This document shows positions 1 through 64,000 of a stretch of DNA of 64,000 nucleotides, in pieces; the stretch's first letter is position 1, and each line of letters opens with the position of its first letter. The stretch spans positions 1-64,000 of the forward strand of contig JAPPLF010000100.1 in NCBI GenBank assembly GCA_028874215.1, written 5' to 3'. The stretch comes from Acidobacteriota bacterium (GTDB taxonomy: Bacteria > Acidobacteriota > UBA6911 > RPQK01 > JAJDTT01). The notes below the pieces were generated by a model. That model saw nothing but the letters and a program-made list of their open reading frames with translations, was not told the DNA's origin and ran no database searches. Position numbers and translations under genes: made by a program.

Positions 1-327
1 CACGGCTCGGAGTCGCAAGTTTGGGGGGATTCCGGATACCAGGGAGTGCAGAAGCAGACAGAGAATCGAGATCGGCCGGTAGATTGGCTGGTGATGATGA
101 AGCCCGGGAAGCGTTGGCGGCTGCCGCCGGAGAGTGAGGCGGCGTTGGCCGAGCGGCGCAAGGCATCGGTACGGGCGAAGGCAGAACATGTGTTCGGGTA
201 CCTGAAACGGCATTTCGGCTACGCCAAGGTGCGCTACCGGGGGCTGGCGAAAAACACCCAACGAATCAATCTGCTGGTGGGACTCGCCAATCTGATGATT
301 GCCGAGCGCTCTGGCGTGAACGCCTGA
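1..327 (+). CDS. IS5-family transposase, C-terminal part (cut by window edge)
   Basis: The reading frame is open from the first base, so the 5' end lies outside the window. The visible 108 residues carry the end of a DDE transposase. VWGDSGYQG near the start matches the region of the second catalytic Asp. Then come R-A-K-A-E-H and, seven residues after that Glu, the Lys of YLKR, which fits the Y-R-E-K signature of the IS5 group. The ending (FGYAKVRYRGLAKN, then LVGLANLMIA) is typical of this family. I did not find a clear terminal inverted repeat in the following 200 bases. Whether the element is intact cannot be judged from here. Confidence 0.85.
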   Translation, partial: HGSESQVWGDSGYQGVQKQTENRDRPVDWLVMMKPGKRWRLPPESEAALAERRKASVRAKAEHVFGYLKRHFGYAKVRYRGLAKNTQRINLLVGLANLMIAERSGVNA

Positions 328-536
328 TCCGGGCGCGGGAGAGGTGCGTCCAGATTTGGGGAATCTGTCTGAGAATGGGGGTGCCGAGAGCCTTGCCCGG
401 GTGGTAATCCTCAAAATGAAGGTTTGGACACCGAAAAACCGAAACAATAACGGCTCTCACGTCACCTGAATCGACTTGTTCAGACCTTCCCTAACTTGAC
501 AGAACGTCATACAGATGTGTTTCCATCCAATCTGTA

Positions 537-1715
537 ATGTTTCACACAACACTTCAGTGCCGAGCCAAGATGTCCAAGGCTGGGCTTCGGCGGCTGGATT
601 GGATCCGGTCGGTTTTGAACCGCCTCTACAACTCCGCTCTGGAGGAGCGAAAGTACGCCTGGGAGAAGGAAGAGAAGTCCGTGACTCTGTATGACCAGTT
701 GCGGGGTTTGACGCAGCAGCGGAGAAACGACCCGGACGGGCTCGGGGCCATTGCCGTCAAGGCCGAAAGAGGGATGTTATTTCGCCTGGAGCGAGCCTTC
801 CAGGCCTTTTTCCGGCGCTGCAAGGCGGGCGAGAATCCTGGATATCCCCGGTTCCGACCGATCTCCCGGATGGAGACGATCGATATCGTCGATGCTAAGA
901 CGACGATGGTGAAGAAGCGCGCCCGTGGCTACGCAGTCCGTCCCAAGGGCTTTCCGACGATTCGGTTGTTCCCGACCCGGCCCTTGCCCGATGGTGAACT
1001 GAAGGCGTTGCGGATCGTCCGCAAGCCGAATCGCCTGTACGTGGATCTGACTTATGAAGTCGAGAAGCAGCCGCTGCCGAAGTGCACCTCGGCGGTCGGA
1101 ATCGACCTGGGGGTCCGCAAGCGGGCGGTTTTGTCCACCGGTGAGCGAATCGAACGCAACACTCGGGACTGGGCGGAGATCCGGCGGCAACAGAGAAGGA
1201 TTGCCCGGTGCCGGCGGGGTTCGAACCGGAGGAAGAAGAGAGTCCGCCAGTTGGCGGGAATGCGGTACCGGGAAGTTGTCCGCAACCGGAATGACTGTCA
1301 CCGGCAGACTACCGAGATCGTCCGCAAGAACGGACTGATTGCGGCAGAGAAGTTGGACATCAAGGAGATGTCGACGAAGGGCCTGAAACGGAAGGGTCTG
1401 AATCGAGAGCTGCTCTCACAGCAATGGGGGCTGCTGCGGAATCAACTCCAATACAAGGCAGAATGGGCCGGTCGGGAGTTCGTAGAAGTGGACCCGAAAT
1501 ACACGTCGCAGGACTGTCACCGGTGTGGCGCCAGGAATCGACCTGGGAGGAGCGAGACGTATCGCTGCTCGGCCTGTGATCTCAGAATGGACAGGGACCA
1601 CAATGCGGCCCTGAACATCCTCAGGGCGGGGGTTCTTGCCCTGGGCGCCGAAACGTGGGCCACCGGGTCGAGCGTGGCGCCGGAACTGTGTACTGATGTC
1701 AAGTCAGGTATATAA
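537..1715 (+). CDS. tnpB: TnpB, RNA-guided nuclease of an IS200/IS605-type element
   Basis: This 392-residue protein has the complete TnpB architecture: an N-terminal helical part (RLYNSALEER near residue 32), a split RuvC domain and a zinc ribbon. The RuvC acidic residues are all present: D190 in GIDLGV, E271 in IAAEKLDI and D354 in RDHNAALNIL. The zinc ribbon has C327xxC330 and C344xxC347. Family members cut DNA at sites chosen by an RNA made from the element's right end and next to a short motif from the left end. No tnpA (Y1 transposase) lies beside it, because only about 210 bases separate it from the IS5 fragment. It is therefore an IS1341-like, non-autonomous or domesticated copy. The start at 537 is the first ATG of the frame and could be slightly off. 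Confidence 0.93.
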   Translation: MFHTTLQCRAKMSKAGLRRLDWIRSVLNRLYNSALEERKYAWEKEEKSVTLYDQLRGLTQQRRNDPDGLGAIAVKAERGMLFRLERAFQAFFRRCKAGENPGYPRFRPISRMETIDIVDAKTTMVKKRARGYAVRPKGFPTIRLFPTRPLPDGELKALRIVRKPNRLYVDLTYEVEKQPLPKCTSAVGIDLGVRKRAVLSTGERIERNTRDWAEIRRQQRRIARCRRGSNRRKKRVRQLAGMRYREVVRNRNDCHRQTTEIVRKNGLIAAEKLDIKEMSTKGLKRKGLNRELLSQQWGLLRNQLQYKAEWAGREFVEVDPKYTSQDCHRCGARNRPGRSETYRCSACDLRMDRDHNAALNILRAGVLALGAETWATGSSVAPELCTDVKSGI

Positions 1716-1823
1716 GCCCCAAAACTTGAGAAGAATGGTCGCCCTGAAGACCTTGCGGTTGCGGTGCCGCGCCGGCCCGTCAAAGCAGGCAGCGGGATTC
1801 TGACCGCTCGTTGCGCGGCCGCC

Positions 1824-3143
1824 TCAGGCGACTCCGCACCAGTCCATGGCCACTTGGGCATAGGCCTTGGTGGCGACCATCAACTCCGAGATGTCCAGGA
1901 ACTCGTCCACGGCGTGGGCCTGGAGCAGGCTCCCGGGGCCGTAGACCAGGCTGGGAATGCCCTTGGCGCTCAGGAACGCCGCGTCGCACACGGCGTAGAA
2001 TCCCTGCATAGCGGCGGGCCCCTCGAAGGGCGTGCCCCGGGCGGCGGTTTCATGGGCCGCGGCCATGGCCTTGCAGATGGGATGCTCCCGGTCCACCGAG
2101 AAGGGTGGCCAATGCAGCTTCCACTCCACTTCCGGGGGGTTCTCGCGGAGCCACTCGTCCAACTGGGCGGCGTGATGGATCTGTTTTTCCACCTCCCGCT
2201 TCACCTCTTCCTCCGACTGTTCCGGGTGGTACCAGATGGCGTATTCGATGGTGCAGTACTCGGAAATGAAGAAGGGGACTCCGACGCCGTGGGGTGCGCC
2301 CATGACCACTCCGGGATGGAGAGTGAAATGGCCCGGCTTGAAGAGGTCGTGGATCTTGGTGAGACCCCACTCGTCCTCCAGCTTGCGGAGGCATTCGAAG
2401 ATGAACATGCCCTTGTCGATGGCGTTGACGGCCACGCTGGCACCGAAGCCGCCGGCCCGGAAGGTCTCCGCCCGGGTGGAGGCGTGACTCGACTTGCCGC
2501 GGCAGGTGACCGCCATCCAGAGGAGTCCCGGACTGATGGGAACGATGGCCAGGGGCCGCACCGGAGCCGAGGCCTCGGAGACCACGGCCGCATCCGCCCG
2601 GTAGCCTCTTCGAACCGTGGCCGTGACGCCCGCCTCGTGGTCCATCACCTCTTCGCCCACCACGCTCTCCAGGAGCAGATCCCCCTTGAGCCGGATCCCG
2701 AGCCTTTGCAGGGCCAGGGCCGCCATGGCCTGGCTCACCACCGGTCCCTTCATGTCGCAGGAACCGCGGCCGTAGATTTTCCCGCCGTCCACCTTGCCGC
2801 TGAAGGGGTCCGACCATCTCCAGTCTTCCGGCCGTCCGGTGGGTACGGTATCGATGTGGCCGTTGAAGATGAGGGACTTCCCCCCGCCGGTTCCCTGGAG
2901 GACTCCCACGGCGTTGGCCCGGCGGGCCTCCGCTTCCCAGACGTCCACTTCGCAGCCGATGGTCCGGTAGAGCTCGGACACGACCTGGTTGGCATTGGTC
3001 TCCCCTCCCAAGACCTCTTCCGCGACCACTCCCGGATACTTGGGATTGATGCTGGGAATCCGGACGACTTCGCTGATCTTCTCGACGATCTCGTCCCGCA
3101 TGCCGTCGATGGTCTCGAACACCTTGGCCGTGAGTTCCGTCAT
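1824..3143 (-). CDS. M20-family metallopeptidase (ArgE/DapE/CPG2-like)
   Basis: This 439-residue cytoplasmic hydrolase belongs to the co-catalytic di-zinc M20 family, which removes acyl groups or terminal amino acids from small substrates. Visible signatures are the first metal His and Asp in NGHIDTVP, the bridging Asp in GRGSCDMKGP, and the Glu pair in VVGEEVMDHEAG. A dimerisation-type insertion (WMAVTCRGKSSHAS) and a late metal His (LLQAHAVDEF) follow. An AAGGAGT ribosome site lies seven bases before the ATG. It is the last gene of a minus-strand run after the UxaA-like gene, with a 125-base gap. The exact substrate cannot be read from the sequence; deacetylase and carboxypeptidase are both possible. 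Confidence 0.9.
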   Translation of the reverse strand: MTELTAKVFETIDGMRDEIVEKISEVVRIPSINPKYPGVVAEEVLGGETNANQVVSELYRTIGCEVDVWEAEARRANAVGVLQGTGGGKSLIFNGHIDTVPTGRPEDWRWSDPFSGKVDGGKIYGRGSCDMKGPVVSQAMAALALQRLGIRLKGDLLLESVVGEEVMDHEAGVTATVRRGYRADAAVVSEASAPVRPLAIVPISPGLLWMAVTCRGKSSHASTRAETFRAGGFGASVAVNAIDKGMFIFECLRKLEDEWGLTKIHDLFKPGHFTLHPGVVMGAPHGVGVPFFISEYCTIEYAIWYHPEQSEEEVKREVEKQIHHAAQLDEWLRENPPEVEWKLHWPPFSVDREHPICKAMAAAHETAARGTPFEGPAAMQGFYAVCDAAFLSAKGIPSLVYGPGSLLQAHAVDEFLDISELMVATKAYAQVAMDWCGVA

Positions 3144-3268
3144 GAGTGACTCCTTGATGGTCCTGTCTGCCCGAAAACTGGAAGTTGATTTGGCGGTCTG
3201 GATGCTATGGGCTCACCGAAGCCCGGTCAAGCCCTCGGGGACCGGATCGCCGGACCTGTGATCGCGCC

Positions 3269-5971
3269 TTACAGAGAAACCCCGAGGGGCCCCCGCGTGA
3301 TCTGAAAGTCCACGTTTCCCTGGCTCTGAAGAACCGGGCTGTATCTTCCCGAAGCCAGGTCCAGAACCAGCGCCGACAACCTGTCCTCCCACGAATCGGG
3401 GGGCCCGGTGAGCATCAGATCCAGGTCCTGTCCCCGGTTCCCGGCCATGCTGCCGGCATTGGAAACCTGCAGCGTCGGGACCATGACGTGACCCGGCAGG
3501 GGTTCCCGGCCGACCCATGCCAGGAGGATCTCCGCTCCTGTGGCCCCAAGACCGGTCAGTAGCTCGACTCCGTGATCGGTAGCGGCTTCCATGATCTGCA
3601 GGCCCGACGCGCGCGTTTTCTCCCCGAAGAGGAGCGTGGGCGCCAACGGGTCCGGTTCCACGAGGATCTCCCGCCATGCCGGGCTCTCCATCAGGATGTC
3701 CCCCTCCGGGATCACGATCGTGGCCCCGGCGTGGACAAAGCGCTGCACGAGACTGCTCAGAGTCCGGCAGGCAGCCTCGGCCGGGCGGCCCGAAGTCAGG
3801 ACCGCCATCCTCAACGATTCCACCCCCACGGCTTGCCGCCGGGGAGCGGACCGGCCCGAGAGCGCACGCTGAAACCAGGATTCCACCCGGTGTCCGACCT
3901 TCTCGATCCCCCCGTCCAACTGGATGCTGGCCTTGCCGTAGTCCTCGACGTCGCCGCCCATTCGGGTCAGTTGGCCGGTCATGTAGTCGTTGTGGGTCGC
4001 CTCGCAACCGTGCTCCAGAAAAAGGCCGGCCGCGACCGTGGGATGGGTCAGATGGCCCAGGAGGGTGCGCGAGTAGAGTTGACGCGTCTGACCTCCCGAG
4101 CAACCGCAGCCTTCGGTGTGAGGGAGGGCCACGAACCGGGAAACCGCGCTGTCCCCTCCGGCCTGTCGGTGGGTGAGCCGCTGGGCGAGGAGACGGGCAA
4201 TCTGGCTGGAGCAGAGACTGGTGGGAAGGATCAGTCCGATCTGATGGGTGACCCAACCTCCGGGAGTCCGGATTCCGTCGAACCGGAGCCGAGAACCGGA
4301 ATCGGGGGGCTTGAGCCGAATCGGGACGTCGACGCAGGGCCGCCGCGCATTCTGGAGACGGACCAGGTTGGAGCCGTCGGTCTGCTGCCAGTTTCGCCAG
4401 AGCGAGACCTGGGAATGGCCCGCCTTCTCGCCGACGCTCCGGCGACCCGAGGCCACCTGCAGAGTCAGGTCGAACAGTGCCCGTCCCAGATCCTCGAGGG
4501 GCGTCCCTTCCAAGTAGGCGCCGGCATTGAAATCCATGTCCCGGGAAAGGAGACGGAATCGTCCGCTCGTGGTGACGATCTTGATGGTGGGGACGAAGGG
4601 GAAGTTGGTGACCGATCCGTTGCCGGTGGTGAAGAAGATGAGATTGGCTCCCGAGGACACTTGACCGGCGAGGCTTTCCAGGTCGTTTCCGGGACTGTCC
4701 ATGAAGTAGTACCCGGGTTCCGTCATCCGCTGGGCGTAGTCGATGACGTAATCGAGCCGCACGTGCGCGTGGCGCTTGGTGGCGGCTCCCAGGGACTTGA
4801 TCACGATGTTGTAGAGCCCTCGGAGGATGTTGCCGCCGGAGGGGTTGCCCTGAGCCGACTCACCGTGCCACGCGACCCTTTCCTTGAAATCGGCCACCTT
4901 GGACAGGAAAGCCCGCGCCGTCTCCAGGTCGCGGACGTTTTGGAGGACGTAGGCTTCGGCTCCGATAAGCTCGTCGGTCTCGGCCAGATTGGCCGATCCG
5001 CCCTGACGCAGAAGCTCCCTGGCGACCCAGCCCGAGAGAGGGTTGGCGGATATGCCGGAGAAGGCGTCCGAACCGCCGCACTGGAGAGCCAACCGGAGGT
5101 TCGTCATCGGCTGAGGCGTCCGCCGGCAGGAGTCGACCCGGGGAAGCCAGTCCCGCACGATTCGCTCGCTCCGGCTCAATTCGTCGCGGAAGCTGTCTTT
5201 CAGGGTCAGGAAATGATGCGGGACGTCTCCGAGGGGGAAGCCGTTTCGCAGCAGGTGCCGTCTCAGGCGGTCGTTGGTCACGGCTTCGGTGCCCCGGTCC
5301 ACGCAGAGCACGGCTCCCACGTTGGGATGGACCACGAATCCCGAGAGGGTGGAAAGAACCAGTTCCAGGTTGTTGGGCTCCGTATCCTGTCCCCCCTCGG
5401 TGTGGGCCACGGCAACGATGCCGTCCACGTTTTCCAAGGGTTCGGCTTCCCCCTTGAGACGTTCGGCCAGGACCCGGGCGAAGCTCCCGGTGCGGGAGGA
5501 AGTCCCCAGGATCACCACGTAGTTGCGGGTCCCGACGCCTCGGTCCGGAGACCTCTCGTAGCCCGGGAAGGTCCCGACCGGAAGATCGCGGGGTGTCCGG
5601 AGGCCCGGCTCGAATCCTGCCTCGTCCATAAGGTAGGGGTCGATGCGATCGGTGAAATTGGGAGCCTCGGGCAGGGAGATATCCAGGTTCCGTCCCGAAA
5701 GAGCCTCCACGGCCCTTCGATTGCAAACGTAATTTCCGGGAGCGATGTTCCGGCAGGCGAATCCGAAGGGAAATCCCCACGACAGAAGCGCTTCCCCCTC
5801 GGCGATGGGAGAGACGGCGAATCGATGCCCCTCCATGACGGTGTGATCCAGAACCAGATCGCCGCCCTGGTATTCGATCCGGGTCCCCGGAGGCAGGGTG
5901 CGGATGGCGATGGCGACGTTGTCCTCGGGGGCGGGGAGTCTTCCGATCTCCTGGAACCGGTAGTGTGGCAT
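3269..5971 (-). CDS. Double-length UxaA-type (altronate/galactarate dehydratase family) protein
   Basis: The 900-residue protein begins with a SAF domain (about residues 15-90), followed by two successive copies of the altronate-dehydratase catalytic fold. Copy one starts near GVGTRNYVVILGTSSRTGS and copy two near THQIGLILPTS. The copies align around HTEG, the following Leu-rich helix, HPxVxAxL and T-x-ND, and again near a VPTxxV segment. Copy two keeps HTEGCGCSGG and LEHGCEATHND, where the family has iron-ligating Cys. Copy one reads HTEGGQ and VDRGTEAVTND and lacks them. Family enzymes dehydrate sugar acids and are normally near 500 residues. I chose the ATG at 5971 because it has a GGAG site and avoids overlap with the upstream gene. 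Confidence 0.85.
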   Translation of the reverse strand: MPHYRFQEIGRLPAPEDNVAIAIRTLPPGTRIEYQGGDLVLDHTVMEGHRFAVSPIAEGEALLSWGFPFGFACRNIAPGNYVCNRRAVEALSGRNLDISLPEAPNFTDRIDPYLMDEAGFEPGLRTPRDLPVGTFPGYERSPDRGVGTRNYVVILGTSSRTGSFARVLAERLKGEAEPLENVDGIVAVAHTEGGQDTEPNNLELVLSTLSGFVVHPNVGAVLCVDRGTEAVTNDRLRRHLLRNGFPLGDVPHHFLTLKDSFRDELSRSERIVRDWLPRVDSCRRTPQPMTNLRLALQCGGSDAFSGISANPLSGWVARELLRQGGSANLAETDELIGAEAYVLQNVRDLETARAFLSKVADFKERVAWHGESAQGNPSGGNILRGLYNIVIKSLGAATKRHAHVRLDYVIDYAQRMTEPGYYFMDSPGNDLESLAGQVSSGANLIFFTTGNGSVTNFPFVPTIKIVTTSGRFRLLSRDMDFNAGAYLEGTPLEDLGRALFDLTLQVASGRRSVGEKAGHSQVSLWRNWQQTDGSNLVRLQNARRPCVDVPIRLKPPDSGSRLRFDGIRTPGGWVTHQIGLILPTSLCSSQIARLLAQRLTHRQAGGDSAVSRFVALPHTEGCGCSGGQTRQLYSRTLLGHLTHPTVAAGLFLEHGCEATHNDYMTGQLTRMGGDVEDYGKASIQLDGGIEKVGHRVESWFQRALSGRSAPRRQAVGVESLRMAVLTSGRPAEAACRTLSSLVQRFVHAGATIVIPEGDILMESPAWREILVEPDPLAPTLLFGEKTRASGLQIMEAATDHGVELLTGLGATGAEILLAWVGREPLPGHVMVPTLQVSNAGSMAGNRGQDLDLMLTGPPDSWEDRLSALVLDLASGRYSPVLQSQGNVDFQITRGPLGVSL

Positions 5972-6035
5972 CGTCTCCAGTAAACGACGTTTAGGCGCTT
6001 CGTTCGCGGCGGTTACGCGCCGCCGGAACGCTTCC

Positions 6036-6593
6036 CTACTTGATGAGGGAAGCCACCTGCTTGAATTCGGCGGTGCCCGAGACTTCCAGGAGCTCGAACA
6101 GAGCCGACTCGACACTGGTCAGGATCACCCCCGACCGTGCCATGCGGTCCAGCGCCGTCCGGTAGTCCAACTCCTTGCGGGATGCGACGGCGTCGACGGC
6201 CAACTGGACCTGAAAATCCCGGGAAAGCAGATCCAGGGCCGTTTGCTGAACGCAAACGTGCGCCTCCGTCCCCGAAACCAGGATCTGCCGGATTCCCCGG
6301 CTCCGGATGCCGGAGACCAGGTCCGGGGCCCCGCAGCAACTGAAGGTGGCCTTCACGACGGCGGAGTTTCCGCCGAGCGCCTCCAGGATACCGGGCTCGG
6401 TATGTCCCAGTCCCTTGGGGTATTGTTCGGTAACGAAGATGGGAAGGCCCAGGATCCGGAATCCGCGGACCAGCTTGACGACTTCGGCGACCATCGCCTG
6501 CCCGTTTCGGACCGCTTTGGTCAGCCTGGTCTGGACGTCCACGACCAGCAGGGCCGTGTGAGCCCGGTTCAGAATCTGCGGGTGGCGCTTCAT
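6036..6593 (-). CDS. Isochorismatase-family cysteine hydrolase
   Basis: This short alpha/beta hydrolase (185 residues from the ATG at 6593) has the family triad: Asp in ALLVVDVQ, Lys in VVKATFSC and Cys114 in EAHVCVQQTA. A cis-peptide-type turn lies just before the Cys. Members hydrolyse amides such as nicotinamide, ureidoacetate or N-carbamoyl compounds, or isochorismate; the substrate is not evident here. A GTG at 6632 would add 13 residues and overlap the preceding gene. GGGAGG sits only two bases from that GTG, so I prefer the internal ATG. The gene is in a tight minus-strand series between the membrane peptidase and the UxaA-like gene. Confidence 0.88.
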   Translation of the reverse strand: MKRHPQILNRAHTALLVVDVQTRLTKAVRNGQAMVAEVVKLVRGFRILGLPIFVTEQYPKGLGHTEPGILEALGGNSAVVKATFSCCGAPDLVSGIRSRGIRQILVSGTEAHVCVQQTALDLLSRDFQVQLAVDAVASRKELDYRTALDRMARSGVILTSVESALFELLEVSGTAEFKQVASLIK

Positions 6594-6621
6594 GGCTATT
6601 TCGGGCCGCGGCCGGAGCGCC

Positions 6622-7314
6622 TCAGTCGTCACGGCCTCCCAACAGCCCGGCTCGAAGCAGGAAGTAGAGCAGGGTCATCAAGGTGGAGACGGCGGCGGCC
6701 ACATAGGTCAGGGCGGCCGCGTTGAGGACGCGGTCCACGCCGCGCCGCTCCTGAGCGGTGACGATGCCCTGTTCCACGGCGAGCCTCTTGGCCCGGGCCG
6801 ACGCATCGAACTCCACGGGAAGGGTCACGATCTGGAAGGCCAGGACGGCGGAAAAGAGGATCGCTCCCACCAGGACCATATTCTGGCTGGCCATGAAAAG
6901 GCCCACCAGCATGACGATATACCCCACCGACGACCCGATGTTGGCCGTCGGAACCAGGATCGACCGGAGCCAGAGAGGTCCGTAGCCTTCGGCGTGCTGG
7001 ATGGCATGGCCGGCTTCGTGGCAGGCCACGCCGATGGCGGCCACCGAAGAGGAGCGGTAGACGCTCTCGGACAGCGCCAGGGTCTTGTTCGTGGGATTGT
7101 AGTGATCCGACAACATTCCCGACGTCTGCACGATCTTTACGTCGCTGATGCCGGCGTAGTTGAGTAGATGCCGAGCCGCCTGGGCCCCGCTGAGTCCTCG
7201 CATGGACAGGACTTTTGAGTATTTGTTGAAAGCCGATTTGGTCTTGAAGCTGGCCCACAGGGAAAGGCCCAGGGCCGGCAGAATCATGAGCAGATAAAGC
7301 GGATCGAAGAACAT
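6622..7314 (-). CDS. YugP-like membrane zinc metallopeptidase
   Basis: This 230-residue protein has an N-terminal transmembrane segment (FDPLYLLMILPALGLSLWA), the zinc motif HEAGH at residues 99-103, and further hydrophobic helices near residues 120-170 and 205-225. This layout is that of the YugP / Zn-dependent neutral peptidase family, small membrane-embedded proteases of unclear physiological role. The start at 7314 is strongly supported by GGAGGTGAATCC directly before the ATG. A longer frame begins 42 bases upstream but lacks such a site. It heads the minus-strand run towards 3269 and is divergent from lon. Confidence 0.92.
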   Translation of the reverse strand: MFFDPLYLLMILPALGLSLWASFKTKSAFNKYSKVLSMRGLSGAQAARHLLNYAGISDVKIVQTSGMLSDHYNPTNKTLALSESVYRSSSVAAIGVACHEAGHAIQHAEGYGPLWLRSILVPTANIGSSVGYIVMLVGLFMASQNMVLVGAILFSAVLAFQIVTLPVEFDASARAKRLAVEQGIVTAQERRGVDRVLNAAALTYVAAAVSTLMTLLYFLLRAGLLGGRDD

Positions 7315-7528
7315 GGATTCACCTCCATCGGGATGGATTACCGACCGCGCCGGCATCCGCTCCCGCTACTATCCCGTATTTCCCGCGCCCCGTCCACCCG
7401 GCCCGTAGCGGGTGGAAACCGGGTCCGGTGAACCCGGCTCGATTGCGGGAAGCCGATCCGGCGTATGCAATCCGGCCGGTAGGATATTATACGTAAGTAG
7501 TTGAGAAACGGTTTCCTCAGAGAGGCTT

Positions 7529-9958
7529 ATGGACGATCATCCCGAGTCCGAGATCAAGTCGGAAGAATTCCAGCAGCCGCCCGGAGAGGCGGCCGGCCCG
7601 GAGCACGGGGACGGCGAGGGACTGGTCCTGGTCTCGGAGCTCCTGCCGGAAGAGATCCCCATCTTTCCCATGGCGGTCCGTCCCTTCTTCCCCGGCCTGC
7701 CGGTCCCCATGGAGTTGGGAGGCGACCAGTTGCGGCTGGTGGAGCATGCCATCGAAGCCTCGAACAAGACCTTGGGGCTGGTTCTGGTTCGCGATCCCGA
7801 AGGCAAGAGCTCTCCCGAGAATCTCCATCGAATGGGTGTGGCGGCCAAGATCGTCCAGGCGGGTCAGTCCGAGGACCACGAGGGGGCCCATCTGGTGATG
7901 AACTGCATCGAGCGGTTCGAGATCCGGGACGTCCGGTCGATCCCGGCCGGGATGGTGGCCCGGGTGGAATACCATCCGGCGCCGGGGCTGTCGGTCAATC
8001 CGGAGCTCAAGGCCTACTCCATGGCCATCGTCGCCACGCTCAAGGAACTGATCAAGCTGAATCCCCTCCAGTCGGAAGCGATCCGCATGTTCCTGAGCCG
8101 CTCCACCCTGGACGACCCGGGCCGGCTGGCCGACTTCTCCGCCAGTCTGACCACGGCCAGCGGCCAGGAACTGCAGAAGATCCTGGAGACTCTGGACGTC
8201 CGCCGGCGCATCGACCGGACCCTGGTCCTGCTGCGGAAGGAACTGGACCTGACCCGCCTCCAGAACAAGATCACCAAGCAGATCGAGAAGAAGATCTCCA
8301 GCCAGCAGAGGGAGTTCTTCCTGCGGGAGGAATTGAAGGCCATCAAGAAGGAGCTGGGCCTGGAGAAGGAGGGGAAGGACACCGAGGTCGAGAAGTTCCA
8401 GCGCCGGTTGCGCCGGTTGCAGCTGAACGAGGAGGCGGAAGATGCCATCGAGGACGAGATCCGGAAATTTCAGTTGCTGGAGGCCGCCTCTCCCGAGTAC
8501 GCGTTGACCCGAAACTATCTGGACTGGCTCACCATCCTCCCGTGGGGCCGGTTCAGCAAGGACTCGTTCAATCTGAAGCGGGCCAGGCGGGTCCTGAACC
8601 GGGACCACTACGGCCTGGAGGACGTCAAGGAGAGGATCCTGGAGTTCGTGGCCGTGGGCCGGATGAAGGGCGGCATCACCGGCTCCATCATCTGCCTGGT
8701 GGGTCCGCCCGGGGTGGGAAAGACCTCCATCGGACGGAGCATTGCCGCGGCGCTGAACCGGAAGTTCTACCGTTTCTCCCTGGGGGGGATGCGGGACGAG
8801 GCGGAGATCAAGGGGCACCGCCGGACCTACATCGGGGCCCTTCCGGGGAAGTTCATCCAGGCCATGAAGACGGCGGGAACCTCGAATCCGGTCATCATGC
8901 TGGACGAGATCGACAAGGTGGGCGCCTCCTTCCACGGCGACCCGGCGTCCGCGCTGCTGGAGGTCCTGGACCCGGAGCAGAACGAGTCCTTCCGGGACCA
9001 CTACCTGGACGTGCCCTTCGATCTCTCCCACGTCCTTTTCGTGACCACCGCCAACCAGATCGACACCATTCCCGGTCCTCTCCTGGATCGAATGGAGGTG
9101 ATCCGCCTTTCAGGCTATATCCTGGAGGAGAAACTGGAGATCGCGCGGCGTTTTCTGATTCCCAAGAACCTGGAGCACCACGGTCTCAAGAAGGGGCAGC
9201 TCAGGATCCATAAGCTGGCTCTGGCCCGCATCATCGACCACTATGCCCGGGAAGCCGGAGTGCGCGGCCTCGAGAACCAGATCAAGAAGATCATGCGCCG
9301 GGCGGCCGTGACTCTCTCCGAGAATGGCGACGGACCCGTCGTGGTCCTGAAAAGGCACGTGGAGGCCTACCTGGGGCATCCCCTCTACGAGGGAGACGAG
9401 ATCTTCGACTCGGCGCCCGGCGTCGTGACCGGACTGGCATGGACGAGCCGGGGCGGAGCAACGCTACAGGTGGAGGCCAGCGCCGTCGCCGCCAAGAACA
9501 AGGGGTTCAAGCAGACGGGTCAACTGGGCGACGTGATGGTGGAGAGCTCGGAATTGGCCTACTCCTACGTGAGGGCCCACGCGGCGGCGTTCGGGGGCGA
9601 GGCCGGTTACTTCGACCGCCACTTCATCCATCTCCACGTCCCCGCGGGCGCCACGCCCAAGGACGGTCCCTCGGCCGGAATCACCATGGCCACGGCACTG
9701 ATCTCCATGGCCACCGGCCGGACGGTCCGCAAGGGACTGGCCATGACGGGAGAGTTGACCCTGACCGGCCGGGTGCTGCCCATCGGCGGAGTCAAGGAGA
9801 AGGTCATCGCCGCGCGGCGGGCGGGATGCAGGACGCTCGTCTTTCCCGAGGAGAACGAGAAGGGCTTCCGGGACCTTCCCGACTATCTGAAGGAGGGCCT
9901 GGAGGTGCACTTCGCCCGGGAATACGAAGAGGTGTTCCGGGTCGCGTTTCAGGGCTGA
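7529..9958 (+). CDS. lon: ATP-dependent protease Lon
   Basis: At 809 residues the protein has the usual three-part Lon layout. An N-terminal substrate-recognition domain (about 40-240) precedes a coiled linker (QQREFFLREELKAIKKELG) and an AAA+ module with Walker A GPPGVGKT at 392-399 and Walker B near VIMLDEIDK. The C-terminal protease domain has the Ser715 (PKDGPSAG) and Lys758 (VKEKVIAA) dyad. Lon forms a soluble hexamer that degrades misfolded and regulatory proteins. A GAGAGG site precedes the ATG. The 215-base upstream gap includes an AT-rich stretch (GGATATTATACG, about 7482) that could serve as a promoter. It ends five bases before the convergent pseudogene at 9964. Confidence 0.97.
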   Translation: MDDHPESEIKSEEFQQPPGEAAGPEHGDGEGLVLVSELLPEEIPIFPMAVRPFFPGLPVPMELGGDQLRLVEHAIEASNKTLGLVLVRDPEGKSSPENLHRMGVAAKIVQAGQSEDHEGAHLVMNCIERFEIRDVRSIPAGMVARVEYHPAPGLSVNPELKAYSMAIVATLKELIKLNPLQSEAIRMFLSRSTLDDPGRLADFSASLTTASGQELQKILETLDVRRRIDRTLVLLRKELDLTRLQNKITKQIEKKISSQQREFFLREELKAIKKELGLEKEGKDTEVEKFQRRLRRLQLNEEAEDAIEDEIRKFQLLEAASPEYALTRNYLDWLTILPWGRFSKDSFNLKRARRVLNRDHYGLEDVKERILEFVAVGRMKGGITGSIICLVGPPGVGKTSIGRSIAAALNRKFYRFSLGGMRDEAEIKGHRRTYIGALPGKFIQAMKTAGTSNPVIMLDEIDKVGASFHGDPASALLEVLDPEQNESFRDHYLDVPFDLSHVLFVTTANQIDTIPGPLLDRMEVIRLSGYILEEKLEIARRFLIPKNLEHHGLKKGQLRIHKLALARIIDHYAREAGVRGLENQIKKIMRRAAVTLSENGDGPVVVLKRHVEAYLGHPLYEGDEIFDSAPGVVTGLAWTSRGGATLQVEASAVAAKNKGFKQTGQLGDVMVESSELAYSYVRAHAAAFGGEAGYFDRHFIHLHVPAGATPKDGPSAGITMATALISMATGRTVRKGLAMTGELTLTGRVLPIGGVKEKVIAARRAGCRTLVFPEENEKGFRDLPDYLKEGLEVHFAREYEEVFRVAFQG

Positions 9959-9963
9959 GCAGG

Positions 9964-11417
9964 TTAGCGGAACCGGATGGAGTAGAGGTCCGCGTCCTTC
10001 ATCACGAACCGCAGTTTCACGGGCTTTCCGGCGATCCGCCTCAGGGGATTGTCGGAAGTCGTGGCGGCCAGGTCGCGTTCCCAGCGGACGAAATACTCGA
10101 TCTCGTCTCCCCAGATCAAGGGAGACTCCTCCAAGCCGAAACTGGCAAGGGCCTGTCCCTGGGCGTCCTGGATCTCCACGTGAATGCTTCCGGCAGCCGA
10201 AGTGGCGAAGTTCAGCACTAGGTTGGAGCCTTCGAAGACCAGGGGCCTGGTCACGAACTCGCCGCCCCCATGACCCGCGTGCATGGAGACGAAACCGTCG
10301 GTGCGCAGCACCATCCGCTCCAGGTAGATGCTGGGGGCCTTGTAGTTGCGAAGCATGTAGAGGGAGAGTTCGTCGGGAGCGGTGGCCACCGTCCCCGCAG
10401 CCAGGAGATTGTTCCGGTTGAGCCAGTTTCTGGGGTCCCGGCCGGGCCGGACGAAAGCTTCCAGGAAGCGGTGCCAGTGATAGCCGTCACGGCTGGACAT
10501 GAGCACCACATCCGAAATACCTGGCCGGGGAGAGTCGGGGTAGTGGTTGCGCCAGGGATGAAAACGCTTGGGGAAGCCCAGGAAGATATGGGGAGCCCGG
10601 ATGTACGGGGCCGTGCCGTTGGTGTAGAGGTGCTCCAGCGGCGCGTCCCCGAAATCGCCCCATTCTCCGGGGGTCCAGTTCAGGAAGTCGTCGGACTCGG
10701 CGATCTTGATGGTGCGGACGCCTTCGGTAAAGTCGCGGTAGATGGCCAGATAACGGCCCCGCGCGTGATCCCAGACCGGGATGTTCAGGGAATCGAAGGC
10801 TCCGTCGCTGATGACCGGCTCTTCCTGCATCTTCTCCCAACGGAATCCGTCCGCTGACTTGAGAGCCAGCAGGGGGCCTCCGCACAGGGCCTTGAAGCGT
10901 TCCGCTTCCGGGACTCCCGGTTTGGGGTCGAGCATTGGCGCCAGGTTGTGAGTGCCCTGCCGGTCCAGACGATGTTGTTGTCCCGGGAGCCGTTGAACTC
11001 GTGGATGCCGACGGAGGGGCGTTCCCAGCGAATTCCGTCGGAACTCACCAGGACACACCCGAACTCGGGATGTTTCGGGATCACTTCCTCACCCGCTTCC
11101 AGCATGGAGGGAGGCGTCGCCGTGGGGTCGCTGCTGCCCCGGTAGTACATGAGATAGCGGTCGCCGTCCCGGAACACGGTGGTGTAAAAGCAGGTGTTGC
11201 CCTCCCAGGGCTTGTTGAGCTCCAGAAACTTGCCCGCCGAAACGGGAGCATGAAGGCGCTTCGTCAACCCCTTGGTCCGTTCGATCAGGAAGTCGTCGAC
11301 GAACAGTTCCAGCCGGGACCCCAACTGCAATGGTTCGTGGCCCTCCGCCTCCAGCGGCGCTGTTGCGTTGCCGACGATCAGGCCGATCAGGGACAAGAGA
11401 GTGAAAACTCGCACCAT
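9964..11417 (-). pseudogene. Secreted five-bladed-propeller glycosidase-like protein, frameshifted
   Basis: Two overlapping minus-strand frames encode one protein. The first (from 11417, signal peptide MVRVFTLLSLIGLIVGNATA) runs well to NNIVWTG. The second picks up with THNLAPMLDPKPG and ends at 9964. One missing G in the run equivalent to plus-strand 10955-10957 restores NNIVWTGRGTHNLAP, which reads as continuous family sequence of about 484 residues. The repeated pattern of FxxDGxRW and SxDGxxWxR motifs is that of GH32/GH43-like propellers found in polysaccharide degraders. An AAGGAGG site precedes the ATG. Either the gene is broken or the base was lost in sequencing or assembly; the otherwise clean reading of both halves leaves the second option open. 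Confidence 0.8.
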
Positions 11418-11487
11418 GTGGCACCTCCTTGGATCTTCCGGAGCATAGCAAAGGGCCGGATTCCGGTAAATCGCGGTTGCAAGACCG

Positions 11488-12315
11488 TTAGCTGCGATTC
11501 GGAGAGTGCTGGTCCCGCCGAGTGGGAATGGGATTGGACTTCAGCTCCAGGGTCAGGTCGACCAGGCCCTGCACGGCCGCTTCCAGGAACTTCTCTCCCT
11601 TCTCCAGCGTCGCCAGTGTGGCGTCACCCATGACGCCGCTGGGCGTGAGAGCGCTCCAGTAGGGCATCAGGTTGGCGGAGGCGCTTCCGGCGATGCCGCC
11701 CGACAGCAGGTCGAACCGAAAGCTGGACGACATGGGGGAGCGCTCGTCGACGGCTTTCTCCATCTGCACCAGCTCGGGCTTGAGCGCCAGATAGAGAGAG
11801 GTCTCGAACTCACAGGCGTGGGAAGTTCCGCCGAAGTCCGACTCCCTGATTTCCCGGCCCACTTCCTTGACCTTGCCCAGGCCCCAGTGATTCACCGAAG
11901 CGCAAAGGATGCGGCCTTCGTGCTCCAGGATGGTGAGCCGGGCCGCCAGGTCCAGGGGGGAGGTGTTGGATCCGTGGCCGTTGACGATGAGGATCCTCCG
12001 GAATCCGTGGTGGGCCAGGCTGCTGCAGACGTTCTTCACGTAGCGGATGAAGACGTCCCAATCGATGGTCAGGGTCCCGTGAAAATCCATGTGGTGGGGG
12101 CTGTAGCCGTGGGTGACGGCGGGCGCCAGGACCGCCTCATCGGGGATTCTGGCCACGGCCCGCTCGCAGATCTCGGTGCAGAGTCGAACGTCAACGTCCA
12201 CCGGGAGGTGGGGGCCATGGTCCTCATAAGTCGCCACCGGCAGGACCGCAACCCGGTCGCAGTCGGCCGCTTCCTTGATCTCATACCAGATCATCTCGGC
12301 AAATCGATATTTCAT
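11488..12315 (-). CDS. Creatininase-family amidohydrolase
   Basis: This 275-residue enzyme has the creatininase/formamide-hydrolase signatures: EDHGPHLPVDVDV near residue 33 (metal Glu, His, Asp), NGHGSNTSPL near residue 115, and a final Glu in SHACEFETSL. Relatives open cyclic amides or hydrolyse formamides in cofactor and creatinine metabolism; the substrate here is unknown. I start at the ATG at 12315 because AAGGAGGACGAG lies immediately upstream. The longer frame from 12561 runs into the divergent nitrilase gene and lacks family sequence in its extra 82 residues. Confidence 0.9.
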   Translation of the reverse strand: MKYRFAEMIWYEIKEAADCDRVAVLPVATYEDHGPHLPVDVDVRLCTEICERAVARIPDEAVLAPAVTHGYSPHHMDFHGTLTIDWDVFIRYVKNVCSSLAHHGFRRILIVNGHGSNTSPLDLAARLTILEHEGRILCASVNHWGLGKVKEVGREIRESDFGGTSHACEFETSLYLALKPELVQMEKAVDERSPMSSSFRFDLLSGGIAGSASANLMPYWSALTPSGVMGDATLATLEKGEKFLEAAVQGLVDLTLELKSNPIPTRRDQHSPNRS

Positions 12316-12399
12316 CTCGTCCTCCTTCCGATTCAGATGCCCAATACCGGATTCCACCACCGGACAGGACTCGGTATCAAGAGTCGTTTCTTCACCGTC

Positions 12400-12412
12400 G
12401 TAGTAGACTGGG
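12400..12412 (+). promoter_or_regulatory. GTAGTAGACTGGG upstream motif, copy 1
   Basis: This motif ends 25 bases before the ATG of the nitrilase-family gene. The same motif, with at most one change, occurs at 24486 and 56668 at nearly the same distance from a start. TAGACT inside it fits a -10 hexamer. No good TTGACA-like -35 is visible at normal spacing. Confidence 0.45.
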
Positions 12413-12437
12413 TGCGAACGAACAGTGGAGGATCCCC

Positions 12438-13487
12438 ATGACCAACTCGAGCGCCCGGCTTCCGTTCTTCTCCTTGTTTCCCCTGGCCATGTTCGGATGC
12501 ACCTCACAGGAGCAGTCCCCCCGGACCGAGCCTGGAATCGTCCAGGCCAGCGCTCCCGCACCGGCTGCGGCCGCGGATGTGAAACCTCTTCCCAACAAGA
12601 CCCGGTCCGGACCCATCGTCTACACCAAGATCGGCATCGTCACCATGGACGCCAAGCCCTGGGAATTGGAATACAACTACGGACGCCTCGAGTCGTACGT
12701 CCGGGAGGCCGCCCGCAGGGGAGCGGAAGTGGTGGTGGCGCCCGAGGCGGTCCTGGACGGTTACGTCTGCTACGCCGCTCCCGACGTGACGCGGGAGCGG
12801 ATGATGGAGGTGGCCCAGAGCGTGCCCGACGGGCCGTACATCGTGCGGGCGCGGCGGCTCTCCCGGGAGCTGGGAATCTACCTGGTCTTCGGGTTCCTGG
12901 AACGGTCGGGGCAGGAGATGTTCAACAGCCTGGTCATGACCGATCCCCAAGGGGAAATCCTGGCCAAATACAGCAAGATCCACGTGGGGGGCGAGTCCTA
13001 CATCACGCCGGGACGTGAGTTGAAGCCGTTCGATACGCCGCTGGGACGAATCGGCTTCCTCATCTGCATGGACCGCACGGTTCCCGAGAACATCCGGACC
13101 CTGGGAGTCCAGGGAGTGGAAACGGTCTTTCTCCCCATGGACGGAGGGGGAGGACCCGAAAACACCAAGAGAATGGCCCGGTACGCCCGTGAGAACGGTT
13201 GCTGGATCATCATCGCCAACACCTGGAGCGCGGCCATCATCAGTCCCCGCGGCGACGTGCGCCTGGAGAAGTACGAGAACGAGATGGTGAGCATCGGCCG
13301 GGTGACCCCATGGGAGGTCCCCCGGGGACTGGACCGGGGCTCCATGATCAAACGCCGGCCCGATCTGTACGGACCCCTCCTGAAGTCGTACGAACCGGTG
13401 CGCTGGTATGACGACGAGGGCTATCCCACGGCTTGGGCCGAGTCGCAGAGGGCCAAGCACCGCCAGGACATCAGCACCTCCAAGTAA
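12438..13487 (+). CDS. Carbon-nitrogen hydrolase (nitrilase superfamily), probable lipoprotein
   Basis: The 349-residue protein carries the nitrilase Glu-Lys-Cys triad: E103 in APEAVLDG, K180 in YSKIHVGG and C210 in LICMDRTVPE. It begins with a hydrophobic segment ending in MFGC, a passable lipobox, so it may be exported and lipid-anchored; a low-complexity linker rich in Pro and Ala follows. Family members hydrolyse nitriles, amides or carbamoyl groups. GTGGAGG precedes the start at a good distance. The next gene, an amino-acid permease, follows almost without a gap, suggesting co-transcription and a link to uptake of a nitrogen compound. Confidence 0.88.
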   Translation: MTNSSARLPFFSLFPLAMFGCTSQEQSPRTEPGIVQASAPAPAAAADVKPLPNKTRSGPIVYTKIGIVTMDAKPWELEYNYGRLESYVREAARRGAEVVVAPEAVLDGYVCYAAPDVTRERMMEVAQSVPDGPYIVRARRLSRELGIYLVFGFLERSGQEMFNSLVMTDPQGEILAKYSKIHVGGESYITPGRELKPFDTPLGRIGFLICMDRTVPENIRTLGVQGVETVFLPMDGGGGPENTKRMARYARENGCWIIIANTWSAAIISPRGDVRLEKYENEMVSIGRVTPWEVPRGLDRGSMIKRRPDLYGPLLKSYEPVRWYDDEGYPTAWAESQRAKHRQDISTSK

Positions 13488-13491
13488 GCCG

Positions 13492-14904
13492 GTGCCGACC
13501 CCGTCCGCGAAAGATCACGAACCCTCCGCGCCGAGCCTGCGCCGGGCCCTGGGACCGGGCATGGCTCTGGCCATCGTGGTGGGAAACGTCATCGGTTCGG
13601 GAATCTTCCTGAAACCGGGAAGCATCGCCGCCGAAGCCGGCGACTTCCGCCTGATCCTGTCGGCCTGGCTTGTGGGCGGGGCCGTCTGTGTCCTGGGCGC
13701 CCTCTGCTTTTCGGAGCTGGCCGCCATGCTGCCCCGCACCGGGGGCCTGTACGCCTTTCTCAAGGAGGCCTACGGAAAACCCGCCGGCTTCCTCTTCAGT
13801 TGGAACGAGTTTCTCTTCAACCGCCCCGCCAGCATCGGCGCCCTGTCGGTGGCCTTCGCGGGCGCTCTCGGTCTCACCATGGGCAGGACCCTGACTCAAC
13901 TGGAGACCATCCTCCTTGCCCTGGGCCTCATCCTGCTTTTGACCTGGGTCAACATCCGGGGCGTCCTCTGGGGTGGATGGGTGCAGGGGGGCACGACTCT
14001 GGTCAAGGCCTCGTTCCTGGGCCTGGTGGCGCTGCTGCCGTTTCTCATGGCCCCGATCACCGAGACCGGGATCGACTGGGCCAACTACAGCTCCAGAGTG
14101 GAGCCCTCAGGCGACATGGCGGGTGGGACCCGCTTCGGCCTGGTGCTGCTCTCGGTCATGTGGGCCTACAACGGCTGGCACGGGATCACGCCGGTGGCCG
14201 AGGAGGTCCGGGACCCGGAACGCAACATTCCCAGGGCCATGATCGGCGGCGTCGGTGTGCTGATCGTGCTCTACGTCTCGGCCAATATCGCCTATCACGG
14301 GGTGCTCTCGATGGACGAGATGGCCGCGGCGGGACCCCACGCGGCCGAGACCATGGTGGCGGCCCTGCTGGGGCCGTTCGGCGCCGCGGCCATGGCGGCC
14401 GTCGTCATGTGCAGCACCTTCGGAGGGATCAATAGCAATCTGCTTCTGTCCACGCGGGTCCCGTTCGCCCTGGGCCGGGACCGCCTCCTGGCGCCCGTCT
14501 TGGGAACGGTCCACGCCGCCTACCGGACTCCCTTCGTCGCCATCATCGTGCAGGCTGGTATGGCGTCGCTCCTGGTGATCGTCTCCGGCCTGCTCATCGA
14601 ATTCCTGGGCTGGTCGGGAGAGAAGACCATCTTCCAGATCCTCACCGACTTCATCATCTTCGCCAACAGCATCTTCTACGTCCTGGCCGCGGCCGCACTC
14701 TTCGTCCTGCGCCGAAAGCGGCCCAACTGGAACCGGCCTTACCGAACCTGGGGGTATCCCGTCGTTCCGGTGCTCTATCTTTGCTTCTACTTCTGGTTCC
14801 TGACCCAGGTGTACCTGGGAAAACCCTTCGAGGCCAGCGCGGGCGTCGTCCTCATCAGCACGGGAATTCCTGTCTACTGGATCTTGCGCCGGAGTCGCCG
14901 CTGA
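13492..14904 (+). CDS. APC-superfamily amino-acid permease
   Basis: This hydrophobic protein of about 470 residues has twelve predicted membrane segments. It opens with the APC signature GMALAIVVGNVIGSGIFLKPG, shown here across residues about 24-44, where GSGIF is the substrate-binding unwound helix. The sequence resembles the LAT-like group of amino-acid antiporters. I start at the GTG at 13492, five bases after the nitrilase stop. An upstream ATG at 13408 would overlap that gene by 80 bases with non-hydrophobic, unconserved sequence. No strong ribosome site is present, so translational coupling to the upstream gene is likely. Confidence 0.9.
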   Translation: MPTPSAKDHEPSAPSLRRALGPGMALAIVVGNVIGSGIFLKPGSIAAEAGDFRLILSAWLVGGAVCVLGALCFSELAAMLPRTGGLYAFLKEAYGKPAGFLFSWNEFLFNRPASIGALSVAFAGALGLTMGRTLTQLETILLALGLILLLTWVNIRGVLWGGWVQGGTTLVKASFLGLVALLPFLMAPITETGIDWANYSSRVEPSGDMAGGTRFGLVLLSVMWAYNGWHGITPVAEEVRDPERNIPRAMIGGVGVLIVLYVSANIAYHGVLSMDEMAAAGPHAAETMVAALLGPFGAAAMAAVVMCSTFGGINSNLLLSTRVPFALGRDRLLAPVLGTVHAAYRTPFVAIIVQAGMASLLVIVSGLLIEFLGWSGEKTIFQILTDFIIFANSIFYVLAAAALFVLRRKRPNWNRPYRTWGYPVVPVLYLCFYFWFLTQVYLGKPFEASAGVVLISTGIPVYWILRRSRR

Positions 14905-14944
14905 CTTGACTACCACTGAAGCCAAGTAGGAGACAGCCCTGCCA

Positions 14945-15232
14945 ATGAAGAATCCACCCCATCCGGGCCGCATTGTCCGGCAGGATTGTATCGATCCCCT
15001 GGAACTGACCGTGACCCGGGCAGCCGAACTTCTCCGTGTGAGGCGTCAGACTCCGAGCAATCTGGTCAATGAGAAGGCGGGTATTTCTGCCGAAATGGCC
15101 ATCCGTCTTGAGCAGCTCGGATGGTCCACGGCGGACCACTGGATGAGGTTGCAGGCCACCTGCACTCTCGCCCAAGCACGCCGTACCCAGGACCGGATCA
15201 AGGTTGAGCGCTACGAGCCGCATCCCGTCTGA
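14945..15232 (+). CDS. higA: HigA-type antitoxin (XRE family), no toxin beside it
   Basis: This 95-residue protein begins MKNPPHPGRIVRQDCIDPL, the normal opening of HigA antitoxins. A helix-turn-helix follows (TRAAELLRVRRQTPSNLVN) with the GISAEMAIRLE and LAQARR segments of the family. A higB toxin normally precedes higA with a short gap, but only 40 bases separate this gene from the permease and none encodes a toxin. It may be an orphan regulator or the survivor of a decayed module. Confidence 0.85.
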   Translation: MKNPPHPGRIVRQDCIDPLELTVTRAAELLRVRRQTPSNLVNEKAGISAEMAIRLEQLGWSTADHWMRLQATCTLAQARRTQDRIKVERYEPHPV

Positions 15233-15249
15233 GATCAGGACTACGGTGA

Positions 15250-15438
15250 TCAGCGAGCGGACCGTTTGGGGGACGGGAACGTGACTGTCCCTTGCGCCTG
15301 TCCCTTGCGCCTGACATGCTCCGCAGCCGGATCTTCGACGATTCGACAAGGAAGCGGTGTTTCACCACGCACGTGGGTAAGTACCTCTTCCAAGGCCTCT
15401 TCCACCTCGCGTCCCACTCGGGTGTGCTGAGTCGCCAT
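15250..15438 (-). pseudogene. Truncated antitoxin-like helix-turn-helix gene
   Basis: This 62-codon frame has a good GAGGAG site and starts MATQHTRVGREVEEALEEV, continuing to DPAAEHVR. That resembles the N-terminal arm of small HTH antitoxins whose DNA-binding part should follow. Instead the frame runs into a tandem 13-base repeat and stops, so the helix-turn-helix is missing. It sits 12 bases after the PhyH stop on the same strand. The family assignment is from memory of the N-terminal pattern and is tentative. Confidence 0.45.
15286..15311. repeat. Tandem 13-base repeat with adjacent short palindrome
   Basis: TGTCCCTTGCGCC occurs twice head to tail. Just before it, GGGAC at 15270 and GTCCC at 15287 can pair around an ACGT centre. 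This small repeat unit marks the point where the antitoxin-like reading frame loses similarity, and may be a REP-like or insertion scar. Confidence 0.5.
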
Positions 15439-15450
15439 CGGTACTTCTCC

Positions 15451-16263
15451 TCATGCAACCCAGTGGCGAAAGAGCGGCTTCACGTTCTCCGGCAATCCGT
15501 CGTAGACGTGCTGGGGCACGGGAACGACGACGTTGTCCATGATTCCGGTCTCGTCCACCATCCGGGTTCGCTCCACGGAACCCGGCATCAGGACGTCGAG
15601 ATTCAACCACCAGGGCGCGAACCGCACGGCCATGCCCACGCGCGCCTTGTCGCTCACGTTGTGGGAGATGGCGTGCCAAAGCCGGCTGTCGAAAAGCAGG
15701 ACGCTGCCCGCGTCGCCGGTGGCCCGGATCTCGCTAGGAAAAGTTGCCATGGGGTCGACCCCGATGTCGCCGGTGGGGTTGTTGGGGTGGCGGTGGCTGC
15801 CCGGCACGATGATGGTGGCTCCCGTCTCCTCGGTGAAGGGGGAGAGCATCCAGAGCGTGGTCAGGTGCTGCACCGCGTCGGCGTAGGGGGCGGGGATGTG
15901 ACCCGCGTTGAGTTGATTGAAGGGCCAGTCGGCGTGGAGCTTCCCCCTTTGGTTTCCCGGATAGCTGATGTGGGCGGTGGTGAAGGAGATCCGGTAGTGG
16001 GGTCCGAAGAGGGACTCGGCCACCCCCAGGAGGCGCGGGTCGGCCAGGTAGGGCGCGAACGACTGGTCGAAGGCAAGGAGTCCCTTTCGGCTGCCCAGTC
16101 CCTGGATGTTCTCTCCGGTTCCGTGCCGGGCTACCGTCTCCTCCACGTGTCGGCAGATCCCTCCGACCCGGTCCGCGGGAATGACGTCCTCCAAGACGTA
16201 AAAGCCCTGCAGATCCAGGTGCATGAGCGCTTGCCGGACGATTTGTTCCGTCTCTTGTGTCAT
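15451..16263 (-). CDS. Phytanoyl-CoA dioxygenase (PhyH) family protein
   Basis: This 270-residue Fe(II)/2-oxoglutarate oxygenase shows the iron facial triad. His and Asp are in LHADWPF, and the distal His is in SRLWHAISHN. An Arg suited to 2-oxoglutarate follows (RVGMAVRFAPWW). Relatives hydroxylate small molecules, halogenated intermediates or lipids; the substrate is unknown. The ATG overlaps the stop of the Ldh-type gene by four bases, which indicates translational coupling. It is the last complete gene of the minus-strand operon that starts at the cupin. Confidence 0.9.
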   Translation of the reverse strand: MTQETEQIVRQALMHLDLQGFYVLEDVIPADRVGGICRHVEETVARHGTGENIQGLGSRKGLLAFDQSFAPYLADPRLLGVAESLFGPHYRISFTTAHISYPGNQRGKLHADWPFNQLNAGHIPAPYADAVQHLTTLWMLSPFTEETGATIIVPGSHRHPNNPTGDIGVDPMATFPSEIRATGDAGSVLLFDSRLWHAISHNVSDKARVGMAVRFAPWWLNLDVLMPGSVERTRMVDETGIMDNVVVPVPQHVYDGLPENVKPLFRHWVA

Positions 16264-17324
16264 GGCGATTCATCCTCATGGTTTTCCAGGTCCAGGCCCA
16301 GATCATCGGCCACTGCCAGAACTTCGCGCCAGGTGGCCTCTGGAAGGACGATGCCTTCCCGTCTCCGCCTTTGCCGCTCCCTGGCTTCCCGCTCCCCCGG
16401 AATCCGAATCTCGTCGAATCCGGGAGCCCTGGGGGACGCCTTGATTCGTTCCAGGAACCCCTGCATTTGGGCGTGAAATTTCTCCGGGCGGGCGAAGCTG
16501 GCCACGTTGATGACGTTGAGAAAGACGGCGTTCCCTCCCCGGATCCGGTCCCAGTCGGTGCAGCCGGCGCCGCTCAGGGCTCCGGCCAGAGCCTCTACCG
16601 CGAGCCCGAGGCCGAATCCCTTGTATCCCGCCGGCCCCCCCAGGGGAAGCAGGGAACCGGGAGGGTCTTCCAGGATCACGCCCGGATCGTTGGTGGCGCG
16701 CCCGCGGCTGTCGATGAGCCAGCCGTCGGGAACCGGTTCCCCCAGATTATGCGCCAGAGCTACCTTTCCGCCGGCGGCGACGGTGGTGGTCATGTCCAGG
16801 ATCAGCGGTGTCCCGCCCGTGGGCACGCCGACCCCCATGGGATTGGTGGAGAGGCGGGGATCGATCCCGCCGAAGGCTGCGGCCAACCCGCGCTGACCGT
16901 GGGCGTTGGCCATCATGATTGCCGCCATGCCCTCGCCGGTGACCATTCTCAGGTAGTCGCTGAGGCGGCCCAGATGGTTGCAGTGGCGCACGCTGACCAC
17001 GCAGGTGCCGGCTTTCCGAGCCTTCCGGATGCCTCGGAGCGTGGCCTCCCGGACCACCACGTGTCCGAAGCCCCAGTTCCCGTCCAGGACCAGTGTCGAG
17101 GCGGTCTCCCGAATCACCTCCACCTGCGCCCCGGGGACGATCTCTCCATTGGAGACCTTGTTCACGTAGCCCAATAGAGAAAGTGTGCCGTGAGAATCGT
17201 GGCCCGACAGATGGGCGTCGATCCCCAGCGAGGCAACGGTTTCGGCCTCCGCCGGAGTCGCCCCCGCCGCTACCAGGATGCGTTGCAGGATTCGGCTCAG
17301 AGCTTCAGGTTGAAATCGAGGCAC
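16260..17324 (-). CDS. Ldh-family (malate/L-lactate/ureidoglycolate type) NAD(P)-dependent oxidoreductase
   Basis: From the GTG at 17324 the protein has 354 residues, the normal size for this unusual dehydrogenase family. Typical segments are the N-terminal AGATPAEAETVASLGIDAHL, the His-containing GHDSHG, the RHCNHLGRLSDY region, NPMGVGVPTG and KGFGLGLAVEALAGALSG. Relatives reduce or oxidise 2-oxo/2-hydroxy acids such as malate, lactate, 2,3-diketogulonate or ureidoglycolate. I reject the longer frame start because its first 64 residues are Pro/Arg-rich with no family match, while AGAGGGGGACAG precedes the GTG. In context it probably acts in sugar-acid catabolism with the enolase-superfamily neighbour. 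Confidence 0.88.
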   Translation of the reverse strand: MPRFQPEALSRILQRILVAAGATPAEAETVASLGIDAHLSGHDSHGTLSLLGYVNKVSNGEIVPGAQVEVIRETASTLVLDGNWGFGHVVVREATLRGIRKARKAGTCVVSVRHCNHLGRLSDYLRMVTGEGMAAIMMANAHGQRGLAAAFGGIDPRLSTNPMGVGVPTGGTPLILDMTTTVAAGGKVALAHNLGEPVPDGWLIDSRGRATNDPGVILEDPPGSLLPLGGPAGYKGFGLGLAVEALAGALSGAGCTDWDRIRGGNAVFLNVINVASFARPEKFHAQMQGFLERIKASPRAPGFDEIRIPGEREARERQRRRREGIVLPEATWREVLAVADDLGLDLENHEDESP

Positions 17325-17362
17325 CTGTCCCCCTCTGGCAGGGTCCCCCGGCGGGCCGGAAT

Positions 17363-18439
17363 CTAGCCCGGGACCGAGTAGTGGGCCAGAGCATCCCGGT
17401 CGAGCTCCAGGCCGTGGCCCGGCCGATCGGGCGCGATGGCATGGCCGTCTTCGAAGCGGATCGGCTCCTGGGCCAGGACGTTCCACATCAGATCGGAGAA
17501 CTCCATGTAGAGGCACTCGGGAAAACTAACGGCCGCGTGGACCCCGGTCTCCAGCGGAGTGTTTCCCAGGGCGACGGGAATCCCGTAGTCGCCCGCCAGC
17601 CGGGCGGCCGTCCGCGATTCGGAGATGGACGTATGCACGTTCAGCACGTCCACGGCGGCGGCCTCCAGCAGGCGCCGCTTCCCGGAGAAGCCCAGGTATT
17701 CCCCGGTGTTGATCCGGGTGAAGGGAATCTCGGCACAGAGCATCCGGTAGCCGTCCAGATCGTTGCGGTCGATGGGGTCCTCCATCCAGTAGATCTCGAA
17801 CCCCTCGTCGCGGTAGCGGTGAAGCCGCAACAGGGCCTCCTTGGGTGACCAGGCCTCGTTGGAATCGATCATGAGGTCCGGTTCGGGCCCCATCACCTGG
17901 CGGGCGATGGCCATCCGGGCCAGGTCCCACTCCACGTCGGGGTGGCCCACCTTGATCTTCATGGCCTTGAATCCCTGCTCCCGGAACCGGATCAGCTTGG
18001 CCCGGAACTCGTCGTCCGTCAGATGGAAGTCCAGGGTGCTCCCGTAGGCCCGAACCCGGGTCCGGGTCCCTCCCAGCAGCCGGTACAGGGGGAGATCCAG
18101 GTGCTTGGCCATCAGGTCCCAGAGCGCCGTCTCCACAACGAGGGCGAAGGGAGAGGCGCCGACGTTTCCGCCCCGGGGCCGCTCGATGCGATTGGCAAGG
18201 GTGAAGGGGTTCGCTCCCAGGAGGCCAGGCCAGGTCTGGAACTCGAATTGTTCCTTCAGTTCCTTCAGGGCGGCCGTAGGCATCCCCTGCTGGACCTGAA
18301 AACCGACTCCCCGCAGGCCGGTGTCGGTCTCCAACTCCAGAATCGTTCCCCGGTGATCCACGAAGCGGACCTGGGAATCGCCGATGGGGTGGGGCAGCGG
18401 GAGATGGACTCTGTGGATTTCGTACTGTTTCAGCTTCAT
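17363..18439 (-). CDS. Mandelate racemase / muconate lactonizing enzyme family protein
   Basis: This 358-residue enolase-superfamily enzyme has an N-terminal capping domain and a C-terminal barrel. Visible active-site elements are the K-x-K of AMKIKVG, the metal Asp and Asn of MIDSNEAW, the second metal Glu of YWMEDPIDR and the third Glu of INTGEYLG. Members abstract the proton alpha to a carboxylate, often dehydrating sugar acids. It starts one base after the transporter gene ends and is followed by the Ldh-type gene, so dehydration followed by oxidation or reduction is a plausible route. Which sugar acid is used cannot be told. Confidence 0.9.
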   Translation of the reverse strand: MKLKQYEIHRVHLPLPHPIGDSQVRFVDHRGTILELETDTGLRGVGFQVQQGMPTAALKELKEQFEFQTWPGLLGANPFTLANRIERPRGGNVGASPFALVVETALWDLMAKHLDLPLYRLLGGTRTRVRAYGSTLDFHLTDDEFRAKLIRFREQGFKAMKIKVGHPDVEWDLARMAIARQVMGPEPDLMIDSNEAWSPKEALLRLHRYRDEGFEIYWMEDPIDRNDLDGYRMLCAEIPFTRINTGEYLGFSGKRRLLEAAAVDVLNVHTSISESRTAARLAGDYGIPVALGNTPLETGVHAAVSFPECLYMEFSDLMWNVLAQEPIRFEDGHAIAPDRPGHGLELDRDALAHYSVPG

Positions 18440-19921
18440 TCAATTTCCTTGAAAGTAGGAGACGATGACACGGACTCCCAGGGAGAACATGACGGCGCCG
18501 GCAACGGCGGTGGCCAGCCGGAGCTTCCAGCTCATGCGCAGCGGGGGCGGCAGCCGGTAGCGGTCGGCCCAGATCATGGCGAAGCACCAGAGTCCGCAGG
18601 CGGCAATTCCGCCGCTGATCACTCCCGTGAAGGTGACGCGCCCGAGCACGTCGCCGGCGATCTCCTTGGGGAGCCAGACCAGCAGCAATCCGCCCAGAAA
18701 GCAGTAGATGATGGTCACCGTTCTCAGGGACTTGAAAAAGGGGCGCTCCACGAAACGGGGAAAGATGCTGCGCACTCCTTCGGAGATGACGCGGGAGTAG
18801 ACCTCGAAAGCCCCGTAGAGGGTCCCGATGAAGGCCAGGAAGACGCCCACCCGGTAGAGCCACTTGAGTTGGGGATGCAGGGTGGTCAGGAAGGACTCCT
18901 GCACGGTCAGGAACTCGCTCCCGTCGGGAATCGCCCGGTTCGGGTTCAGCACCATGGATCCCAGGATGGCGAAGAGCAAGGTCACCAGGATGACGAAGGT
19001 GAAGGAGAGGGTGGTGTCCAGCAGAGGAGCCCGGGTCCAGATACGGGCCCGCTCGACCACCTCCGAGGCGGAGTTCCGAGCCGCCTCGGCCAGTTCCCGG
19101 CTGCCGGCGACACGAATCCCCGCCAGTCCCCATTTCTTCTCCCGAAGGAAGCCGATGTACCCCACGTAGTCCTGGCTGCCTCCTCCCACCGCACCGATGT
19201 AGAGCAAGACCTCCAGCCAGGGACTGCGTCCGGAGAATGTCTGGGAATATTTCTCCAGGACCCAGGGCTGGTAGTCGCTGACCCGAGGGAGAAAGAGCCC
19301 TTGGAACAGGTCAGGAATGTTGGGCCCCAGGATCACCACAGCCGAAGCGATGCACAGCACCATGATCCCCAGGATCACGGTGGAGAGGCGCTCCACGATG
19401 TCGTAGGTGGAGATCAGCGCCAGGATCAGGCAGGCGGTCAGGACCACCGTGGCCCAGACATTGAGCCAGAATTCCAGGTGTTGCCAGGGGCCGATGCCTG
19501 CCCCCTCCACGGCTCCTCCCATGAGCCGATGAATGAAGGTCGCCAGGATCTCGGGAAGGGCCGAGAACCCCACCAGCATGAGCATGACCGCGGGGAGGAC
19601 GATGAGCAGCGGAAACGCCATTCCCACCACCGGCATGGAGCACCAGGTGGTCATGGGATGCTCTCCGGTCAGGACGATGTGCCGGGAGGCGGTGTAGACC
19701 TGGATCCCCTTGAAGATGCCGGCGTAGAGAAAGCACCAGAGCATTCCATAGCCGAAGATGGCGCCGCTCCGGGAGGCGAAGACCAGCTCGCCGCTGGCGA
19801 TGGTCACCGAGGCGATGATGACGCCGGGGCCCACGAAGACCCAGAGCGAGGAGAGGGTCGGACGCTGCAGCAGCGACGGCGGGGAGGGATAGACGTGCGG
19901 GTCCGACTCGGGCCGAATCAC
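18440..19921 (-). CDS. Nramp-like divalent-metal transporter family protein lacking the DPGN motif
   Basis: The 493-residue protein has about eleven membrane helices and an Nramp-like start (WVFVGPGVIIASVTIASGEL). In canonical Nramp proteins this first helix contains DPGN, whose Asp and Asn bind the metal. Here the equivalent stretch reads ASGE, and I do not see the MPH motif of helix six. It therefore belongs to the distant Nramp-related group, some of which may not carry transition metals. The position inside a catabolic operon, with one-base gaps on both sides, would also fit uptake of an organic substrate, but that is inference. Confidence 0.8.
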   Translation of the reverse strand: MIRPESDPHVYPSPPSLLQRPTLSSLWVFVGPGVIIASVTIASGELVFASRSGAIFGYGMLWCFLYAGIFKGIQVYTASRHIVLTGEHPMTTWCSMPVVGMAFPLLIVLPAVMLMLVGFSALPEILATFIHRLMGGAVEGAGIGPWQHLEFWLNVWATVVLTACLILALISTYDIVERLSTVILGIMVLCIASAVVILGPNIPDLFQGLFLPRVSDYQPWVLEKYSQTFSGRSPWLEVLLYIGAVGGGSQDYVGYIGFLREKKWGLAGIRVAGSRELAEAARNSASEVVERARIWTRAPLLDTTLSFTFVILVTLLFAILGSMVLNPNRAIPDGSEFLTVQESFLTTLHPQLKWLYRVGVFLAFIGTLYGAFEVYSRVISEGVRSIFPRFVERPFFKSLRTVTIIYCFLGGLLLVWLPKEIAGDVLGRVTFTGVISGGIAACGLWCFAMIWADRYRLPPPLRMSWKLRLATAVAGAVMFSLGVRVIVSYFQGN

Positions 19922-19922
19922 G

Positions 19923-21161
19923 TCAGCGCCGCTTCCTCAGGTCCAGGCAGGCGATGTGGTGATGGTCGCGGGCGTAGAGCCGTCCCCCGGCCAACGCCGG
20001 CGGAGTCCAGGCGCGGTGCTGGAGAATCTTTTTCATGCCCGTCTGCCGGTACCCTTCCGGTGTGGCCTGAACCATGGCGATGTGGCCCTGTTCCCCCAGG
20101 ACGATGAGGTGGCCCTGCGCCGCGATCAGGGAACCTTTGCCCACGCTCCGATGGGCCCAGAGGACCTCCCCGTCCGTCAGCCGCATGCACTTGAGGACCG
20201 AGTTGTCGAACCCGTAAAGGTATTCTCCCACCAGCACGCACCCGTTGTAGTGGTTCTGCATGATCTCCGTGGTCCAGACGAACTTGGACTCCACGCTGTC
20301 GCCTTTCGGGGTCAGACGCAGGAGGCCGCTTCCGGTTCCGCGTCCGGAGGAGATGAACAGGTACGGATTGGCGAAAATCGGCGTGGCGATGTTCATGTCC
20401 GACGTGGTCCGCCACTCATGCTTCCAATGGAGCTTCCCGTCTCCCGGTGACAGGCCCATGATGGCGCGTCCTCCGAAGAAGACGACTTCCCGGATTCCGC
20501 CGACCGTGATGGCGATGGGGGAGGAATAGCTGGCCACCTCGTCCAGCGCCTTCCAGATCACCTTCCCCGACTCTTTGTCGAAGGCAACGACGGAGGCTCC
20601 GGGAGCTCCCACGTTCACCAGGAGCATGTTCTCTTCCACCAGGGGAGAGGTGGAAACGCCCCAGATCAGGTTCTCCGCACCCATCTCCTCCAGGATCTCC
20701 CGTTTCCAGATCACCCTTCCCGAGCGCTTGTCCAGGCAGAGCAAGGTTCCCGTCGCCCCCAGGGCATAGACTCGCGGGCCGTCGACGGTGGGTGTCGAGC
20801 GGGCGCCGTTGCCCCCTTGGTATTCCTTGTACGAAGCCGCCGAGAGCGCCTTCCAGAGTTCCAGTCCGGTGCCCGTGTCCAGGCACACGACCCACTCCTC
20901 GTCGTCCCGGTCGACCATGGTGTAGAGGCGTCCCTGGGAGACGGAGATGGAGGAAAAGCCCTCGCCCCCTTCCACTTTCCAGACCAGGGGAGGACCGGGC
21001 TGGGACCACGCGGTGATGATCCCCTGCTCCCGGGAGATTCCGTCGCGGGCCGGACCACGCCATTGGGGCCAGTCGGCGGCCGCCAGTTCCGCCGCCGACA
21101 TGGGAAGGGCCAGCGGCGCCCAGAACGTCAGTGCCAGAAGGACTCTGCTCCTGCTCATCAT
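19923..21161 (-). CDS. Secreted PQQ-like beta-propeller repeat protein
   Basis: This 412-residue protein starts with a signal peptide (MSRSRVLLALTFWAPLALPMSAA) followed by DWPQWRGP, a common opening of PQQ-like propellers. Repeats of the form LDxxTGxxLWK appear several times (for example CLDTGTGLELWKA, CLDKRSGRVIWKR, AFDKESGKVIWKA). I see no quinoprotein dehydrogenase catalytic set, so it may be a binding or structural propeller. I start at the ATG at 21161 with GGAG at good spacing; a second ATG follows at once. It ends one base before the transporter start, indicating a shared transcript. Confidence 0.87.
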   Translation of the reverse strand: MMSRSRVLLALTFWAPLALPMSAAELAAADWPQWRGPARDGISREQGIITAWSQPGPPLVWKVEGGEGFSSISVSQGRLYTMVDRDDEEWVVCLDTGTGLELWKALSAASYKEYQGGNGARSTPTVDGPRVYALGATGTLLCLDKRSGRVIWKREILEEMGAENLIWGVSTSPLVEENMLLVNVGAPGASVVAFDKESGKVIWKALDEVASYSSPIAITVGGIREVVFFGGRAIMGLSPGDGKLHWKHEWRTTSDMNIATPIFANPYLFISSGRGTGSGLLRLTPKGDSVESKFVWTTEIMQNHYNGCVLVGEYLYGFDNSVLKCMRLTDGEVLWAHRSVGKGSLIAAQGHLIVLGEQGHIAMVQATPEGYRQTGMKKILQHRAWTPPALAGGRLYARDHHHIACLDLRKRR

Positions 21162-21202
21162 TTCTTCTCTCCAATTCATTTCTCTCGACCGCGGCCGAGC
21201 GT

Positions 21203-21625
21203 TCAAGATCCACCTCCGGGAGAATCATGTCGGACCCTGGATCGGCCTCGATGGGACGCTGGCGGGTCTCCTTCCAGATAGGTGGTCCCCAGGAAGGGGT
21301 CCTTGACCGGGAAGAAGGCGAGGATCCGGGCCGTGCCGGGACCGGGGTTGATGAATCCGTGGGGGGTGCGTGCGGGTACGACCACCGTATGTTCGGGACC
21401 GACGCGATGCGTCTCCGAACCCAGGCGAAACTCCAGGGTCCCCTCCTGAACCACAATGAACTCCTCGGCCTCGTGAAAGTGCAGCGGCGCCCCCGCACCT
21501 GTTCCCACCAGAGCCCAGGATACGCTGCTGGTGGTGGTTCCATCACCGTCGCGGGTGATGTCATAGCTCCGGTAGTTGGGTCTCCACGGCTTCTCGGGCA
21601 GGCTGCGGTGTTCTACTATGGGCAT
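21203..21625 (-). CDS. Single-domain cupin
   Basis: This 140-residue protein has the two cupin motifs: G-A-G-A-P-L-H49-F-H51 with E55, and P-A-R-T-P-H89-G. These four residues normally bind one metal ion. The fold is used for dioxygenases, isomerases and sugar-binding sensors, so function is open. The C-terminal 25 residues are Arg/Gly-rich and unstructured. An AGGAG site precedes the ATG. It is the first gene of the minus-strand series towards PhyH, 41 bases before the propeller gene, and is divergent from the ThDP enzyme gene. Confidence 0.85.
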   Translation of the reverse strand: MPIVEHRSLPEKPWRPNYRSYDITRDGDGTTTSSVSWALVGTGAGAPLHFHEAEEFIVVQEGTLEFRLGSETHRVGPEHTVVVPARTPHGFINPGPGTARILAFFPVKDPFLGTTYLEGDPPASHRGRSRVRHDSPGGGS

Positions 21626-21690
21626 GGGTTTCGGCTCCTGTTCGAATGCTGGGATTGTAGCCGACCCGCCGCTGGAAAAGAATCCACGAC

Positions 21691-23280
21691 ATGTCTCAAA
21701 CCGCTGCCGGGAACCTGGTCGACTGCCTGTTGGAACGTGGGGTGCGCCATCTCTTCACCCTGTCAGGGAACCAGATCCTCTCCCTCTACGACGCCACCAT
21801 CGGCCGGGATCTGAAACTGATCCACACCCGCCACGAGGCAGCCGCCGTGCACATGGCCGATGCCTGGGGCCGGTTGCAGGAAACTGCTGGGGTCGCTGTG
21901 GTGACAGCGGGACCAGGCCACTGCAACTCTATCGGCGCCCTCTACGTGGCGCTCCAGGCCGAGTCGCCTCTGGTCCTCATCAGTGGACACTCGCCCTTAA
22001 GCCAATTGGGGAAGGGAGCCTTCCAGGAGATGGACCAGGTGGCAATCGCGGCTCCCGTGACCAAGGCCTCTTGGCGGGTCGATGGCCCGGAACGGGCGGC
22101 GGCCGCCCTGGACGAGGCTTTGGCTCTGGCCAGCTCGGGGAGGCCGGGCCCGGTTCACCTCAGCATTCCCAGCGACGTCCTGGCCGCAACAGCGGAAGCG
22201 GCTGACAGGCCTCCCCGGAAGCGGAACCCGCCGGAATCCATTGCGCAGGAAGACGCTGAGCAGGTCCTGCGCCTTCTGGCCGGAGCTCGGCGGCCTCTCC
22301 TGCTGGCCGGCGCTGCCATGTCGCGGCCGCTTCGGTGGCAAACGGTGAGGGAACTCGCCCGCGCCTGCGGCGCCCCGGCCCTCAAGATGGAGAGTCCCCG
22401 GGGCGTCAACGACCCTCGACTCTACGGGGCGTCCCGGTTGTTCGGCCGCGCCGACCTGGTGGTGCTGCTGGGGAAGGACCTGGATTTCGCCCTCCGTTTC
22501 GGAGGGTCTCCCTTCGCAGCCGATTGCAGGTTCGTCCAAATCGCCGCGCCGGGGCACCCGGCTCCGGATCACCCGAAAACCGTGCTGAGCCTGGGGGCCG
22601 ATCCGGCCACGGCAGCGCTGCAACTGGCTCGCCGGTGGCGCGGAAACGGCTCCGCTTTCGATTCGTGGCGCCGCGCCGTCGAGTCGGCCCGTTCCGAAAC
22701 GCCTGCCGAGTGGGAAGATTGGCGGGGTGGCGCGCAGAGTCCGATCCATCCTCTCCGCGTCTGCGAAGGCCTCCGTCCGTTCCTGACCGACACCGCCGTG
22801 GTGGTGAGCGATGGAGGGGAGTTCGGTCAGTGGGCACAGGCCGGACTGGACTCCCGAGTGAACCTGATCAACGGGCCGTCGGGCGCCATCGGAAGCGCGA
22901 TCCCCATGGCGCTCGCTGGCCGGTTGGCCCGGCCCGGACAACCGGTCTTCGCCTTCCTGGGAGACGGGACCTTCGGATATCACGCCCTGGAATTCGATAC
23001 GGCCCTGCGTTACCGGCTCCCCGTCGTGGCCATCGTCGGCAACGATGCTCGCTGGAATGCGGAATACCAGTTGCAACTGGACCACTACGGGCCCGAGCGG
23101 ACCGTGGCCTGCGAGCTTCTCCCGACTCGATACGACCAGGCGGTAGAAGCCCTGGGCGGCCACGGGGAGTGGGTGCCGGAACCGGACCAGTTGGAACCGG
23201 CGTTGGAACGAGCTCTCGATTCCGGCCTCCCGGCTTGTGTGAACGTCGCCGTCGAGGGCGTGAAAGCCCCCGCGTTCTAA
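21691..23280 (+). CDS. Thiamine diphosphate-dependent enzyme (acetolactate synthase / decarboxylase fold)
   Basis: The 529-residue protein has the three-domain ThDP layout. The catalytic Glu lies in TRHEAAAVHMADAWGR near residue 49. A central domain (about 190-330) follows, and the C-terminal cofactor motif starts with GDGTFGYHALEFDTALRY and continues to VGND. The proteins closest in pattern are acetolactate synthase-like, benzoylformate and oxalyl-CoA decarboxylases. The following genes encode an adenylate-forming enzyme and an aldehyde dehydrogenase, so decarboxylation of a 2-oxo acid to an aldehyde is a reasonable guess. No strong ribosome site is visible before the ATG. Confidence 0.9.
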   Translation: MSQTAAGNLVDCLLERGVRHLFTLSGNQILSLYDATIGRDLKLIHTRHEAAAVHMADAWGRLQETAGVAVVTAGPGHCNSIGALYVALQAESPLVLISGHSPLSQLGKGAFQEMDQVAIAAPVTKASWRVDGPERAAAALDEALALASSGRPGPVHLSIPSDVLAATAEAADRPPRKRNPPESIAQEDAEQVLRLLAGARRPLLLAGAAMSRPLRWQTVRELARACGAPALKMESPRGVNDPRLYGASRLFGRADLVVLLGKDLDFALRFGGSPFAADCRFVQIAAPGHPAPDHPKTVLSLGADPATAALQLARRWRGNGSAFDSWRRAVESARSETPAEWEDWRGGAQSPIHPLRVCEGLRPFLTDTAVVVSDGGEFGQWAQAGLDSRVNLINGPSGAIGSAIPMALAGRLARPGQPVFAFLGDGTFGYHALEFDTALRYRLPVVAIVGNDARWNAEYQLQLDHYGPERTVACELLPTRYDQAVEALGGHGEWVPEPDQLEPALERALDSGLPACVNVAVEGVKAPAF

Positions 23281-23307
23281 GGCGTTTATCGAGCCTCGGC
23301 GGGTTTC

Positions 23308-23337
23308 TTGACCCCCTCTTCGAGGCCGGGATAGACT
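23308..23337 (+). promoter_or_regulatory. Sigma-70-type promoter for a probably leaderless gene
   Basis: TTGACC (23308-23313) and TAGACT (23332-23337) are separated by 18 bases. The next ATG begins eight bases after the -10 element, where transcription would normally start, and no ribosome-binding sequence lies between. Confidence 0.6.
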
Positions 23338-23345
23338 GCGCCCTC

Positions 23346-24443
23346 ATGAGTTCCGAGCCCCTGCAGGATCAGGCCAGGTCCCGGCGTGACGAATTGGACG
23401 CTCACGTCCGGGCCATGGTCCAGTGGCATTTCGACCCCGAGACGGGGTGCCCCTTCTGGCTCGACTGGGCCGGCAAGGCGGACTGGGATCCTCGCCAGGA
23501 GGTCAAGGGCCTGGACGACCTCTCCCGCTTCGGCCTGTTCGACGACGATTGGCTGAGGGGCGGGCCGGTACGCCGCTGGGTCCCCCGGGCCTATGCCCAG
23601 GATCCCGTCTTCGTCTTCGAAACCGGAGGGACCACCGGGACCCCCAAGAGCCGGGTCAACGTGCGGGACTTCCGGGTGGACTACGAACTTTTCTCGGAGA
23701 CGCTGCCGCCGGAGCATTTCCCCCTGAATTCCAACTGGCTCATGTTGGGCCCGTCAGGCCCGCGCCGACTGCGCCTGGCCGTGGAGCACCTGGCCCATCA
23801 TCGCGGCGGAATCTGCTTTTGCGTGGACCTGGACCCCCGCTGGGTCATCAAGCTCATCAAGAAGGGGTGGACGGATCACCTGAAGGCCTACCAGGAGCAT
23901 GTGATCGACCAGGCCATGACCCTTCTTTCCGCCGGCCACGAGATCCGCTGCCTGTTCACCACTCCCAAGCTGCTGGAAGCGCTGTGCGACAGGCTGGAGG
24001 ATCAGGGGACCAGTTTGCGCGAAACCGGAATCACCGGGATCTTCTCCGGCGGGACGGAGTTTACGCCCCAGTGGTACCGATTCGCCGTGGAGGAGCTCCT
24101 GGACGGCGTCTACATGACGCCGACGTACGGAAACTCCCTCATGGGACTGGCCGCCTCCAAGGCCTTCGACCCGGCGGAGAACTACAAGATCACCTACTAT
24201 GCGCCGCAGCCCAGGGCGGTGTTGCGGGTCGTGGACTTCGACGACACGGAGAAGGTCGTCGGTTACGGCGAGACGGGCCGGGTCCTGTTGACCACCTTGA
24301 CCCCCGAGCTGTTCATTCCCCAATTCCTGGAGCGGGACGAAGGGGAGCGGGAGCCCCCCTGTGCGCAATACCCCTGGGACGGCGTGAGCGGCGTTCGACC
24401 GTTTCACCGCTTTGCCGCCACCACGACGGTGGGAGTCTACTAG
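23346..24443 (+). CDS. Adenylate-forming (ANL superfamily) enzyme, short form
   Basis: The 365-residue protein has the AMP-binding loop TGGTTGTPKSR near residues 92-102 and a later TPTYGNSLMG segment that fits the adenine/acyl region. At this length it lacks most of the usual C-terminal swivel domain of CoA ligases. It is closer in size to phenylacetate-CoA-ligase-like or LuxE-type acyl activators. The ATG at 23346 is chosen because it follows a good promoter; the frame upstream overlaps the ThDP gene and has no family sequence. With the aldehyde dehydrogenase next to it, it may form an acid-aldehyde conversion pair. Confidence 0.78.
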   Translation: MSSEPLQDQARSRRDELDAHVRAMVQWHFDPETGCPFWLDWAGKADWDPRQEVKGLDDLSRFGLFDDDWLRGGPVRRWVPRAYAQDPVFVFETGGTTGTPKSRVNVRDFRVDYELFSETLPPEHFPLNSNWLMLGPSGPRRLRLAVEHLAHHRGGICFCVDLDPRWVIKLIKKGWTDHLKAYQEHVIDQAMTLLSAGHEIRCLFTTPKLLEALCDRLEDQGTSLRETGITGIFSGGTEFTPQWYRFAVEELLDGVYMTPTYGNSLMGLAASKAFDPAENYKITYYAPQPRAVLRVVDFDDTEKVVGYGETGRVLLTTLTPELFIPQFLERDEGEREPPCAQYPWDGVSGVRPFHRFAATTTVGVY

Positions 24444-24485
24444 GCATTTGCGCTCTCTATCATCGGCGCCAAATCAAATCGGACC

Positions 24486-24498
24486 GTAGTAGACTGGG
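24486..24498 (+). promoter_or_regulatory. GTAGTAGACTGGG upstream motif, copy 2
   Basis: This copy is identical to the one at 12400 and ends 24 bases before the GTG of the aldehyde dehydrogenase gene. A GGGAGGG ribosome site lies between. It suggests that the dehydrogenase can be transcribed independently of the adenylate-forming enzyme. Confidence 0.45.
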
Positions 24499-24522
24499 AA
24501 ATCAAAATCCGGGAGGGATTCG

Positions 24523-25947
24523 GTGATTCATTTTCCCGTTCTTCGCTGGGGCAAGCCCTATAAGAGCCTGGACGTGGACCAGGTGGTGCATTTCATCAGC
24601 GGTGAGCCGCTGGCGGAAGTCAGCCAGGCCATCGGCGGGATGATCGCCCGGGACATGCGAAGAGGGCAGCGGGCTCGGGACGCGCTCCGGGAGATCCCGA
24701 TCCGGGAACTGATCCGCCGGGTATCTGAGGCGGCGGACCTGTTCATGTCCGCCGAGCTCCCGGCCGGCGACGGAAGCCAGACCCCCGGCGAGTTCGTGCG
24801 GTACCAGTCGGCAACCACGGGATTGCCCGAGCACATGTGCCGCCAGAACATGGAGAAGCTTCACTACGTCCTGACCTCGATGGAGCAGATTCTGGACGCG
24901 CTGACCCGGGGCCTCGATCTGTCCATATTGACCGCGGGTTACGGCGAGGAAAACGGTGTCGTCCGGAGCTTTCAGGCCACGACCCCGGTGCTGGGCATGG
25001 TGCTCCCTTCCAACTCACCCGGAGTCCACGGTCTCTGGCTCCCCGTCATTCCGCTCCAGATCGGACTGGTCCTCAAGCCGGGGCCCCAGGAGCCGTGGAC
25101 CCCATACCGGATGAGCGAGGCCTTCTTCCAGGCGGGCATCCCCCGAAACGCCGTCTCCCTCTATCCGGGGTTGGGGGATGTGGGTGCGGCCGTGCTCCAG
25201 CACTGCACGCGGAATCTCATCTTCGGCGGAACCCCGACCATCGAGCAATACGGCAACAATCCACGGGTCCAGGTGCACGGGCCCGGATTCAGCAAGATCC
25301 TGCTGGGAGACGACCAGGTCGACGACTGGGAACGCCATCTGGACCTCATGGTGGACAGCGTCCTGATCAACAGCGGCCGCAGTTGCATCAGTTGTTCCGG
25401 CATCTGGGTCTCGCGCCACGGGCGGGAAATCGCCGACGCGCTGGCTCAGCGTCTGGGACCCATTGCGCCCAAGGATCCCAGGGACCCCGATTCCCAACTG
25501 GCTGCTTTCACGGTGAAGGGCCAGGGAGAAGCCATCGATTCGGGGATCGAACAGGGACTTCAAGAGCCCGGGATCGAGGATGTGACGGCCCGGTACCGCG
25601 ACGGCGACCGCCTGATTTCCCGTGAGCGATGCTCCTACTTGCGGCCCACGGTGATCCATTCCCCGTCTCCCGAAGCCACGCTGGCCAATACGGAGTACAT
25701 GTTCCCCTTCGCCAGCGTGGTGGAATGCCCCCAGAGCCAGATGCTGGACCGTATCGGAGACAGCCTGGTGGTGACCGGCATCACGGAAGATCCCGCCTTT
25801 CGCCAGAAGCTCATGGACTGTCCCCACATCGACCGCCTCAACCTGGGCCCCATCCCCACCATCCGCCTCAACTGGCTCCAACCCCACGAGGGGAACCTGG
25901 TGGACTTCCTCTACCGCGCCCGGGCCTTCCAGACCGCGGCCGGTTGA
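24523..25947 (+). CDS. Aldehyde dehydrogenase / acyl-CoA reductase family protein
   Basis: This 474-residue protein has the ALDH fold. A cofactor-domain segment (MVLPSNSPGVHG, then GLVLKPGPQEPW) precedes the catalytic region GRSCISCSG, where C288 or C291 is the nucleophile. It lacks the most conserved ALDH sequences. Its order and length, together with the short adenylate-forming neighbour, recall LuxC-type acyl-CoA reductases. It may oxidise an aldehyde from the ThDP enzyme or reduce an activated acid. The GTG start is well supported by GGGAGGG six bases upstream. Confidence 0.82.
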   Translation: MIHFPVLRWGKPYKSLDVDQVVHFISGEPLAEVSQAIGGMIARDMRRGQRARDALREIPIRELIRRVSEAADLFMSAELPAGDGSQTPGEFVRYQSATTGLPEHMCRQNMEKLHYVLTSMEQILDALTRGLDLSILTAGYGEENGVVRSFQATTPVLGMVLPSNSPGVHGLWLPVIPLQIGLVLKPGPQEPWTPYRMSEAFFQAGIPRNAVSLYPGLGDVGAAVLQHCTRNLIFGGTPTIEQYGNNPRVQVHGPGFSKILLGDDQVDDWERHLDLMVDSVLINSGRSCISCSGIWVSRHGREIADALAQRLGPIAPKDPRDPDSQLAAFTVKGQGEAIDSGIEQGLQEPGIEDVTARYRDGDRLISRERCSYLRPTVIHSPSPEATLANTEYMFPFASVVECPQSQMLDRIGDSLVVTGITEDPAFRQKLMDCPHIDRLNLGPIPTIRLNWLQPHEGNLVDFLYRARAFQTAAG

Positions 25948-26019
25948 CCCCGCATCGCTTCCCTGACCGAATTTGTCTGTGGACACGTATCTGATACTGA
26001 CGCTTGGATGGTGACACTC

Positions 26020-26745
26020 TCACTCCGGACCGATTGAAGTTCGCGATGCCCTCCAGCGGGCCACCACAAAGGGAGAAAAGACGACGAAGAACATCACCAG
26101 CGCGACCAAGTCGATGATGGGGATGTACCAGGGCCATCCGGCGAAGAAGAAGGGCGACTCGGTGCCGGCCGGGGGCCGGCAGAGAAACATGTAGTTGGAT
26201 CCCAACAGGAAGTTCAAGACGCCGAGCACGACCGCGAGAACGTTGAGTGCAACGAACGCTCGGAACAGCCCGCCCAGCGTCGGCCGCATCTTGAGGCCCA
26301 GAGTGGCGTACAGGACTCCCGCCACGATGCCCGAGTGGGCGATGAAGTACTGGAAGAAGCGATAGTCGGGGAACCCAGCTTCCAGGTCCCCCGGGGTGAT
26401 GACGGCGTTTGTGGATCCCGCCAGGCCCCAGAAATAGACGATTTCGTAAATTCTCTGGCGGCGGAAGATCAGAACCGCGGCCGTCAGGATAATTGTTAAT
26501 CCGCAGACGTGAAGCGGCAGGTGATCCTGCACGAACCGGCTCCAGCCGACGGCATTCAGCCGGTAGCCCCAGTGGATCGTTTCGTTGACCAGCAGGGTGC
26601 CGGCCAGGAGCCAGGCGCCGGCGTCGGCCACCGTTTTCGAGGCCGTCTTTCGTACCGCCGCGATCATCAGAATCGGCACGGCCAGGGTCAGCGCCATCAC
26701 GATGAGGTGAGGCGTCCCGAAGATCTGGAATTCCGGCGTTGGCAT
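26020..26745 (-). CDS. YwaF-type (TIGR02206) integral membrane protein
   Basis: This 241-residue protein has six or seven hydrophobic helices. Diagnostic elements are an N-terminal FGTPHLIVM, ETIHWGYRL in the second loop, LPLHVCGLTI and YFIAHSGIV, each with conserved His inside membrane segments. The family is widespread and uncharacterised. No close operon partner is present: 36 bases separate it from the upstream amidohydrolase on the same strand, so the two may be co-transcribed. Confidence 0.82.
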   Translation of the reverse strand: MPTPEFQIFGTPHLIVMALTLAVPILMIAAVRKTASKTVADAGAWLLAGTLLVNETIHWGYRLNAVGWSRFVQDHLPLHVCGLTIILTAAVLIFRRQRIYEIVYFWGLAGSTNAVITPGDLEAGFPDYRFFQYFIAHSGIVAGVLYATLGLKMRPTLGGLFRAFVALNVLAVVLGVLNFLLGSNYMFLCRPPAGTESPFFFAGWPWYIPIIDLVALVMFFVVFSPFVVARWRASRTSIGPE

Positions 26746-26781
26746 CAGGCTCCAGTATCGGCTCTGCGGACGGCGTCGAGG

Positions 26782-27888
26782 TCAGGGGCGCTGACGTCCG
26801 CAAATCTGCGGGGCCACGAAATCCAGGCCCAGCAGCCGGAAGTAGTTCTGACCCAGGGCGATGTTTCGAAAGGCCTCGTCACTCAAGTAGCGGAATATCC
26901 GGCTGGTGATCTCCAACTCCGTCCGGTAGACATCGAAATCCTTGTCCGCTGAAGCCAGGAAGTCGGTTCCCGGCAGCATCCGCTCCGAATACCGGTTCAA
27001 GAACGAGACATACGCGGCCCTCTTCTCAGGTTTGGAGAAGTAGTGGTCGTCGACCACGCGCCAGGAGAGGTCCACAATCAAGTTGGGGTAGCGGTCCAAC
27101 AGCGTCTCCATGATCCGGATGTGCTGTCCCGAGTCCATGTTCACGAGTTCCTTGGACAATCCCATGTGCAACCAGATGATCTTGTTGTCGGGGTAGAGGC
27201 GCAGCATCCTCTGGATCAACGCCAGGTATCGAGTGGGATCCTCGTCGTTCCCCAGATCCGCGTGAATCGCCAGAGGGATGCCCCGTTCCCGCAGAATCGC
27301 CATGAAGGCGGCCCACTCCGGGATCTTGGCCGGCGGAACCGGTCGGTGACCGTTGTTGAACAATGCCTGTTTCACCAGGTTCACTTCCCCCATCCAGTTG
27401 AAGGCGCCGGGGTGCTCCCGATCCAGGAGCTGCATGCCGGGAAGGATCGATTCGGGCCGGGACAGGTCCGGGAAGGTCATGGACAGCGTGATGTGGACGC
27501 CGTCGGGCGCCTGACGGACGAAGTCGGCTGCATTGTCAAAATCGTTCGTCAAACTGGGCCGGACCGGCGTGCCCGGACAATCCAGGTAGTAGGTGCATGG
27601 TGAACCCACCGGAAGCCTCTGGCCGATCCCGTACATGTTGACGAAAAGGACTCCCGTCCGTTCAAGGTAGGAGATCACCTCCCGGAAAGGAATCGCCGGA
27701 CCGCCGAAGGGCCGGAAATGCACGTGGGTATCCACGACCGAGGTCTGGGGTTGTACCGAACGGTCGTAGCAGGTTGCGTCTTCAGACTGGAACATCTCCA
27801 ACGTCGGCTTGGGAGGTTCGCCGGCGAATCCAGGGCCTCCCGACAGGAGAAGCAGGCCCAGCCATGTTGTCGACAGCGAGTTCTTCAT
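26782..27888 (-). CDS. Secreted amidohydrolase-family protein
   Basis: The protein (368 residues from 27888) has a signal peptide, MKNSLSTTWLGLLLLSGGPG, and a TIM-barrel amidohydrolase domain. Metal-binding signatures are VVDTHVHF, IHADLG, WLHMGLS and GTDFLAS, giving His-x-His, two single His and an Asp. Relatives of the Amidohydro_2 group decarboxylate or hydrolyse ring compounds. Possible alternative starts are an ATG at 27912 and a GTG at 27918. I chose 27888 because it places the signal peptide at the N-terminus, although no ribosome site stands out. Confidence 0.82.
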   Translation of the reverse strand: MKNSLSTTWLGLLLLSGGPGFAGEPPKPTLEMFQSEDATCYDRSVQPQTSVVDTHVHFRPFGGPAIPFREVISYLERTGVLFVNMYGIGQRLPVGSPCTYYLDCPGTPVRPSLTNDFDNAADFVRQAPDGVHITLSMTFPDLSRPESILPGMQLLDREHPGAFNWMGEVNLVKQALFNNGHRPVPPAKIPEWAAFMAILRERGIPLAIHADLGNDEDPTRYLALIQRMLRLYPDNKIIWLHMGLSKELVNMDSGQHIRIMETLLDRYPNLIVDLSWRVVDDHYFSKPEKRAAYVSFLNRYSERMLPGTDFLASADKDFDVYRTELEITSRIFRYLSDEAFRNIALGQNYFRLLGLDFVAPQICGRQRP

Positions 27889-28118
27889 CGGGAAGGTGCC
27901 GGAGGCTGACATCGGCACCGATTTCAGCAGATTTGGACGATTTTGAGAACCCTTGGGTTTACGAGCGGGAACCCCGTTTCATTCCGTTCACCCGGCTGCC
28001 GGAGGAAGGGCAAGTCCACGCGCGCGAAGCGCAGATGAGACTAGGGAGAGCCATTCAATAGTAGACAAAATAAATTTACTAATTTCATGTTGTCCGTATT
28101 TCTGATACATTCGCCATC

Positions 28119-29300
28119 ATGATCCGGCGCGAAATAACGCCCGTTCTGATCAGGCTCTTCCAGCAGTATCCCTTTGTCACCCTGACCGGGCCACGTCAAT
28201 CCGGCAAGACGACACTTTGCCGGATGGCGTTTCCCGAGTTGAAATATGTGAATCTGGAAGCCCCGGACCAGCGAGATTTTGCCGAATCCGATCCTCGAGG
28301 TTTCCTCTCGCGGCTCGGGACCGGAGCCATCCTGGATGAGATCCAACGCGTCCCCGATCTCCCGTCTTATCTTCAGGTGCTGGCCGATGAGGAGGGCCGG
28401 AACAGTCTCTTCGTACTGACCGGAAGCGAACAGCTCAGGATTTCCGAATCCATTAGCCAGTCGCTGGCGGGACGGACGGCTCTGCTCCGTCTGCTCCCTT
28501 TTTCCCTCGCCGAGCGGGAGGAAACCGGCGCCAGCAATGTGATCGACGAGATTCTGTACTCCGGCTTCTATCCCAGGATTCACGACCGGAAACTGGAACC
28601 TCGGCAAGCGCTCGGCGACTACTTCGAAACCTATGTCGAGCGCGACGTGCGGCGGATCGGGGAGATCCGCAACCTGCCGGGTTTTCGGCGATTCGTTCGT
28701 CTGTGCGCCGGGCGCGTCGGGCAGCTCGTCAATCTGGCCGCGCTGGGCGCCGACACAGGCGTCTCTCATACCACGGCGCGACACTGGCTCGCGCTTCTGG
28801 AAGCCAGCTATATCGTGTTTCGGCTGCCGCCGTTCCATGCAAACATTCGCAAGCGTCTGGTCAAGTCGCCCAAGCTCTACTTCTACGACGTGGGGCTGGC
28901 GAGCTATCTCATCGGCATCGAGCACGCCGGGCAGGTCGCCACCCACCCCCTGCGGGGAGCGCTCTTCGAGAACGCCGTGGTAGCGGAAGCTCTCAAGTAT
29001 CGCTTCAACCGGGGTCGCCGTTCCAACCTGTCCTTCTTCCGCGACAAGAGTGGTCTGGAATGCGATCTCCTCTACGAGACTGGAGAAGGCATCGGCGCCA
29101 TCGAGGTCAAAGCCGGCGCCACGATCGCATCCGACTATTTCCGGGCGCTCAAGAGGGTCGCCAAGGTGCTGCCGCGGATTTCCAACAAGGCGGTGGTCTA
29201 TGGAGGCGTTGAAGGTCAGTTCCGGCGAGACGCCGAGGTGGCGCCGCTGGCAGATCTGCCGAAGATGCTGGAGCGTTACGACAGTCGCGAGGGACCCTGA
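28119..29300 (+). CDS. AAA ATPase with DUF4143 C-terminal domain
   Basis: This 393-residue protein has Walker A GPRQSGKT at residues 24-31, Walker B in GAILDEIQRVPD, a sensor-like VLTGSEQL, and a C-terminal DUF4143 region. That region carries the nuclease-like pattern D-K-S-G-L-E-C-D then A-I-E-V-K-A-G. The family is often found in mobile or accessory DNA and its role is unknown; some relatives act with toxin-antitoxin or DNA-processing systems. The upstream 70 bases are unusually AT-rich for this window, with TACATT at 28106 as a possible -10 and no ribosome site, so the message may be leaderless. Confidence 0.88.
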   Translation: MIRREITPVLIRLFQQYPFVTLTGPRQSGKTTLCRMAFPELKYVNLEAPDQRDFAESDPRGFLSRLGTGAILDEIQRVPDLPSYLQVLADEEGRNSLFVLTGSEQLRISESISQSLAGRTALLRLLPFSLAEREETGASNVIDEILYSGFYPRIHDRKLEPRQALGDYFETYVERDVRRIGEIRNLPGFRRFVRLCAGRVGQLVNLAALGADTGVSHTTARHWLALLEASYIVFRLPPFHANIRKRLVKSPKLYFYDVGLASYLIGIEHAGQVATHPLRGALFENAVVAEALKYRFNRGRRSNLSFFRDKSGLECDLLYETGEGIGAIEVKAGATIASDYFRALKRVAKVLPRISNKAVVYGGVEGQFRRDAEVAPLADLPKMLERYDSREGP

Positions 29301-29529
29301 TCCGCGTCCGGTTCACCGGTGCCTCGGCGCTTCGAAGAGAATCGTCGATCAGCCGAGTGCCGCTCGGCCTTCAGATCTCACTCCCACCGTCTGAAAACGG
29401 CGTTGCGCTCGCGCAGCGAGGTCTGTAATCGGTCGAGTGGACGGAGTGCCCCGACGTTTTTCGAGTTTCCTTCCATCCGTGGAACTGTCACCAGGACTAC
29501 CCGTTTGGGTTCAATATCGTGAATAAGGG

Positions 29530-29745
29530 TCAACAGGCCTTGTAAGCGCGGATAGGGAGAGCTTCCGTCTCCAACGTCGACAGGTCAAGGCGCGTGGAAG
29601 CATGGTCAATGTCGAAACCGACAACATCGCCATTCGCATCGAGATCGACGTTGAGTCCGCCGGCGACTTCCCGGGTCTCGGTACCCGGTACAGGTTTGAA
29701 CTCTACGTAAAGGCTGTCGGTTTCGGGATAGTAGTGCAGTTTCAT
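29530..29745 (-). CDS. DUF2283 domain protein
   Basis: This 71-residue protein is a textbook DUF2283 sequence: MKLHYYPETDSLYVEF, REVAGGLNVDLDANGDVVGFDIDHAS, and a Leu-rich tail. The family is a small beta-rich domain often encoded next to a second small protein and sometimes listed with toxin-antitoxin candidates. Its ATG overlaps the stop of the upstream 83-residue gene by four bases, which indicates translational coupling. Confidence 0.85.
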   Translation of the reverse strand: MKLHYYPETDSLYVEFKPVPGTETREVAGGLNVDLDANGDVVGFDIDHASTRLDLSTLETEALPIRAYKAC

Positions 29746-29993
29746 GACTCTTCCTCTCGAAAACCGCGATCGAAAAACGGGTTGTGAATCGTCTCTCCGT
29801 CTTCCAGGGTGACAACTCGAAGTATACGCGAAGGCCCTCCGTCTGGACGGATGACTTTTCCCCAGAAGCGGATACGGCCGTCTGGTTGCCTCTGGCGTCG
29901 AATTGGTGCGGCGACGATACCGACACACCATAGAGGATCGATGTAAGGACGCTTGCGTAGCACCTGTTCCCGGAAGTAACGAGTCGTCTTCAT
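29742..29993 (-). CDS. Small conserved partner of the DUF2283 protein
   Basis: The 83-residue protein starts MKTTRYFREQVLRKRPYID and continues with RRQRQPDGRIRFWGKV and LEDGETIHNPFFDRGF. I recall this pattern as a small protein that repeatedly precedes DUF2283 genes, but I cannot name a characterised family. The order (basic Trp/Arg-rich protein first, small acidic protein second, four-base overlap) is like that of type II toxin-antitoxin pairs. No catalytic motif is obvious. Confidence 0.7.
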   Translation of the reverse strand: MKTTRYFREQVLRKRPYIDPLWCVGIVAAPIRRQRQPDGRIRFWGKVIRPDGGPSRILRVVTLEDGETIHNPFFDRGFREEES

Positions 29994-30225
29994 TCTGGTG
30001 AGCCAGCGCGGCCGACGAATCCTGTAATCGGTTTACCGGGCTCTTCCGCCGACAACGTCCGGCACACGTCGAGACCGAACCGACCATCCTGTCGGCCGAG
30101 GCGCACGCCCGTGAACCTCCGTTTGCCAGTTTGCGTAAACGCCGTCGATGTACTCTAACGTCGCTGTTTCTCTTTGAATGGAAATGCCAGCCTTTCCACA
30201 CAGATTGCGTCTCCGAAGTTCCCCG

Positions 30226-31362
30226 CTACAGCTTCTCGACGAGACGGGCCAGCAGCGCCACTCGGACGGGCAGGGCGTCCAGCTCGATGTGCTCGTGAAG
30301 GGCGTGGGCTCCGTCTCCGTTCACTCCCAGACCGTCCAGGGTGGGGACTCCCAGGGCGGCGCTGAAGCTGCCGTCGCTTCCCCCTCCGGTCTCACCCTCT
30401 TCCAGATCCAGGCCCAACTCGGCCCCGATCTCTCGCGCCCGGTCGAAGAGTTGCTGCCCGCCGTCGCCCTTGATCATGGGCGGCCGGTTGATCCCTCCCG
30501 TGACCTCCAGCCGGATTTCCGGATGCCTCGGTTTCAGCGCATGCAGCCCGTCCTCCACCCGGTGGCCCTCCTCCACGGTCCGGAACCGAAAATCGATGGT
30601 GGCTTTGGCGAACTCGGGTATCACGTTGTCCCGGGTGCCCCCTTCCGCCATGGTCACGTGGACCGAGGTCTCCAAAGAGCTGGAGGCGAGTCCGTGAATC
30701 GCTTCGATCTGGTGGCCCAACTCCCGGACGGCGTTCACCCCCCGCTCCGGCTCCACGCCCGCGTGGGCGGAGCGGCCATGGATCTTCATGGCCGCCATCC
30801 CGGCTCCCTTTCGAAACGTCTTCAGGACGCCTCCGGGCAGGGGCGGCTCGGTCACCAGCGCCAGGTCGCTCTCGCGGCTGAACTCCTCGATCAGTTCCAC
30901 GCTGGCGTCGCTGCCCGTCTCTTCGTCGGTGGTGTAGAGGAACCGCACCTTCCGTCGGGGCCGGATCCATCCTCGTGCAATGAATTCCTGGATCTTCAAT
31001 GTGGCCGTTACTCCGGCCTTCATGTCGAAGATCCCGGGACCATGAATGCGTCCGTCCTCGATCCGGAAGGGCATTCGCTCCAGGCTCCCTTGAGGCCAGA
31101 CCGTGTCCAGGTGGCAGAGCACCAGGATCCGGCCTTCGCCTCCCTCTCCCCATTCGGTCCAGACGATATCGCCCACGTCTTTTCTGGGAACGATCCGCGG
31201 CTCCAGGCCGCAGCCCCGCGCATGGTCGGCGAGAAAAAACGCCAGCTCGTCCACCAGCGGTTTGTCGGTGGTGGGACTCTCCATCTCCACCAGCTTCCGG
31301 AGCAGCTCTACCGTGGAGTCCCGCTCCTCTTCGAAGGCCTTCAACAGCTCATTCCCCGTCAT
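30226..31362 (-). CDS. M20-family metallopeptidase (glutamate carboxypeptidase-like)
   Basis: The 378-residue hydrolase shows the M20 metal ligands: LVLCHLDTVWP, GIFDMKAG, and the Glu pair in YTTDEETGS, with the late His in GAHALHEHIE. The segment GRSAHAGVEPERGVNA, a dimer-domain hallmark of CPG2-like carboxypeptidases, points to removal of a C-terminal glutamate or similar. It is a distinct gene from the M20 enzyme at 1824 and only distantly alike. Its start overlaps the end of dapF by 14 bases, at the tail of the operon from 37428. Confidence 0.92.
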   Translation of the reverse strand: MTGNELLKAFEEERDSTVELLRKLVEMESPTTDKPLVDELAFFLADHARGCGLEPRIVPRKDVGDIVWTEWGEGGEGRILVLCHLDTVWPQGSLERMPFRIEDGRIHGPGIFDMKAGVTATLKIQEFIARGWIRPRRKVRFLYTTDEETGSDASVELIEEFSRESDLALVTEPPLPGGVLKTFRKGAGMAAMKIHGRSAHAGVEPERGVNAVRELGHQIEAIHGLASSSLETSVHVTMAEGGTRDNVIPEFAKATIDFRFRTVEEGHRVEDGLHALKPRHPEIRLEVTGGINRPPMIKGDGGQQLFDRAREIGAELGLDLEEGETGGGSDGSFSAALGVPTLDGLGVNGDGAHALHEHIELDALPVRVALLARLVEKL

Positions 31363-32209
31363 GTTCCCTCCAGTGGTAGCGGACGTCTCCGACGAATTCG
31401 ACCCCTCCCGTCAAGTGCACTTCTGCTCCCGGTTGCCACTCCACCTCCTGCTCCCCGGTCTCGGTTCCGACCCGTGCGGGAGATCCGACCCTTCCGGTGT
31501 GGATGGCGGCCACGGCGGCTCCGCTGCAACCCGTTCCGGAGGAATGGGTCGGTCCGACGCCCCTCTCCCAGATCCGCGCCTGGAGGCGCCGGGGACCCGT
31601 GACCTGTACGAAGCTCACGTTGGTCCGCTCGGGAAAGGCGGCATGCGCCTCGAGTGCCGGCCCCAGGCGCCGGAATTCGGCATCCTCAGGCAGATTTGAG
31701 ACAAAGACCACGCACTGGGGATTTCCCACCGACAGGGCCGTTACGGTCACGGTTGCGTTTTCCACCGGCAGCGAGTGGTCCACGACCTGGGACAACTCCC
31801 CTTCCAGCCGAATCGGAATCTCCTCCGGAACGAAGGAGGGTCGTCCCAGCGAGGAACGGTAGCGCCAGGAAGACTCGCCGCGGTCCAGCAGGTGATGGAT
31901 CTTTTGCCCGGAAAGGGTTTCGAGAACCAGGTCCGCCTTCAGGGACAAACCCCGGTGGTGGACGTAGGCGCCGGCGCAGCGGCATCCGTTTCCCGACATG
32001 GCCGCCTCGCTGCCGTCCGGGTTGAAGATCCGGATCCGGAAGCGGTCGTCCTTCACCGGCTCGACGAAGACGCACCCGTCGCCGCCGATCCCGAAGTGGC
32101 GCCGGCAGATGGCCCGGGTCAATGGGGCCGCTCTCCGGCGGGTCAGATCGCTTTCCGGGATCACCAGGTAGTCGTTGCCGTAGGACTGGAACTTGGAAGC
32201 CGCGATCAT
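31349..32209 (-). CDS. dapF: Diaminopimelate epimerase
   Basis: At 286 residues this is a normal DapF. The two active-site Cys are present: C76 in MSGNGCRCAG and C228 in SSGTGCSGAA. The enzyme interconverts LL- and meso-diaminopimelate for lysine and peptidoglycan synthesis in the cytoplasm. The start at 32209 follows the phosphomannomutase stop by 16 bases. A longer frame exists upstream but would run far into that gene. Lys/DAP genes are not otherwise clustered here, so the operon mixes cell-envelope precursors. Confidence 0.93.
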   Translation of the reverse strand: MIAASKFQSYGNDYLVIPESDLTRRRAAPLTRAICRRHFGIGGDGCVFVEPVKDDRFRIRIFNPDGSEAAMSGNGCRCAGAYVHHRGLSLKADLVLETLSGQKIHHLLDRGESSWRYRSSLGRPSFVPEEIPIRLEGELSQVVDHSLPVENATVTVTALSVGNPQCVVFVSNLPEDAEFRRLGPALEAHAAFPERTNVSFVQVTGPRRLQARIWERGVGPTHSSGTGCSGAAVAAIHTGRVGSPARVGTETGEQEVEWQPGAEVHLTGGVEFVGDVRYHWREHDGE

Positions 32210-32225
32210 GACGGCCCCCGCCGTC

Positions 32226-33590
32226 TCAGCTCGCGTGGATCCCACCGCTGAGTTCCTCCAGCTTTCCCCGGACCAGACTCTGGATCTCCTCCAGTCTTTC
32301 GGGCGAGTCCGCCTCGAAACGAAGCACCAGAACGGGCTGGGTATTGGAGGCCCGCACCAGGCCCCAACCGTCCGGAAAGACGATTCGCACACCGTCAACG
32401 TCCACCGTCTCGTAGTTGTTGGAGAAGTACGACTGGGCGAGGCTGACGATTCGGAACTTGAGGTCCTCGGGACAGTCCATCCGGATCTCGGGCGTGCTGA
32501 AAGTCGGTGGGACGTCCTCCAGCAGTTGCGACAGCCGGCGCCCGCTGTCGGCGAGGATCTCCAGGAGCCTGGCGCCTGCGTAGATGGCGTCGTCGTAGCC
32601 GAAGTAGCGGTCGGCGAAGAACATGTGTCCGCTCATCTCACCGCCCAGAACGGCCCCTTCCTCCTTCATCTTGGCCTTGATGAGGGAGTGGCCCGCCTTC
32701 CACATGACGGCCCGTCCGCCGCGGGCCTCGATATCCTGGTACAAGCTCTTGGAGCACTTCACTTCGGCCACGAACGTGGTGCCGGGCCGCCGCTCCAGGA
32801 TCTCGCGGGCATAGATCATCATCAACTGGTCTCCCCAGAGAATCCCGCCCGCGTCATCCACGACGCCGATCCGGTCCGTGTCGCCGTCGAAGGAGATCCC
32901 CAGATCGGCCTCACTCGAGCGGACAGCCTGGATCAGGTCTTCAAGGTTCTCCACGAGGGTGGGATCGGGGTGGTGGTTGGGGAATCGGCCGTCCGGCTCC
33001 GAATAGAGCTCGTGGACCTCGCACCCCAGGTCGGAATAGACGGCGGGCGCCACCAGGCCCGCGGTCCCGTTGCCCGAGTCGACGACGACCTTCAATCTCT
33101 TCCCCAAGGGCGGGATCCGCTCCCCGATGTGCCGGCGGTAATCCTCCATCAGGGAGGCCGATTCCAATTCTCCGCCGCCGGAAGCGAAGTCGGCCGCTTC
33201 GATGATCTTCCGGACCTTCTGGATCTCGGCGCCGTAGATGGTGCCGGTTCCCAGGGCGACCTTGAATCCGTTGTACTCGGGTGGGTTGTGACTCCCCGTG
33301 ATCATCACGCCCGCCTCCGGCTTCAGACGGTGCAGGGAGTAGTAGAGCAGGGGAGTCGGGCAGACCCCGATGTCGATCACGGTCAGGCCGGTTCGTGTCA
33401 GACCGCGGGCCAGGGCGTCCCGAAGCCGTGTGGAGCTCAGGCGGACGTCTCTTCCCAACGTGACTCGAGCGGCGCCGTGCCGGACAAAATAGGTTCCCAG
33501 GCCGCGGCCCAGCGTTTCCACCGAATCGTCCGCCAGATCGGTGTCGGCGATTCCCCGGATGTCGTATTCTCGAAACAGCTCTGGGTTCAT
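32226..33590 (-). CDS. Phosphomannomutase/phosphoglucomutase
   Basis: This 454-residue alpha-D-phosphohexomutase has the phosphoserine loop TGSHNPP with Ser100, the metal loop DGDTDR (D235, D237, D239), the sugar-recognition segment GGEMSGHMFF and a C-terminal phosphate loop near RASNTQP. It converts mannose- or glucose-6-phosphate to the 1-phosphate for glycan and envelope sugar synthesis. It lies directly after the bifunctional isomerase, so fructose-6-P to mannose-1-P can be made by adjacent genes. Confidence 0.95.
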   Translation of the reverse strand: MNPELFREYDIRGIADTDLADDSVETLGRGLGTYFVRHGAARVTLGRDVRLSSTRLRDALARGLTRTGLTVIDIGVCPTPLLYYSLHRLKPEAGVMITGSHNPPEYNGFKVALGTGTIYGAEIQKVRKIIEAADFASGGGELESASLMEDYRRHIGERIPPLGKRLKVVVDSGNGTAGLVAPAVYSDLGCEVHELYSEPDGRFPNHHPDPTLVENLEDLIQAVRSSEADLGISFDGDTDRIGVVDDAGGILWGDQLMMIYAREILERRPGTTFVAEVKCSKSLYQDIEARGGRAVMWKAGHSLIKAKMKEEGAVLGGEMSGHMFFADRYFGYDDAIYAGARLLEILADSGRRLSQLLEDVPPTFSTPEIRMDCPEDLKFRIVSLAQSYFSNNYETVDVDGVRIVFPDGWGLVRASNTQPVLVLRFEADSPERLEEIQSLVRGKLEELSGGIHAS

Positions 33591-33607
33591 CGAGTCTCCG
33601 GTATGCG

Positions 33608-34687
33608 CTAACTTGTTTCCGGGGTTCCCGACAGCTCGGTCTTGAGCTCGTCGATGGCCGTCACCGGACTGGGATCCTCACCGTTGAGGAGTCCCAGATA
33701 GACGCTGGCGTAGTCGCCCAACAGAATCAGCATCAGCAAACGGTCCAGCCAACTGCCGCCTTCGGTCCGGACCTCCAGAGTGGTCCCGGAACGCCGGGAG
33801 AGGAACCTCCGGGTCCAATCCAATCGGAGCCGGATCCGGGGGTGGTCCTCCGAGTCCCTGAGGAAAACAGGAAGTATACGCTCTAACAGGCCTGCCGGGT
33901 GTCTCCATCCCACGACCTCGTTGTGATTCATTTCGGGAAGGGCCTTCCAGCAGGCGAGCTGCTTGCCGTTTTCCGCGAACTGCCCGCACCACCGGCGGGC
34001 CACCAGTTCCAAACGGTCCTGGCTGCCGTAAACGAAGGGGACTCTCCCGTGGAGGGCTTGAGCGGCCTGCTTGGCCGGGTTCTCGGAGGACGGCTGATCG
34101 GGTCCGTACGCCCGGACCCGGTCCCGGACCCAATGCAGGCATTGCTCCAGTTCCCGGTCGCGGCTCGGAATCAGCGACAGGCGGCTCAGGATGGCCAGAC
34201 AGGGGAACGACAAGTACCCCAGAGCCGATCGGGGAGGCTGCCCGCCGGGAATCCGGGCCCACGGGTGTCCATGCTCCCGGGCCAGGCGCGCCAGGGCGCC
34301 GCCCGAAGAGATGCAGACGATGGAGGATCCAGCAGCATGGGCCGCCTGGAAGGCCGACGCTGTCTCCTCCGTGTTGCCCGAGTAGCTGCAGAGCAACGAA
34401 AGAGTCCGGGGACCGGTAAATCCCGGAGCTCCGTAGCTCCGGTTCACCCACAACGGGACCTTCAGTTCCCGGCCCAGATAAGCCTGCAGAAAGTCGCCGG
34501 CCGCCGCCGACCCACCCATTCCGCTGACCGTAACCGATCGAACCCCGCCGGGACACGCCGGTAAATCGACTTGGTCTCCGATCTTCAGCGCCTGCTCCAG
34601 TTGACGGTCGAACCGTCCCAGGTAGCCGAGCATGTGCCGGGTGTCGCGGCGCCGGATCTGGCGCGAGTCGTCTAGGATCGGGTTCAT
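33608..34687 (-). CDS. Bifunctional phosphoglucose/phosphomannose isomerase
   Basis: This 359-residue SIS-domain protein has the features of the archaeal/bacterial PGI/PMI family. VSGMGGSAAAGDF forms the first sugar-phosphate loop, SLLCSYSGNTEET is the SIS Ser/Thr cluster, and EMNHNEVVGW carries the catalytic Glu-His region. It interconverts fructose-6-P with glucose-6-P or mannose-6-P. The start is the ATG at 34687 with AAGGAG about ten bases upstream; the longer frame overlaps the M16-like gene. The downstream gene supplies the matching mutase. Confidence 0.9.
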   Translation of the reverse strand: MNPILDDSRQIRRRDTRHMLGYLGRFDRQLEQALKIGDQVDLPACPGGVRSVTVSGMGGSAAAGDFLQAYLGRELKVPLWVNRSYGAPGFTGPRTLSLLCSYSGNTEETASAFQAAHAAGSSIVCISSGGALARLAREHGHPWARIPGGQPPRSALGYLSFPCLAILSRLSLIPSRDRELEQCLHWVRDRVRAYGPDQPSSENPAKQAAQALHGRVPFVYGSQDRLELVARRWCGQFAENGKQLACWKALPEMNHNEVVGWRHPAGLLERILPVFLRDSEDHPRIRLRLDWTRRFLSRRSGTTLEVRTEGGSWLDRLLMLILLGDYASVYLGLLNGEDPSPVTAIDELKTELSGTPETS

Positions 34688-34722
34688 CCCGGCCGGTCTC
34701 CTTGCCAAAGAGGCGTCGTTTC

Positions 34723-37428
34723 TCAACCGCCTTTCTGAACCGTTTCGGGAAAGTACCGGTTGGCAAAGGATCGGATGTGGCTGGGCGTCACGTTTCGGAT
34801 CAACGAAACGTAACCCCGTGGCGGCCGGGAGTCGGTCTTGGAAAAGGCTCTCAAGGCCAATTGAAGGAGCCGGTTCTGCCGATCCTGGCGGAGGGCGTGA
34901 TGGTGAGTGATGGCGCCCACGATGGCGCTCAGGATGTCGTTCCTGGAGAACTGGACCCTGGCGAGGCTGGAGAGCAACGTCAACAACTCGCGTCGAGCCT
35001 CCTTCTCCTGACCCTCGACGGATGACACCGAGGCGAAAAGGGCGCCCCGGCTCAATGTCGACTGCAGTTGGAGATCCGGGTCGGACAGCGTAGGGCTTCC
35101 GGCAGGCACCAGGTCCCGGATTTGAGGACTCAGGAGAAGATGTTTCCAGACGTCGGCGACGTAGGAGTCGCGGGTCCCGTAGGCGGGTCCGGGCAATCCC
35201 ACCATCACCTCGCCCTCATGCTCCACGACGGCCGGTTCAAAGTCGGGTTGGTCCGGTTCCTCCTCGAGCTCCTCTTCCTCGTCTTTGCGGACCGCCCAGC
35301 GGCGCTGATACCGGCTGTTGGCCAGTCGGGAAATGAAATCGTCCAGGAAGGAGGTCCCCTCGATATCTCCCAGGATGAAGATCCAGGGGTGGACGCCCTG
35401 CATCCGAATCCGGAGCCATTCGTCCACGTTTTGCAGTTCCAGCCGTGAGACCGATTCCCACGACCCCAGCCGGTCCAGGCCATACGGATGAGACCCGTAC
35501 AGGAGCGTGCGGGTTCTGCGAAGGGGCCGGGATCGGTGGTCATCCTGCCAGGTCCGGATCTCGGCAAGCAGTTGTTGACGCTCCAGGATCAGGGACTGTT
35601 TGTCCAACCCCGACTCCCGGTACCAATCGATCAGGAATTCCAGAAGCTCGGGAAGATGGCGGGACAGCGCGGTGCAGCGGAGGCCGAAGAAGTCCGGTTC
35701 GTTGACCACCTGGATGTCGGTGCCCATGAGCTCCAGGTCGTACCAGCGGAGCTCTCCCTTTTCTTCCACCGCCTGCCGGAGTGTGCTCCGGACCATGAGC
35801 TCAGTGATCCCGGCGTTGCCGGCCGACTCGTGAATCCGGCCTCCGGGAAAGAACACCCCCAAGTGAACCAGAGGCGCCGTATGCTCTTCCTGGAAGTAGA
35901 CCGAAGGTCCTCTCAGGATCGACGTGGACTTGAACTCGAGCCGCGAGAACCGGGGCTGGAACCGCACCGGTGCGAAATCGTCGCCCCGCGCCGACCTCAG
36001 GGGGGAATCCTGCTGCCGGAGGGTCGCCGGCGGCACCAGCAGGTCCAGCATCTCCTGGAACGAAGACGCCGAGAATGTGCGTTTCTCCGCGGTCGCGGGG
36101 TAATACTCCAAGACCGCCAACCGGTCGGTCTTCAAGTACTTGGAAACCGCTTCCCGCACCCGGGCCGGAGTCATGGCCTGGACCCGGTCGATGGTTTCCG
36201 GTCCCTGCCAGAAGCGGCCGGCCGCCTCCATCCTGGCCTGCCGGACTGCCCGCTGCAGAAGACTGTTCTGGTCCCGGTAGAAGTCCTTTACGAAGAGAGC
36301 CTTGGCCCGGTTGAGGAGGCCCGGGGTGATCCCCTGCCGTTTGATGTCCTCCACGACGGCCAGAGTTTCGACTTCGACCCGGTCGATCCGGTCGGGGGAA
36401 CCGGCCAGTGAGATCCGGAAGAGGCCCGACCCGGAATCGGCCTCAATGCGGGCCTGCGACCAGATCGCCGTTCCCGGTTGCACCAGCTTCTGGTGGAGCA
36501 AGGAGCTTTTCCCCTGACCCAGGAGGTACGCCAGCAGCAGGAGGGCTTCGTGATCGGGATGTGCGAGACCCGGAATGCTGTAGCCCAGCATTACGTGAGC
36601 CTGCTGCAGCTTTCCGGTCAGGTGGCGGTAGGTCAGACGCGTTACCGAGGGGCGCCAAGGCTTCTGTTCAGGTTTCTTCGCCCGCCGCCGGATCCGCTTC
36701 TTCCCCGCGGGACGGTTCCCATAAATGCGGGCCACGTGCTCCAACACCTGGCTCCGCAGCACCGCGCCGGAGACGGACAGAATCAGCCGGGAGGGGTGGT
36801 AGCGCTCCTGGTGCAGCCGGACCAACGACTCGCGGAGTTCCTCAGATTGGTTCGCCGGCGCCGCGCCGGGCAGCAGGCTTTCCAGCAACCTGGCCCGGGT
36901 AAACTCCCGGGGAGAGTGCTGGAGCATGCGGTCCTGCTCCTCCACCGCTGCCATGGCCCGCTCCAACTCGAGTTCCGACGGAGCCGGCGGATCCAGCAGG
37001 TGGGCATGAGCCTTCAGCGCGTCTTCCAGATGGTCGGCGGGCGCCGTGGAGACAAACGACGGTCCCCTGAGGCCCTCTTCAGGTTCAGGCCTCAGTTGCG
37101 AGGCCGCCTCGAAACTCAGGGTCTTGAGCTCTTCGTTGGCCAACAAGAGCCGGGAGAGCAACCTCTCCCGGCGCCGGTCGCGTGGAGTCCCGTCAGACCC
37201 ACGCAGATAGGTGACCACTGACGCCAGGGGAGCTGCGGGATGTTCTTCGATGAGCAGGGTCAGTCCGTTCCTGAAAACAACCCGAATCAGGTTCTGGCGG
37301 TCTTCCCGGTGAGCCAGGCTCCGCTCATATTCGGGCCGGGCGAGATCCCGGCGGCCCGACTGGCGTTCGGCCCCGGAAACGGGCAGGCTCAGGACCAGAA
37401 ACGAGAGTCCGAAAACCGCCGCTCTCAT
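34723..37428 (-). CDS. Secreted M16-like protein with both zinc motifs lost
   Basis: The 901-residue protein has a signal peptide (MRAAVFGLSFLVLSLPVSGA) and two M16 halves of about 430 residues, each beginning with the family pattern (NGLTLLIEEHPAAPL; then TSILRGPSVYFQEEHTAPL). In active M16 peptidases the next helix contains HxxEH. Here the first half reads RLLSRLLLANEE and the second AGITELMVRSTL, so neither half keeps the zinc ligands. It is therefore probably a non-catalytic periplasmic M16 homologue, perhaps a binding or partner subunit. No active M16 gene lies in this window. It heads the operon that continues to 30226. Confidence 0.85.
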   Translation of the reverse strand: MRAAVFGLSFLVLSLPVSGAERQSGRRDLARPEYERSLAHREDRQNLIRVVFRNGLTLLIEEHPAAPLASVVTYLRGSDGTPRDRRRERLLSRLLLANEELKTLSFEAASQLRPEPEEGLRGPSFVSTAPADHLEDALKAHAHLLDPPAPSELELERAMAAVEEQDRMLQHSPREFTRARLLESLLPGAAPANQSEELRESLVRLHQERYHPSRLILSVSGAVLRSQVLEHVARIYGNRPAGKKRIRRRAKKPEQKPWRPSVTRLTYRHLTGKLQQAHVMLGYSIPGLAHPDHEALLLLAYLLGQGKSSLLHQKLVQPGTAIWSQARIEADSGSGLFRISLAGSPDRIDRVEVETLAVVEDIKRQGITPGLLNRAKALFVKDFYRDQNSLLQRAVRQARMEAAGRFWQGPETIDRVQAMTPARVREAVSKYLKTDRLAVLEYYPATAEKRTFSASSFQEMLDLLVPPATLRQQDSPLRSARGDDFAPVRFQPRFSRLEFKSTSILRGPSVYFQEEHTAPLVHLGVFFPGGRIHESAGNAGITELMVRSTLRQAVEEKGELRWYDLELMGTDIQVVNEPDFFGLRCTALSRHLPELLEFLIDWYRESGLDKQSLILERQQLLAEIRTWQDDHRSRPLRRTRTLLYGSHPYGLDRLGSWESVSRLELQNVDEWLRIRMQGVHPWIFILGDIEGTSFLDDFISRLANSRYQRRWAVRKDEEEELEEEPDQPDFEPAVVEHEGEVMVGLPGPAYGTRDSYVADVWKHLLLSPQIRDLVPAGSPTLSDPDLQLQSTLSRGALFASVSSVEGQEKEARRELLTLLSSLARVQFSRNDILSAIVGAITHHHALRQDRQNRLLQLALRAFSKTDSRPPRGYVSLIRNVTPSHIRSFANRYFPETVQKGG

Positions 37429-37470
37429 GTTGAAATCGTAGCAATCGGGGGGGCCGAACTCAATTTGGAA

Positions 37471-37498
37471 TTGGGCCGGGAACCCGGTAAATTAGAAT
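37471..37498 (+). promoter_or_regulatory. Promoter-like hexamers before the sigma-factor gene
   Basis: TTGGGC and TAGAAT (37493-37498) are 16 bases apart. The ATG begins four bases after TAGAAT and no ribosome site intervenes, so the transcript would be leaderless or nearly so. Confidence 0.4.
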
Positions 37499-37502
37499 TG
37501 TC

Positions 37503-38099
37503 ATGAAGGGGAAACCGCTGGAACAAGGGGATCTCATAGAGGGTCTCAAGAGCCGGGACACCAAGGTCATCGACACCTTCGTGGATCAGTTTTCCCGCCC
37601 TCTCTTCGGCGTCATCCTCAATTACACCAAGAACCCGTCCGACGCCGAGGAGATCCTCCAGGACACGCTGCTCAGGGTCATCCGCAAGATCGACACTTTT
37701 CGGCAGCAGAGCGATATCTGGCCCTGGATGAAGAGGATCGCCGTAAACAACAGCATCATGTGGTTGCGCAAGCACCGGCGCTACCAGGAGATCCAGTGGG
37801 ACGAATGGATGCCCCGTTTCCGGGAGGATGGCGAGTTGGCCTACCCGATCTTCGGCTGGTCCGGGGACCCGGAAGAGGTGTTTCTGAATCGGGAGCTGTC
37901 GGCGCAACTTTACGAGGCCATTCAGTCCTTGCCCTTCCAATATCGGGCGCCGCTGGTGCTCCGCGATATCGACGGCTACCCAATTCGGCAGATCGCGTCC
38001 CTGTTGGGCCTCAAGGAGGCCACCACCAAGACCAGGATTCATCGAGCCCGCCTCTTCTTGCGGGAGAAGTTGGCTCGCTACCATGACGGGAGGACATGA
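37503..38099 (+). CDS. RNA polymerase sigma factor, ECF type
   Basis: This 198-residue protein has sigma region 2 (PSDAEEILQDTLLRVIRKIDTF, Pro-rich WPWMKRIAVNN) and region 4 (LPFQYRAPLVLRDIDGYPIRQIASLLGL, then KTRIHRARLFLREKL). It lacks regions 1 and 3, as expected of ECF factors, which direct RNA polymerase to stress or envelope genes. Its stop overlaps the start of a zinc-finger anti-sigma gene by four bases, the usual coupled arrangement. The nearest divergent gene is the M16-like operon, a possible target. Confidence 0.94.
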   Translation: MKGKPLEQGDLIEGLKSRDTKVIDTFVDQFSRPLFGVILNYTKNPSDAEEILQDTLLRVIRKIDTFRQQSDIWPWMKRIAVNNSIMWLRKHRRYQEIQWDEWMPRFREDGELAYPIFGWSGDPEEVFLNRELSAQLYEAIQSLPFQYRAPLVLRDIDGYPIRQIASLLGLKEATTKTRIHRARLFLREKLARYHDGRT

Positions 38100-38410
38100 A
38101 CTTCAGAAATCGGCGCACTGACCTGCTCACCTGCAAGGAGTGCATTCACCTGCTCTTGGACTACGCCGACGGCTCAATGGCCCCCGCAGTCCGGCGCAAG
38201 CTGGACGAACATCTGTCCGCCTGTCCGCCCTGCCAGCACTATCTCCGCAGCTATACTTCCTGTACGGAAATGGTTCAACAACTGCGAGATCAAGAGGCTC
38301 AGGTCCCGGCGGAACTCCAGGATCGGCTCAAGTCGTTTCTGAGGGAGCAGGTGAAGCTCCCATGGCCCGAGCCACGCCGCCGCCGGGCGAAGTGGTCCAA
38401 AAGAGTGTGA
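38096..38410 (+). CDS. Zinc-binding anti-sigma factor domain protein
   Basis: The 104-residue protein has the ZAS signature H39-xxx-C43-xx-C46 in LDEHLSACPPCQHYL, with an earlier Cys pair (LLTCKECIH). Such domains wrap around a cognate ECF sigma and release it on a signal. No membrane segment is present, so this is a soluble anti-sigma, perhaps redox-responsive. The tail is basic (EPRRRRAKWSKRV). The ATGA overlap with the sigma gene supports a matched pair. Confidence 0.9.
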   Translation: MNFRNRRTDLLTCKECIHLLLDYADGSMAPAVRRKLDEHLSACPPCQHYLRSYTSCTEMVQQLRDQEAQVPAELQDRLKSFLREQVKLPWPEPRRRRAKWSKRV

Positions 38411-38419
38411 TCTGACAGC

Positions 38420-38480
38420 CCGCGGCGAAAGTCGTCGCGGCATTCGACCGCATCCATGGCGTGAGCTTGCGGCCATGGAT
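38420..38480. terminator. Two adjacent perfect hairpins
   Basis: The first, 38420-38440, has a nine-base stem (CCGCGGCGA / TCGTCGCGG, one G-U) with loop AAG. The second, 38452-38480, pairs ATCCATGGC with GCCATGGAT around 11 bases. They lie between the anti-sigma gene and a convergent gene. No T-run follows, so termination is only a guess. Confidence 0.45.
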
Positions 38481-38560
38481 CTCCATTTCTCTACGGAATG
38501 GCGTAGCCCCTGCCTTGCCGCCTTTGTCAACCAGGTTGCATTGGGGTCCACGACCTCGAG

Positions 38561-39262
38561 TCAGAACAGGTTTTTCCGGGTCAACTCGATCCTCAAGTCG
38601 CGTCGAATGTAGATTTCGACAAACTCACGCAACCACACGTCTTTCGCAGCCGTGAACCGTTCCATCAGTTCTTGTTCGGGTCTGTCCGTGAGGTAAACGA
38701 TTCGCCACCGGTTAAGAGGTCGGAATTCACCACCATCAACCGAGTGCTCAACGTGAAAGACAGGCTGTCCTTCGCCGGCACGAAGCAAGTTCCCGTCGCT
38801 ATCGAGGAGTTCGGCCGCCCCTATGAAGGTGGCCCTTTGCCGTGCCGGGTTGAGGAGGACCTGTTCCAGGACCAACCCGCGCTCTGATGGCTTGAGCCAG
38901 AGGCGTTGCCGCGAGCAGCGCACGAAGGATTCGGTTCCATCGGCCGCCGCCTGCCGCCGCCAATGGTGTGAGCTGCCCTCCGATACAACGGAAGGAATAT
39001 AGAGATCGGGTCGGAACGCCTTTTTCACCTCCATGTCCCACAGCATGGTTCGGGTGAACCTGAGCGGTTCGTTCATGCGGTAGTTCCGGGCGAGCACCAG
39101 GTTGATGTCAACCGGGGTCAGCTCGATTCTTGTGTTGAGTGGGTCGTTCCACGCCCGCTCAAACTCTGCCTCATGATCCAGCTGATTCAACGGCCTGGTC
39201 GCCTCCTCCCGAGGGTCGGCGTCTTTCTCTTCGTCGGCTTCTCCGAGTGGCATCCCTCGCAT
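38561..39262 (-). CDS. Hypothetical protein
   Basis: I do not recognise this 233-residue protein. It has no signal peptide or membrane helix. The N-terminal 35 residues are highly charged, then a body follows with aromatic beta-like segments such as TRTMLWDMEVKKAF, RPDLYIPSVVSEG, FHVEHSVDGGEF and NRWRIVYLT. The two W-R and HVEH patches look conserved-domain-like rather than random. It is convergent with the anti-sigma gene and 130 bases from the SLC13 gene on the same strand. Confidence 0.55.
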   Translation of the reverse strand: MRGMPLGEADEEKDADPREEATRPLNQLDHEAEFERAWNDPLNTRIELTPVDINLVLARNYRMNEPLRFTRTMLWDMEVKKAFRPDLYIPSVVSEGSSHHWRRQAAADGTESFVRCSRQRLWLKPSERGLVLEQVLLNPARQRATFIGAAELLDSDGNLLRAGEGQPVFHVEHSVDGGEFRPLNRWRIVYLTDRPEQELMERFTAAKDVWLREFVEIYIRRDLRIELTRKNLF

Positions 39263-39391
39263 CTCAAGCCATTCTCTCCCGGCTCTTGTCCAGACTGCGC
39301 AGTAATTCCAGGCACCTGTTGAAACGGATGCGGCGCCACCAGCTTCAGGTCAGCCCGGCCCGCGTGCGGCGCCCCAACCTGCCGCAGTTTG

Positions 39392-40828
39392 TTAACCCAC
39401 CGCAAATGCTTGCATCGCCGGTACCAGGATCATGCTCAGCACGATCACGACGATCGACGTCAGGACGGTGGCGACGAGGCCGACTCGGAACATCGTCCCG
39501 AATCCAACGGCGCCGAACGCGAAGGTCGCGGCCGCGGCCGGGCTGGACCAGGGAAATGCCACCGCCTGGGCCGTGCCCGCGATAATCCGGGCCAGAATCG
39601 TGGGGTTGTAGCCGAGAGCGTCCGCAATCGGAAAAAGAATCGTGGAAACCATGATCGAAGTTGCCGCTCCGCTGGCCAACTGGGTCAACAGTGGCGTCGC
39701 CAGGCCTGCAATCCAGGGCAATGCCCCCGCGGTGACGTTGCCCGTCAGACTGCCGGCGAGCCAATCGATGGCGCCCAGAGTGGTCAATACGTCCGCCAGT
39801 GCCATCCCTCCGAGCACCAGGAACAATACGTTCCATCCGACGCCTTGCTGAAAGTCGCTGGTTTCCAGCGTCATTTCACCACGCTTCGCGTCCACCGGCA
39901 GCACGAAGAGAAGCACCATGGCCACCGGGGGCACGTACCAGATCTCGAGAAACCCGATATCGGCGACGGTGGGCAGGGTCCATAGCGCCAGCATCAGAAT
40001 CAGCACGAAAAGAACGTTTTTTTCGCTTCGGCTCATAGGGCCCAGTTGTTCACGTTCCTTGAGAAAGCGGGAGTGGGCATTGGGGATGGCCTGCACCTCG
40101 AGAGGCAACATGACCTTCAGGATCAGATAGCAGACCGGGAAGTGGGCCACCGTCAGGATGACGCCGGTCGACATCCACTGTGCGAAGCTGACGCTGTAGC
40201 CGGTCAACTGCTCCAGCAGCGAAAGGGTCAGCGCATTGAATACGATGCCTGTCGGAGTTGCCAGCGCCCCGGCCGCGGCACCGTACAGAACGGCCAGGCT
40301 CGCCGCTGCCGACATACGCTTCGCGCCGGGCGCCACGGACCGGGTGAGCGACAACACGATCGGCGTCATCATCACGATGACCGCCAGGTCACTGAACACT
40401 GAGGACATCACCGCGGATACGACCAGGATTGCCAAGATCAAGCCGGTGCCGGAACGCGCCACGCCTGGAACGCATAGGGCGGCGAGGGCGATTCTCCGCG
40501 CCAGACCGTGCTTTTGAAACGCATGGCCGAAAAGCATGACGCCTATCAGGTAGGGCAGGATGACATGCCCGTAAGTGGCGGCCACTTCGGATAGGCCCAT
40601 CTGCGCACCGATCGGTAGGAGCACGAACGGCAGGAAACTGGTGACCCCCCAAGGAACCGGCGTGGTCACCCACCAGGCCACGACCCAGGCGTATCCACCG
40701 AGGGCGACGTGCGCCTCCGGCGCAAGACCGGTCAGTGGCGCGGCGAGGACGACGGCGAACGCGGCTGGTCCGGCCAGTACGCGCAACACAAATGCCCGCC
40801 GACCGCTCAAATGCTTAGCGATTTCCAC
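39392..40828 (-). CDS. SLC13/DASS-family anion symporter
   Basis: This 478-residue membrane protein has about eleven helices, including re-entrant hairpins typical of the divalent anion/sodium symporters (SVFSDLAVIVMMTPIVLSL and the matching C-terminal SGAATSIMVSTILFPIADALG, both rich in small residues and Ser/Thr). Relatives take up dicarboxylates, citrate or sulfate. Its start overlaps the end of the upstream permease gene by 14 bases, so the two transporters are probably expressed together. Confidence 0.85.
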   Translation of the reverse strand: MEIAKHLSGRRAFVLRVLAGPAAFAVVLAAPLTGLAPEAHVALGGYAWVVAWWVTTPVPWGVTSFLPFVLLPIGAQMGLSEVAATYGHVILPYLIGVMLFGHAFQKHGLARRIALAALCVPGVARSGTGLILAILVVSAVMSSVFSDLAVIVMMTPIVLSLTRSVAPGAKRMSAAASLAVLYGAAAGALATPTGIVFNALTLSLLEQLTGYSVSFAQWMSTGVILTVAHFPVCYLILKVMLPLEVQAIPNAHSRFLKEREQLGPMSRSEKNVLFVLILMLALWTLPTVADIGFLEIWYVPPVAMVLLFVLPVDAKRGEMTLETSDFQQGVGWNVLFLVLGGMALADVLTTLGAIDWLAGSLTGNVTAGALPWIAGLATPLLTQLASGAATSIMVSTILFPIADALGYNPTILARIIAGTAQAVAFPWSSPAAAATFAFGAVGFGTMFRVGLVATVLTSIVVIVLSMILVPAMQAFAVG

Positions 40829-42575
40829 GGCCCTTGTCCGGGACGGCTACATGGACGGTTACGATATCCGTGTCGTGGAACTGCTGGTGGCGAACGGAGG
40901 ACGCAATGTGCCGCAACAGCCGTAGCGAAATCTCCCGTTCCACAACGACGTCGTCGGGTGTCTCCGTAAGCAGTCCGATCCGGTTCTGAAGGTTCCCTTC
41001 ACCAGGCGCAGCGACAAACTCCAGGACAGCGCCAGCAGCTTCCTTGTGCGCCTGCAGCAGAAGGCGCCGCCGCTCGCGCTTCCTGTGGTTTTCATCCTCC
41101 CCGATCAGCGTCAATATCGTCTCCTCGGTGGCGGCGTCGAGGCGATGTGCCATGTTCGCCCCCCAGCCGTTGCGGGACGCGAACCTGTCGATGAACTCCC
41201 TGAGCTTCGGCAGCACGGAAATATTCAACTCCCCTTCAATCCGGCTGCGGCGCGGTGCCGTCACTTCCAGAAACAGGGTCATGAGGATCGCCACGATTCC
41301 CCCGGCGGTTATTCCGTTTCCCAGCAGACCTCCCCCCAGCTCCGAAAGAAGCCCTGGGAACAGCAGATCGTTCTGGCAGCCGACTCCAACCCAGAAAGCG
41401 ACACCGGAGATCATTCCCTTGCGATAGTCGATTCCGCCCTTTACGACTTCCGTCATGCCGCGCACGAAGGTCATCGCCAGCACCACGGTCAGGTAGGCGA
41501 CGATGACCGGGCTGGGTATCGCCAGAATCATGGCGAGGACCTTGGGCAGGAACGCCAATACCATGAGCACGCCACCGGCGGCGATTCCCACGCGGCGCGC
41601 CGCGACCCCGGTCAGCTCAATGGTCGGGGCGCTGACCGCGATGGTCTGCGTCGGCACGATCGCCGTGAGGCCGGACAGCAGCTTGCCGATGCCGTCCGCG
41701 GTCACCGCGCCTTCCACCGCCCGGTAGTCCACGGCCCGCGGCCGGCGCCATGAAACGCGCTGGACGGCAACCGTTCCGGTGATCGTCTGGATGGCGCCAA
41801 TGAGAGACACGAACACGAAGGCGGGAAGCAGCTCCACGAACGCCGGACCAAGGTCGATTCCGATACCCGGCCAGTCTCCTAGCGGCAGACCGATCCACGG
41901 CGCGCGTGCAACCCGTTCAAAGTCGTAGAGACCCAACGACCCGCCAACGACCGAACCCGCAACGACCCCGATCGCCGGAGCCCATAGACGCAACGATGCC
42001 CCCGCCGTCAGGGAGATGCCGCTGATGACCAGAATCGTCGCGAGTGCGGTGAAAAGCGGGGCCAGCGCCGTGTCGTGCGGCGCGTCGCCCAAGCGGCCAA
42101 AGACGACCGGCAGCACGGTTGCCGGTACCAGCATGTTCACCGTGCCGACGATGGTCGGTGTCAGAAGCCGCCTGAACAGAGCGAGCCGCATCGAAATCAC
42201 GATCGGTATCAGCGACGACGCGACCACCAGGGTGGCGAGGAGCGCTGGACCGCCCTCGGTGAGGGCACTGACGCAGACGCCGATAAAGGCTCCGGCAGGG
42301 CCCATAAAGAGGAGGTATCCTGCTCCGACCCGGCCCAACCGCACCGCCTGCAGCGCCGTACAGATGCCACTGACGGCGACCGCGCCGAACACGGCCCAGG
42401 ACAGGTACGCTTCAGTTCCGCCGCCGGCCCGGATAACGATAGTGGGGATAAAGATGATGCTGGTTATGCCCAGAACCACCAGCTGCAGGCCGCAACCGAA
42501 AGATAAAATCGCAGGAGGGTCCTCGTTGGGTTCGTAGCGAACGTCTGGAGCTCGTTGCTTGTGACCGTCGCTCAC
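40815..42575 (-). CDS. NCS2-family (SLC23) permease with a C-terminal soluble domain
   Basis: Residues about 20-425 form a nucleobase-transporter-like membrane domain with helical segments such as CGLQLVVLGITSIIF and the signature-like VPTQTIAVSAPTIELTG. The last 160 residues are soluble. LREFIDRFASRNGW, then LDAATEETILTLIGED and VAAPGEGNLQNRI, followed by LRLLRHIASSV, resemble an anti-sigma/histidine-kinase ATPase (HATPase_c_2) domain, but the N-box Asn and the second Asp-Gly box look degenerate. A permease of this class normally ends after about 450 residues. The tail may regulate transport or pass a signal. Confidence 0.78.
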   Translation of the reverse strand: MSDGHKQRAPDVRYEPNEDPPAILSFGCGLQLVVLGITSIIFIPTIVIRAGGGTEAYLSWAVFGAVAVSGICTALQAVRLGRVGAGYLLFMGPAGAFIGVCVSALTEGGPALLATLVVASSLIPIVISMRLALFRRLLTPTIVGTVNMLVPATVLPVVFGRLGDAPHDTALAPLFTALATILVISGISLTAGASLRLWAPAIGVVAGSVVGGSLGLYDFERVARAPWIGLPLGDWPGIGIDLGPAFVELLPAFVFVSLIGAIQTITGTVAVQRVSWRRPRAVDYRAVEGAVTADGIGKLLSGLTAIVPTQTIAVSAPTIELTGVAARRVGIAAGGVLMVLAFLPKVLAMILAIPSPVIVAYLTVVLAMTFVRGMTEVVKGGIDYRKGMISGVAFWVGVGCQNDLLFPGLLSELGGGLLGNGITAGGIVAILMTLFLEVTAPRRSRIEGELNISVLPKLREFIDRFASRNGWGANMAHRLDAATEETILTLIGEDENHRKRERRRLLLQAHKEAAGAVLEFVAAPGEGNLQNRIGLLTETPDDVVVEREISLRLLRHIASSVRHQQFHDTDIVTVHVAVPDKGRGNR

Positions 42576-43166
42576 GAGGTCCCCTCGGTTAGCTCACGTC
42601 CGGAGATGTCCCGAATCGCCGGTGGAGTGATTCGCGCCGGCGGAAGATCTGCCTGCTTCTCGCGCACGGCCACGGGTGAATACCTGCTGGTTTCCGACAC
42701 CAAGCGAAGCAGGCGAGCTCGCTGTGTGTCAGCTTGAGTTCGGCCTCGTCCGCCAGCAACCATCCTTCGGGGAGTCCCCGAGGACCCGGCGGACCGGGCC
42801 ACGCTGCAATGCGTTTAGCCGGGGCGTCCCGTCAACCAGTTCCATGGGCGGACGTGCGACTCGGCGAAGGTTCCCGACCGGGCATACGGACTGTCGCCGA
42901 CGAATGCATCCTCCAAACGGATTCGTTACTGTCCCATTTCTACTTTGTGAGTCGCGAAAATTACGAAATGCATGTTGTGATCTCCTTTCGCCGGAATATC
43001 CGTAGGACTACACCACCACAAAGAGGACGCTGACGGGGGCTTTTTTTGGCGAATAGTACACCTGACGCCACCAGATCTCCACTGCCGCCAGACAGTCCCG
43101 GGACAGGCATATGGATCAAATAAATGGCCCAGGCTATAATTCCAACCACAAATCATCCCCCCGCTC
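42576..43166. other. 591-base intergenic region without a supported gene
   Basis: Several short frames exist on both strands but none has a recognisable family, a convincing ribosome site or consistent coding pattern. The right third is AT-richer than the rest and contains the promoter-like TATAAT for the downstream gene. The left part may carry the control region of the permease gene on the minus strand. Confidence 0.5.
43135..43140 (+). promoter_or_regulatory. TATAAT -10 element before the FAH-family gene
   Basis: This is a perfect -10 hexamer preceded by GGC, 26 bases before the ATG. A matching TTGACA is not evident at 17 bases; the closest stretch is ATGGATC near 43111-43117. Confidence 0.5.
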
Positions 43167-44144
43167 ATGAAACTCGTCAGCTACCTTCATTCAGAAGAGA
43201 CCCGGCTCGGCGCGCTCAGCCAATCGGGCGATCTGATCATTGATCTGAGCCGCGCCCATGGGGAACTGATGCGGGGCAGCCGGGACCTGATTCGGGGGCG
43301 GCACGTCTCACGGCCTCTGCCGACGCTGATGGTCGAGTTCCTCGAACGTGGTGACGAAGCATTGCAGACGGCGAGGAAAGCGCTCGCCTACGTCGAAGAA
43401 CAACTGCCGGGCGCGAAGGAAGAGTATCTCCGGCGGCGCATGCTGCTACCCCTCGCAACCACGCAGCTTCTTGCGCCGGTTCCACGCCCTCCCAAGCTGA
43501 TTGCGGCTTGGGTCAACTACGAGGAACATGGCAGGGAGGCCACCGTAAAGGCGCCCCGGAACGTGCCGCTGTTCTTCACCAAGTGGTCGACCGCCGTCAT
43601 CGGCCCCGGCCAGCCAATTGTCCTGCCGCATAACAGTCGAAAGGTGGACTACGAGGCCGAGCTGGCGCTGGTGATCGGCGCCGGAGGGAAAAACATCCCG
43701 GCGGAAAATGCCTACGAACACATCGCCGGCTATACGATCCTGAACGACGTGAGCGCACGGGATTATTCGCTGCGTGCTCTGTTTGGATCGCCGGGGCCGT
43801 ACGACATCCAGAAATCGTTCGATACGTTCGCGCCAATGGGGCCGTGTCTCGTGACGCGCGATGAAATCCCCGATCCCCACGCGCTCGGCATCCGGCTGCG
43901 TATCGGCGACGAGGTTTTGCAGGACGACACCACCGGATCGATGATCCACCGCATTCCGGCGATCGTCGCCTGTCTATCCTCCATCGCCACACTCGAACCG
44001 GGCGACACCATCGCCACCGGCACTCCCGCGGGCGTCGGTTTCACCCGCACGCCGCCTCGCTGGCTGCAGCCGGGCGAAACCGTCCGCATCGAAATTGATG
44101 CCATCGGAGTGTTGGAAAACCCCGTGGTTGCGGAATCCGGGTGA
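43167..44144 (+). CDS. Fumarylacetoacetate hydrolase family protein
   Basis: At 325 residues the protein has an N-terminal cap (to about 105) and the C-terminal FAH domain. Metal-binding acidic residues are seen in VDYEAELALVIG and in NDVSARDY, followed by KSFDTFAPMGPCLVT, the Asp-Asp segment LQDDTTGSM and GTPAGVGFTR. Members hydrolyse or decarboxylate acylpyruvates in aromatic-ring and sugar-acid catabolism. The neighbouring genes do not make an obvious pathway. The gene is convergent with the dehydratase-like gene, two bases beyond its stop. Confidence 0.92.
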   Translation: MKLVSYLHSEETRLGALSQSGDLIIDLSRAHGELMRGSRDLIRGRHVSRPLPTLMVEFLERGDEALQTARKALAYVEEQLPGAKEEYLRRRMLLPLATTQLLAPVPRPPKLIAAWVNYEEHGREATVKAPRNVPLFFTKWSTAVIGPGQPIVLPHNSRKVDYEAELALVIGAGGKNIPAENAYEHIAGYTILNDVSARDYSLRALFGSPGPYDIQKSFDTFAPMGPCLVTRDEIPDPHALGIRLRIGDEVLQDDTTGSMIHRIPAIVACLSSIATLEPGDTIATGTPAGVGFTRTPPRWLQPGETVRIEIDAIGVLENPVVAESG

Positions 44145-44146
44145 GA

Positions 44147-45136
44147 TCAGAGGGAAAGGCTCTCCACCTCTCGAACCAGCTTCGAATCGACGTTGGCGCC
44201 GGTGGCAATAAGGCAGACGCTTTCCCAGGACCAGGGTTCGTCCTCCTTCGACTGCTGACGGAGCTTCAGGGCTGCGGCCAGAGCGCCGGCGCCGGCGCCC
44301 TCGGGCAAGGTGCCGGTGACCCGTTGAAAGAGGAGCATGGCTCGCTTCAATTCGATTTCCGAGACCAGGACCATCCGGTCCACCACCTCCAGCATCAGCT
44401 CCACGGCCTCGGGGATGGCGATCCGCACCGCCATGCCGCCGGCGAAGGTCTCGGCCGTGGCAGTGTCCGTCGGCCTGCCGTTGGCGAATGACAATGCCAT
44501 GCAGGGCGCCTCTTCCGACTGGATTCCGATGATCTGAACCGCCGGGTTCGCCGCCTTCAAGCTGCTGGCGAGCCCTCCGATCAGGGCGCCGTTTCCAACC
44601 GGCACGAAGACCGCCTCCAAATCGGGCTGCTGGGCAGCCAGCTCCAGCCCGATCGTCGAAGTCCCTTCGACGATCCGGGCCGACTTCCCGTCCTCGATGA
44701 AGAGATGGCCCGGTTCGAAACCGCGCGCCAGCAACATCTCCTTGCCCTCGTCCAGATCGCGTCCCAGCAGCTCCAGGTCGGCTCCGAACTCCCGGATCAG
44801 CGCCAACTTGCTCTCATCCGCCCCCACCGGCGCCACCACCGTCAACGCCATCCCGTACTGCCGGCAGGCGTAGGCCATGGCCGCGCCGTGGTTCCCGGTC
44901 GAAACCGTGTAGAGGCGGGTGATGCCGGGATCGGCCACCAGGTCGGCCACCAGGTTCACGGCTCCGCGGATCTTGAAGGATCGGACCGGACTCTCGTACT
45001 CATGCTTGACGTAGACTTCGGTCCCCAGGAGGCGAGACAGTTGATCCTCCCGGGTCAACGGAGTCGGCGGCACCCACCGGCGGACCTCCTCCAATGCGGC
45101 CAACGAACGCTCAGGGGACGGTCGAAGCGTAGCCAT
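44147..45136 (-). CDS. Fold-type II PLP enzyme, threonine/serine dehydratase-like
   Basis: The 329-residue enzyme has the PLP-binding Lys in VRSFKIRGA, the phosphate/substrate loop STGNHGAAMAY, and the Gly-rich VPVGNGALIGGLAS. This is the layout of threonine dehydratase and related serine racemase or hydroxyaspartate dehydratase enzymes. It has no C-terminal ACT regulatory domain, so it resembles the catabolic, unregulated type. AGGAGTGG precedes the ATG. Specific substrate is uncertain. Confidence 0.88.
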   Translation of the reverse strand: MATLRPSPERSLAALEEVRRWVPPTPLTREDQLSRLLGTEVYVKHEYESPVRSFKIRGAVNLVADLVADPGITRLYTVSTGNHGAAMAYACRQYGMALTVVAPVGADESKLALIREFGADLELLGRDLDEGKEMLLARGFEPGHLFIEDGKSARIVEGTSTIGLELAAQQPDLEAVFVPVGNGALIGGLASSLKAANPAVQIIGIQSEEAPCMALSFANGRPTDTATAETFAGGMAVRIAIPEAVELMLEVVDRMVLVSEIELKRAMLLFQRVTGTLPEGAGAGALAAALKLRQQSKEDEPWSWESVCLIATGANVDSKLVREVESLSL

Positions 45137-45341
45137 CTCAATTCCACTCCTGCATTGGTCGTCTCCAAACCAGTACTCTCTCCGGTCGCGACAAGATCGA
45201 GGCCATCATGATGCGCGATTTTGGAGAAAACCACACGCGGCGCCGTCGTTCCCGCCCCTGGAATTGGACAACCTTCGAATCCGGTAGTCAAAATGGTAGT
45301 GAGGCATCGATACAGTGTTCCAGCAATGAAGGAGTCGGACG

Positions 45342-45995
45342 ATGAAACATCTATTCGGGATCGGAGTGATCGGGATTTTTGTGTCGGCGCTCCTGTTCGG
45401 TCCTGCCGCCTGGGCGCAACTGGCCGGAGACGACTCGGTCGACGGCGGCGCGGACTCGGCGACGGCAACGCTGGCGGGAGGATGCTTCTGGTGCGTCGAG
45501 GCGGACCTTGAAAAGGTCGACGGTGTCCAAGAGGTGATCTCCGGCTACGCCGGTGGAACCGAGGTGAACCCGACCTACAAGCAGGTCTCTGCCGGAAGGA
45601 CCAGCCACGTCGAGGCGGTGCAGGCAATCTACGATCCGTCCCGGGTGACGTTCAGCCAGTTGCTGGAAGTGTTCTGGAAGCACGTCGATCCGACAGACGC
45701 GGGCGGCCAGTTCGTGGATCGTGGACCCCACTACCGGACGGTCATCTTCTACGAGAACCAGATGCAACGGAAGCTGGCCGAGGAATCGAAGAAGCGCCTG
45801 GAGGAATCCGGCGTGTTCGATCGGCCCATCGTGACCGAGATCCGGGAGCTCAACCGGTTCTACAAGGCCGAGGACTACCACCAGGACTACTACAAGAGGA
45901 ACGCCTTTCGTTACCGCTACTACCGTTGGAACTCGGGGCGGGATCAGTTCCTGGAAAAGGTCTGGAAGGGACGACAGGTCAAACTGGCGGACTAA
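45342..45995 (+). CDS. msrA: Peptide-methionine (S)-S-oxide reductase, exported
   Basis: The 217-residue protein has the MsrA catalytic motif GGCFWC (C48 nucleophile, C51), then GYAGG, HVEAVQ, DPTDAGGQFVDRGPHYR, and the C-terminal YHQDYYKRN. A signal peptide (MKHLFGIGVIGIFVSALLFGPAAWA) indicates a periplasmic form that repairs oxidised Met in envelope proteins. No Cys remains after residue 51, so the usual recycling Cys near the C-terminus is absent and C51 may take that role. AAGGAG lies before the ATG, which sits 205 bases from the divergent dehydratase gene. Confidence 0.96.
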   Translation: MKHLFGIGVIGIFVSALLFGPAAWAQLAGDDSVDGGADSATATLAGGCFWCVEADLEKVDGVQEVISGYAGGTEVNPTYKQVSAGRTSHVEAVQAIYDPSRVTFSQLLEVFWKHVDPTDAGGQFVDRGPHYRTVIFYENQMQRKLAEESKKRLEESGVFDRPIVTEIRELNRFYKAEDYHQDYYKRNAFRYRYYRWNSGRDQFLEKVWKGRQVKLAD

Positions 45996-46022
45996 CGCAG
46001 CCTGTTTCACCGCTCCGTCGAG

Positions 46023-47204
46023 ATGCGGTTCATCGGCGACATTCCGGTGTGGGGCGATCCCCAGGAGAACGCGGTTCTTCAGATGCAGAACTGCGCCGGG
46101 GAGGCGGAGAACTGCGCCCTGATGGCGGACCATCATCTGGGTTATGCTGTCCCCATCGGCGGAGTCATCGCCTACGCGGGCCGCGTGAGCCCTTCGGGCG
46201 TCGGTTTCGACATCGCCTGCGGCAACAAGGCGGTCCGGCTCGACTGCGACTACGGGGACATCCGGAAGCGCATCCCGTCCGTCATGGATGAGATCTGGAA
46301 GTCCCTCTCCTTCGGTGTGGGCCGGGTCAACCGGGAGCCGGTCGACCACGACCTCTTCGACGACGATCCGGCCTGGAAAATACCGGCGGCCCAGCGGCTG
46401 AAACCGGTGGCCCGAAAGCAGTTGGGCACCATCGGCGGCGGCAACCACTACGTCGACCTCTTCTCCGACGAGCGAGAGCGGATATGGGCCGGGGTGCACT
46501 TCGGTTCACGCGGTCTGGGCCACAAGCTGGCCACTCACTTCATCAAGGCCGGGGGCGGCAAGAACGGGATGCACGTGGACCCGGTGCTGCTGGACGTGGA
46601 GACCGAACTGGGAGCCGAATACGTGGCGTGCATGAAGCTGGCCGGCCGCTATGCTTACGCGGGCCGGGACTGGGTTTGCGAGAAGGTCGCTTCCATTCTG
46701 GGAGCGGAGATCCTGGAAGAAGTTCACAATCACCACAACTTCGCCTGGGAAGAAGAGCACGGGGGACGGCGGCTGTGGGTGGTTCGAAAAGGAGCCACTC
46801 CCGCCTTTCCCGGACAAAAAGGGTTCGTCGGGGGTTCCATGGGGGACCGGTCCGTGATCCTGGAAGGAGTCGACGCAAAAGAGAGCGAGCAGGCCCTCTA
46901 CTCAACCGTCCATGGCGCCGGTCGGGTCATGTCCCGGACCCGGGCCGCCGGCAAGACCCGATTCAGGAAGGGAAAGCGGATCCGCATCTCGGCGGGAGAA
47001 ATCAGCCGTGACATGATGCTGGCCTGGGTCCGTGGCATGGGAGTCGAGCTCCGCGGGGCCGGCACCGACGAATCGCCCCACTGCTACAAACGCCTGCCCG
47101 AGGTCCTCGAAGCCCACCACGGCACTATCCGGATCCTGCACACCCTCGACCCCATCGGCGTGGCCATGGCCGCCGCCGGCGAGTTCAACCCCTACCGGGA
47201 TTGA
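46023..47204 (+). CDS. RtcB-family RNA ligase
   Basis: The 393-residue protein contains the RtcB blocks in order: ADHHLGYAVPIGG, GFDIACGNK (metal Asp and Cys), TIGGGNHYVD, VHFGSRGLGH, NHHNFAW, RKGATPAF, GSMGDRSVI and HGAGRVMSR, with the His expected to carry GMP. RtcB joins 2',3'-cyclic phosphate or 3'-phosphate RNA ends to 5'-OH ends. It is about 80 residues shorter than the E. coli type and belongs to the shorter RtcB2-like group. It lies 28 bases after msrA, so oxidative-damage repair of protein and RNA may be co-expressed. No archease gene is nearby. Confidence 0.9.
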   Translation: MRFIGDIPVWGDPQENAVLQMQNCAGEAENCALMADHHLGYAVPIGGVIAYAGRVSPSGVGFDIACGNKAVRLDCDYGDIRKRIPSVMDEIWKSLSFGVGRVNREPVDHDLFDDDPAWKIPAAQRLKPVARKQLGTIGGGNHYVDLFSDERERIWAGVHFGSRGLGHKLATHFIKAGGGKNGMHVDPVLLDVETELGAEYVACMKLAGRYAYAGRDWVCEKVASILGAEILEEVHNHHNFAWEEEHGGRRLWVVRKGATPAFPGQKGFVGGSMGDRSVILEGVDAKESEQALYSTVHGAGRVMSRTRAAGKTRFRKGKRIRISAGEISRDMMLAWVRGMGVELRGAGTDESPHCYKRLPEVLEAHHGTIRILHTLDPIGVAMAAAGEFNPYRD

Positions 47205-47353
47205 ATCATCGGCTTCATCAGGGACACCGATTTCGGGACGTTCCGGTGGATCTCTCCCGCTTTGCATTCTTCAGTCCGGGCCGCCATCGACTACCCGCCA
47301 GCCCGACCTGGCGAGTTTCGAGACCGGCGTCGGACGACGTGTTACATTGAGGC

Positions 47354-47545
47354 CTTAACCACAGCGAGTTTACGAGCGTCATGTGGCGGATGGCCGATCT
47401 GGTGCGGGACACCTTCAAGCACGGCAAGTACCTGGACATCATTCTGGCGCTCACGGTTGTGCTCGGTCGGTCCGAATGTGTGCTGGCTCGCACCAAGCCG
47501 AAGGTGTTGGCCGTTCCGCCCCTGATCTCCAAGCCCACGTACTGA
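47354..47545 (+). pseudogene. Remnant of an hsdM N-terminus
   Basis: The frame reads LNHSEFTS then MWRMADLVRDTFKHGKYLD and ILALTVVLGRSECVLARTKPKVL before a stop at 47543-47545. This matches the opening domain of a type I methyltransferase subunit (family pattern: IWxxADLLRGxYK, then KVILPxTVLRRLDCVLEPTK). Nothing of the methyltransferase core follows. It differs from the N-terminus of the intact hsdM that begins eight bases later, so it is a leftover from another allele. Confidence 0.75.
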
Positions 47546-47552
47546 TCCAGCC

Positions 47553-49700
47553 ATGCCCCTCCGCAAATCCCACCTCTATTCCTCGCTCTGGCAGAGCTGC
47601 GACGAGCTGCGCGGCGGAATGGATGCGTCCCAATACAAGGACTACATCCTTACGCTGCTCTTCATGAAGTACGTCTCGGACAAGTACGCAGGCGACGACG
47701 ACTTCGCCGACATCACGGTGCCGCCGGGAGGCAGCTTCGCCGACATGGTCGCCCTCAAGGGAACCAAGGAGATCGGCGACGGGATCAACAAGGTCATCAG
47801 CAGGCTCGCCGGCGCCAACGAATACCTGCTCAAGGGCGTGATCGACCAGGCCGACTTCAACGACGAGACCAAGCTCGGCAAGGGCAAGGAGATGCAGGAC
47901 CGTCTCACGAAGCTCGTCGGGATCTTCGAGGGGCTCGATTTTCGCGCCAACCGCGCCCATGGCGACGACCTGCTGGGCGACGCGTACGAATACCTGATGC
48001 GCCACTTCGCGACCCAGTCCGGCAAGAGCAAAGGACAGTTCTACACCCCGGCCGAGGTCTCCCGCATCATGGCGCAGGTGATCGGGATCGGGCCGGACAC
48101 CAGGCGGGACCAGACCGTGTACGATCCCACGTGCGGTTCCGGGTCGCTCCTCATCAAGGCCGCCGACGAGGCGCCGAACGGGCTGACCATCTACGGTCAG
48201 GAGAAGGACGTTGCGACCTGGACGATGGCGCGCATGAACCTGATCCTTCATGGTCGCGAGGCAGCCGAGATCGAGCGGGACAACACGCTCACGAACCCGC
48301 TGTTCACGGACGGGCCGGGGCTCCTCAAACGGTTCGACTTCGCCGTCGCCAATCCCCCGTTCTCCGACAAGGCCTGGACCAACGGCCTCAACCCGGCCAA
48401 CGACGAATACCGCCGCTTCGAGTACGGCGAGCCTCCGGCCAAGAACGGGGACTACGCCTACCTGCTGCACCTCGTCGCGTCCGTCGGCAGCACCGGCAAG
48501 GGTGCGATCATCATGCCGCACGGCGTCCTCTTCCGTAGCAACCGCGAGGCCGGCATCCGCCGCAACCTCGTCAAGCGCGGTTGGATCAGGGGAGTCATCG
48601 GGCTCCCGGCCAACCTCTTCTACGGCACCGGGATCCCGGCCTGCATCGTGGTGATCGACAAGGAGAATGCACTCCGCCGTGACGGCGTCTTCATGGTCGA
48701 CGCCAGCAAGGGCTTCCGGAAGGACGGCGCCAAGAACCGGCTGCGGGAACGCGACATCCACCGGATCGTGGACGTGTTCAACGAGCAGAAGGAGACCACC
48801 GGATACGCGCGTATGGTGCCGGTGGCCGAGATCGCCAGCGAGACGAACGACTACAACCTCAACATCCCGCGATACATCGACTCGAGTGAGGCGGAGGACC
48901 GGCATGACTTGGTCGCGCATCTGCGGGGTGGCATCCCGGACCGGGACATCGACGCGCTCAGCGACTACTGGGATGTATTTCCGGGGTTGCGGTCGCGGCT
49001 GTTCTTGCCGAATGGGCGAGACGGATACAGTGATGTGCGGGTTGAAGCGGACGAGGTGAGGTCGGTGGTGCTTGAGAATGAGGAGTTCAATGGGTACCGG
49101 GACCGGATCGCCCGGGTGTTGGGGGACTGGCGGCGGGAGTACGCGCCAAGCCTTCGGGCACTCAAGGTGGGCGACCTGTCCAAGGCGCTGATCCGGGATC
49201 TTGCAGAGGACCTGCTGCGGCGTTTCGCCGGTCTTCCGCTACTCGATCGCTACGGCGTCTACCAGTGTCTGATGGACTACTGGGACGAGGTCATGCAGGA
49301 CGATGTGTACCTGGTGGTGACGGAAGGGTGGGCCAAGGCGGCGCGGCCGCGCGTGCTGGTTCCGGTGCGGGGCAAGGGGAAAGCCGAGGCCCCCGATCTG
49401 ACCGTGAAGCGCAAGAAATACAAGATGGACCTGCTCCCTCCCGGTCTTGTCGTCGCGAGGTACTTCGCGACCGAGCAGGCAGAGGTCGACCGCCTGCATG
49501 CCAAGGAGGAGGCAGTCGCCCGGGAGCTGGAAGAGTTCATCGAGGAGTTTTCCGGGGAAGACGGTCTGCTTGAGGACGCGACGACAGATGCAGGGAAGGT
49601 CACGCAGGCTGCAGTCAGGGCGCGACTGAAGGTGGTGCGCAACGACCCCGGGGGAAGTGACGAGCGCGACGCGCTGGAAGTCTGCCTCGATCACATGTAG
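47553..49700 (+). CDS. hsdM: Type I restriction-modification methyltransferase subunit, ending at an in-frame amber codon
   Basis: This 715-residue HsdM has the N-terminal helical domain (HLYSSLWQSCDELRG, ILTLLFMKYVSD), the S-adenosylmethionine motif YDPTCGSGSLL near residue 190 and the N6-adenine motif AVANPPF near residue 265. It pairs with HsdS to methylate the recognition site and with HsdR to restrict. The frame stops at TAG (49698-49700) after DALEVCLDHM, but the same frame stays open for another 100 codons with typical HsdM C-terminal sequence. The protein is otherwise complete. It probably forms an operon with all genes to 56636. Confidence 0.93.
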   Translation: MPLRKSHLYSSLWQSCDELRGGMDASQYKDYILTLLFMKYVSDKYAGDDDFADITVPPGGSFADMVALKGTKEIGDGINKVISRLAGANEYLLKGVIDQADFNDETKLGKGKEMQDRLTKLVGIFEGLDFRANRAHGDDLLGDAYEYLMRHFATQSGKSKGQFYTPAEVSRIMAQVIGIGPDTRRDQTVYDPTCGSGSLLIKAADEAPNGLTIYGQEKDVATWTMARMNLILHGREAAEIERDNTLTNPLFTDGPGLLKRFDFAVANPPFSDKAWTNGLNPANDEYRRFEYGEPPAKNGDYAYLLHLVASVGSTGKGAIIMPHGVLFRSNREAGIRRNLVKRGWIRGVIGLPANLFYGTGIPACIVVIDKENALRRDGVFMVDASKGFRKDGAKNRLRERDIHRIVDVFNEQKETTGYARMVPVAEIASETNDYNLNIPRYIDSSEAEDRHDLVAHLRGGIPDRDIDALSDYWDVFPGLRSRLFLPNGRDGYSDVRVEADEVRSVVLENEEFNGYRDRIARVLGDWRREYAPSLRALKVGDLSKALIRDLAEDLLRRFAGLPLLDRYGVYQCLMDYWDEVMQDDVYLVVTEGWAKAARPRVLVPVRGKGKAEAPDLTVKRKKYKMDLLPPGLVVARYFATEQAEVDRLHAKEEAVARELEEFIEEFSGEDGLLEDATTDAGKVTQAAVRARLKVVRNDPGGSDERDALEVCLDHM

Positions 49701-50003
49701 TCGCTCGCGGCGGCGAAGAGGGCGACGAAGGCGGTACAGACGGAGCTGAACTCGAAAGTGCTCGTTCGGTACGCGACGCTGACCATGGCGGAAATCGCCG
49801 AGATCGTGGTGGACGACAAGTGGGTGGCAAGCGTCGAGGCCGGGATCGGGCAGCAGGTGGAGCGACTGGCGGGTGGTCTGGTGGACCGGGTCAGGGTGCT
49901 GACAGGGCGGTATGCGGACGCGTTGCCGGAGCTGGAGCGTCAGGTTGAGGACTACAGCGCCAGAGTCGAGTCCCACCTGAAGCGGATGGGGCTGCCGGCG
50001 TGA
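49701..50003 (+). pseudogene. Detached C-terminal tail of HsdM
   Basis: In the hsdM frame after the amber codon the sequence reads SLAAAKRATKAVQTEL, then LVRYATLTMAEIAEIVVDDKWVASV and ends ARVESHLKRMGLPA. This is the normal last 100 residues of long HsdM proteins. Its TGA overlaps the GTG of the DUF1016 gene by two bases. Tail translation would need suppression of the stop, or restart at the GTG at 49758. Confidence 0.8.
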
Positions 50004-51181
50004 GCCAGTCGTTTGATTTCGAGCGCCTCGTCGAGCTCTGTCGGCATACCCATGAAGAGACTCGGCGCTCCGCCGCCCGCGCCGTGGACCACTCGCTGGT
50101 CGTGCGGAATTGGCTGTTCGGATGGTACATCGTGGAATACGAGCAGAGCGGCGCGGACCGGGCGGAGTATGGCAGACAGACCTTGAAGAAACTGTCGAAG
50201 GCCCTGAAGGAGCGGATCGGACGGGGCTTTTCCGTTGACATTCTAGAGCAGATGCGGCGGTTCTACCGAAGCTACGAACATGTCGTCGCCGATGTCTCGG
50301 CCACCGACGATTTCGCGCTACCGTCTCGGGTTTCCGGTGACCAGTCGATTCCCGAGACCATGTCTCGGATTTCTCGTGACCAATCGATTTCCGAGACGGT
50401 GTCTCGGATTTCATCCGGTTTCTCGCCAGAAACGGCTCCAAGCTTCGCACGACTCGCCGAACTGTTCCCCCTCGGCTGGTCCCACTACGTGACCCTGCTG
50501 TCTGTAACCGACCCTGAAGCCCGCCGTTTCTACGAGATCGAGGCTGCGGACAACGGCTGGAGCGTTCGTGAACTCAAGCGGCAACTGGACAGCTCGCTGT
50601 ACGAGCGGCTCGCGCTCAGCCGCGACAAGCACGAGGTCCGCCGCCTCGCCCGCGAGGGTCACGTGGTCGAGAAGGCGTCGGATCTGATCAAGGATCCGGT
50701 AGTGCTGGAGTTCCTCGGTCTGGAGGAGAAACCAGCCTACTCCGAGAGCGAACTGGAGACCGCGATCATCGACCGGCTCCAGCAGTTCTTGCTGGAACTC
50801 GGCAAAGGCTTTCTGTTCGAGGCGCGGCAGAAGCGCTTCAGCTTCGACGACCGTCACTTCTTCGTCGATCTCGTCTTCTATAACCGCCTGCTGCGCTGCT
50901 ACGTGCTGATCGACCTGAAACGCGGGGAGTTGACGCATCAGGACCTCGGCCAGATGCAGATGTACGTGAACTACTTCGACCGCTACGTGAAAACCGATGA
51001 CGAACTGCCGACCGTCGGAATCCTGCTCTGCGACCGGAAGAACGAGGCAGTGGTCGAGTTGACGCTGCCCGAAGACGCCACCATCTACGCGTCGAAGTAC
51101 CAGTTGTACCTGCCGTCGCGGGAGGAGCTTGCGGACGAGGTGGCTATGGTGAGGCGGGAGATTGGGGGGATTGGGAGATGA
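50000..51181 (+). CDS. DUF1016 (YhcG-type) PD-(D/E)xK nuclease protein
   Basis: The 393-residue protein has an N-terminal DUF1016 helical domain (VRNWLFGWYIVEYEQSG, LSKALKERIGRGFS, MRRFYRSYE) and a C-terminal nuclease domain with D290 in FVDLVFYN and D305-L-K307 in VLIDLKRGEL. The QMQMYVNYFDRY segment is also a family mark. These proteins occur widely inside type I restriction loci and their role there is unknown. The GTG start is coupled to the hsdM tail. Residues about 109-145 consist of a 13-residue tandem repeat. No target or partner can be named from sequence. Confidence 0.9.
   Translation: MSQSFDFERLVELCRHTHEETRRSAARAVDHSLVVRNWLFGWYIVEYEQSGADRAEYGRQTLKKLSKALKERIGRGFSVDILEQMRRFYRSYEHVVADVSATDDFALPSRVSGDQSIPETMSRISRDQSISETVSRISSGFSPETAPSFARLAELFPLGWSHYVTLLSVTDPEARRFYEIEAADNGWSVRELKRQLDSSLYERLALSRDKHEVRRLAREGHVVEKASDLIKDPVVLEFLGLEEKPAYSESELETAIIDRLQQFLLELGKGFLFEARQKRFSFDDRHFFVDLVFYNRLLRCYVLIDLKRGELTHQDLGQMQMYVNYFDRYVKTDDELPTVGILLCDRKNEAVVELTLPEDATIYASKYQLYLPSREELADEVAMVRREIGGIGR
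50324..50434. repeat. 39-base in-frame tandem repeat containing two identical-arm palindromes
   Basis: Units of 39 bases start at 50324, 50363 and 50402 (third partial), coding for S-R-[VI]-S-x-D-Q-S-I-x-E-T-x. At each unit junction lies CCGAGACNNNGTCTCGG (50352-50368 and 50391-50407), a perfect seven-base inverted repeat with a three-base loop. Confidence 0.85.
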
Positions 51182-51187
51182 GGGGGG

Positions 51188-52456
51188 ATGGGTGAGGATC
51201 AGCCGTTAAAGGTTGCGGGGGCCGGTGGAGCGTGGAAGTGGGTCCGAGTTGGAGATATCGGTCGATTCGGCAGCGGCAGCGGTTTTCCGGTCAGGTATCA
51301 GGGTCGAGCGCAGGGTGATTACCCGTTCTTCAAGGTCTCAGACATGAATCGCGATGGAAACGACGTGTTCCTGACCGAGAGTGGCAATCACATCACAGAG
51401 CACACCCGCCAGCTTCTGGGCGCAGCCGCATTTCCACCAAAGTCAATCGTATTCGCAAAGGTCGGAGCCGCAGTGTTCCTTGACCGCAAGAGGATTCTGG
51501 CTCAGCCGAGCTGTCTCGACAACAACATGGCGGCATTCGTGCTGACCGACGAACGCGTGGACATCTCGTTCGTCTACTTTTTACTCCTGACTATTCGCTT
51601 CAGTGCTTTCGCGAACACGACCGCCCTGCCAGCCCTCAGTGGTACTGCGCTTTCCGAAATCCGGCTCCACCTCCCTCCCCTCCCCGAACAGCGCACCATC
51701 GCCGCCGTGCTGTCCGATGTGGACGAGCTGATCGGATCGCTGGAAGCGCTGATCGCCAAGAAGCGGGCCATCAAGCAGGCCGCGATGCAGGAACTGCTGA
51801 CCGGGAGGAAGCGGCTGCCGGGGTTCGGGGGGGAGTGGGAGACGGTTACCTTCGCGGACGCAGCGAACATCCGAAACGGAGGAACACCGCGCACGGGAGT
51901 CCCCGCCTATTGGGGCGGCCGGATTCCATGGTGCGTCCCGACCGACATCACAGCATCCCGAGGGAAATACCTCGTCACCACGACCCGGAATATCACGTCG
52001 GAAGGATTGGCCAGTTGCGGCGCGAGTCTGCTGCCTCCCGGCAGTCTTCTCCTTTGCAGCCGCGCAACAATTGGCGAGATCAAGATCGCTTCGATGCCTG
52101 TCGCTACAAACCAAGGATTCAAGTCCATGGTGTGCGCTGACTCGGTCGACAACGACTTCCTCTACTACCGTCTGGTGACGCTCAAGGAGCGCATGATCGA
52201 CTTGGCCACCGGCTCCACGTTCCTGGAGATTAGCAAGCGCGACCTAGGCAACATCGACTTTGTTCTCCCTCCCCTCCCTGAACAACGCGCCATCGCCACC
52301 GTTCTCTCCGACATGGACTCCGAGATCACCGCCCTGGAGCAACACCTCGGCAAGACCCGCGCAATCAAGCAGGGTATGATGCAGCAGCTCCTCACCGGTT
52401 CAATCCGCCTGCCCATCCCCGATGCCGACACGGAGGACGTCGCCCATGACGCCTGA
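51188..52456 (+). CDS. hsdS: Type I restriction-modification specificity subunit
   Basis: This 422-residue HsdS has two target-recognition domains (about 15-155 and 215-360). Each is followed by a conserved helical spacer that begins LPPLPEQR and ends AMQELLTG or MMQQLLTG, giving the usual pseudo-twofold form. The domains read the two halves of a bipartite DNA site. The ATG lies seven bases after the DUF1016 stop. The recognition site cannot be predicted from sequence alone. Confidence 0.95.
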   Translation: MGEDQPLKVAGAGGAWKWVRVGDIGRFGSGSGFPVRYQGRAQGDYPFFKVSDMNRDGNDVFLTESGNHITEHTRQLLGAAAFPPKSIVFAKVGAAVFLDRKRILAQPSCLDNNMAAFVLTDERVDISFVYFLLLTIRFSAFANTTALPALSGTALSEIRLHLPPLPEQRTIAAVLSDVDELIGSLEALIAKKRAIKQAAMQELLTGRKRLPGFGGEWETVTFADAANIRNGGTPRTGVPAYWGGRIPWCVPTDITASRGKYLVTTTRNITSEGLASCGASLLPPGSLLLCSRATIGEIKIASMPVATNQGFKSMVCADSVDNDFLYYRLVTLKERMIDLATGSTFLEISKRDLGNIDFVLPPLPEQRAIATVLSDMDSEITALEQHLGKTRAIKQGMMQQLLTGSIRLPIPDADTEDVAHDA

Positions 52457-52754
52457 ACCGCCCAACGTAGAGCCGAGATCGTCCTGGCGCGACGAGCACC
52501 TGGATTGCATCTGCGGACTCGCGAATGGCTGGGGCGGCATCCTCGAGATCGGGCGGGACAATCACGGCGAGGACGTCGGGGTGACCGATGTTCTCCGTCA
52601 CGGATCCACCGTCCGATACCAGCTGGACAAGCTGCGCGCGACCGGGAAGGTGGCGGGGATCTGGCCCGAAAAAGACGGCTACTGGAAGGTGTTGGCCGGT
52701 TACTCTGCCAAACCCGATCCTGTCGCCGACCCCAACCCTCAGAGCCCCCGATGA
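52446..52754 (+). CDS. Collapsed AlbA_2 / winged-helix protein between hsdS and hsdR
   Basis: This 102-residue protein begins like an AlbA_2 (Schlafen-type) ATP-binding protein (SSWRDEHLDCICGLANGWGG then ILEIGRDNHG). It jumps to the winged-helix end of the same family (LRHGSTVRYQLDKLRATGKVAGIW, KDGYWKVL). The long middle of a normal 400-500-residue protein is missing. It overlaps the hsdS stop by 11 bases and the hsdR start by four. The reading frame and coupling are preserved, so it may still be made as a small DNA-binding protein or be a clean deletion remnant. Confidence 0.7.
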   Translation: MTPEPPNVEPRSSWRDEHLDCICGLANGWGGILEIGRDNHGEDVGVTDVLRHGSTVRYQLDKLRATGKVAGIWPEKDGYWKVLAGYSAKPDPVADPNPQSPR

Positions 52755-55700
52755 GCGCCGTCGGCGAGCTCGAAACCCGCACCCAGCGCCGGGTCGTCGA
52801 CCACTTCCGGCACCAGCTCGGCTACGAGTATCTGGGCGACTGGCAGGAACGCCCGAACAACCGGAACATCGAAGCCGTCCTCCTCACGCAGTTCCTCACT
52901 CGCCAGGGCCATGACGCGGCCATCATCAGCAAAGCACTGGACAAGCTCGGCAAGGCCGCCGCCCTCGGCGGAGGCAAGACCCTCTACGACGCCAACCGCG
53001 AGGTCTACGGTCTCCTCCGCTACGGAGCCAAGGTCAGCCCAGGGCTCGGCGAACACACGGTCACCGTCGACCTGATCGACTGGGACAACCCGGCCGCCAA
53101 CGACTTCGCCATCGCCGAAGAGGTCACGGTCGAAGCGACCCACACCAAGCGGCCCGACATCGTGCTCTACGTCAACGGGATCGCCGTCGGGGTGCTCGAA
53201 CTCAAGCGCTCGACCGTCTCGGTGTCCGAAGGTATCCGCCAGAATCTGGACAACCAGAAGAAGGACTTCATCCGCCCGTTCTTCGCCACGATGCAGCTCG
53301 TCATGGCGGGCAACGAGACCGAGGGGCTCCGCTACGGCGTCATTGAGACGCCGGAGAAGTACTGGCTCCGCTGGAAGGAACACGGTGACCCAGACGACAC
53401 TACCACCTCTCCCCTCCTCTGCGAACTCACTCATCTATGCACCCCTGGGCGCCTGCTCGAACTCCTCCACGACTTCGTGGTCTTCGACGCCGGCGTGAAG
53501 AAAATCTGCCGTCATAACCAGTATTTCGGCGTGAAGGCGGCCCGGAAGTACGCCAACCGCCGGGAAGGCGGGATCATCTGGCACACGCAGGGCAGCGGAA
53601 AGAGCCTCACGATGGTGTGGCTGGCAAAGTGGATCCGTGAGCTCAAGGGCGTGGACGGCCGCGTGCTCATCGTTACCGACCGCACCGAACTCGACGAGCA
53701 GATCGAGAAGGTCTTCAGCGGAGTGGACGAGGACATCTACCGTACGAGGAGCGGCACCGACCTCGCGGAGGTGCTTCGGGACCCCGCCAAGTCGCTGATC
53801 TGTTCGCTCGTCCACAAGTTCGGCAGTTCCGGCGAAGGCAACGTCGACCAGTACCTGGATGACCTCCGGAGCCACATTTCAGGTGGTTTGCGCCCTCCCG
53901 GCGAGATCTTCGTCTTCGTGGACGAATGTCACCGGACCCAGTCCGGCAAGCTGCACAGGGCCATGAAGGCGATCCTCCCCGGGGCCACCCTGTTCGGCTT
54001 TACCGGAACGCCGCTGCTCAGGTCCGACAAGCAGCGCAGCATCGAGATCTTCGGTCCGTACATCCACACCTACAAGTACGACGAGGCGGTGGACGACGAA
54101 GTGGTGCTGGACCTGCGGTACGAGGCGCGGGACATCGACCAGAACATCACCTCGGAGGCGAAGATCGACCAATGGTTCGACCTCAAGACCAAGGGGCTCA
54201 GCGACCTGGCCCGAGCGCAGCTCAGGCAGAGGTGGGGCACCATGCGCAAGGTCACGAGTTCGCTCGATCGCATCCGAAAAATCGTGGACGACATCCTGAT
54301 GGACATGGAGATTAAGGACCGCCTGCAGAGCGGCCGCGGCAACGCCATGCTTGTGTCGGACAGCGTCTACGCCGCCTGCCGCTTCTTCCAGGCATTCAGT
54401 GAGACCGACCTGAAGGACAGGTGCGCCATCGTAACCTCCTACACCCCGGCGCCAGGTGACATCACGGGAGAAGAAACGGGCGAGGGTCTCACTGAGCGGC
54501 TCCTCAAGTACGATGTCTATCGGAAGATGCTCGCGGACTACTTCGATGAGCCCGCGGACAAGGCCTTGCACAAGGCCGAGCAGTTCGAGCAGCAGGTCAA
54601 GCGGCGGTTCGTGAACGATCCCGGCCAGATGAAACTCCTGATCGTTGTGGACAAACTGCTCACCGGCTTTGACGCGCCGCCGGCGACCTATCTCTACATC
54701 GACAAGAAGATGCAGGACCACGGTCTTTTCCAGGCGATCTGCCGCGTCAACCGGCTGGACGGCGACGACAAGGAATACGGCTACGTCATCGACTACAAGG
54801 ACCTTTTCCGGTCGTTGGAGGGCGCGATCAAGGACTACACGGGCGAAGCGTTCGAGGGCTACGACCGCGAAGACGTGGAGGGCCTGTTGAAGGACCGGCT
54901 GGAGCAGGGGCGGAAGCGCCTGGAGGAGACTCGCGAAGCGGTCAAGGCGCTGTGCGAACCCGTCGAGCCGCCGTACGACACGGACGCTTACCTGCGCTAT
55001 TTCTGCCACGGCGGAGAGGGCGACGCTGGCACCCAGCCTGGCGGCAGCGAACGGAAGCGGCTCACCCTGTACAGAATGGTGGCGGCGTTCCTGCGCGCCT
55101 ACGCCAATCTGGCCAACGAGATGACCGAGGCCGGTTACACGGAGGCCGAACGGCAGACCATCAAGGACGAGGTCGGCCATTACGAGAAGGTCCGCCAGGA
55201 AGTCAAGCTGGCCAGCGGCGACTACGTCGATCTGAAGGTGTTCGAGCCCGCCATGCGGCATCTCCTCGACAACTACATCCGGGCCGACGACAGCGAGGTC
55301 ATTTCCGCGTTCGACGATCTGACGCTCGTGGACCTGCTCGTCAGAGACGGTGCGGGTGCCATCGACGGGCTTCCCGAGGGTATCCGGAGCAGTCAGGGTG
55401 CCGTTGCCGAGACCATCGAGAACAACGTCCGCCGCCTGATCGTCGATGAGATGGCGGTCAACCCGAAGTACTACGAGAAGATGTCCGCGGTGCTCGATGC
55501 GCTAATCAAGCAGCGCAGAGAAGAAGCGATCGAGTACGAGGCCTACCTCAAAAAGATTATCGAGCTCGCCGAGCAGGTGAAGCGCGGGGTGGATGGGGGA
55601 TCATATCCCGCGACGATCAAGACGCGGTCGCTGCGGGCAATCTACGACAACCTGCCGGCCGAATTACCGGCGGATCGCGTGGCCGAGCCGGGTGTGAGAT

Positions 55701-55903
55701 GGGAGACGGATACCGAGACCAATCTCCGCGAAGTGGCGGCGCTGGCTGTCGATCGCGCAATCCGTAAGGTCCGAATGGCCGATTGGCGCGGCCACCCCAT
55801 TAAGGAGAAGCGGATCGGCAGGGCGATCCGAGACGCACTCGGTCCCTTCAAGGCTTACACTCGAACGATCTTCGAAATTGCGAAGGCCCGCAGTGAGTAC
55901 TGA
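52751..55903 (+). CDS. hsdR: Type I restriction endonuclease subunit R
   Basis: The 1050-residue HsdR has an N-terminal PD-(D/E)xK nuclease with D136 and E150-x-K152 (PDIVLYVN, VLELKR). A superfamily 2 motor follows with Walker A TQGSGKS near residues 279-285 and a DECH box at 391-394. Helicase motifs include GFTGTPLL and AICRVNRLDG. A C-terminal helical part ends after IFEIAKARSEY. It translocates DNA and cuts far from unmethylated sites, with HsdM and HsdS. The ATG overlaps the preceding small gene's stop. The gene appears intact. Confidence 0.96.
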   Translation: MSAVGELETRTQRRVVDHFRHQLGYEYLGDWQERPNNRNIEAVLLTQFLTRQGHDAAIISKALDKLGKAAALGGGKTLYDANREVYGLLRYGAKVSPGLGEHTVTVDLIDWDNPAANDFAIAEEVTVEATHTKRPDIVLYVNGIAVGVLELKRSTVSVSEGIRQNLDNQKKDFIRPFFATMQLVMAGNETEGLRYGVIETPEKYWLRWKEHGDPDDTTTSPLLCELTHLCTPGRLLELLHDFVVFDAGVKKICRHNQYFGVKAARKYANRREGGIIWHTQGSGKSLTMVWLAKWIRELKGVDGRVLIVTDRTELDEQIEKVFSGVDEDIYRTRSGTDLAEVLRDPAKSLICSLVHKFGSSGEGNVDQYLDDLRSHISGGLRPPGEIFVFVDECHRTQSGKLHRAMKAILPGATLFGFTGTPLLRSDKQRSIEIFGPYIHTYKYDEAVDDEVVLDLRYEARDIDQNITSEAKIDQWFDLKTKGLSDLARAQLRQRWGTMRKVTSSLDRIRKIVDDILMDMEIKDRLQSGRGNAMLVSDSVYAACRFFQAFSETDLKDRCAIVTSYTPAPGDITGEETGEGLTERLLKYDVYRKMLADYFDEPADKALHKAEQFEQQVKRRFVNDPGQMKLLIVVDKLLTGFDAPPATYLYIDKKMQDHGLFQAICRVNRLDGDDKEYGYVIDYKDLFRSLEGAIKDYTGEAFEGYDREDVEGLLKDRLEQGRKRLEETREAVKALCEPVEPPYDTDAYLRYFCHGGEGDAGTQPGGSERKRLTLYRMVAAFLRAYANLANEMTEAGYTEAERQTIKDEVGHYEKVRQEVKLASGDYVDLKVFEPAMRHLLDNYIRADDSEVISAFDDLTLVDLLVRDGAGAIDGLPEGIRSSQGAVAETIENNVRRLIVDEMAVNPKYYEKMSAVLDALIKQRREEAIEYEAYLKKIIELAEQVKRGVDGGSYPATIKTRSLRAIYDNLPAELPADRVAEPGVRWETDTETNLREVAALAVDRAIRKVRMADWRGHPIKEKRIGRAIRDALGPFKAYTRTIFEIAKARSEY

Positions 55904-56636
55904 CAGATACTACATGGATGTCCGCGGCGTTCCCGTGGCGGTCATCCGCAAGGACATCAAGAACCTCCACCTGAGCGTCTATCCCCCCGAAGGGCAAGTG
56001 CGCGTCTCGGCTCCACTGCGTCTCGACGACGACGCGATACGGCTGGCGGTTGTTTCGCGCCTCGGATGGATTCGGCGCAAGCGTGCCGAGTTTGAGCAGC
56101 AGGACCGCCAAACCCAGCGCGACTTCGTATCCGGTGAGAGTCACTACTTCGAGGGACGACGCTATCGCCTGGATGTGGTTGAATCGCGAGGCCCAGTCGG
56201 TATTCGCCTGCGCAACAATGCCTGGATGGAGATGCGCGTGCGCCCCGAGACCGGCCGCGACGCCCGCGAGGCCCTGTTCTACCGTTGGTATCGGGCTCAG
56301 TTGCGACAGCATATCCCTGAGGTGATCGCCAAGTGGGAATCCCGGCTCGGTGTGCATGTGGCCGACTGGCGCATCCGTCGCATGAAGACCCGCTGGGGAA
56401 GCTGCAATGCCGGGGCATGCCGTATCTGGCTCAACTCCGAGCTGGCCAAGAAGCCCCTGTCCTGCCTGGAATACGTCGTCGTCCACGAGATGGCCCACCT
56501 TGCCGAGCCGAGCCACAACGAGCGCTTCCGGGAAATAATGGACCGCGTCATGCCGAGTTGGTGCCTGCGCGCCGAAGAGTTGAATCGCACCCATCCTGCC
56601 GATGAAGTCTGGGGGGAATTGCTGCCCACCAGGTAA
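55893..56636 (+). CDS. YgjP-like (DUF45) zinc metallopeptidase
   Basis: From the GTG at 55893 the protein has 247 residues. The C-terminal half has the DUF45 motifs MKTRWGSCN, WLNSELAKKP, YVVVHEMAHL with HEMAH at residues 198-202, and HNERFREIMD for the third zinc ligand. The N-terminal half is a small beta domain (LHLSVYPPEGQVRVSAP). It starts inside the last codons of hsdR. Such peptidase genes often follow hsdR in type I loci, but their function is not established; turnover of HsdR is one possibility. Confidence 0.9.
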   Translation: MSTDRYYMDVRGVPVAVIRKDIKNLHLSVYPPEGQVRVSAPLRLDDDAIRLAVVSRLGWIRRKRAEFEQQDRQTQRDFVSGESHYFEGRRYRLDVVESRGPVGIRLRNNAWMEMRVRPETGRDAREALFYRWYRAQLRQHIPEVIAKWESRLGVHVADWRIRRMKTRWGSCNAGACRIWLNSELAKKPLSCLEYVVVHEMAHLAEPSHNERFREIMDRVMPSWCLRAEELNRTHPADEVWGELLPTR

Positions 56637-56667
56637 CTCTCTTCCTTGTGTTCTTGCAGCCGGGGCG

Positions 56668-56680
56668 GTAGTAAACTGGG
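56668..56680 (+). promoter_or_regulatory. GTAGTAAACTGGG upstream motif, copy 3
   Basis: It differs at one base from the copies at 12400 and 24486. It ends 25 bases before an in-frame ATA at 56706 and 34 before a TTG at 56715 of the next gene, with GGAAGGGGG between. Confidence 0.45.
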
Positions 56681-56714
56681 CCGGGACCCGGGAAGGGGGT
56701 GTGCGATAAGACGG

Positions 56715-57908
56715 TTGCTGCTGTGTGCTGTGAGTCTGGCATGGTTGCTGGTACCGATCCACGCGGCCGGCTGGGAGCGTGTCCAGGTCACGGTCGGCGA
56801 GACGGTCAAGATCGTTCCCCAAGGCACGCGGCTGGTCCGCGGAATGCTGGGAATCGTACGGCATCCCGACGGGTCCATCTTCGTGAACACCCAGACCGGG
56901 GGTCTGGCCCGAAGCCGGGACCAAGGGAAGACCTGGAGCCTGCTCCCGACAGAGAGAGCCTTTGCCCTGGGTGTCACCCGCGACGGACGGCTCTGGTTGG
57001 CGGACCACGTCAAGGACTCCTCCCAGTTGGTGGTGCGCCACTCCTCCGACTCGGGCGAGACCTGGACCACGACGGTGCTCGACGTCTCCGATCTCTCCCC
57101 GGAATCGAGCCGGCAGCCTTACAACTGGACCGGCGACGACTACAACACATTCATCGAGCGGCCCGACGGGACCCTCATGTTCTCGGCCGGTCTGCGGCGG
57201 ATCCCCTGGTATTACGAGGATCCGTCCCTGATGGAGGATGGACTGGTCTCGCCCGATGCCGACGTGGGCGGCCTTTTCCTGTTCCGGAGCCGCGATGGCG
57301 GCAAAAGTTGGGGCGAACCGAGCCTGGTGCATGGGTTTGCCTCCGAAGTGGGCTATGCCGTCGATCCCGCGGACTCGGACCGCATCCTGGCCATGACCCG
57401 GATCCAGAGGCCTCTACTGGCGGGCGAGGACAGGTCGGAGACGCTGAAGAAGACGGGCGCCCCGGCCAGCACCAAGTCCAACTATCCCTCCATCTACAAG
57501 AACGGCCTGCTGCTGGAATCGCGCGACGGCGGCCGCACATTCGCCGAGGTTCCGGGAGGGCTCACCGGATTCTACGAGATTCGCGGGACCATCCTCTGGA
57601 CGGCGGACAACCGGGTGGTGGTGACCCATCAGGGGGCGCACCCGGGTGGAGCCCCGGACGGAACCCTCCTGGCCAGAATCAGTCTCGACGGCGGTCGGCG
57701 CTGGCTCGACGGCACGGCAACCGGGACGACGGCCATGAACCAATCCCGAAAATTCGTGCTGGTCCCCATGCCCCCCGGGCATTCCTTCACGGCACCCAGC
57801 GTGCAGATCTCCGAAAATCGCTTTCTGAGCGTCTATTTTCACGGAAACCTGAGCCGGAACATCGCCATGGTCAGTGGTGTTTTCTGGCGTTTGGAGCACC
57901 TTCCGTGA
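56715..57908 (+). CDS. Secreted sialidase-like (BNR-repeat) propeller protein
   Basis: The protein of about 397 residues has a signal peptide (LLLCAVSLAWLLVPIHAAG) and repeated Asp-box motifs SRDQGKTW, SSDSGETW, SRDGGKSWG, SRDGGRTF and SLDGGRRW, the marks of sialidase-type six-bladed propellers. I do not see the Arg triad of true sialidases, so the activity is uncertain. The start is unclear. No ATG is available; a TTG at 56715 is used here, but an ATA at 56706 has better spacing to GGAAGGGGG and would begin the signal peptide with RRLLL. The Gfo/Idh-SMP30 fusion gene follows after 39 bases. Confidence 0.75.
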   Translation: MLLCAVSLAWLLVPIHAAGWERVQVTVGETVKIVPQGTRLVRGMLGIVRHPDGSIFVNTQTGGLARSRDQGKTWSLLPTERAFALGVTRDGRLWLADHVKDSSQLVVRHSSDSGETWTTTVLDVSDLSPESSRQPYNWTGDDYNTFIERPDGTLMFSAGLRRIPWYYEDPSLMEDGLVSPDADVGGLFLFRSRDGGKSWGEPSLVHGFASEVGYAVDPADSDRILAMTRIQRPLLAGEDRSETLKKTGAPASTKSNYPSIYKNGLLLESRDGGRTFAEVPGGLTGFYEIRGTILWTADNRVVVTHQGAHPGGAPDGTLLARISLDGGRRWLDGTATGTTAMNQSRKFVLVPMPPGHSFTAPSVQISENRFLSVYFHGNLSRNIAMVSGVFWRLEHLP

Positions 57909-57947
57909 AAACGTTCGGAGACGCGGCTCGGGCGACATAGGGGAGGC

Positions 57948-59834
57948 ATGGAGCAAGTCGCGATCGCGGTTGTGGGCTGTGGGAATTTCGGCTCGCACAT
58001 GGCCCGCCTGATCCAGGTGCTGGAGCCCTACCGGATCGCCGGATGCCATGATTCTGACCGGGCCGGCGCCGACGCACTGGCCGCCAGCCTGCAGACATAC
58101 GCCTACGACTCGTTCTCCGAATGTCTCCGCGATCCCAAGGTCGACGCCGTCTTCCTGGCGACGCCCAACCACCTGCACTGTCCCCAAACCGTGGCTGCCG
58201 CCCGGGCGGGCAAGCACATCTTCTGCGAGAAGCCCATGGCGCTCGACGTCGAGGAGTGCCACCGGATGATGGAGGCGGCGACGGCGGCCGGGGTGAAGCT
58301 CATGGTCGGCCACAAGCGGCGGCTGCGGCCCCAGTACGCCAAGATGTCCCAGGTGGTTCGGAGCGGCCGTCTGGGGCGCGTCATGGCGGTCAACATCAAC
58401 GGCTTCTACCACCGGGACTGGTGGAGCTGGTGGCTGCGGCGAGACCGGGGCGGAGGCTTGCTCCACGCCTCCGGCGTTCACGACATCGATTTTCTGCGGC
58501 ACATCTGCGGCGAGGCGGGGAACGTGTTCGCCAGGAGTCCCGTGAAGACCGATCATCGAAGCGATTTCGAAGACCAGATCTCGATGCTGATCCACTTCGA
58601 GTCGGGCGCGGTGGCCACGCTTCAGGTCAGCCCCTTCTCTCCGATTCGGACCTTTCGCCAAGCCTTCGGCGTGCACATCGTGCTGGAGCAGGGAGGAATC
58701 CTCTACGATCCCGGCGATTGCAGCGTCACCATTCGGAGCCGCGACGGATGGGAGGAGCGGCACGGGTTCGACAACGAGGCCGGCTTCCGGAGCGCCTATC
58801 TCGAAGAGTTGACCAGCTTCGCCGATTGGATTCTGAAGGACCGGGAGCCGGTGTTCACCGGTTGGGACGGGCTTCGCTGCGTGGAGATCATGGAAGCCGC
58901 CTATCTCTCGGCTCGGACCGGACGGCAGGTCGAGTTGCCGCTGCCGCGGCGGAACGCTCCCGCAGTCATTCGGGGCTCCCTCTCCCGAACCCGGGATCTG
59001 GAGGAGCCGGCCCTGGTCGCCCGCGGACTCTCCATGCCCGAGGGCCCCGCCTTCGACGCCGGCGGAAACCTCTTCGTGGCCAACTGCCGCGCCGACCACG
59101 TGTCCAAAATCTCACCCGAAGGCCGGGTGTCCCGCTTCCTGACCACGGGCGGCAAGCCCCAGGGCGTGGTGGTGAATCCGGACGGGAGCCTCCTGGTATC
59201 GGACCACAAGTTGCGCAAGATCCTCCGGGCCGGACCCGATGGTTCGCTGGAGGACTTCTGCACCCACTATGGCGACGGCCGGCGCCTGCGTGGACCCAAC
59301 GAGATCCTTCACGGTCCCGAGGGTCAGGTCTATTTCACCGATCCGGGGACGGCTTGGCGGGGCCGGCCCACCGGAGCCGTCTCGCGGGTGACGGAGCGGG
59401 GAACCGCCGAGGTCCTGGCGGACGGCTTGGAGTTCACCAATGGTTTGGATTTTCATCCCGGCGGGAAGGCGATCCATGTCGTGGAGACCACCAGCGGCAA
59501 GGTCTTGCGCGCGCCTCTGAACGAGACGGGAAATTTGGCCGGACCGTTCGAGGAATTCGTGCGTTTTACGGGGAGGGTCGGTCCCGACGGGATCCGATTC
59601 GCCGCCGATGGCGATCTCTACGTCACACTATTCGGGCGCGGCCAGATCGCCGTGGTCTCTCCGGACGCCGAGGTGATGGATCGAATCCGGCTTCCCGGCC
59701 TGTACCCCACCAACGCGGTCTTCCGGGACGGCAATCTATTGGTGTGCGAAGGAGGCACGGGAGCCATTTGGAGTCTGAATCTGGGCGTGGAGGGGTTGCC
59801 GAGCTACTCGGAAAGGATCTGGAACGGATCTTGA
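57948..59834 (+). CDS. Fusion of Gfo/Idh/MocA oxidoreductase and SMP-30/gluconolactonase
   Basis: This 628-residue protein joins two enzymes. Residues 1-345 are a Gfo/Idh/MocA dehydrogenase with the Rossmann start AVVGCGNFGSH, the catalytic E94-K95-P96 and the GVHDIDFLRH segment. Residues 355-628 are an SMP-30/gluconolactonase propeller with its metal ligands: E365 (MPEGPAF), N451 (RGPNEIL) and D547 (GPDGIRF). The first family oxidises sugars, often to lactones; the second opens lactones. A continuous frame, a short linker and both catalytic sets argue for a real fusion. GGGGAGG precedes the ATG. It lies between the sialidase-like and 2-hydroxyacid dehydrogenase genes. Confidence 0.93.
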   Translation: MEQVAIAVVGCGNFGSHMARLIQVLEPYRIAGCHDSDRAGADALAASLQTYAYDSFSECLRDPKVDAVFLATPNHLHCPQTVAAARAGKHIFCEKPMALDVEECHRMMEAATAAGVKLMVGHKRRLRPQYAKMSQVVRSGRLGRVMAVNINGFYHRDWWSWWLRRDRGGGLLHASGVHDIDFLRHICGEAGNVFARSPVKTDHRSDFEDQISMLIHFESGAVATLQVSPFSPIRTFRQAFGVHIVLEQGGILYDPGDCSVTIRSRDGWEERHGFDNEAGFRSAYLEELTSFADWILKDREPVFTGWDGLRCVEIMEAAYLSARTGRQVELPLPRRNAPAVIRGSLSRTRDLEEPALVARGLSMPEGPAFDAGGNLFVANCRADHVSKISPEGRVSRFLTTGGKPQGVVVNPDGSLLVSDHKLRKILRAGPDGSLEDFCTHYGDGRRLRGPNEILHGPEGQVYFTDPGTAWRGRPTGAVSRVTERGTAEVLADGLEFTNGLDFHPGGKAIHVVETTSGKVLRAPLNETGNLAGPFEEFVRFTGRVGPDGIRFAADGDLYVTLFGRGQIAVVSPDAEVMDRIRLPGLYPTNAVFRDGNLLVCEGGTGAIWSLNLGVEGLPSYSERIWNGS

Positions 59835-59859
59835 AACTACACTGGAGAGGAGAGAAAAC

Positions 59860-60876
59860 ATGCCGAAACATCGTCTCGTCTGGCTGACCATCGTCGACCA
59901 GGACCCTTCACCGCTGGAGGCTCAACTCTCGGGCTTGGACTATGAGCTGGAAGTCGTTCTCCTGCCGGACCCGGAGCAGACGGTTCAGGCGGTCCGCGGC
60001 GGCGACGCGGTAGTCACGGTCGGCGTGCCGCTTCGGACCGAGGTGCTGGATCAGGCCCAGAGGCTTCAGGCGATTCTGAGCCAGGGGCACGGCGTCGATC
60101 ACATCGACATCGACGATGCCACCCGGCACGGAATCATGGTGGTCAATACGCCCGGCTTCTGCACCGAAGAGGTCTCCAATCACGCTCTGGCGCTGCTGTT
60201 GGCCTGTACCCGCCAGATCGTCAGTCTGGACCGCCGGGTCAGGAACGGGGAGTGGACGCCGGACCTGTGGGGCCGGATAGACCCCATTCCTCCCCTCGTC
60301 GGACAGGTGCTGGGTCTGGTGAGCTTCGGCGGCATCGCCCGGCTGTTTGCCCGCAAGGCCCGGGCTCTGGGATTGAAGATCATCGGCTACGACCCGTACA
60401 TCCCCCCCTGGATCGCGCAGGAGTACCGGATCGAGCTGGTCCCGGACCTGAACGAGCTGGCCCGCCGCTCCGACTTCGTTTCCATGCACGTGCCCAACGC
60501 CGCCGCCACCCGGGGCATGCTTGGCGAAGACTTCTTCCGGGCCATGAAGCCGAGTGCTTATTTCGTCAACACGGGCCGGGGCCGCACCGTCGACGAGGCG
60601 GCCATGATTTCGGCGCTTCAAGAGGGGGAGATCGCCGGCGCCGGACTGGACGTTTTCGAGGTGGAACCGCTTTCTTCGGACAGTCCGCTCATGGAGATGG
60701 AGAACGTGGTCCTGACACCGCATTCGGCCGGGCTATCGGAAGCGATCTGGAATCGTGGCGCCACCATCATGGGACAGGAAGCGGCCCGAATCTTCAGGGG
60801 AGAGTGGCCCATGTCCCTGGCCAACCCTCAGGTGCGGGACCGGGTTCCTCCCCGGAGACCGGCCACCAACTCTTGA
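59860..60876 (+). CDS. D-2-hydroxyacid dehydrogenase family protein (CtBP-like)
   Basis: The 338-residue protein has the family fold. The NAD-binding loop VLGLVSFGGIARLFARKA is shifted from GxGxxG to G-x-x-x-F-G-G. The catalytic Arg is in NTGRGRTVDE, the Glu in DVFEVEPL and the His in LTPHSAGLS. It acts on 2-hydroxy or 2-oxo acids with NAD(H). GGAGAGGAGAG precedes the ATG. It follows the lactonase fusion gene after 25 bases, and could reduce or oxidise the acid product of that enzyme, though this is inference. Confidence 0.92.
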   Translation: MPKHRLVWLTIVDQDPSPLEAQLSGLDYELEVVLLPDPEQTVQAVRGGDAVVTVGVPLRTEVLDQAQRLQAILSQGHGVDHIDIDDATRHGIMVVNTPGFCTEEVSNHALALLLACTRQIVSLDRRVRNGEWTPDLWGRIDPIPPLVGQVLGLVSFGGIARLFARKARALGLKIIGYDPYIPPWIAQEYRIELVPDLNELARRSDFVSMHVPNAAATRGMLGEDFFRAMKPSAYFVNTGRGRTVDEAAMISALQEGEIAGAGLDVFEVEPLSSDSPLMEMENVVLTPHSAGLSEAIWNRGATIMGQEAARIFRGEWPMSLANPQVRDRVPPRRPATNS

Positions 60877-60918
60877 TCGAAACGGACTGGATTGCCGTTG
60901 GCGGCGAGAGGCTGCTGT

Positions 60919-61281
60919 TCAGGCGCCGTCCACGTACTCCACCGGCTGGGGGTGGATCTCGTCGGCCGGCCTTCGGCCCGCGTCGCGCCGTCCGCTCCCT
61001 GCCAGCCGGCTGATGATCCGAACGGTCATCTCGTGGTCGCAACAGATCTGGCAGCTCAAGCGGACGCCGGTCACCCGGCGCATCTCCAGGACCTTCTGCT
61101 CGGCGGCCGTCATCCGAGCGGGCTCGCCGTCGACGAACTCCACCCTGCAAGTGGTGCAGCGGGCGTTCCCGCCGCAGGCGTGAAGCTGATCGATTCCGGC
61201 CTCGTCGGTGAGAGCCAGGACCAGCCGCTTGCCGGAATCCACGTCGAAATCGCCTACACCCTCCACAGTCAGCTTGGGCAT
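60919..61281 (-). CDS. Plant-type [2Fe-2S] ferredoxin
   Basis: The 120-residue protein has the four ligands C36, C42 and C45 (HACGGNARCTTC) and C77 (RLSCQICC), with spacing C-x5-C-x2-C-x31-C, normal for this family. C80 and C81 are additional. The C-terminal 30 residues are basic and unordered. It passes electrons to an oxygenase or reductase; no such partner is next to it. GAGGAG precedes the ATG, which is two bases after the DUF2848 stop, so both are probably made together. Confidence 0.92.
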   Translation of the reverse strand: MPKLTVEGVGDFDVDSGKRLVLALTDEAGIDQLHACGGNARCTTCRVEFVDGEPARMTAAEQKVLEMRRVTGVRLSCQICCDHEMTVRIISRLAGSGRRDAGRRPADEIHPQPVEYVDGA

Positions 61282-61283
61282 GC

Positions 61284-62075
61284 CTACTCCTCTTTTCTGG
61301 TTTCCAACTTTCGATCGAAGTCTTGCCGGTATTGCAGGTCGTCCCCCAGCGGAACCGCCCGGAACTCGTGCCGGATGGTTCGGTCCAGCACCGGGTCGTT
61401 AAGACCCACCAGGAAGCTGTCCCCCACGCCCAGCGCCGTTGCCGGGGGAAGTTCAAGCCGCTGAACGGTCTCGTCCACCGAATCCAGGAAGGAACCGCAG
61501 CCGCAGTACAGGACCATGGGGTCGGCCAGCGATTGAACTTCGTTCATATTCAGCAGATAGTCCAAATCCACCAATTCCGAAATCCTGCTGTCCTGCAACG
61601 GGACGGTGTGCTCTCCCACCACAACGTGGCTGAAAATGCGCAACTCATCCCAGTGGGGACGTACCTCCCGGTATGGCCACGCCGTCCGCGCCAACGGGTG
61701 GGGACACATCTGTTTTGGCTTGTCCGGAAAGAGGGGGTCGAGTTCCCGGTCGCACTGGTCGCTGCCCACGGAAATGAGGATCTCCTGCCCGTCGCGGATG
61801 GCGACGACTTCGGCTTCCCCACCCGTCATCGAACCCTGGACCTCGAAGTCGGGACTCTGGGTGAGCAGATAACGGCCGAGGTGGAAGATGGACGGATTCG
61901 TAAGCGTCGCCATGGTGAAGCGTCCGTCCCGCTCGAGCTGTTCATCCATCTCCTTCCGCATCCCCTTCACGTCCCGGGAGCAGAAACGGGCTCCGGACAC
62001 CGACCCCACCGGGAGAGAGCGCTGCTCCGTACCTGACCGCCCCTGGACCGTCATCTCGACATAGGTGATCTGCAT
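61284..62075 (-). CDS. DUF2848 family protein
   Basis: The 263-residue protein matches the DUF2848 pattern: EILISVGSDQCDREL, then KQMCPHPLARTAWPYREVRPHWDEL, a CGCGSFL segment and a C-terminal VGLNDPVLDRTIRHEF. Members are related to the fumarylacetoacetate-hydrolase fold by reputation, and their reaction is unknown. The CGC and CPH motifs could hold a metal. Joint expression with a ferredoxin is notable because the family is not known to need one. Confidence 0.8.
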   Translation of the reverse strand: MQITYVEMTVQGRSGTEQRSLPVGSVSGARFCSRDVKGMRKEMDEQLERDGRFTMATLTNPSIFHLGRYLLTQSPDFEVQGSMTGGEAEVVAIRDGQEILISVGSDQCDRELDPLFPDKPKQMCPHPLARTAWPYREVRPHWDELRIFSHVVVGEHTVPLQDSRISELVDLDYLLNMNEVQSLADPMVLYCGCGSFLDSVDETVQRLELPPATALGVGDSFLVGLNDPVLDRTIRHEFRAVPLGDDLQYRQDFDRKLETRKEE

Positions 62076-62425
62076 CGGCGTAGAATACTCGGATTCTTCC
62101 TTGCGTGCGACAGCATCGAACCGGCTGATGCGGGATCGGACGCGGGCTGGCTACGGTTTCAGGAAACCGCCGGAAACGGCCGGGTCTCCCGGTTCGATTC
62201 TCTAGACGTCGCCCATTCATTCGTGCTATTTCTGGAAAAAATTTTCGTCGCGAACAAGACTTTCATCTCCGCGCGCCGGTCGGGGCTGCCAAGTCGGAGG
62301 ATGCCCCCAGAGTAGATAGCGCAGTGTTCGAGACCCTTTCCCGAGCGAAATTTTTCAAACCACACAGGAACCATGCACTGCCGCACGGCTCATCGATGCC
62401 GTGGCGGCGGCGGAGGACCTCCACC
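62076..62425. other. 350-base divergent intergenic region
   Basis: The middle contains an AT-rich stretch (GGAAAAAATTTTCG, about 62233) and TAGATA near 62313, which could be a -10 for the plus-strand gene. No gene is supported here. The 34 extra codons that could lengthen the next gene contain no ribosome site or signal sequence. Confidence 0.45.
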
Positions 62426-63403
62426 ATGGCCGGATTCCGATGGCCCTATCTGTTGATCACTCCGATTCTGGCGGTCGCCGGACAGGGATTCGCTCCGGCG
62501 CAAACCTCGGCTTGCGCCGATCACTCGATTTCCGCCGGGGCCGTGCGGACATACGAGGACGTGGAGGCGTTCGTCAAATGCGCCTACGAGTTTGTCCAGG
62601 AAGTGGGATTCGAGGAGGCGCGAAGGGCCTTCCACGAAGACGAACGGTGGAGAAAGGGACCCAACTATATTTTTGTCTCCGAGGATACGCCCGTGAGTGA
62701 AGAGACTCGGAGCTTGGTATTTCCGCCCGACCCGTCCAGGGAAGGACGGACGATAACGCGGCTGCTGGACGACGCCTTCGGCAACAACTACTACAGGGAT
62801 CGGCATCGTATCCTGAGCCTCGTCGGTGAGGGCTGGATCCATTACGCGTTCACGAACCCGGCGACCGGCATGGAAGAGCCCAAGGCCTCCTACGTCAAGA
62901 GCATCGACTGGGACGGGACCCCGGCCGCCATCGGCTCCGGCATCTACCGGCGCGACCTCCCGGGGACCTGCCGGCGAGAAGAGGTCAACGCCACGGTGCT
63001 CGGCATAGACCCGTCCAACGAGAGGCTGCAGGAGTTCGTCCGTTGCGCCGCCATGGAAGTGGAAGCGATGGGGTACTTCGCCTCCATCAGCCTGTCCGCG
63101 GATCCCCGTTGGAGGCACGACTCGATCTATTTGTTCGGCGTCGACGGAAACGGAAACACGCTGTTCAGCGGGGATCCCTACCGCTGGGGCGGTTGGACCT
63201 TGGGCGGCCCCGATACTGAGCTGACCTCCCTGGCCGACCGGGACGACCTGAGCGTGGCCCAGGCCTTCGGTGAAACCTTTCTCTACTACATGAGCCGAAA
63301 CCCCGCCACCGGGATGGAGCAGCGGAAAGTCGTCTTCGTCAAGCGGGTGGTCACCTACGGCCTGCCGATCCTCATCGGCTCGGGTTATTATCTGGATGAA
63401 TGA
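62426..63403 (+). CDS. Secreted protein with two Cache-like domains
   Basis: The 325-residue protein has a signal peptide (MAGFRWPYLLITPILAVAG) and two repeats of about 150 residues. Each begins near a Cys, then has the helix YEDVEAFVKCAYEFV or NERLQEFVRCAAMEV, and ends VKSIDWDGTPAAIGSGIY or VKRVVTYGLPILIGSGYY. The ends match the strand-turn of single Cache domains, extracellular small-molecule sensors. The Cys pairs in each repeat may form disulfides. There is no transmembrane signalling domain, so it is a soluble or envelope-bound binding protein. I use the ATG at 62426 because GGAGG lies nine bases upstream. Confidence 0.8.
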   Translation: MAGFRWPYLLITPILAVAGQGFAPAQTSACADHSISAGAVRTYEDVEAFVKCAYEFVQEVGFEEARRAFHEDERWRKGPNYIFVSEDTPVSEETRSLVFPPDPSREGRTITRLLDDAFGNNYYRDRHRILSLVGEGWIHYAFTNPATGMEEPKASYVKSIDWDGTPAAIGSGIYRRDLPGTCRREEVNATVLGIDPSNERLQEFVRCAAMEVEAMGYFASISLSADPRWRHDSIYLFGVDGNGNTLFSGDPYRWGGWTLGGPDTELTSLADRDDLSVAQAFGETFLYYMSRNPATGMEQRKVVFVKRVVTYGLPILIGSGYYLDE

Positions 63404-63410
63404 AAAACTG

Positions 63411-63424
63411 CGGGCTCAAGCCCG
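63411..63424. terminator. Short hairpin between the two Cache-like genes
   Basis: CGGGCTCAAGCCCG forms a six-base stem with a two-base loop. It may weaken read-through to, or stabilise the message of, the next gene. There is no T-run. Confidence 0.35.
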
Positions 63425-63446
63425 ATTGCGAATCTGGAGGACCATC

Positions 63447-64000
63447 ATGACAATGAATCGCAGACTGTCCGGTTGCCTTTTTCTCTTATCCCTGCTGGTG
63501 GCGCCGCCCCAGGCATTCGGCAGCGATGACGGTCCGTCGTGTGCGGAGAATTCCGTCGTCGCCAGCGCCGTGCAAACTCGCGAAGACGTTCGCGCATTCG
63601 TTCAGTGCGCCTACGAATACGCCATTGAGATGGGGCCGGAGGAAGCTCGCAGGGCGTTCAACGAGGACGAGCGTTGGAATAGCGGATCCATCTACGTCTT
63701 CATTTCCGAATCGACGCCGGAAAGCGACCAGGCCCATCACTTTGTTTTCCCGCCCGAACCCGAGCGGGAGGGAACTTCGCGCGGACTCCTCATCGACGTC
63801 TTCGGCAACGACTACTACAAGGAGCAGCACCGCATCACCAGCGGCTTCGGGGAAGGTTGGTTGTACTATTCGTTCACGAATTTCGCGACCGGCAGGGACG
63901 AGCCGAAGGCGACCTACATCAAGAGCATCGACTGGAACGGAACCCCGGCCGGCATCGGCGCGGGAATCTACCTGCGGGACATTCCGGGCTCCTGCAATCG
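63447..64000 (+). CDS. Second Cache-like secreted paralogue (cut by window edge)
   Basis: The frame is open from the ATG at 63447 (GGAGG before it) to the end of the window, 184 codons. It starts with a signal peptide (MNRRLSGCLFLLSLLVAPPQ) and repeats the first domain of the preceding gene nearly step for step: REDVRAFVQCAYEYAIEMG, EEARRAFNEDERW, YIKSIDWNGTPAGIGAGIYLRD. It is a tandem paralogue; the second domain lies beyond the window. Confidence 0.9.
   Translation, partial: MTMNRRLSGCLFLLSLLVAPPQAFGSDDGPSCAENSVVASAVQTREDVRAFVQCAYEYAIEMGPEEARRAFNEDERWNSGSIYVFISESTPESDQAHHFVFPPEPEREGTSRGLLIDVFGNDYYKEQHRITSGFGEGWLYYSFTNFATGRDEPKATYIKSIDWNGTPAGIGAGIYLRDIPGSCN

Follow-up and report, generated by a model that had tools for sequence, protein, structure and literature searches.

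A conserved fusion of a Gfo/Idh/MocA oxidoreductase with an SGL/SMP-30 β-propeller in Acidobacteria and its possible role in sugar oxidation and lactone opening

A gene in the window (the whole stretch of DNA analyzed here, 64,000 nucleotides from an Acidobacteriota bacterium) joins an oxidoreductase-like half to a lactonase-like half, which raises the question of whether one polypeptide oxidizes a sugar and then opens the resulting lactone. The gene is a single unbroken open reading frame of 628 residues, and its ATG is preceded by the Shine-Dalgarno-like sequence GGGGAGG. Pfam places GFO_IDH_MocA at residues 5-122 (E 9e-29), the Gfo C-terminal domain at 130-330, and SGL at 364-592 (E 2.5e-30). 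PF01408, PF22725, and PF02894 all exceed their cut-offs, and PF08450 scores 106 bits against a cut-off of 26.3, so that the protein belongs to both the Gfo/Idh/MocA and the SGL/SMP-30 superfamily profiles, the Pfam matches over cut-off being to these families and to weak propeller repeats. The parts of the gene are as follows.

57948..59834, + strand: Gfo/Idh/MocA-SGL fusion protein, 628 aa, recognized from the open reading frame, its translation, Pfam, and 11 further genomes with the same architecture
57957..58943, + strand: oxidoreductase (Gfo) half, residues 4-332, from Pfam, a high-confidence structure model, and PDB matches to solved Gfo/Idh/MocA sugar enzymes with Z 36-40 over about 330 residues
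58944..59015, + strand: linker, residues 333-356, with low model confidence and dN/dS < 0.3 between close relatives
59016..59831, + strand: SGL/SMP-30 β-propeller half, residues 357-628, from Pfam, sequence matches to Drp35, gluconolactonase, and DFPase, and a DFPase fold match

The structure model was built from 87 sequences, a model from the fusions alone having been poor. Its mean pLDDT is 91, with a weak stretch near residues 330-350, and it should be noted that the pTM of 0.66 means that the mutual placement of the two domains is not to be trusted. The propeller half superimposes on DFPase with Z 35.9 over 277 residues at 2.0 Å. A search of viral folds returned no matching fusion.

The same full-length architecture, free of internal stops and 57-90% identical to the window, is present in the window's genome and in 11 others, with one of the copies truncated at its contig end; in the alignment of these copies the domain order and the position of the linker are identical. 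The carriers belong either to the window's genus, in which three of the four genomes searched have the fusion, or to a second acidobacterial lineage. Only one member of that lineage has a name, Candidatus Versatilivorator (Terriglobia), and 8 of 12 genomes searched from its order carry the gene. The earlier note had proposed a natural fusion of a sugar dehydrogenase and a lactonase, suggested a search for the same domain pair, and named a lost stop codon near residue 350 as the observation that would tell against it. The search recovered the pair in both lineages, and the persistence of one open frame in all 12 genomes, among them a low-GC marine genome (locus L020), makes an assembly or sequencing artifact vanishingly improbable; this explanation was rejected. 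Selection on the two halves is purifying: within each lineage, dN/dS ranges from 0.10 to 0.16 for Gfo and from 0.08 to 0.17 for SGL. The architecture is therefore genuine and conserved, a new pairing of two known families, and a literature search restricted to open-access papers found no published report of a Gfo/Idh/MocA and SGL pair.

Unfused relatives are distant, identity not exceeding about 39% over the Gfo half or about 33% over the SGL half, and no adjacent unfused Gfo and SGL genes, which might represent an ancestor, are present in the loci fetched. The fusion is probably old and retained, because it is conserved in two lineages, is under purifying selection, and has only distant unfused relatives. 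In a sample of 396 genomes from the window's phylum it was found only in the window's genus; since the second lineage carries it although this sample missed it, its frequency is undersampled. In other phyla, no fusion above E 1e-45 was present in 392 genomes of the phylum of a Schlesneria locus or, in a search that had no positive control, in 398 genomes of the phylum of a Rahnella locus, and the plasmids searched contained no fused gene. The searches of other phyla would overlook fusions that arose independently in more distant subfamilies. The window's genome has a strongly enlarged set of Gfo-like genes, with 76 matches.

The SGL superfamily contains hydrolases of non-sugar esters and phosphoesters as well as lactonases. 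Drp35, SMP30, gluconolactonase, and DFPase share the fold and the metal-ligand positions of the C-terminal half, but they are stand-alone proteins of about 20-25% identity to it. In the xylonolactonase of Caulobacter, Glu18, Asn146, and Asp196 coordinate the metal, and a conserved residue, Asn101, lies nearby (PMC9795676). The Glu, Asn, and Asp ligands and the additional Asn all have counterparts in the fusion, invariant in every complete copy and each aligned with its equivalent in Drp35.

59040..59042, + strand: E365, predicted first metal ligand, invariant, aligned with a Glu of Drp35
59298..59300, + strand: N451, at a highly conserved Asn position of SMP30 lactonases, invariant
59439..59441, + strand: N498, predicted metal ligand, invariant
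59586..59588, + strand: D547, predicted metal ligand, invariant in complete copies, aligned with the Asp of the GPD motif of Drp35

The oxidoreductase half has the Rossmann motif GCGNFG (GxGxxG) at residues 10-15 and the lysine of an EKP motif, and an acidic residue, Asp35, which is invariant in the fusions, follows the second strand; its position suggests a preference for NAD. Three positions define the canonical catalytic site.

58230..58232, + strand: EKP-motif lysine K95, the same in every fusion and in all 76 unfused relatives aligned
58467..58469, + strand: A174, at the canonical Asp/Glu position of the DxxxH motif, Ala in three fusions and His in eight
58479..58481, + strand: H178, catalytic His position, invariant in the fusions

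Four residues before His178, the window's genus thus has Ala and the second lineage His (11 aligned fusions), whereas Asp or Glu occupies the position in 64 of the 76 aligned unfused relatives. With no Asp or Glu before the His, the fusion does not have the canonical Lys-Asp-His triad of inositol or L-glucose dehydrogenases. The claim of the earlier note that both active sites are complete consequently holds for the metal site of the SGL half (Glu365, Asn451, Asn498, and Asp547) but fails for the Gfo half. In an L-glucose-oxidizing scyllo-inositol dehydrogenase, activity was lost when any one of Lys106, Asp191, and His195 was changed to Ala (PMC5969746), and in L-arabinose dehydrogenase the sugar is contacted by Asp169, the Asp of this motif that the fused Gfo half lacks (PMC9795676). 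Glucose-fructose oxidoreductase (GFOR, 1ofg) and aldose-aldose oxidoreductase (AAOR, 5a02), about 28% identical to the Gfo half, both have GGGSLMDIGIY, with Asp and Tyr, where the window has GGGLLHASGVH. However, the 2,7-anhydro-sialic acid oxidoreductases RgNanOx and E. coli YjhC (YjhC/NanY) are working enzymes that likewise do without this Asp, their motif being HxxH (PMC7535918), so its loss in the fusion need not mean inactivity, although the missing acid means that the chemistry of the Gfo half is not to be assumed. These enzymes rank high structurally, but they are 24-30% identical to the fusion, were solved as stand-alone oxidoreductases, and differ in spacing: the fusion has a His in HASGVH (the window) or FHAGVH (other fusions) rather than HxxH. 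The Asp is missing too from two unfused Gfo paralogues of about 39% identity in the window's genus (GGVLACSGVHELD), whose EKP motif reads EKA.

L002:1501-2520 (G000:C70:35573-36589): unfused Gfo paralogue, window's genus
L095:25-1044: unfused Gfo paralogue, window's genus

The closest unfused relative of the Gfo half (38-39%), from a Schlesneria metagenome-assembled genome (L022:6001-7038), has Arg at the Asp position (GGGLLHRAGVHDID).

The position at which the substrate would be oxidized bears directly on whether a lactone is formed. The nearest characterized relatives of the Gfo half, at 20-30% identity, include enzymes that oxidize C1 (GFOR, AAOR, and L-glucose dehydrogenase) and enzymes that oxidize C3 or other positions (WlbA, levoglucosan dehydrogenase, glucuronide-3-dehydrogenase, and YjhC/RgNanOx), and the NCBIfam equivalogs all score far below their cut-offs. 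By sequence the best whole-domain matches are AAOR and GFOR (E about 1e-36), but structural comparison ranks WlbA, glucuronide-3-dehydrogenase, YjhC, levoglucosan dehydrogenase, and the oxidoreductive sulfoquinovosidases at least equal to them. Several of these top structural matches other than the sulfoquinovosidases presumably act at C3. The oxidoreductive sulfoquinovosidases act at C3 (PMC10755693). The hydroxyl that the Gfo half would oxidize, on a sugar or a sugar-like compound, may be at C1 or at another carbon, a choice that sequence alone cannot fix.

Hexose-6-phosphate dehydrogenase (H6PD) joins a G6PD-type dehydrogenase to a 6PGL-type lactonase. It is comparable with the fusion only in how it works, since the fusion is not a member of the G6PD and 6PGL families and pairs a Gfo/Idh/MocA half with a metal-dependent SMP30 propeller. 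In this enzyme of the mammalian endoplasmic reticulum, the dehydrogenase domain makes a sugar lactone that is opened by the lactonase domain of the same polypeptide (PMC12032772). Unfused Gfo-family aldose dehydrogenases and SMP30 lactonases catalyze consecutive steps in oxidative pentose pathways, and in the L-arabinose route of Azospirillum the two families are those of the fusion, but the proteins are separate (PMC9795676).

By analogy with these systems, the reading that we favor, and to which we give an even chance, is that NAD-dependent oxidation and metal-dependent lactone hydrolysis take place in one chain, making the protein a bifunctional carbohydrate enzyme in which both halves would be active and act in sequence on one substrate. 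The N-terminal half would bind NAD and oxidize a substrate hydroxyl by means of Lys95 and His178 in the absence of the usual Asp; the C-terminal propeller would bind a divalent metal on Glu365, Asn498, and Asp547, with Asn451 beside it, and hydrolyze a lactone, in the simplest case the one formed by the N-terminal half. The channeling of an unstable lactone that the earlier note foresaw draws no support from the structure model, in which the relative placement of the domains is uncertain. If both halves do act in sequence, the protein would extend natural dehydrogenase-lactonase fusions beyond the phosphorylated-sugar type of H6PD and would be useful for oxidative sugar conversion. Against this two-step scheme, the DxxxH acid is replaced in every aligned fusion, and many of the closest structural neighbors do not oxidize C1 and so form no lactone product; the non-lactonase activities known in the SGL superfamily and the lack of recognized sugar-acid or sugar-transport genes beside the fusion also weigh against it.

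The main rival is non-C1 and possibly redox-neutral chemistry like that of RgNanOx. The Gfo half would then not be a 1-dehydrogenase but would use NAD transiently at C3 or C4 and regenerate it, giving an elimination or rearrangement in the manner of RgNanOx/YjhC or the oxidoreductive glycosidases, and the propeller would open or hydrolyze a lactone or ester within the same molecule. We consider this possible though somewhat unlikely. It gains from the shared lack of the Asp in RgNanOx and YjhC, from YjhC being the first Foldseek match of the Gfo half (30% identity over 232 residues), and from the presence of WlbA, glucuronide-3-dehydrogenase, levoglucosan dehydrogenase, and SqgA among the top structural matches; however, identity is low throughout, the Z-scores of C1 and C3 oxidizers lie close together, the motif of the window is not HxxH, and SqgA has an acid, Glu189, at the very position in question, four residues before His193 (PMC10755693). 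A more specific form, argued by analogy and distinctly improbable, is a self-contained redox-neutral enzyme in which the Asp-less half would use bound NAD transiently on a lactonized or anhydro acidic sugar and the propeller would hydrolyze the lactone so exposed; if true, a single protein would provide a new way of opening a modified sugar. It is also unlikely, in our estimate, that the halves act on different substrates or that one is only structural or regulatory, the fusion serving co-expression or scaffolding of an oligomer. The lack of an adjacent unfused pair in the fetched loci, the uncertain domain placement in the model, and gene neighborhoods that differ between the two lineages would fit such separate roles, but the use of both sites is indicated by the invariance of the metal ligands and of Lys95 and His178 and by purifying selection in each half. 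That the fusions have consistently lost the catalytic Asp suggests yet-unassigned chemistry in a very large oxidoreductase family, and the fusion would offer a testable function in poorly known, uncultured Acidobacteria.

The genes beside the fusion had led the earlier note to an oxidative sugar route starting from a glycan.

56646..57908, + strand: upstream neighbor, a BNR/Asp-box propeller that looks secreted and scores under the Pfam cut-off for BNR_2, 39 bases from the fusion
59860..60876, + strand: downstream neighbor, a D-2-hydroxyacid dehydrogenase, 25 bases from the fusion
L020:491-11404, also L016, L017, L021, and L023: conserved gene set of the second lineage

The gene order in the window's genus runs from the BNR propeller through the fusion to the D-2-hydroxyacid dehydrogenase, followed on the opposite strand by ferredoxin and DUF2848 genes; the short intergenic gaps suggest co-transcription there, and the fusion and the downstream dehydrogenase are probably co-transcribed. 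Both neighbors adjoin the fusion only in this genus. In the second lineage the fusion is flanked on one side by aminotransferase IV, aminotransferase III, SDR, CN-hydrolase, and aldo/keto reductase genes and on the other by genes for an octopine-type dehydrogenase, NudC, and a BNR_2 protein, a set that is kept even in the low-GC marine genome and that possibly represents an amino-sugar or opine-like pathway. In the window's genus the aldo/keto reductase finds nothing closer than a 40% match. The sole gene common to the two neighborhoods is the BNR propeller, at 21% identity, and with 71 BNR_2 matches in the window's genome (41 and 27 in two others) such a neighbor is unremarkable. Compared with the PDB, the upstream propeller reaches a sialidase over one 31-residue stretch only, the size of an Asp-box, and it is not recognizably a sialidase. 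The proposed route is thus not upheld as a general feature, and a pathway from sialidase to oxidation was rejected. Neither lineage has a recognized sugar-acid dehydratase, aldolase, or sugar transporter beside the fusion.

Farther upstream, window positions 50000-56636 carry Type I restriction genes (HsdS- and HsdR-like) and then an overlapping gene for a YgjP-like metallopeptidase; in a relative (L013:51-3205) HsdR is broken into two frames, the second of which continues uninterrupted into YgjP. Downstream, positions 62324-63403 encode a secreted-looking dCache-domain protein, of which three tandem paralogues lie downstream of the fusion at L013:10660-13886 and at L014:10372-13852.
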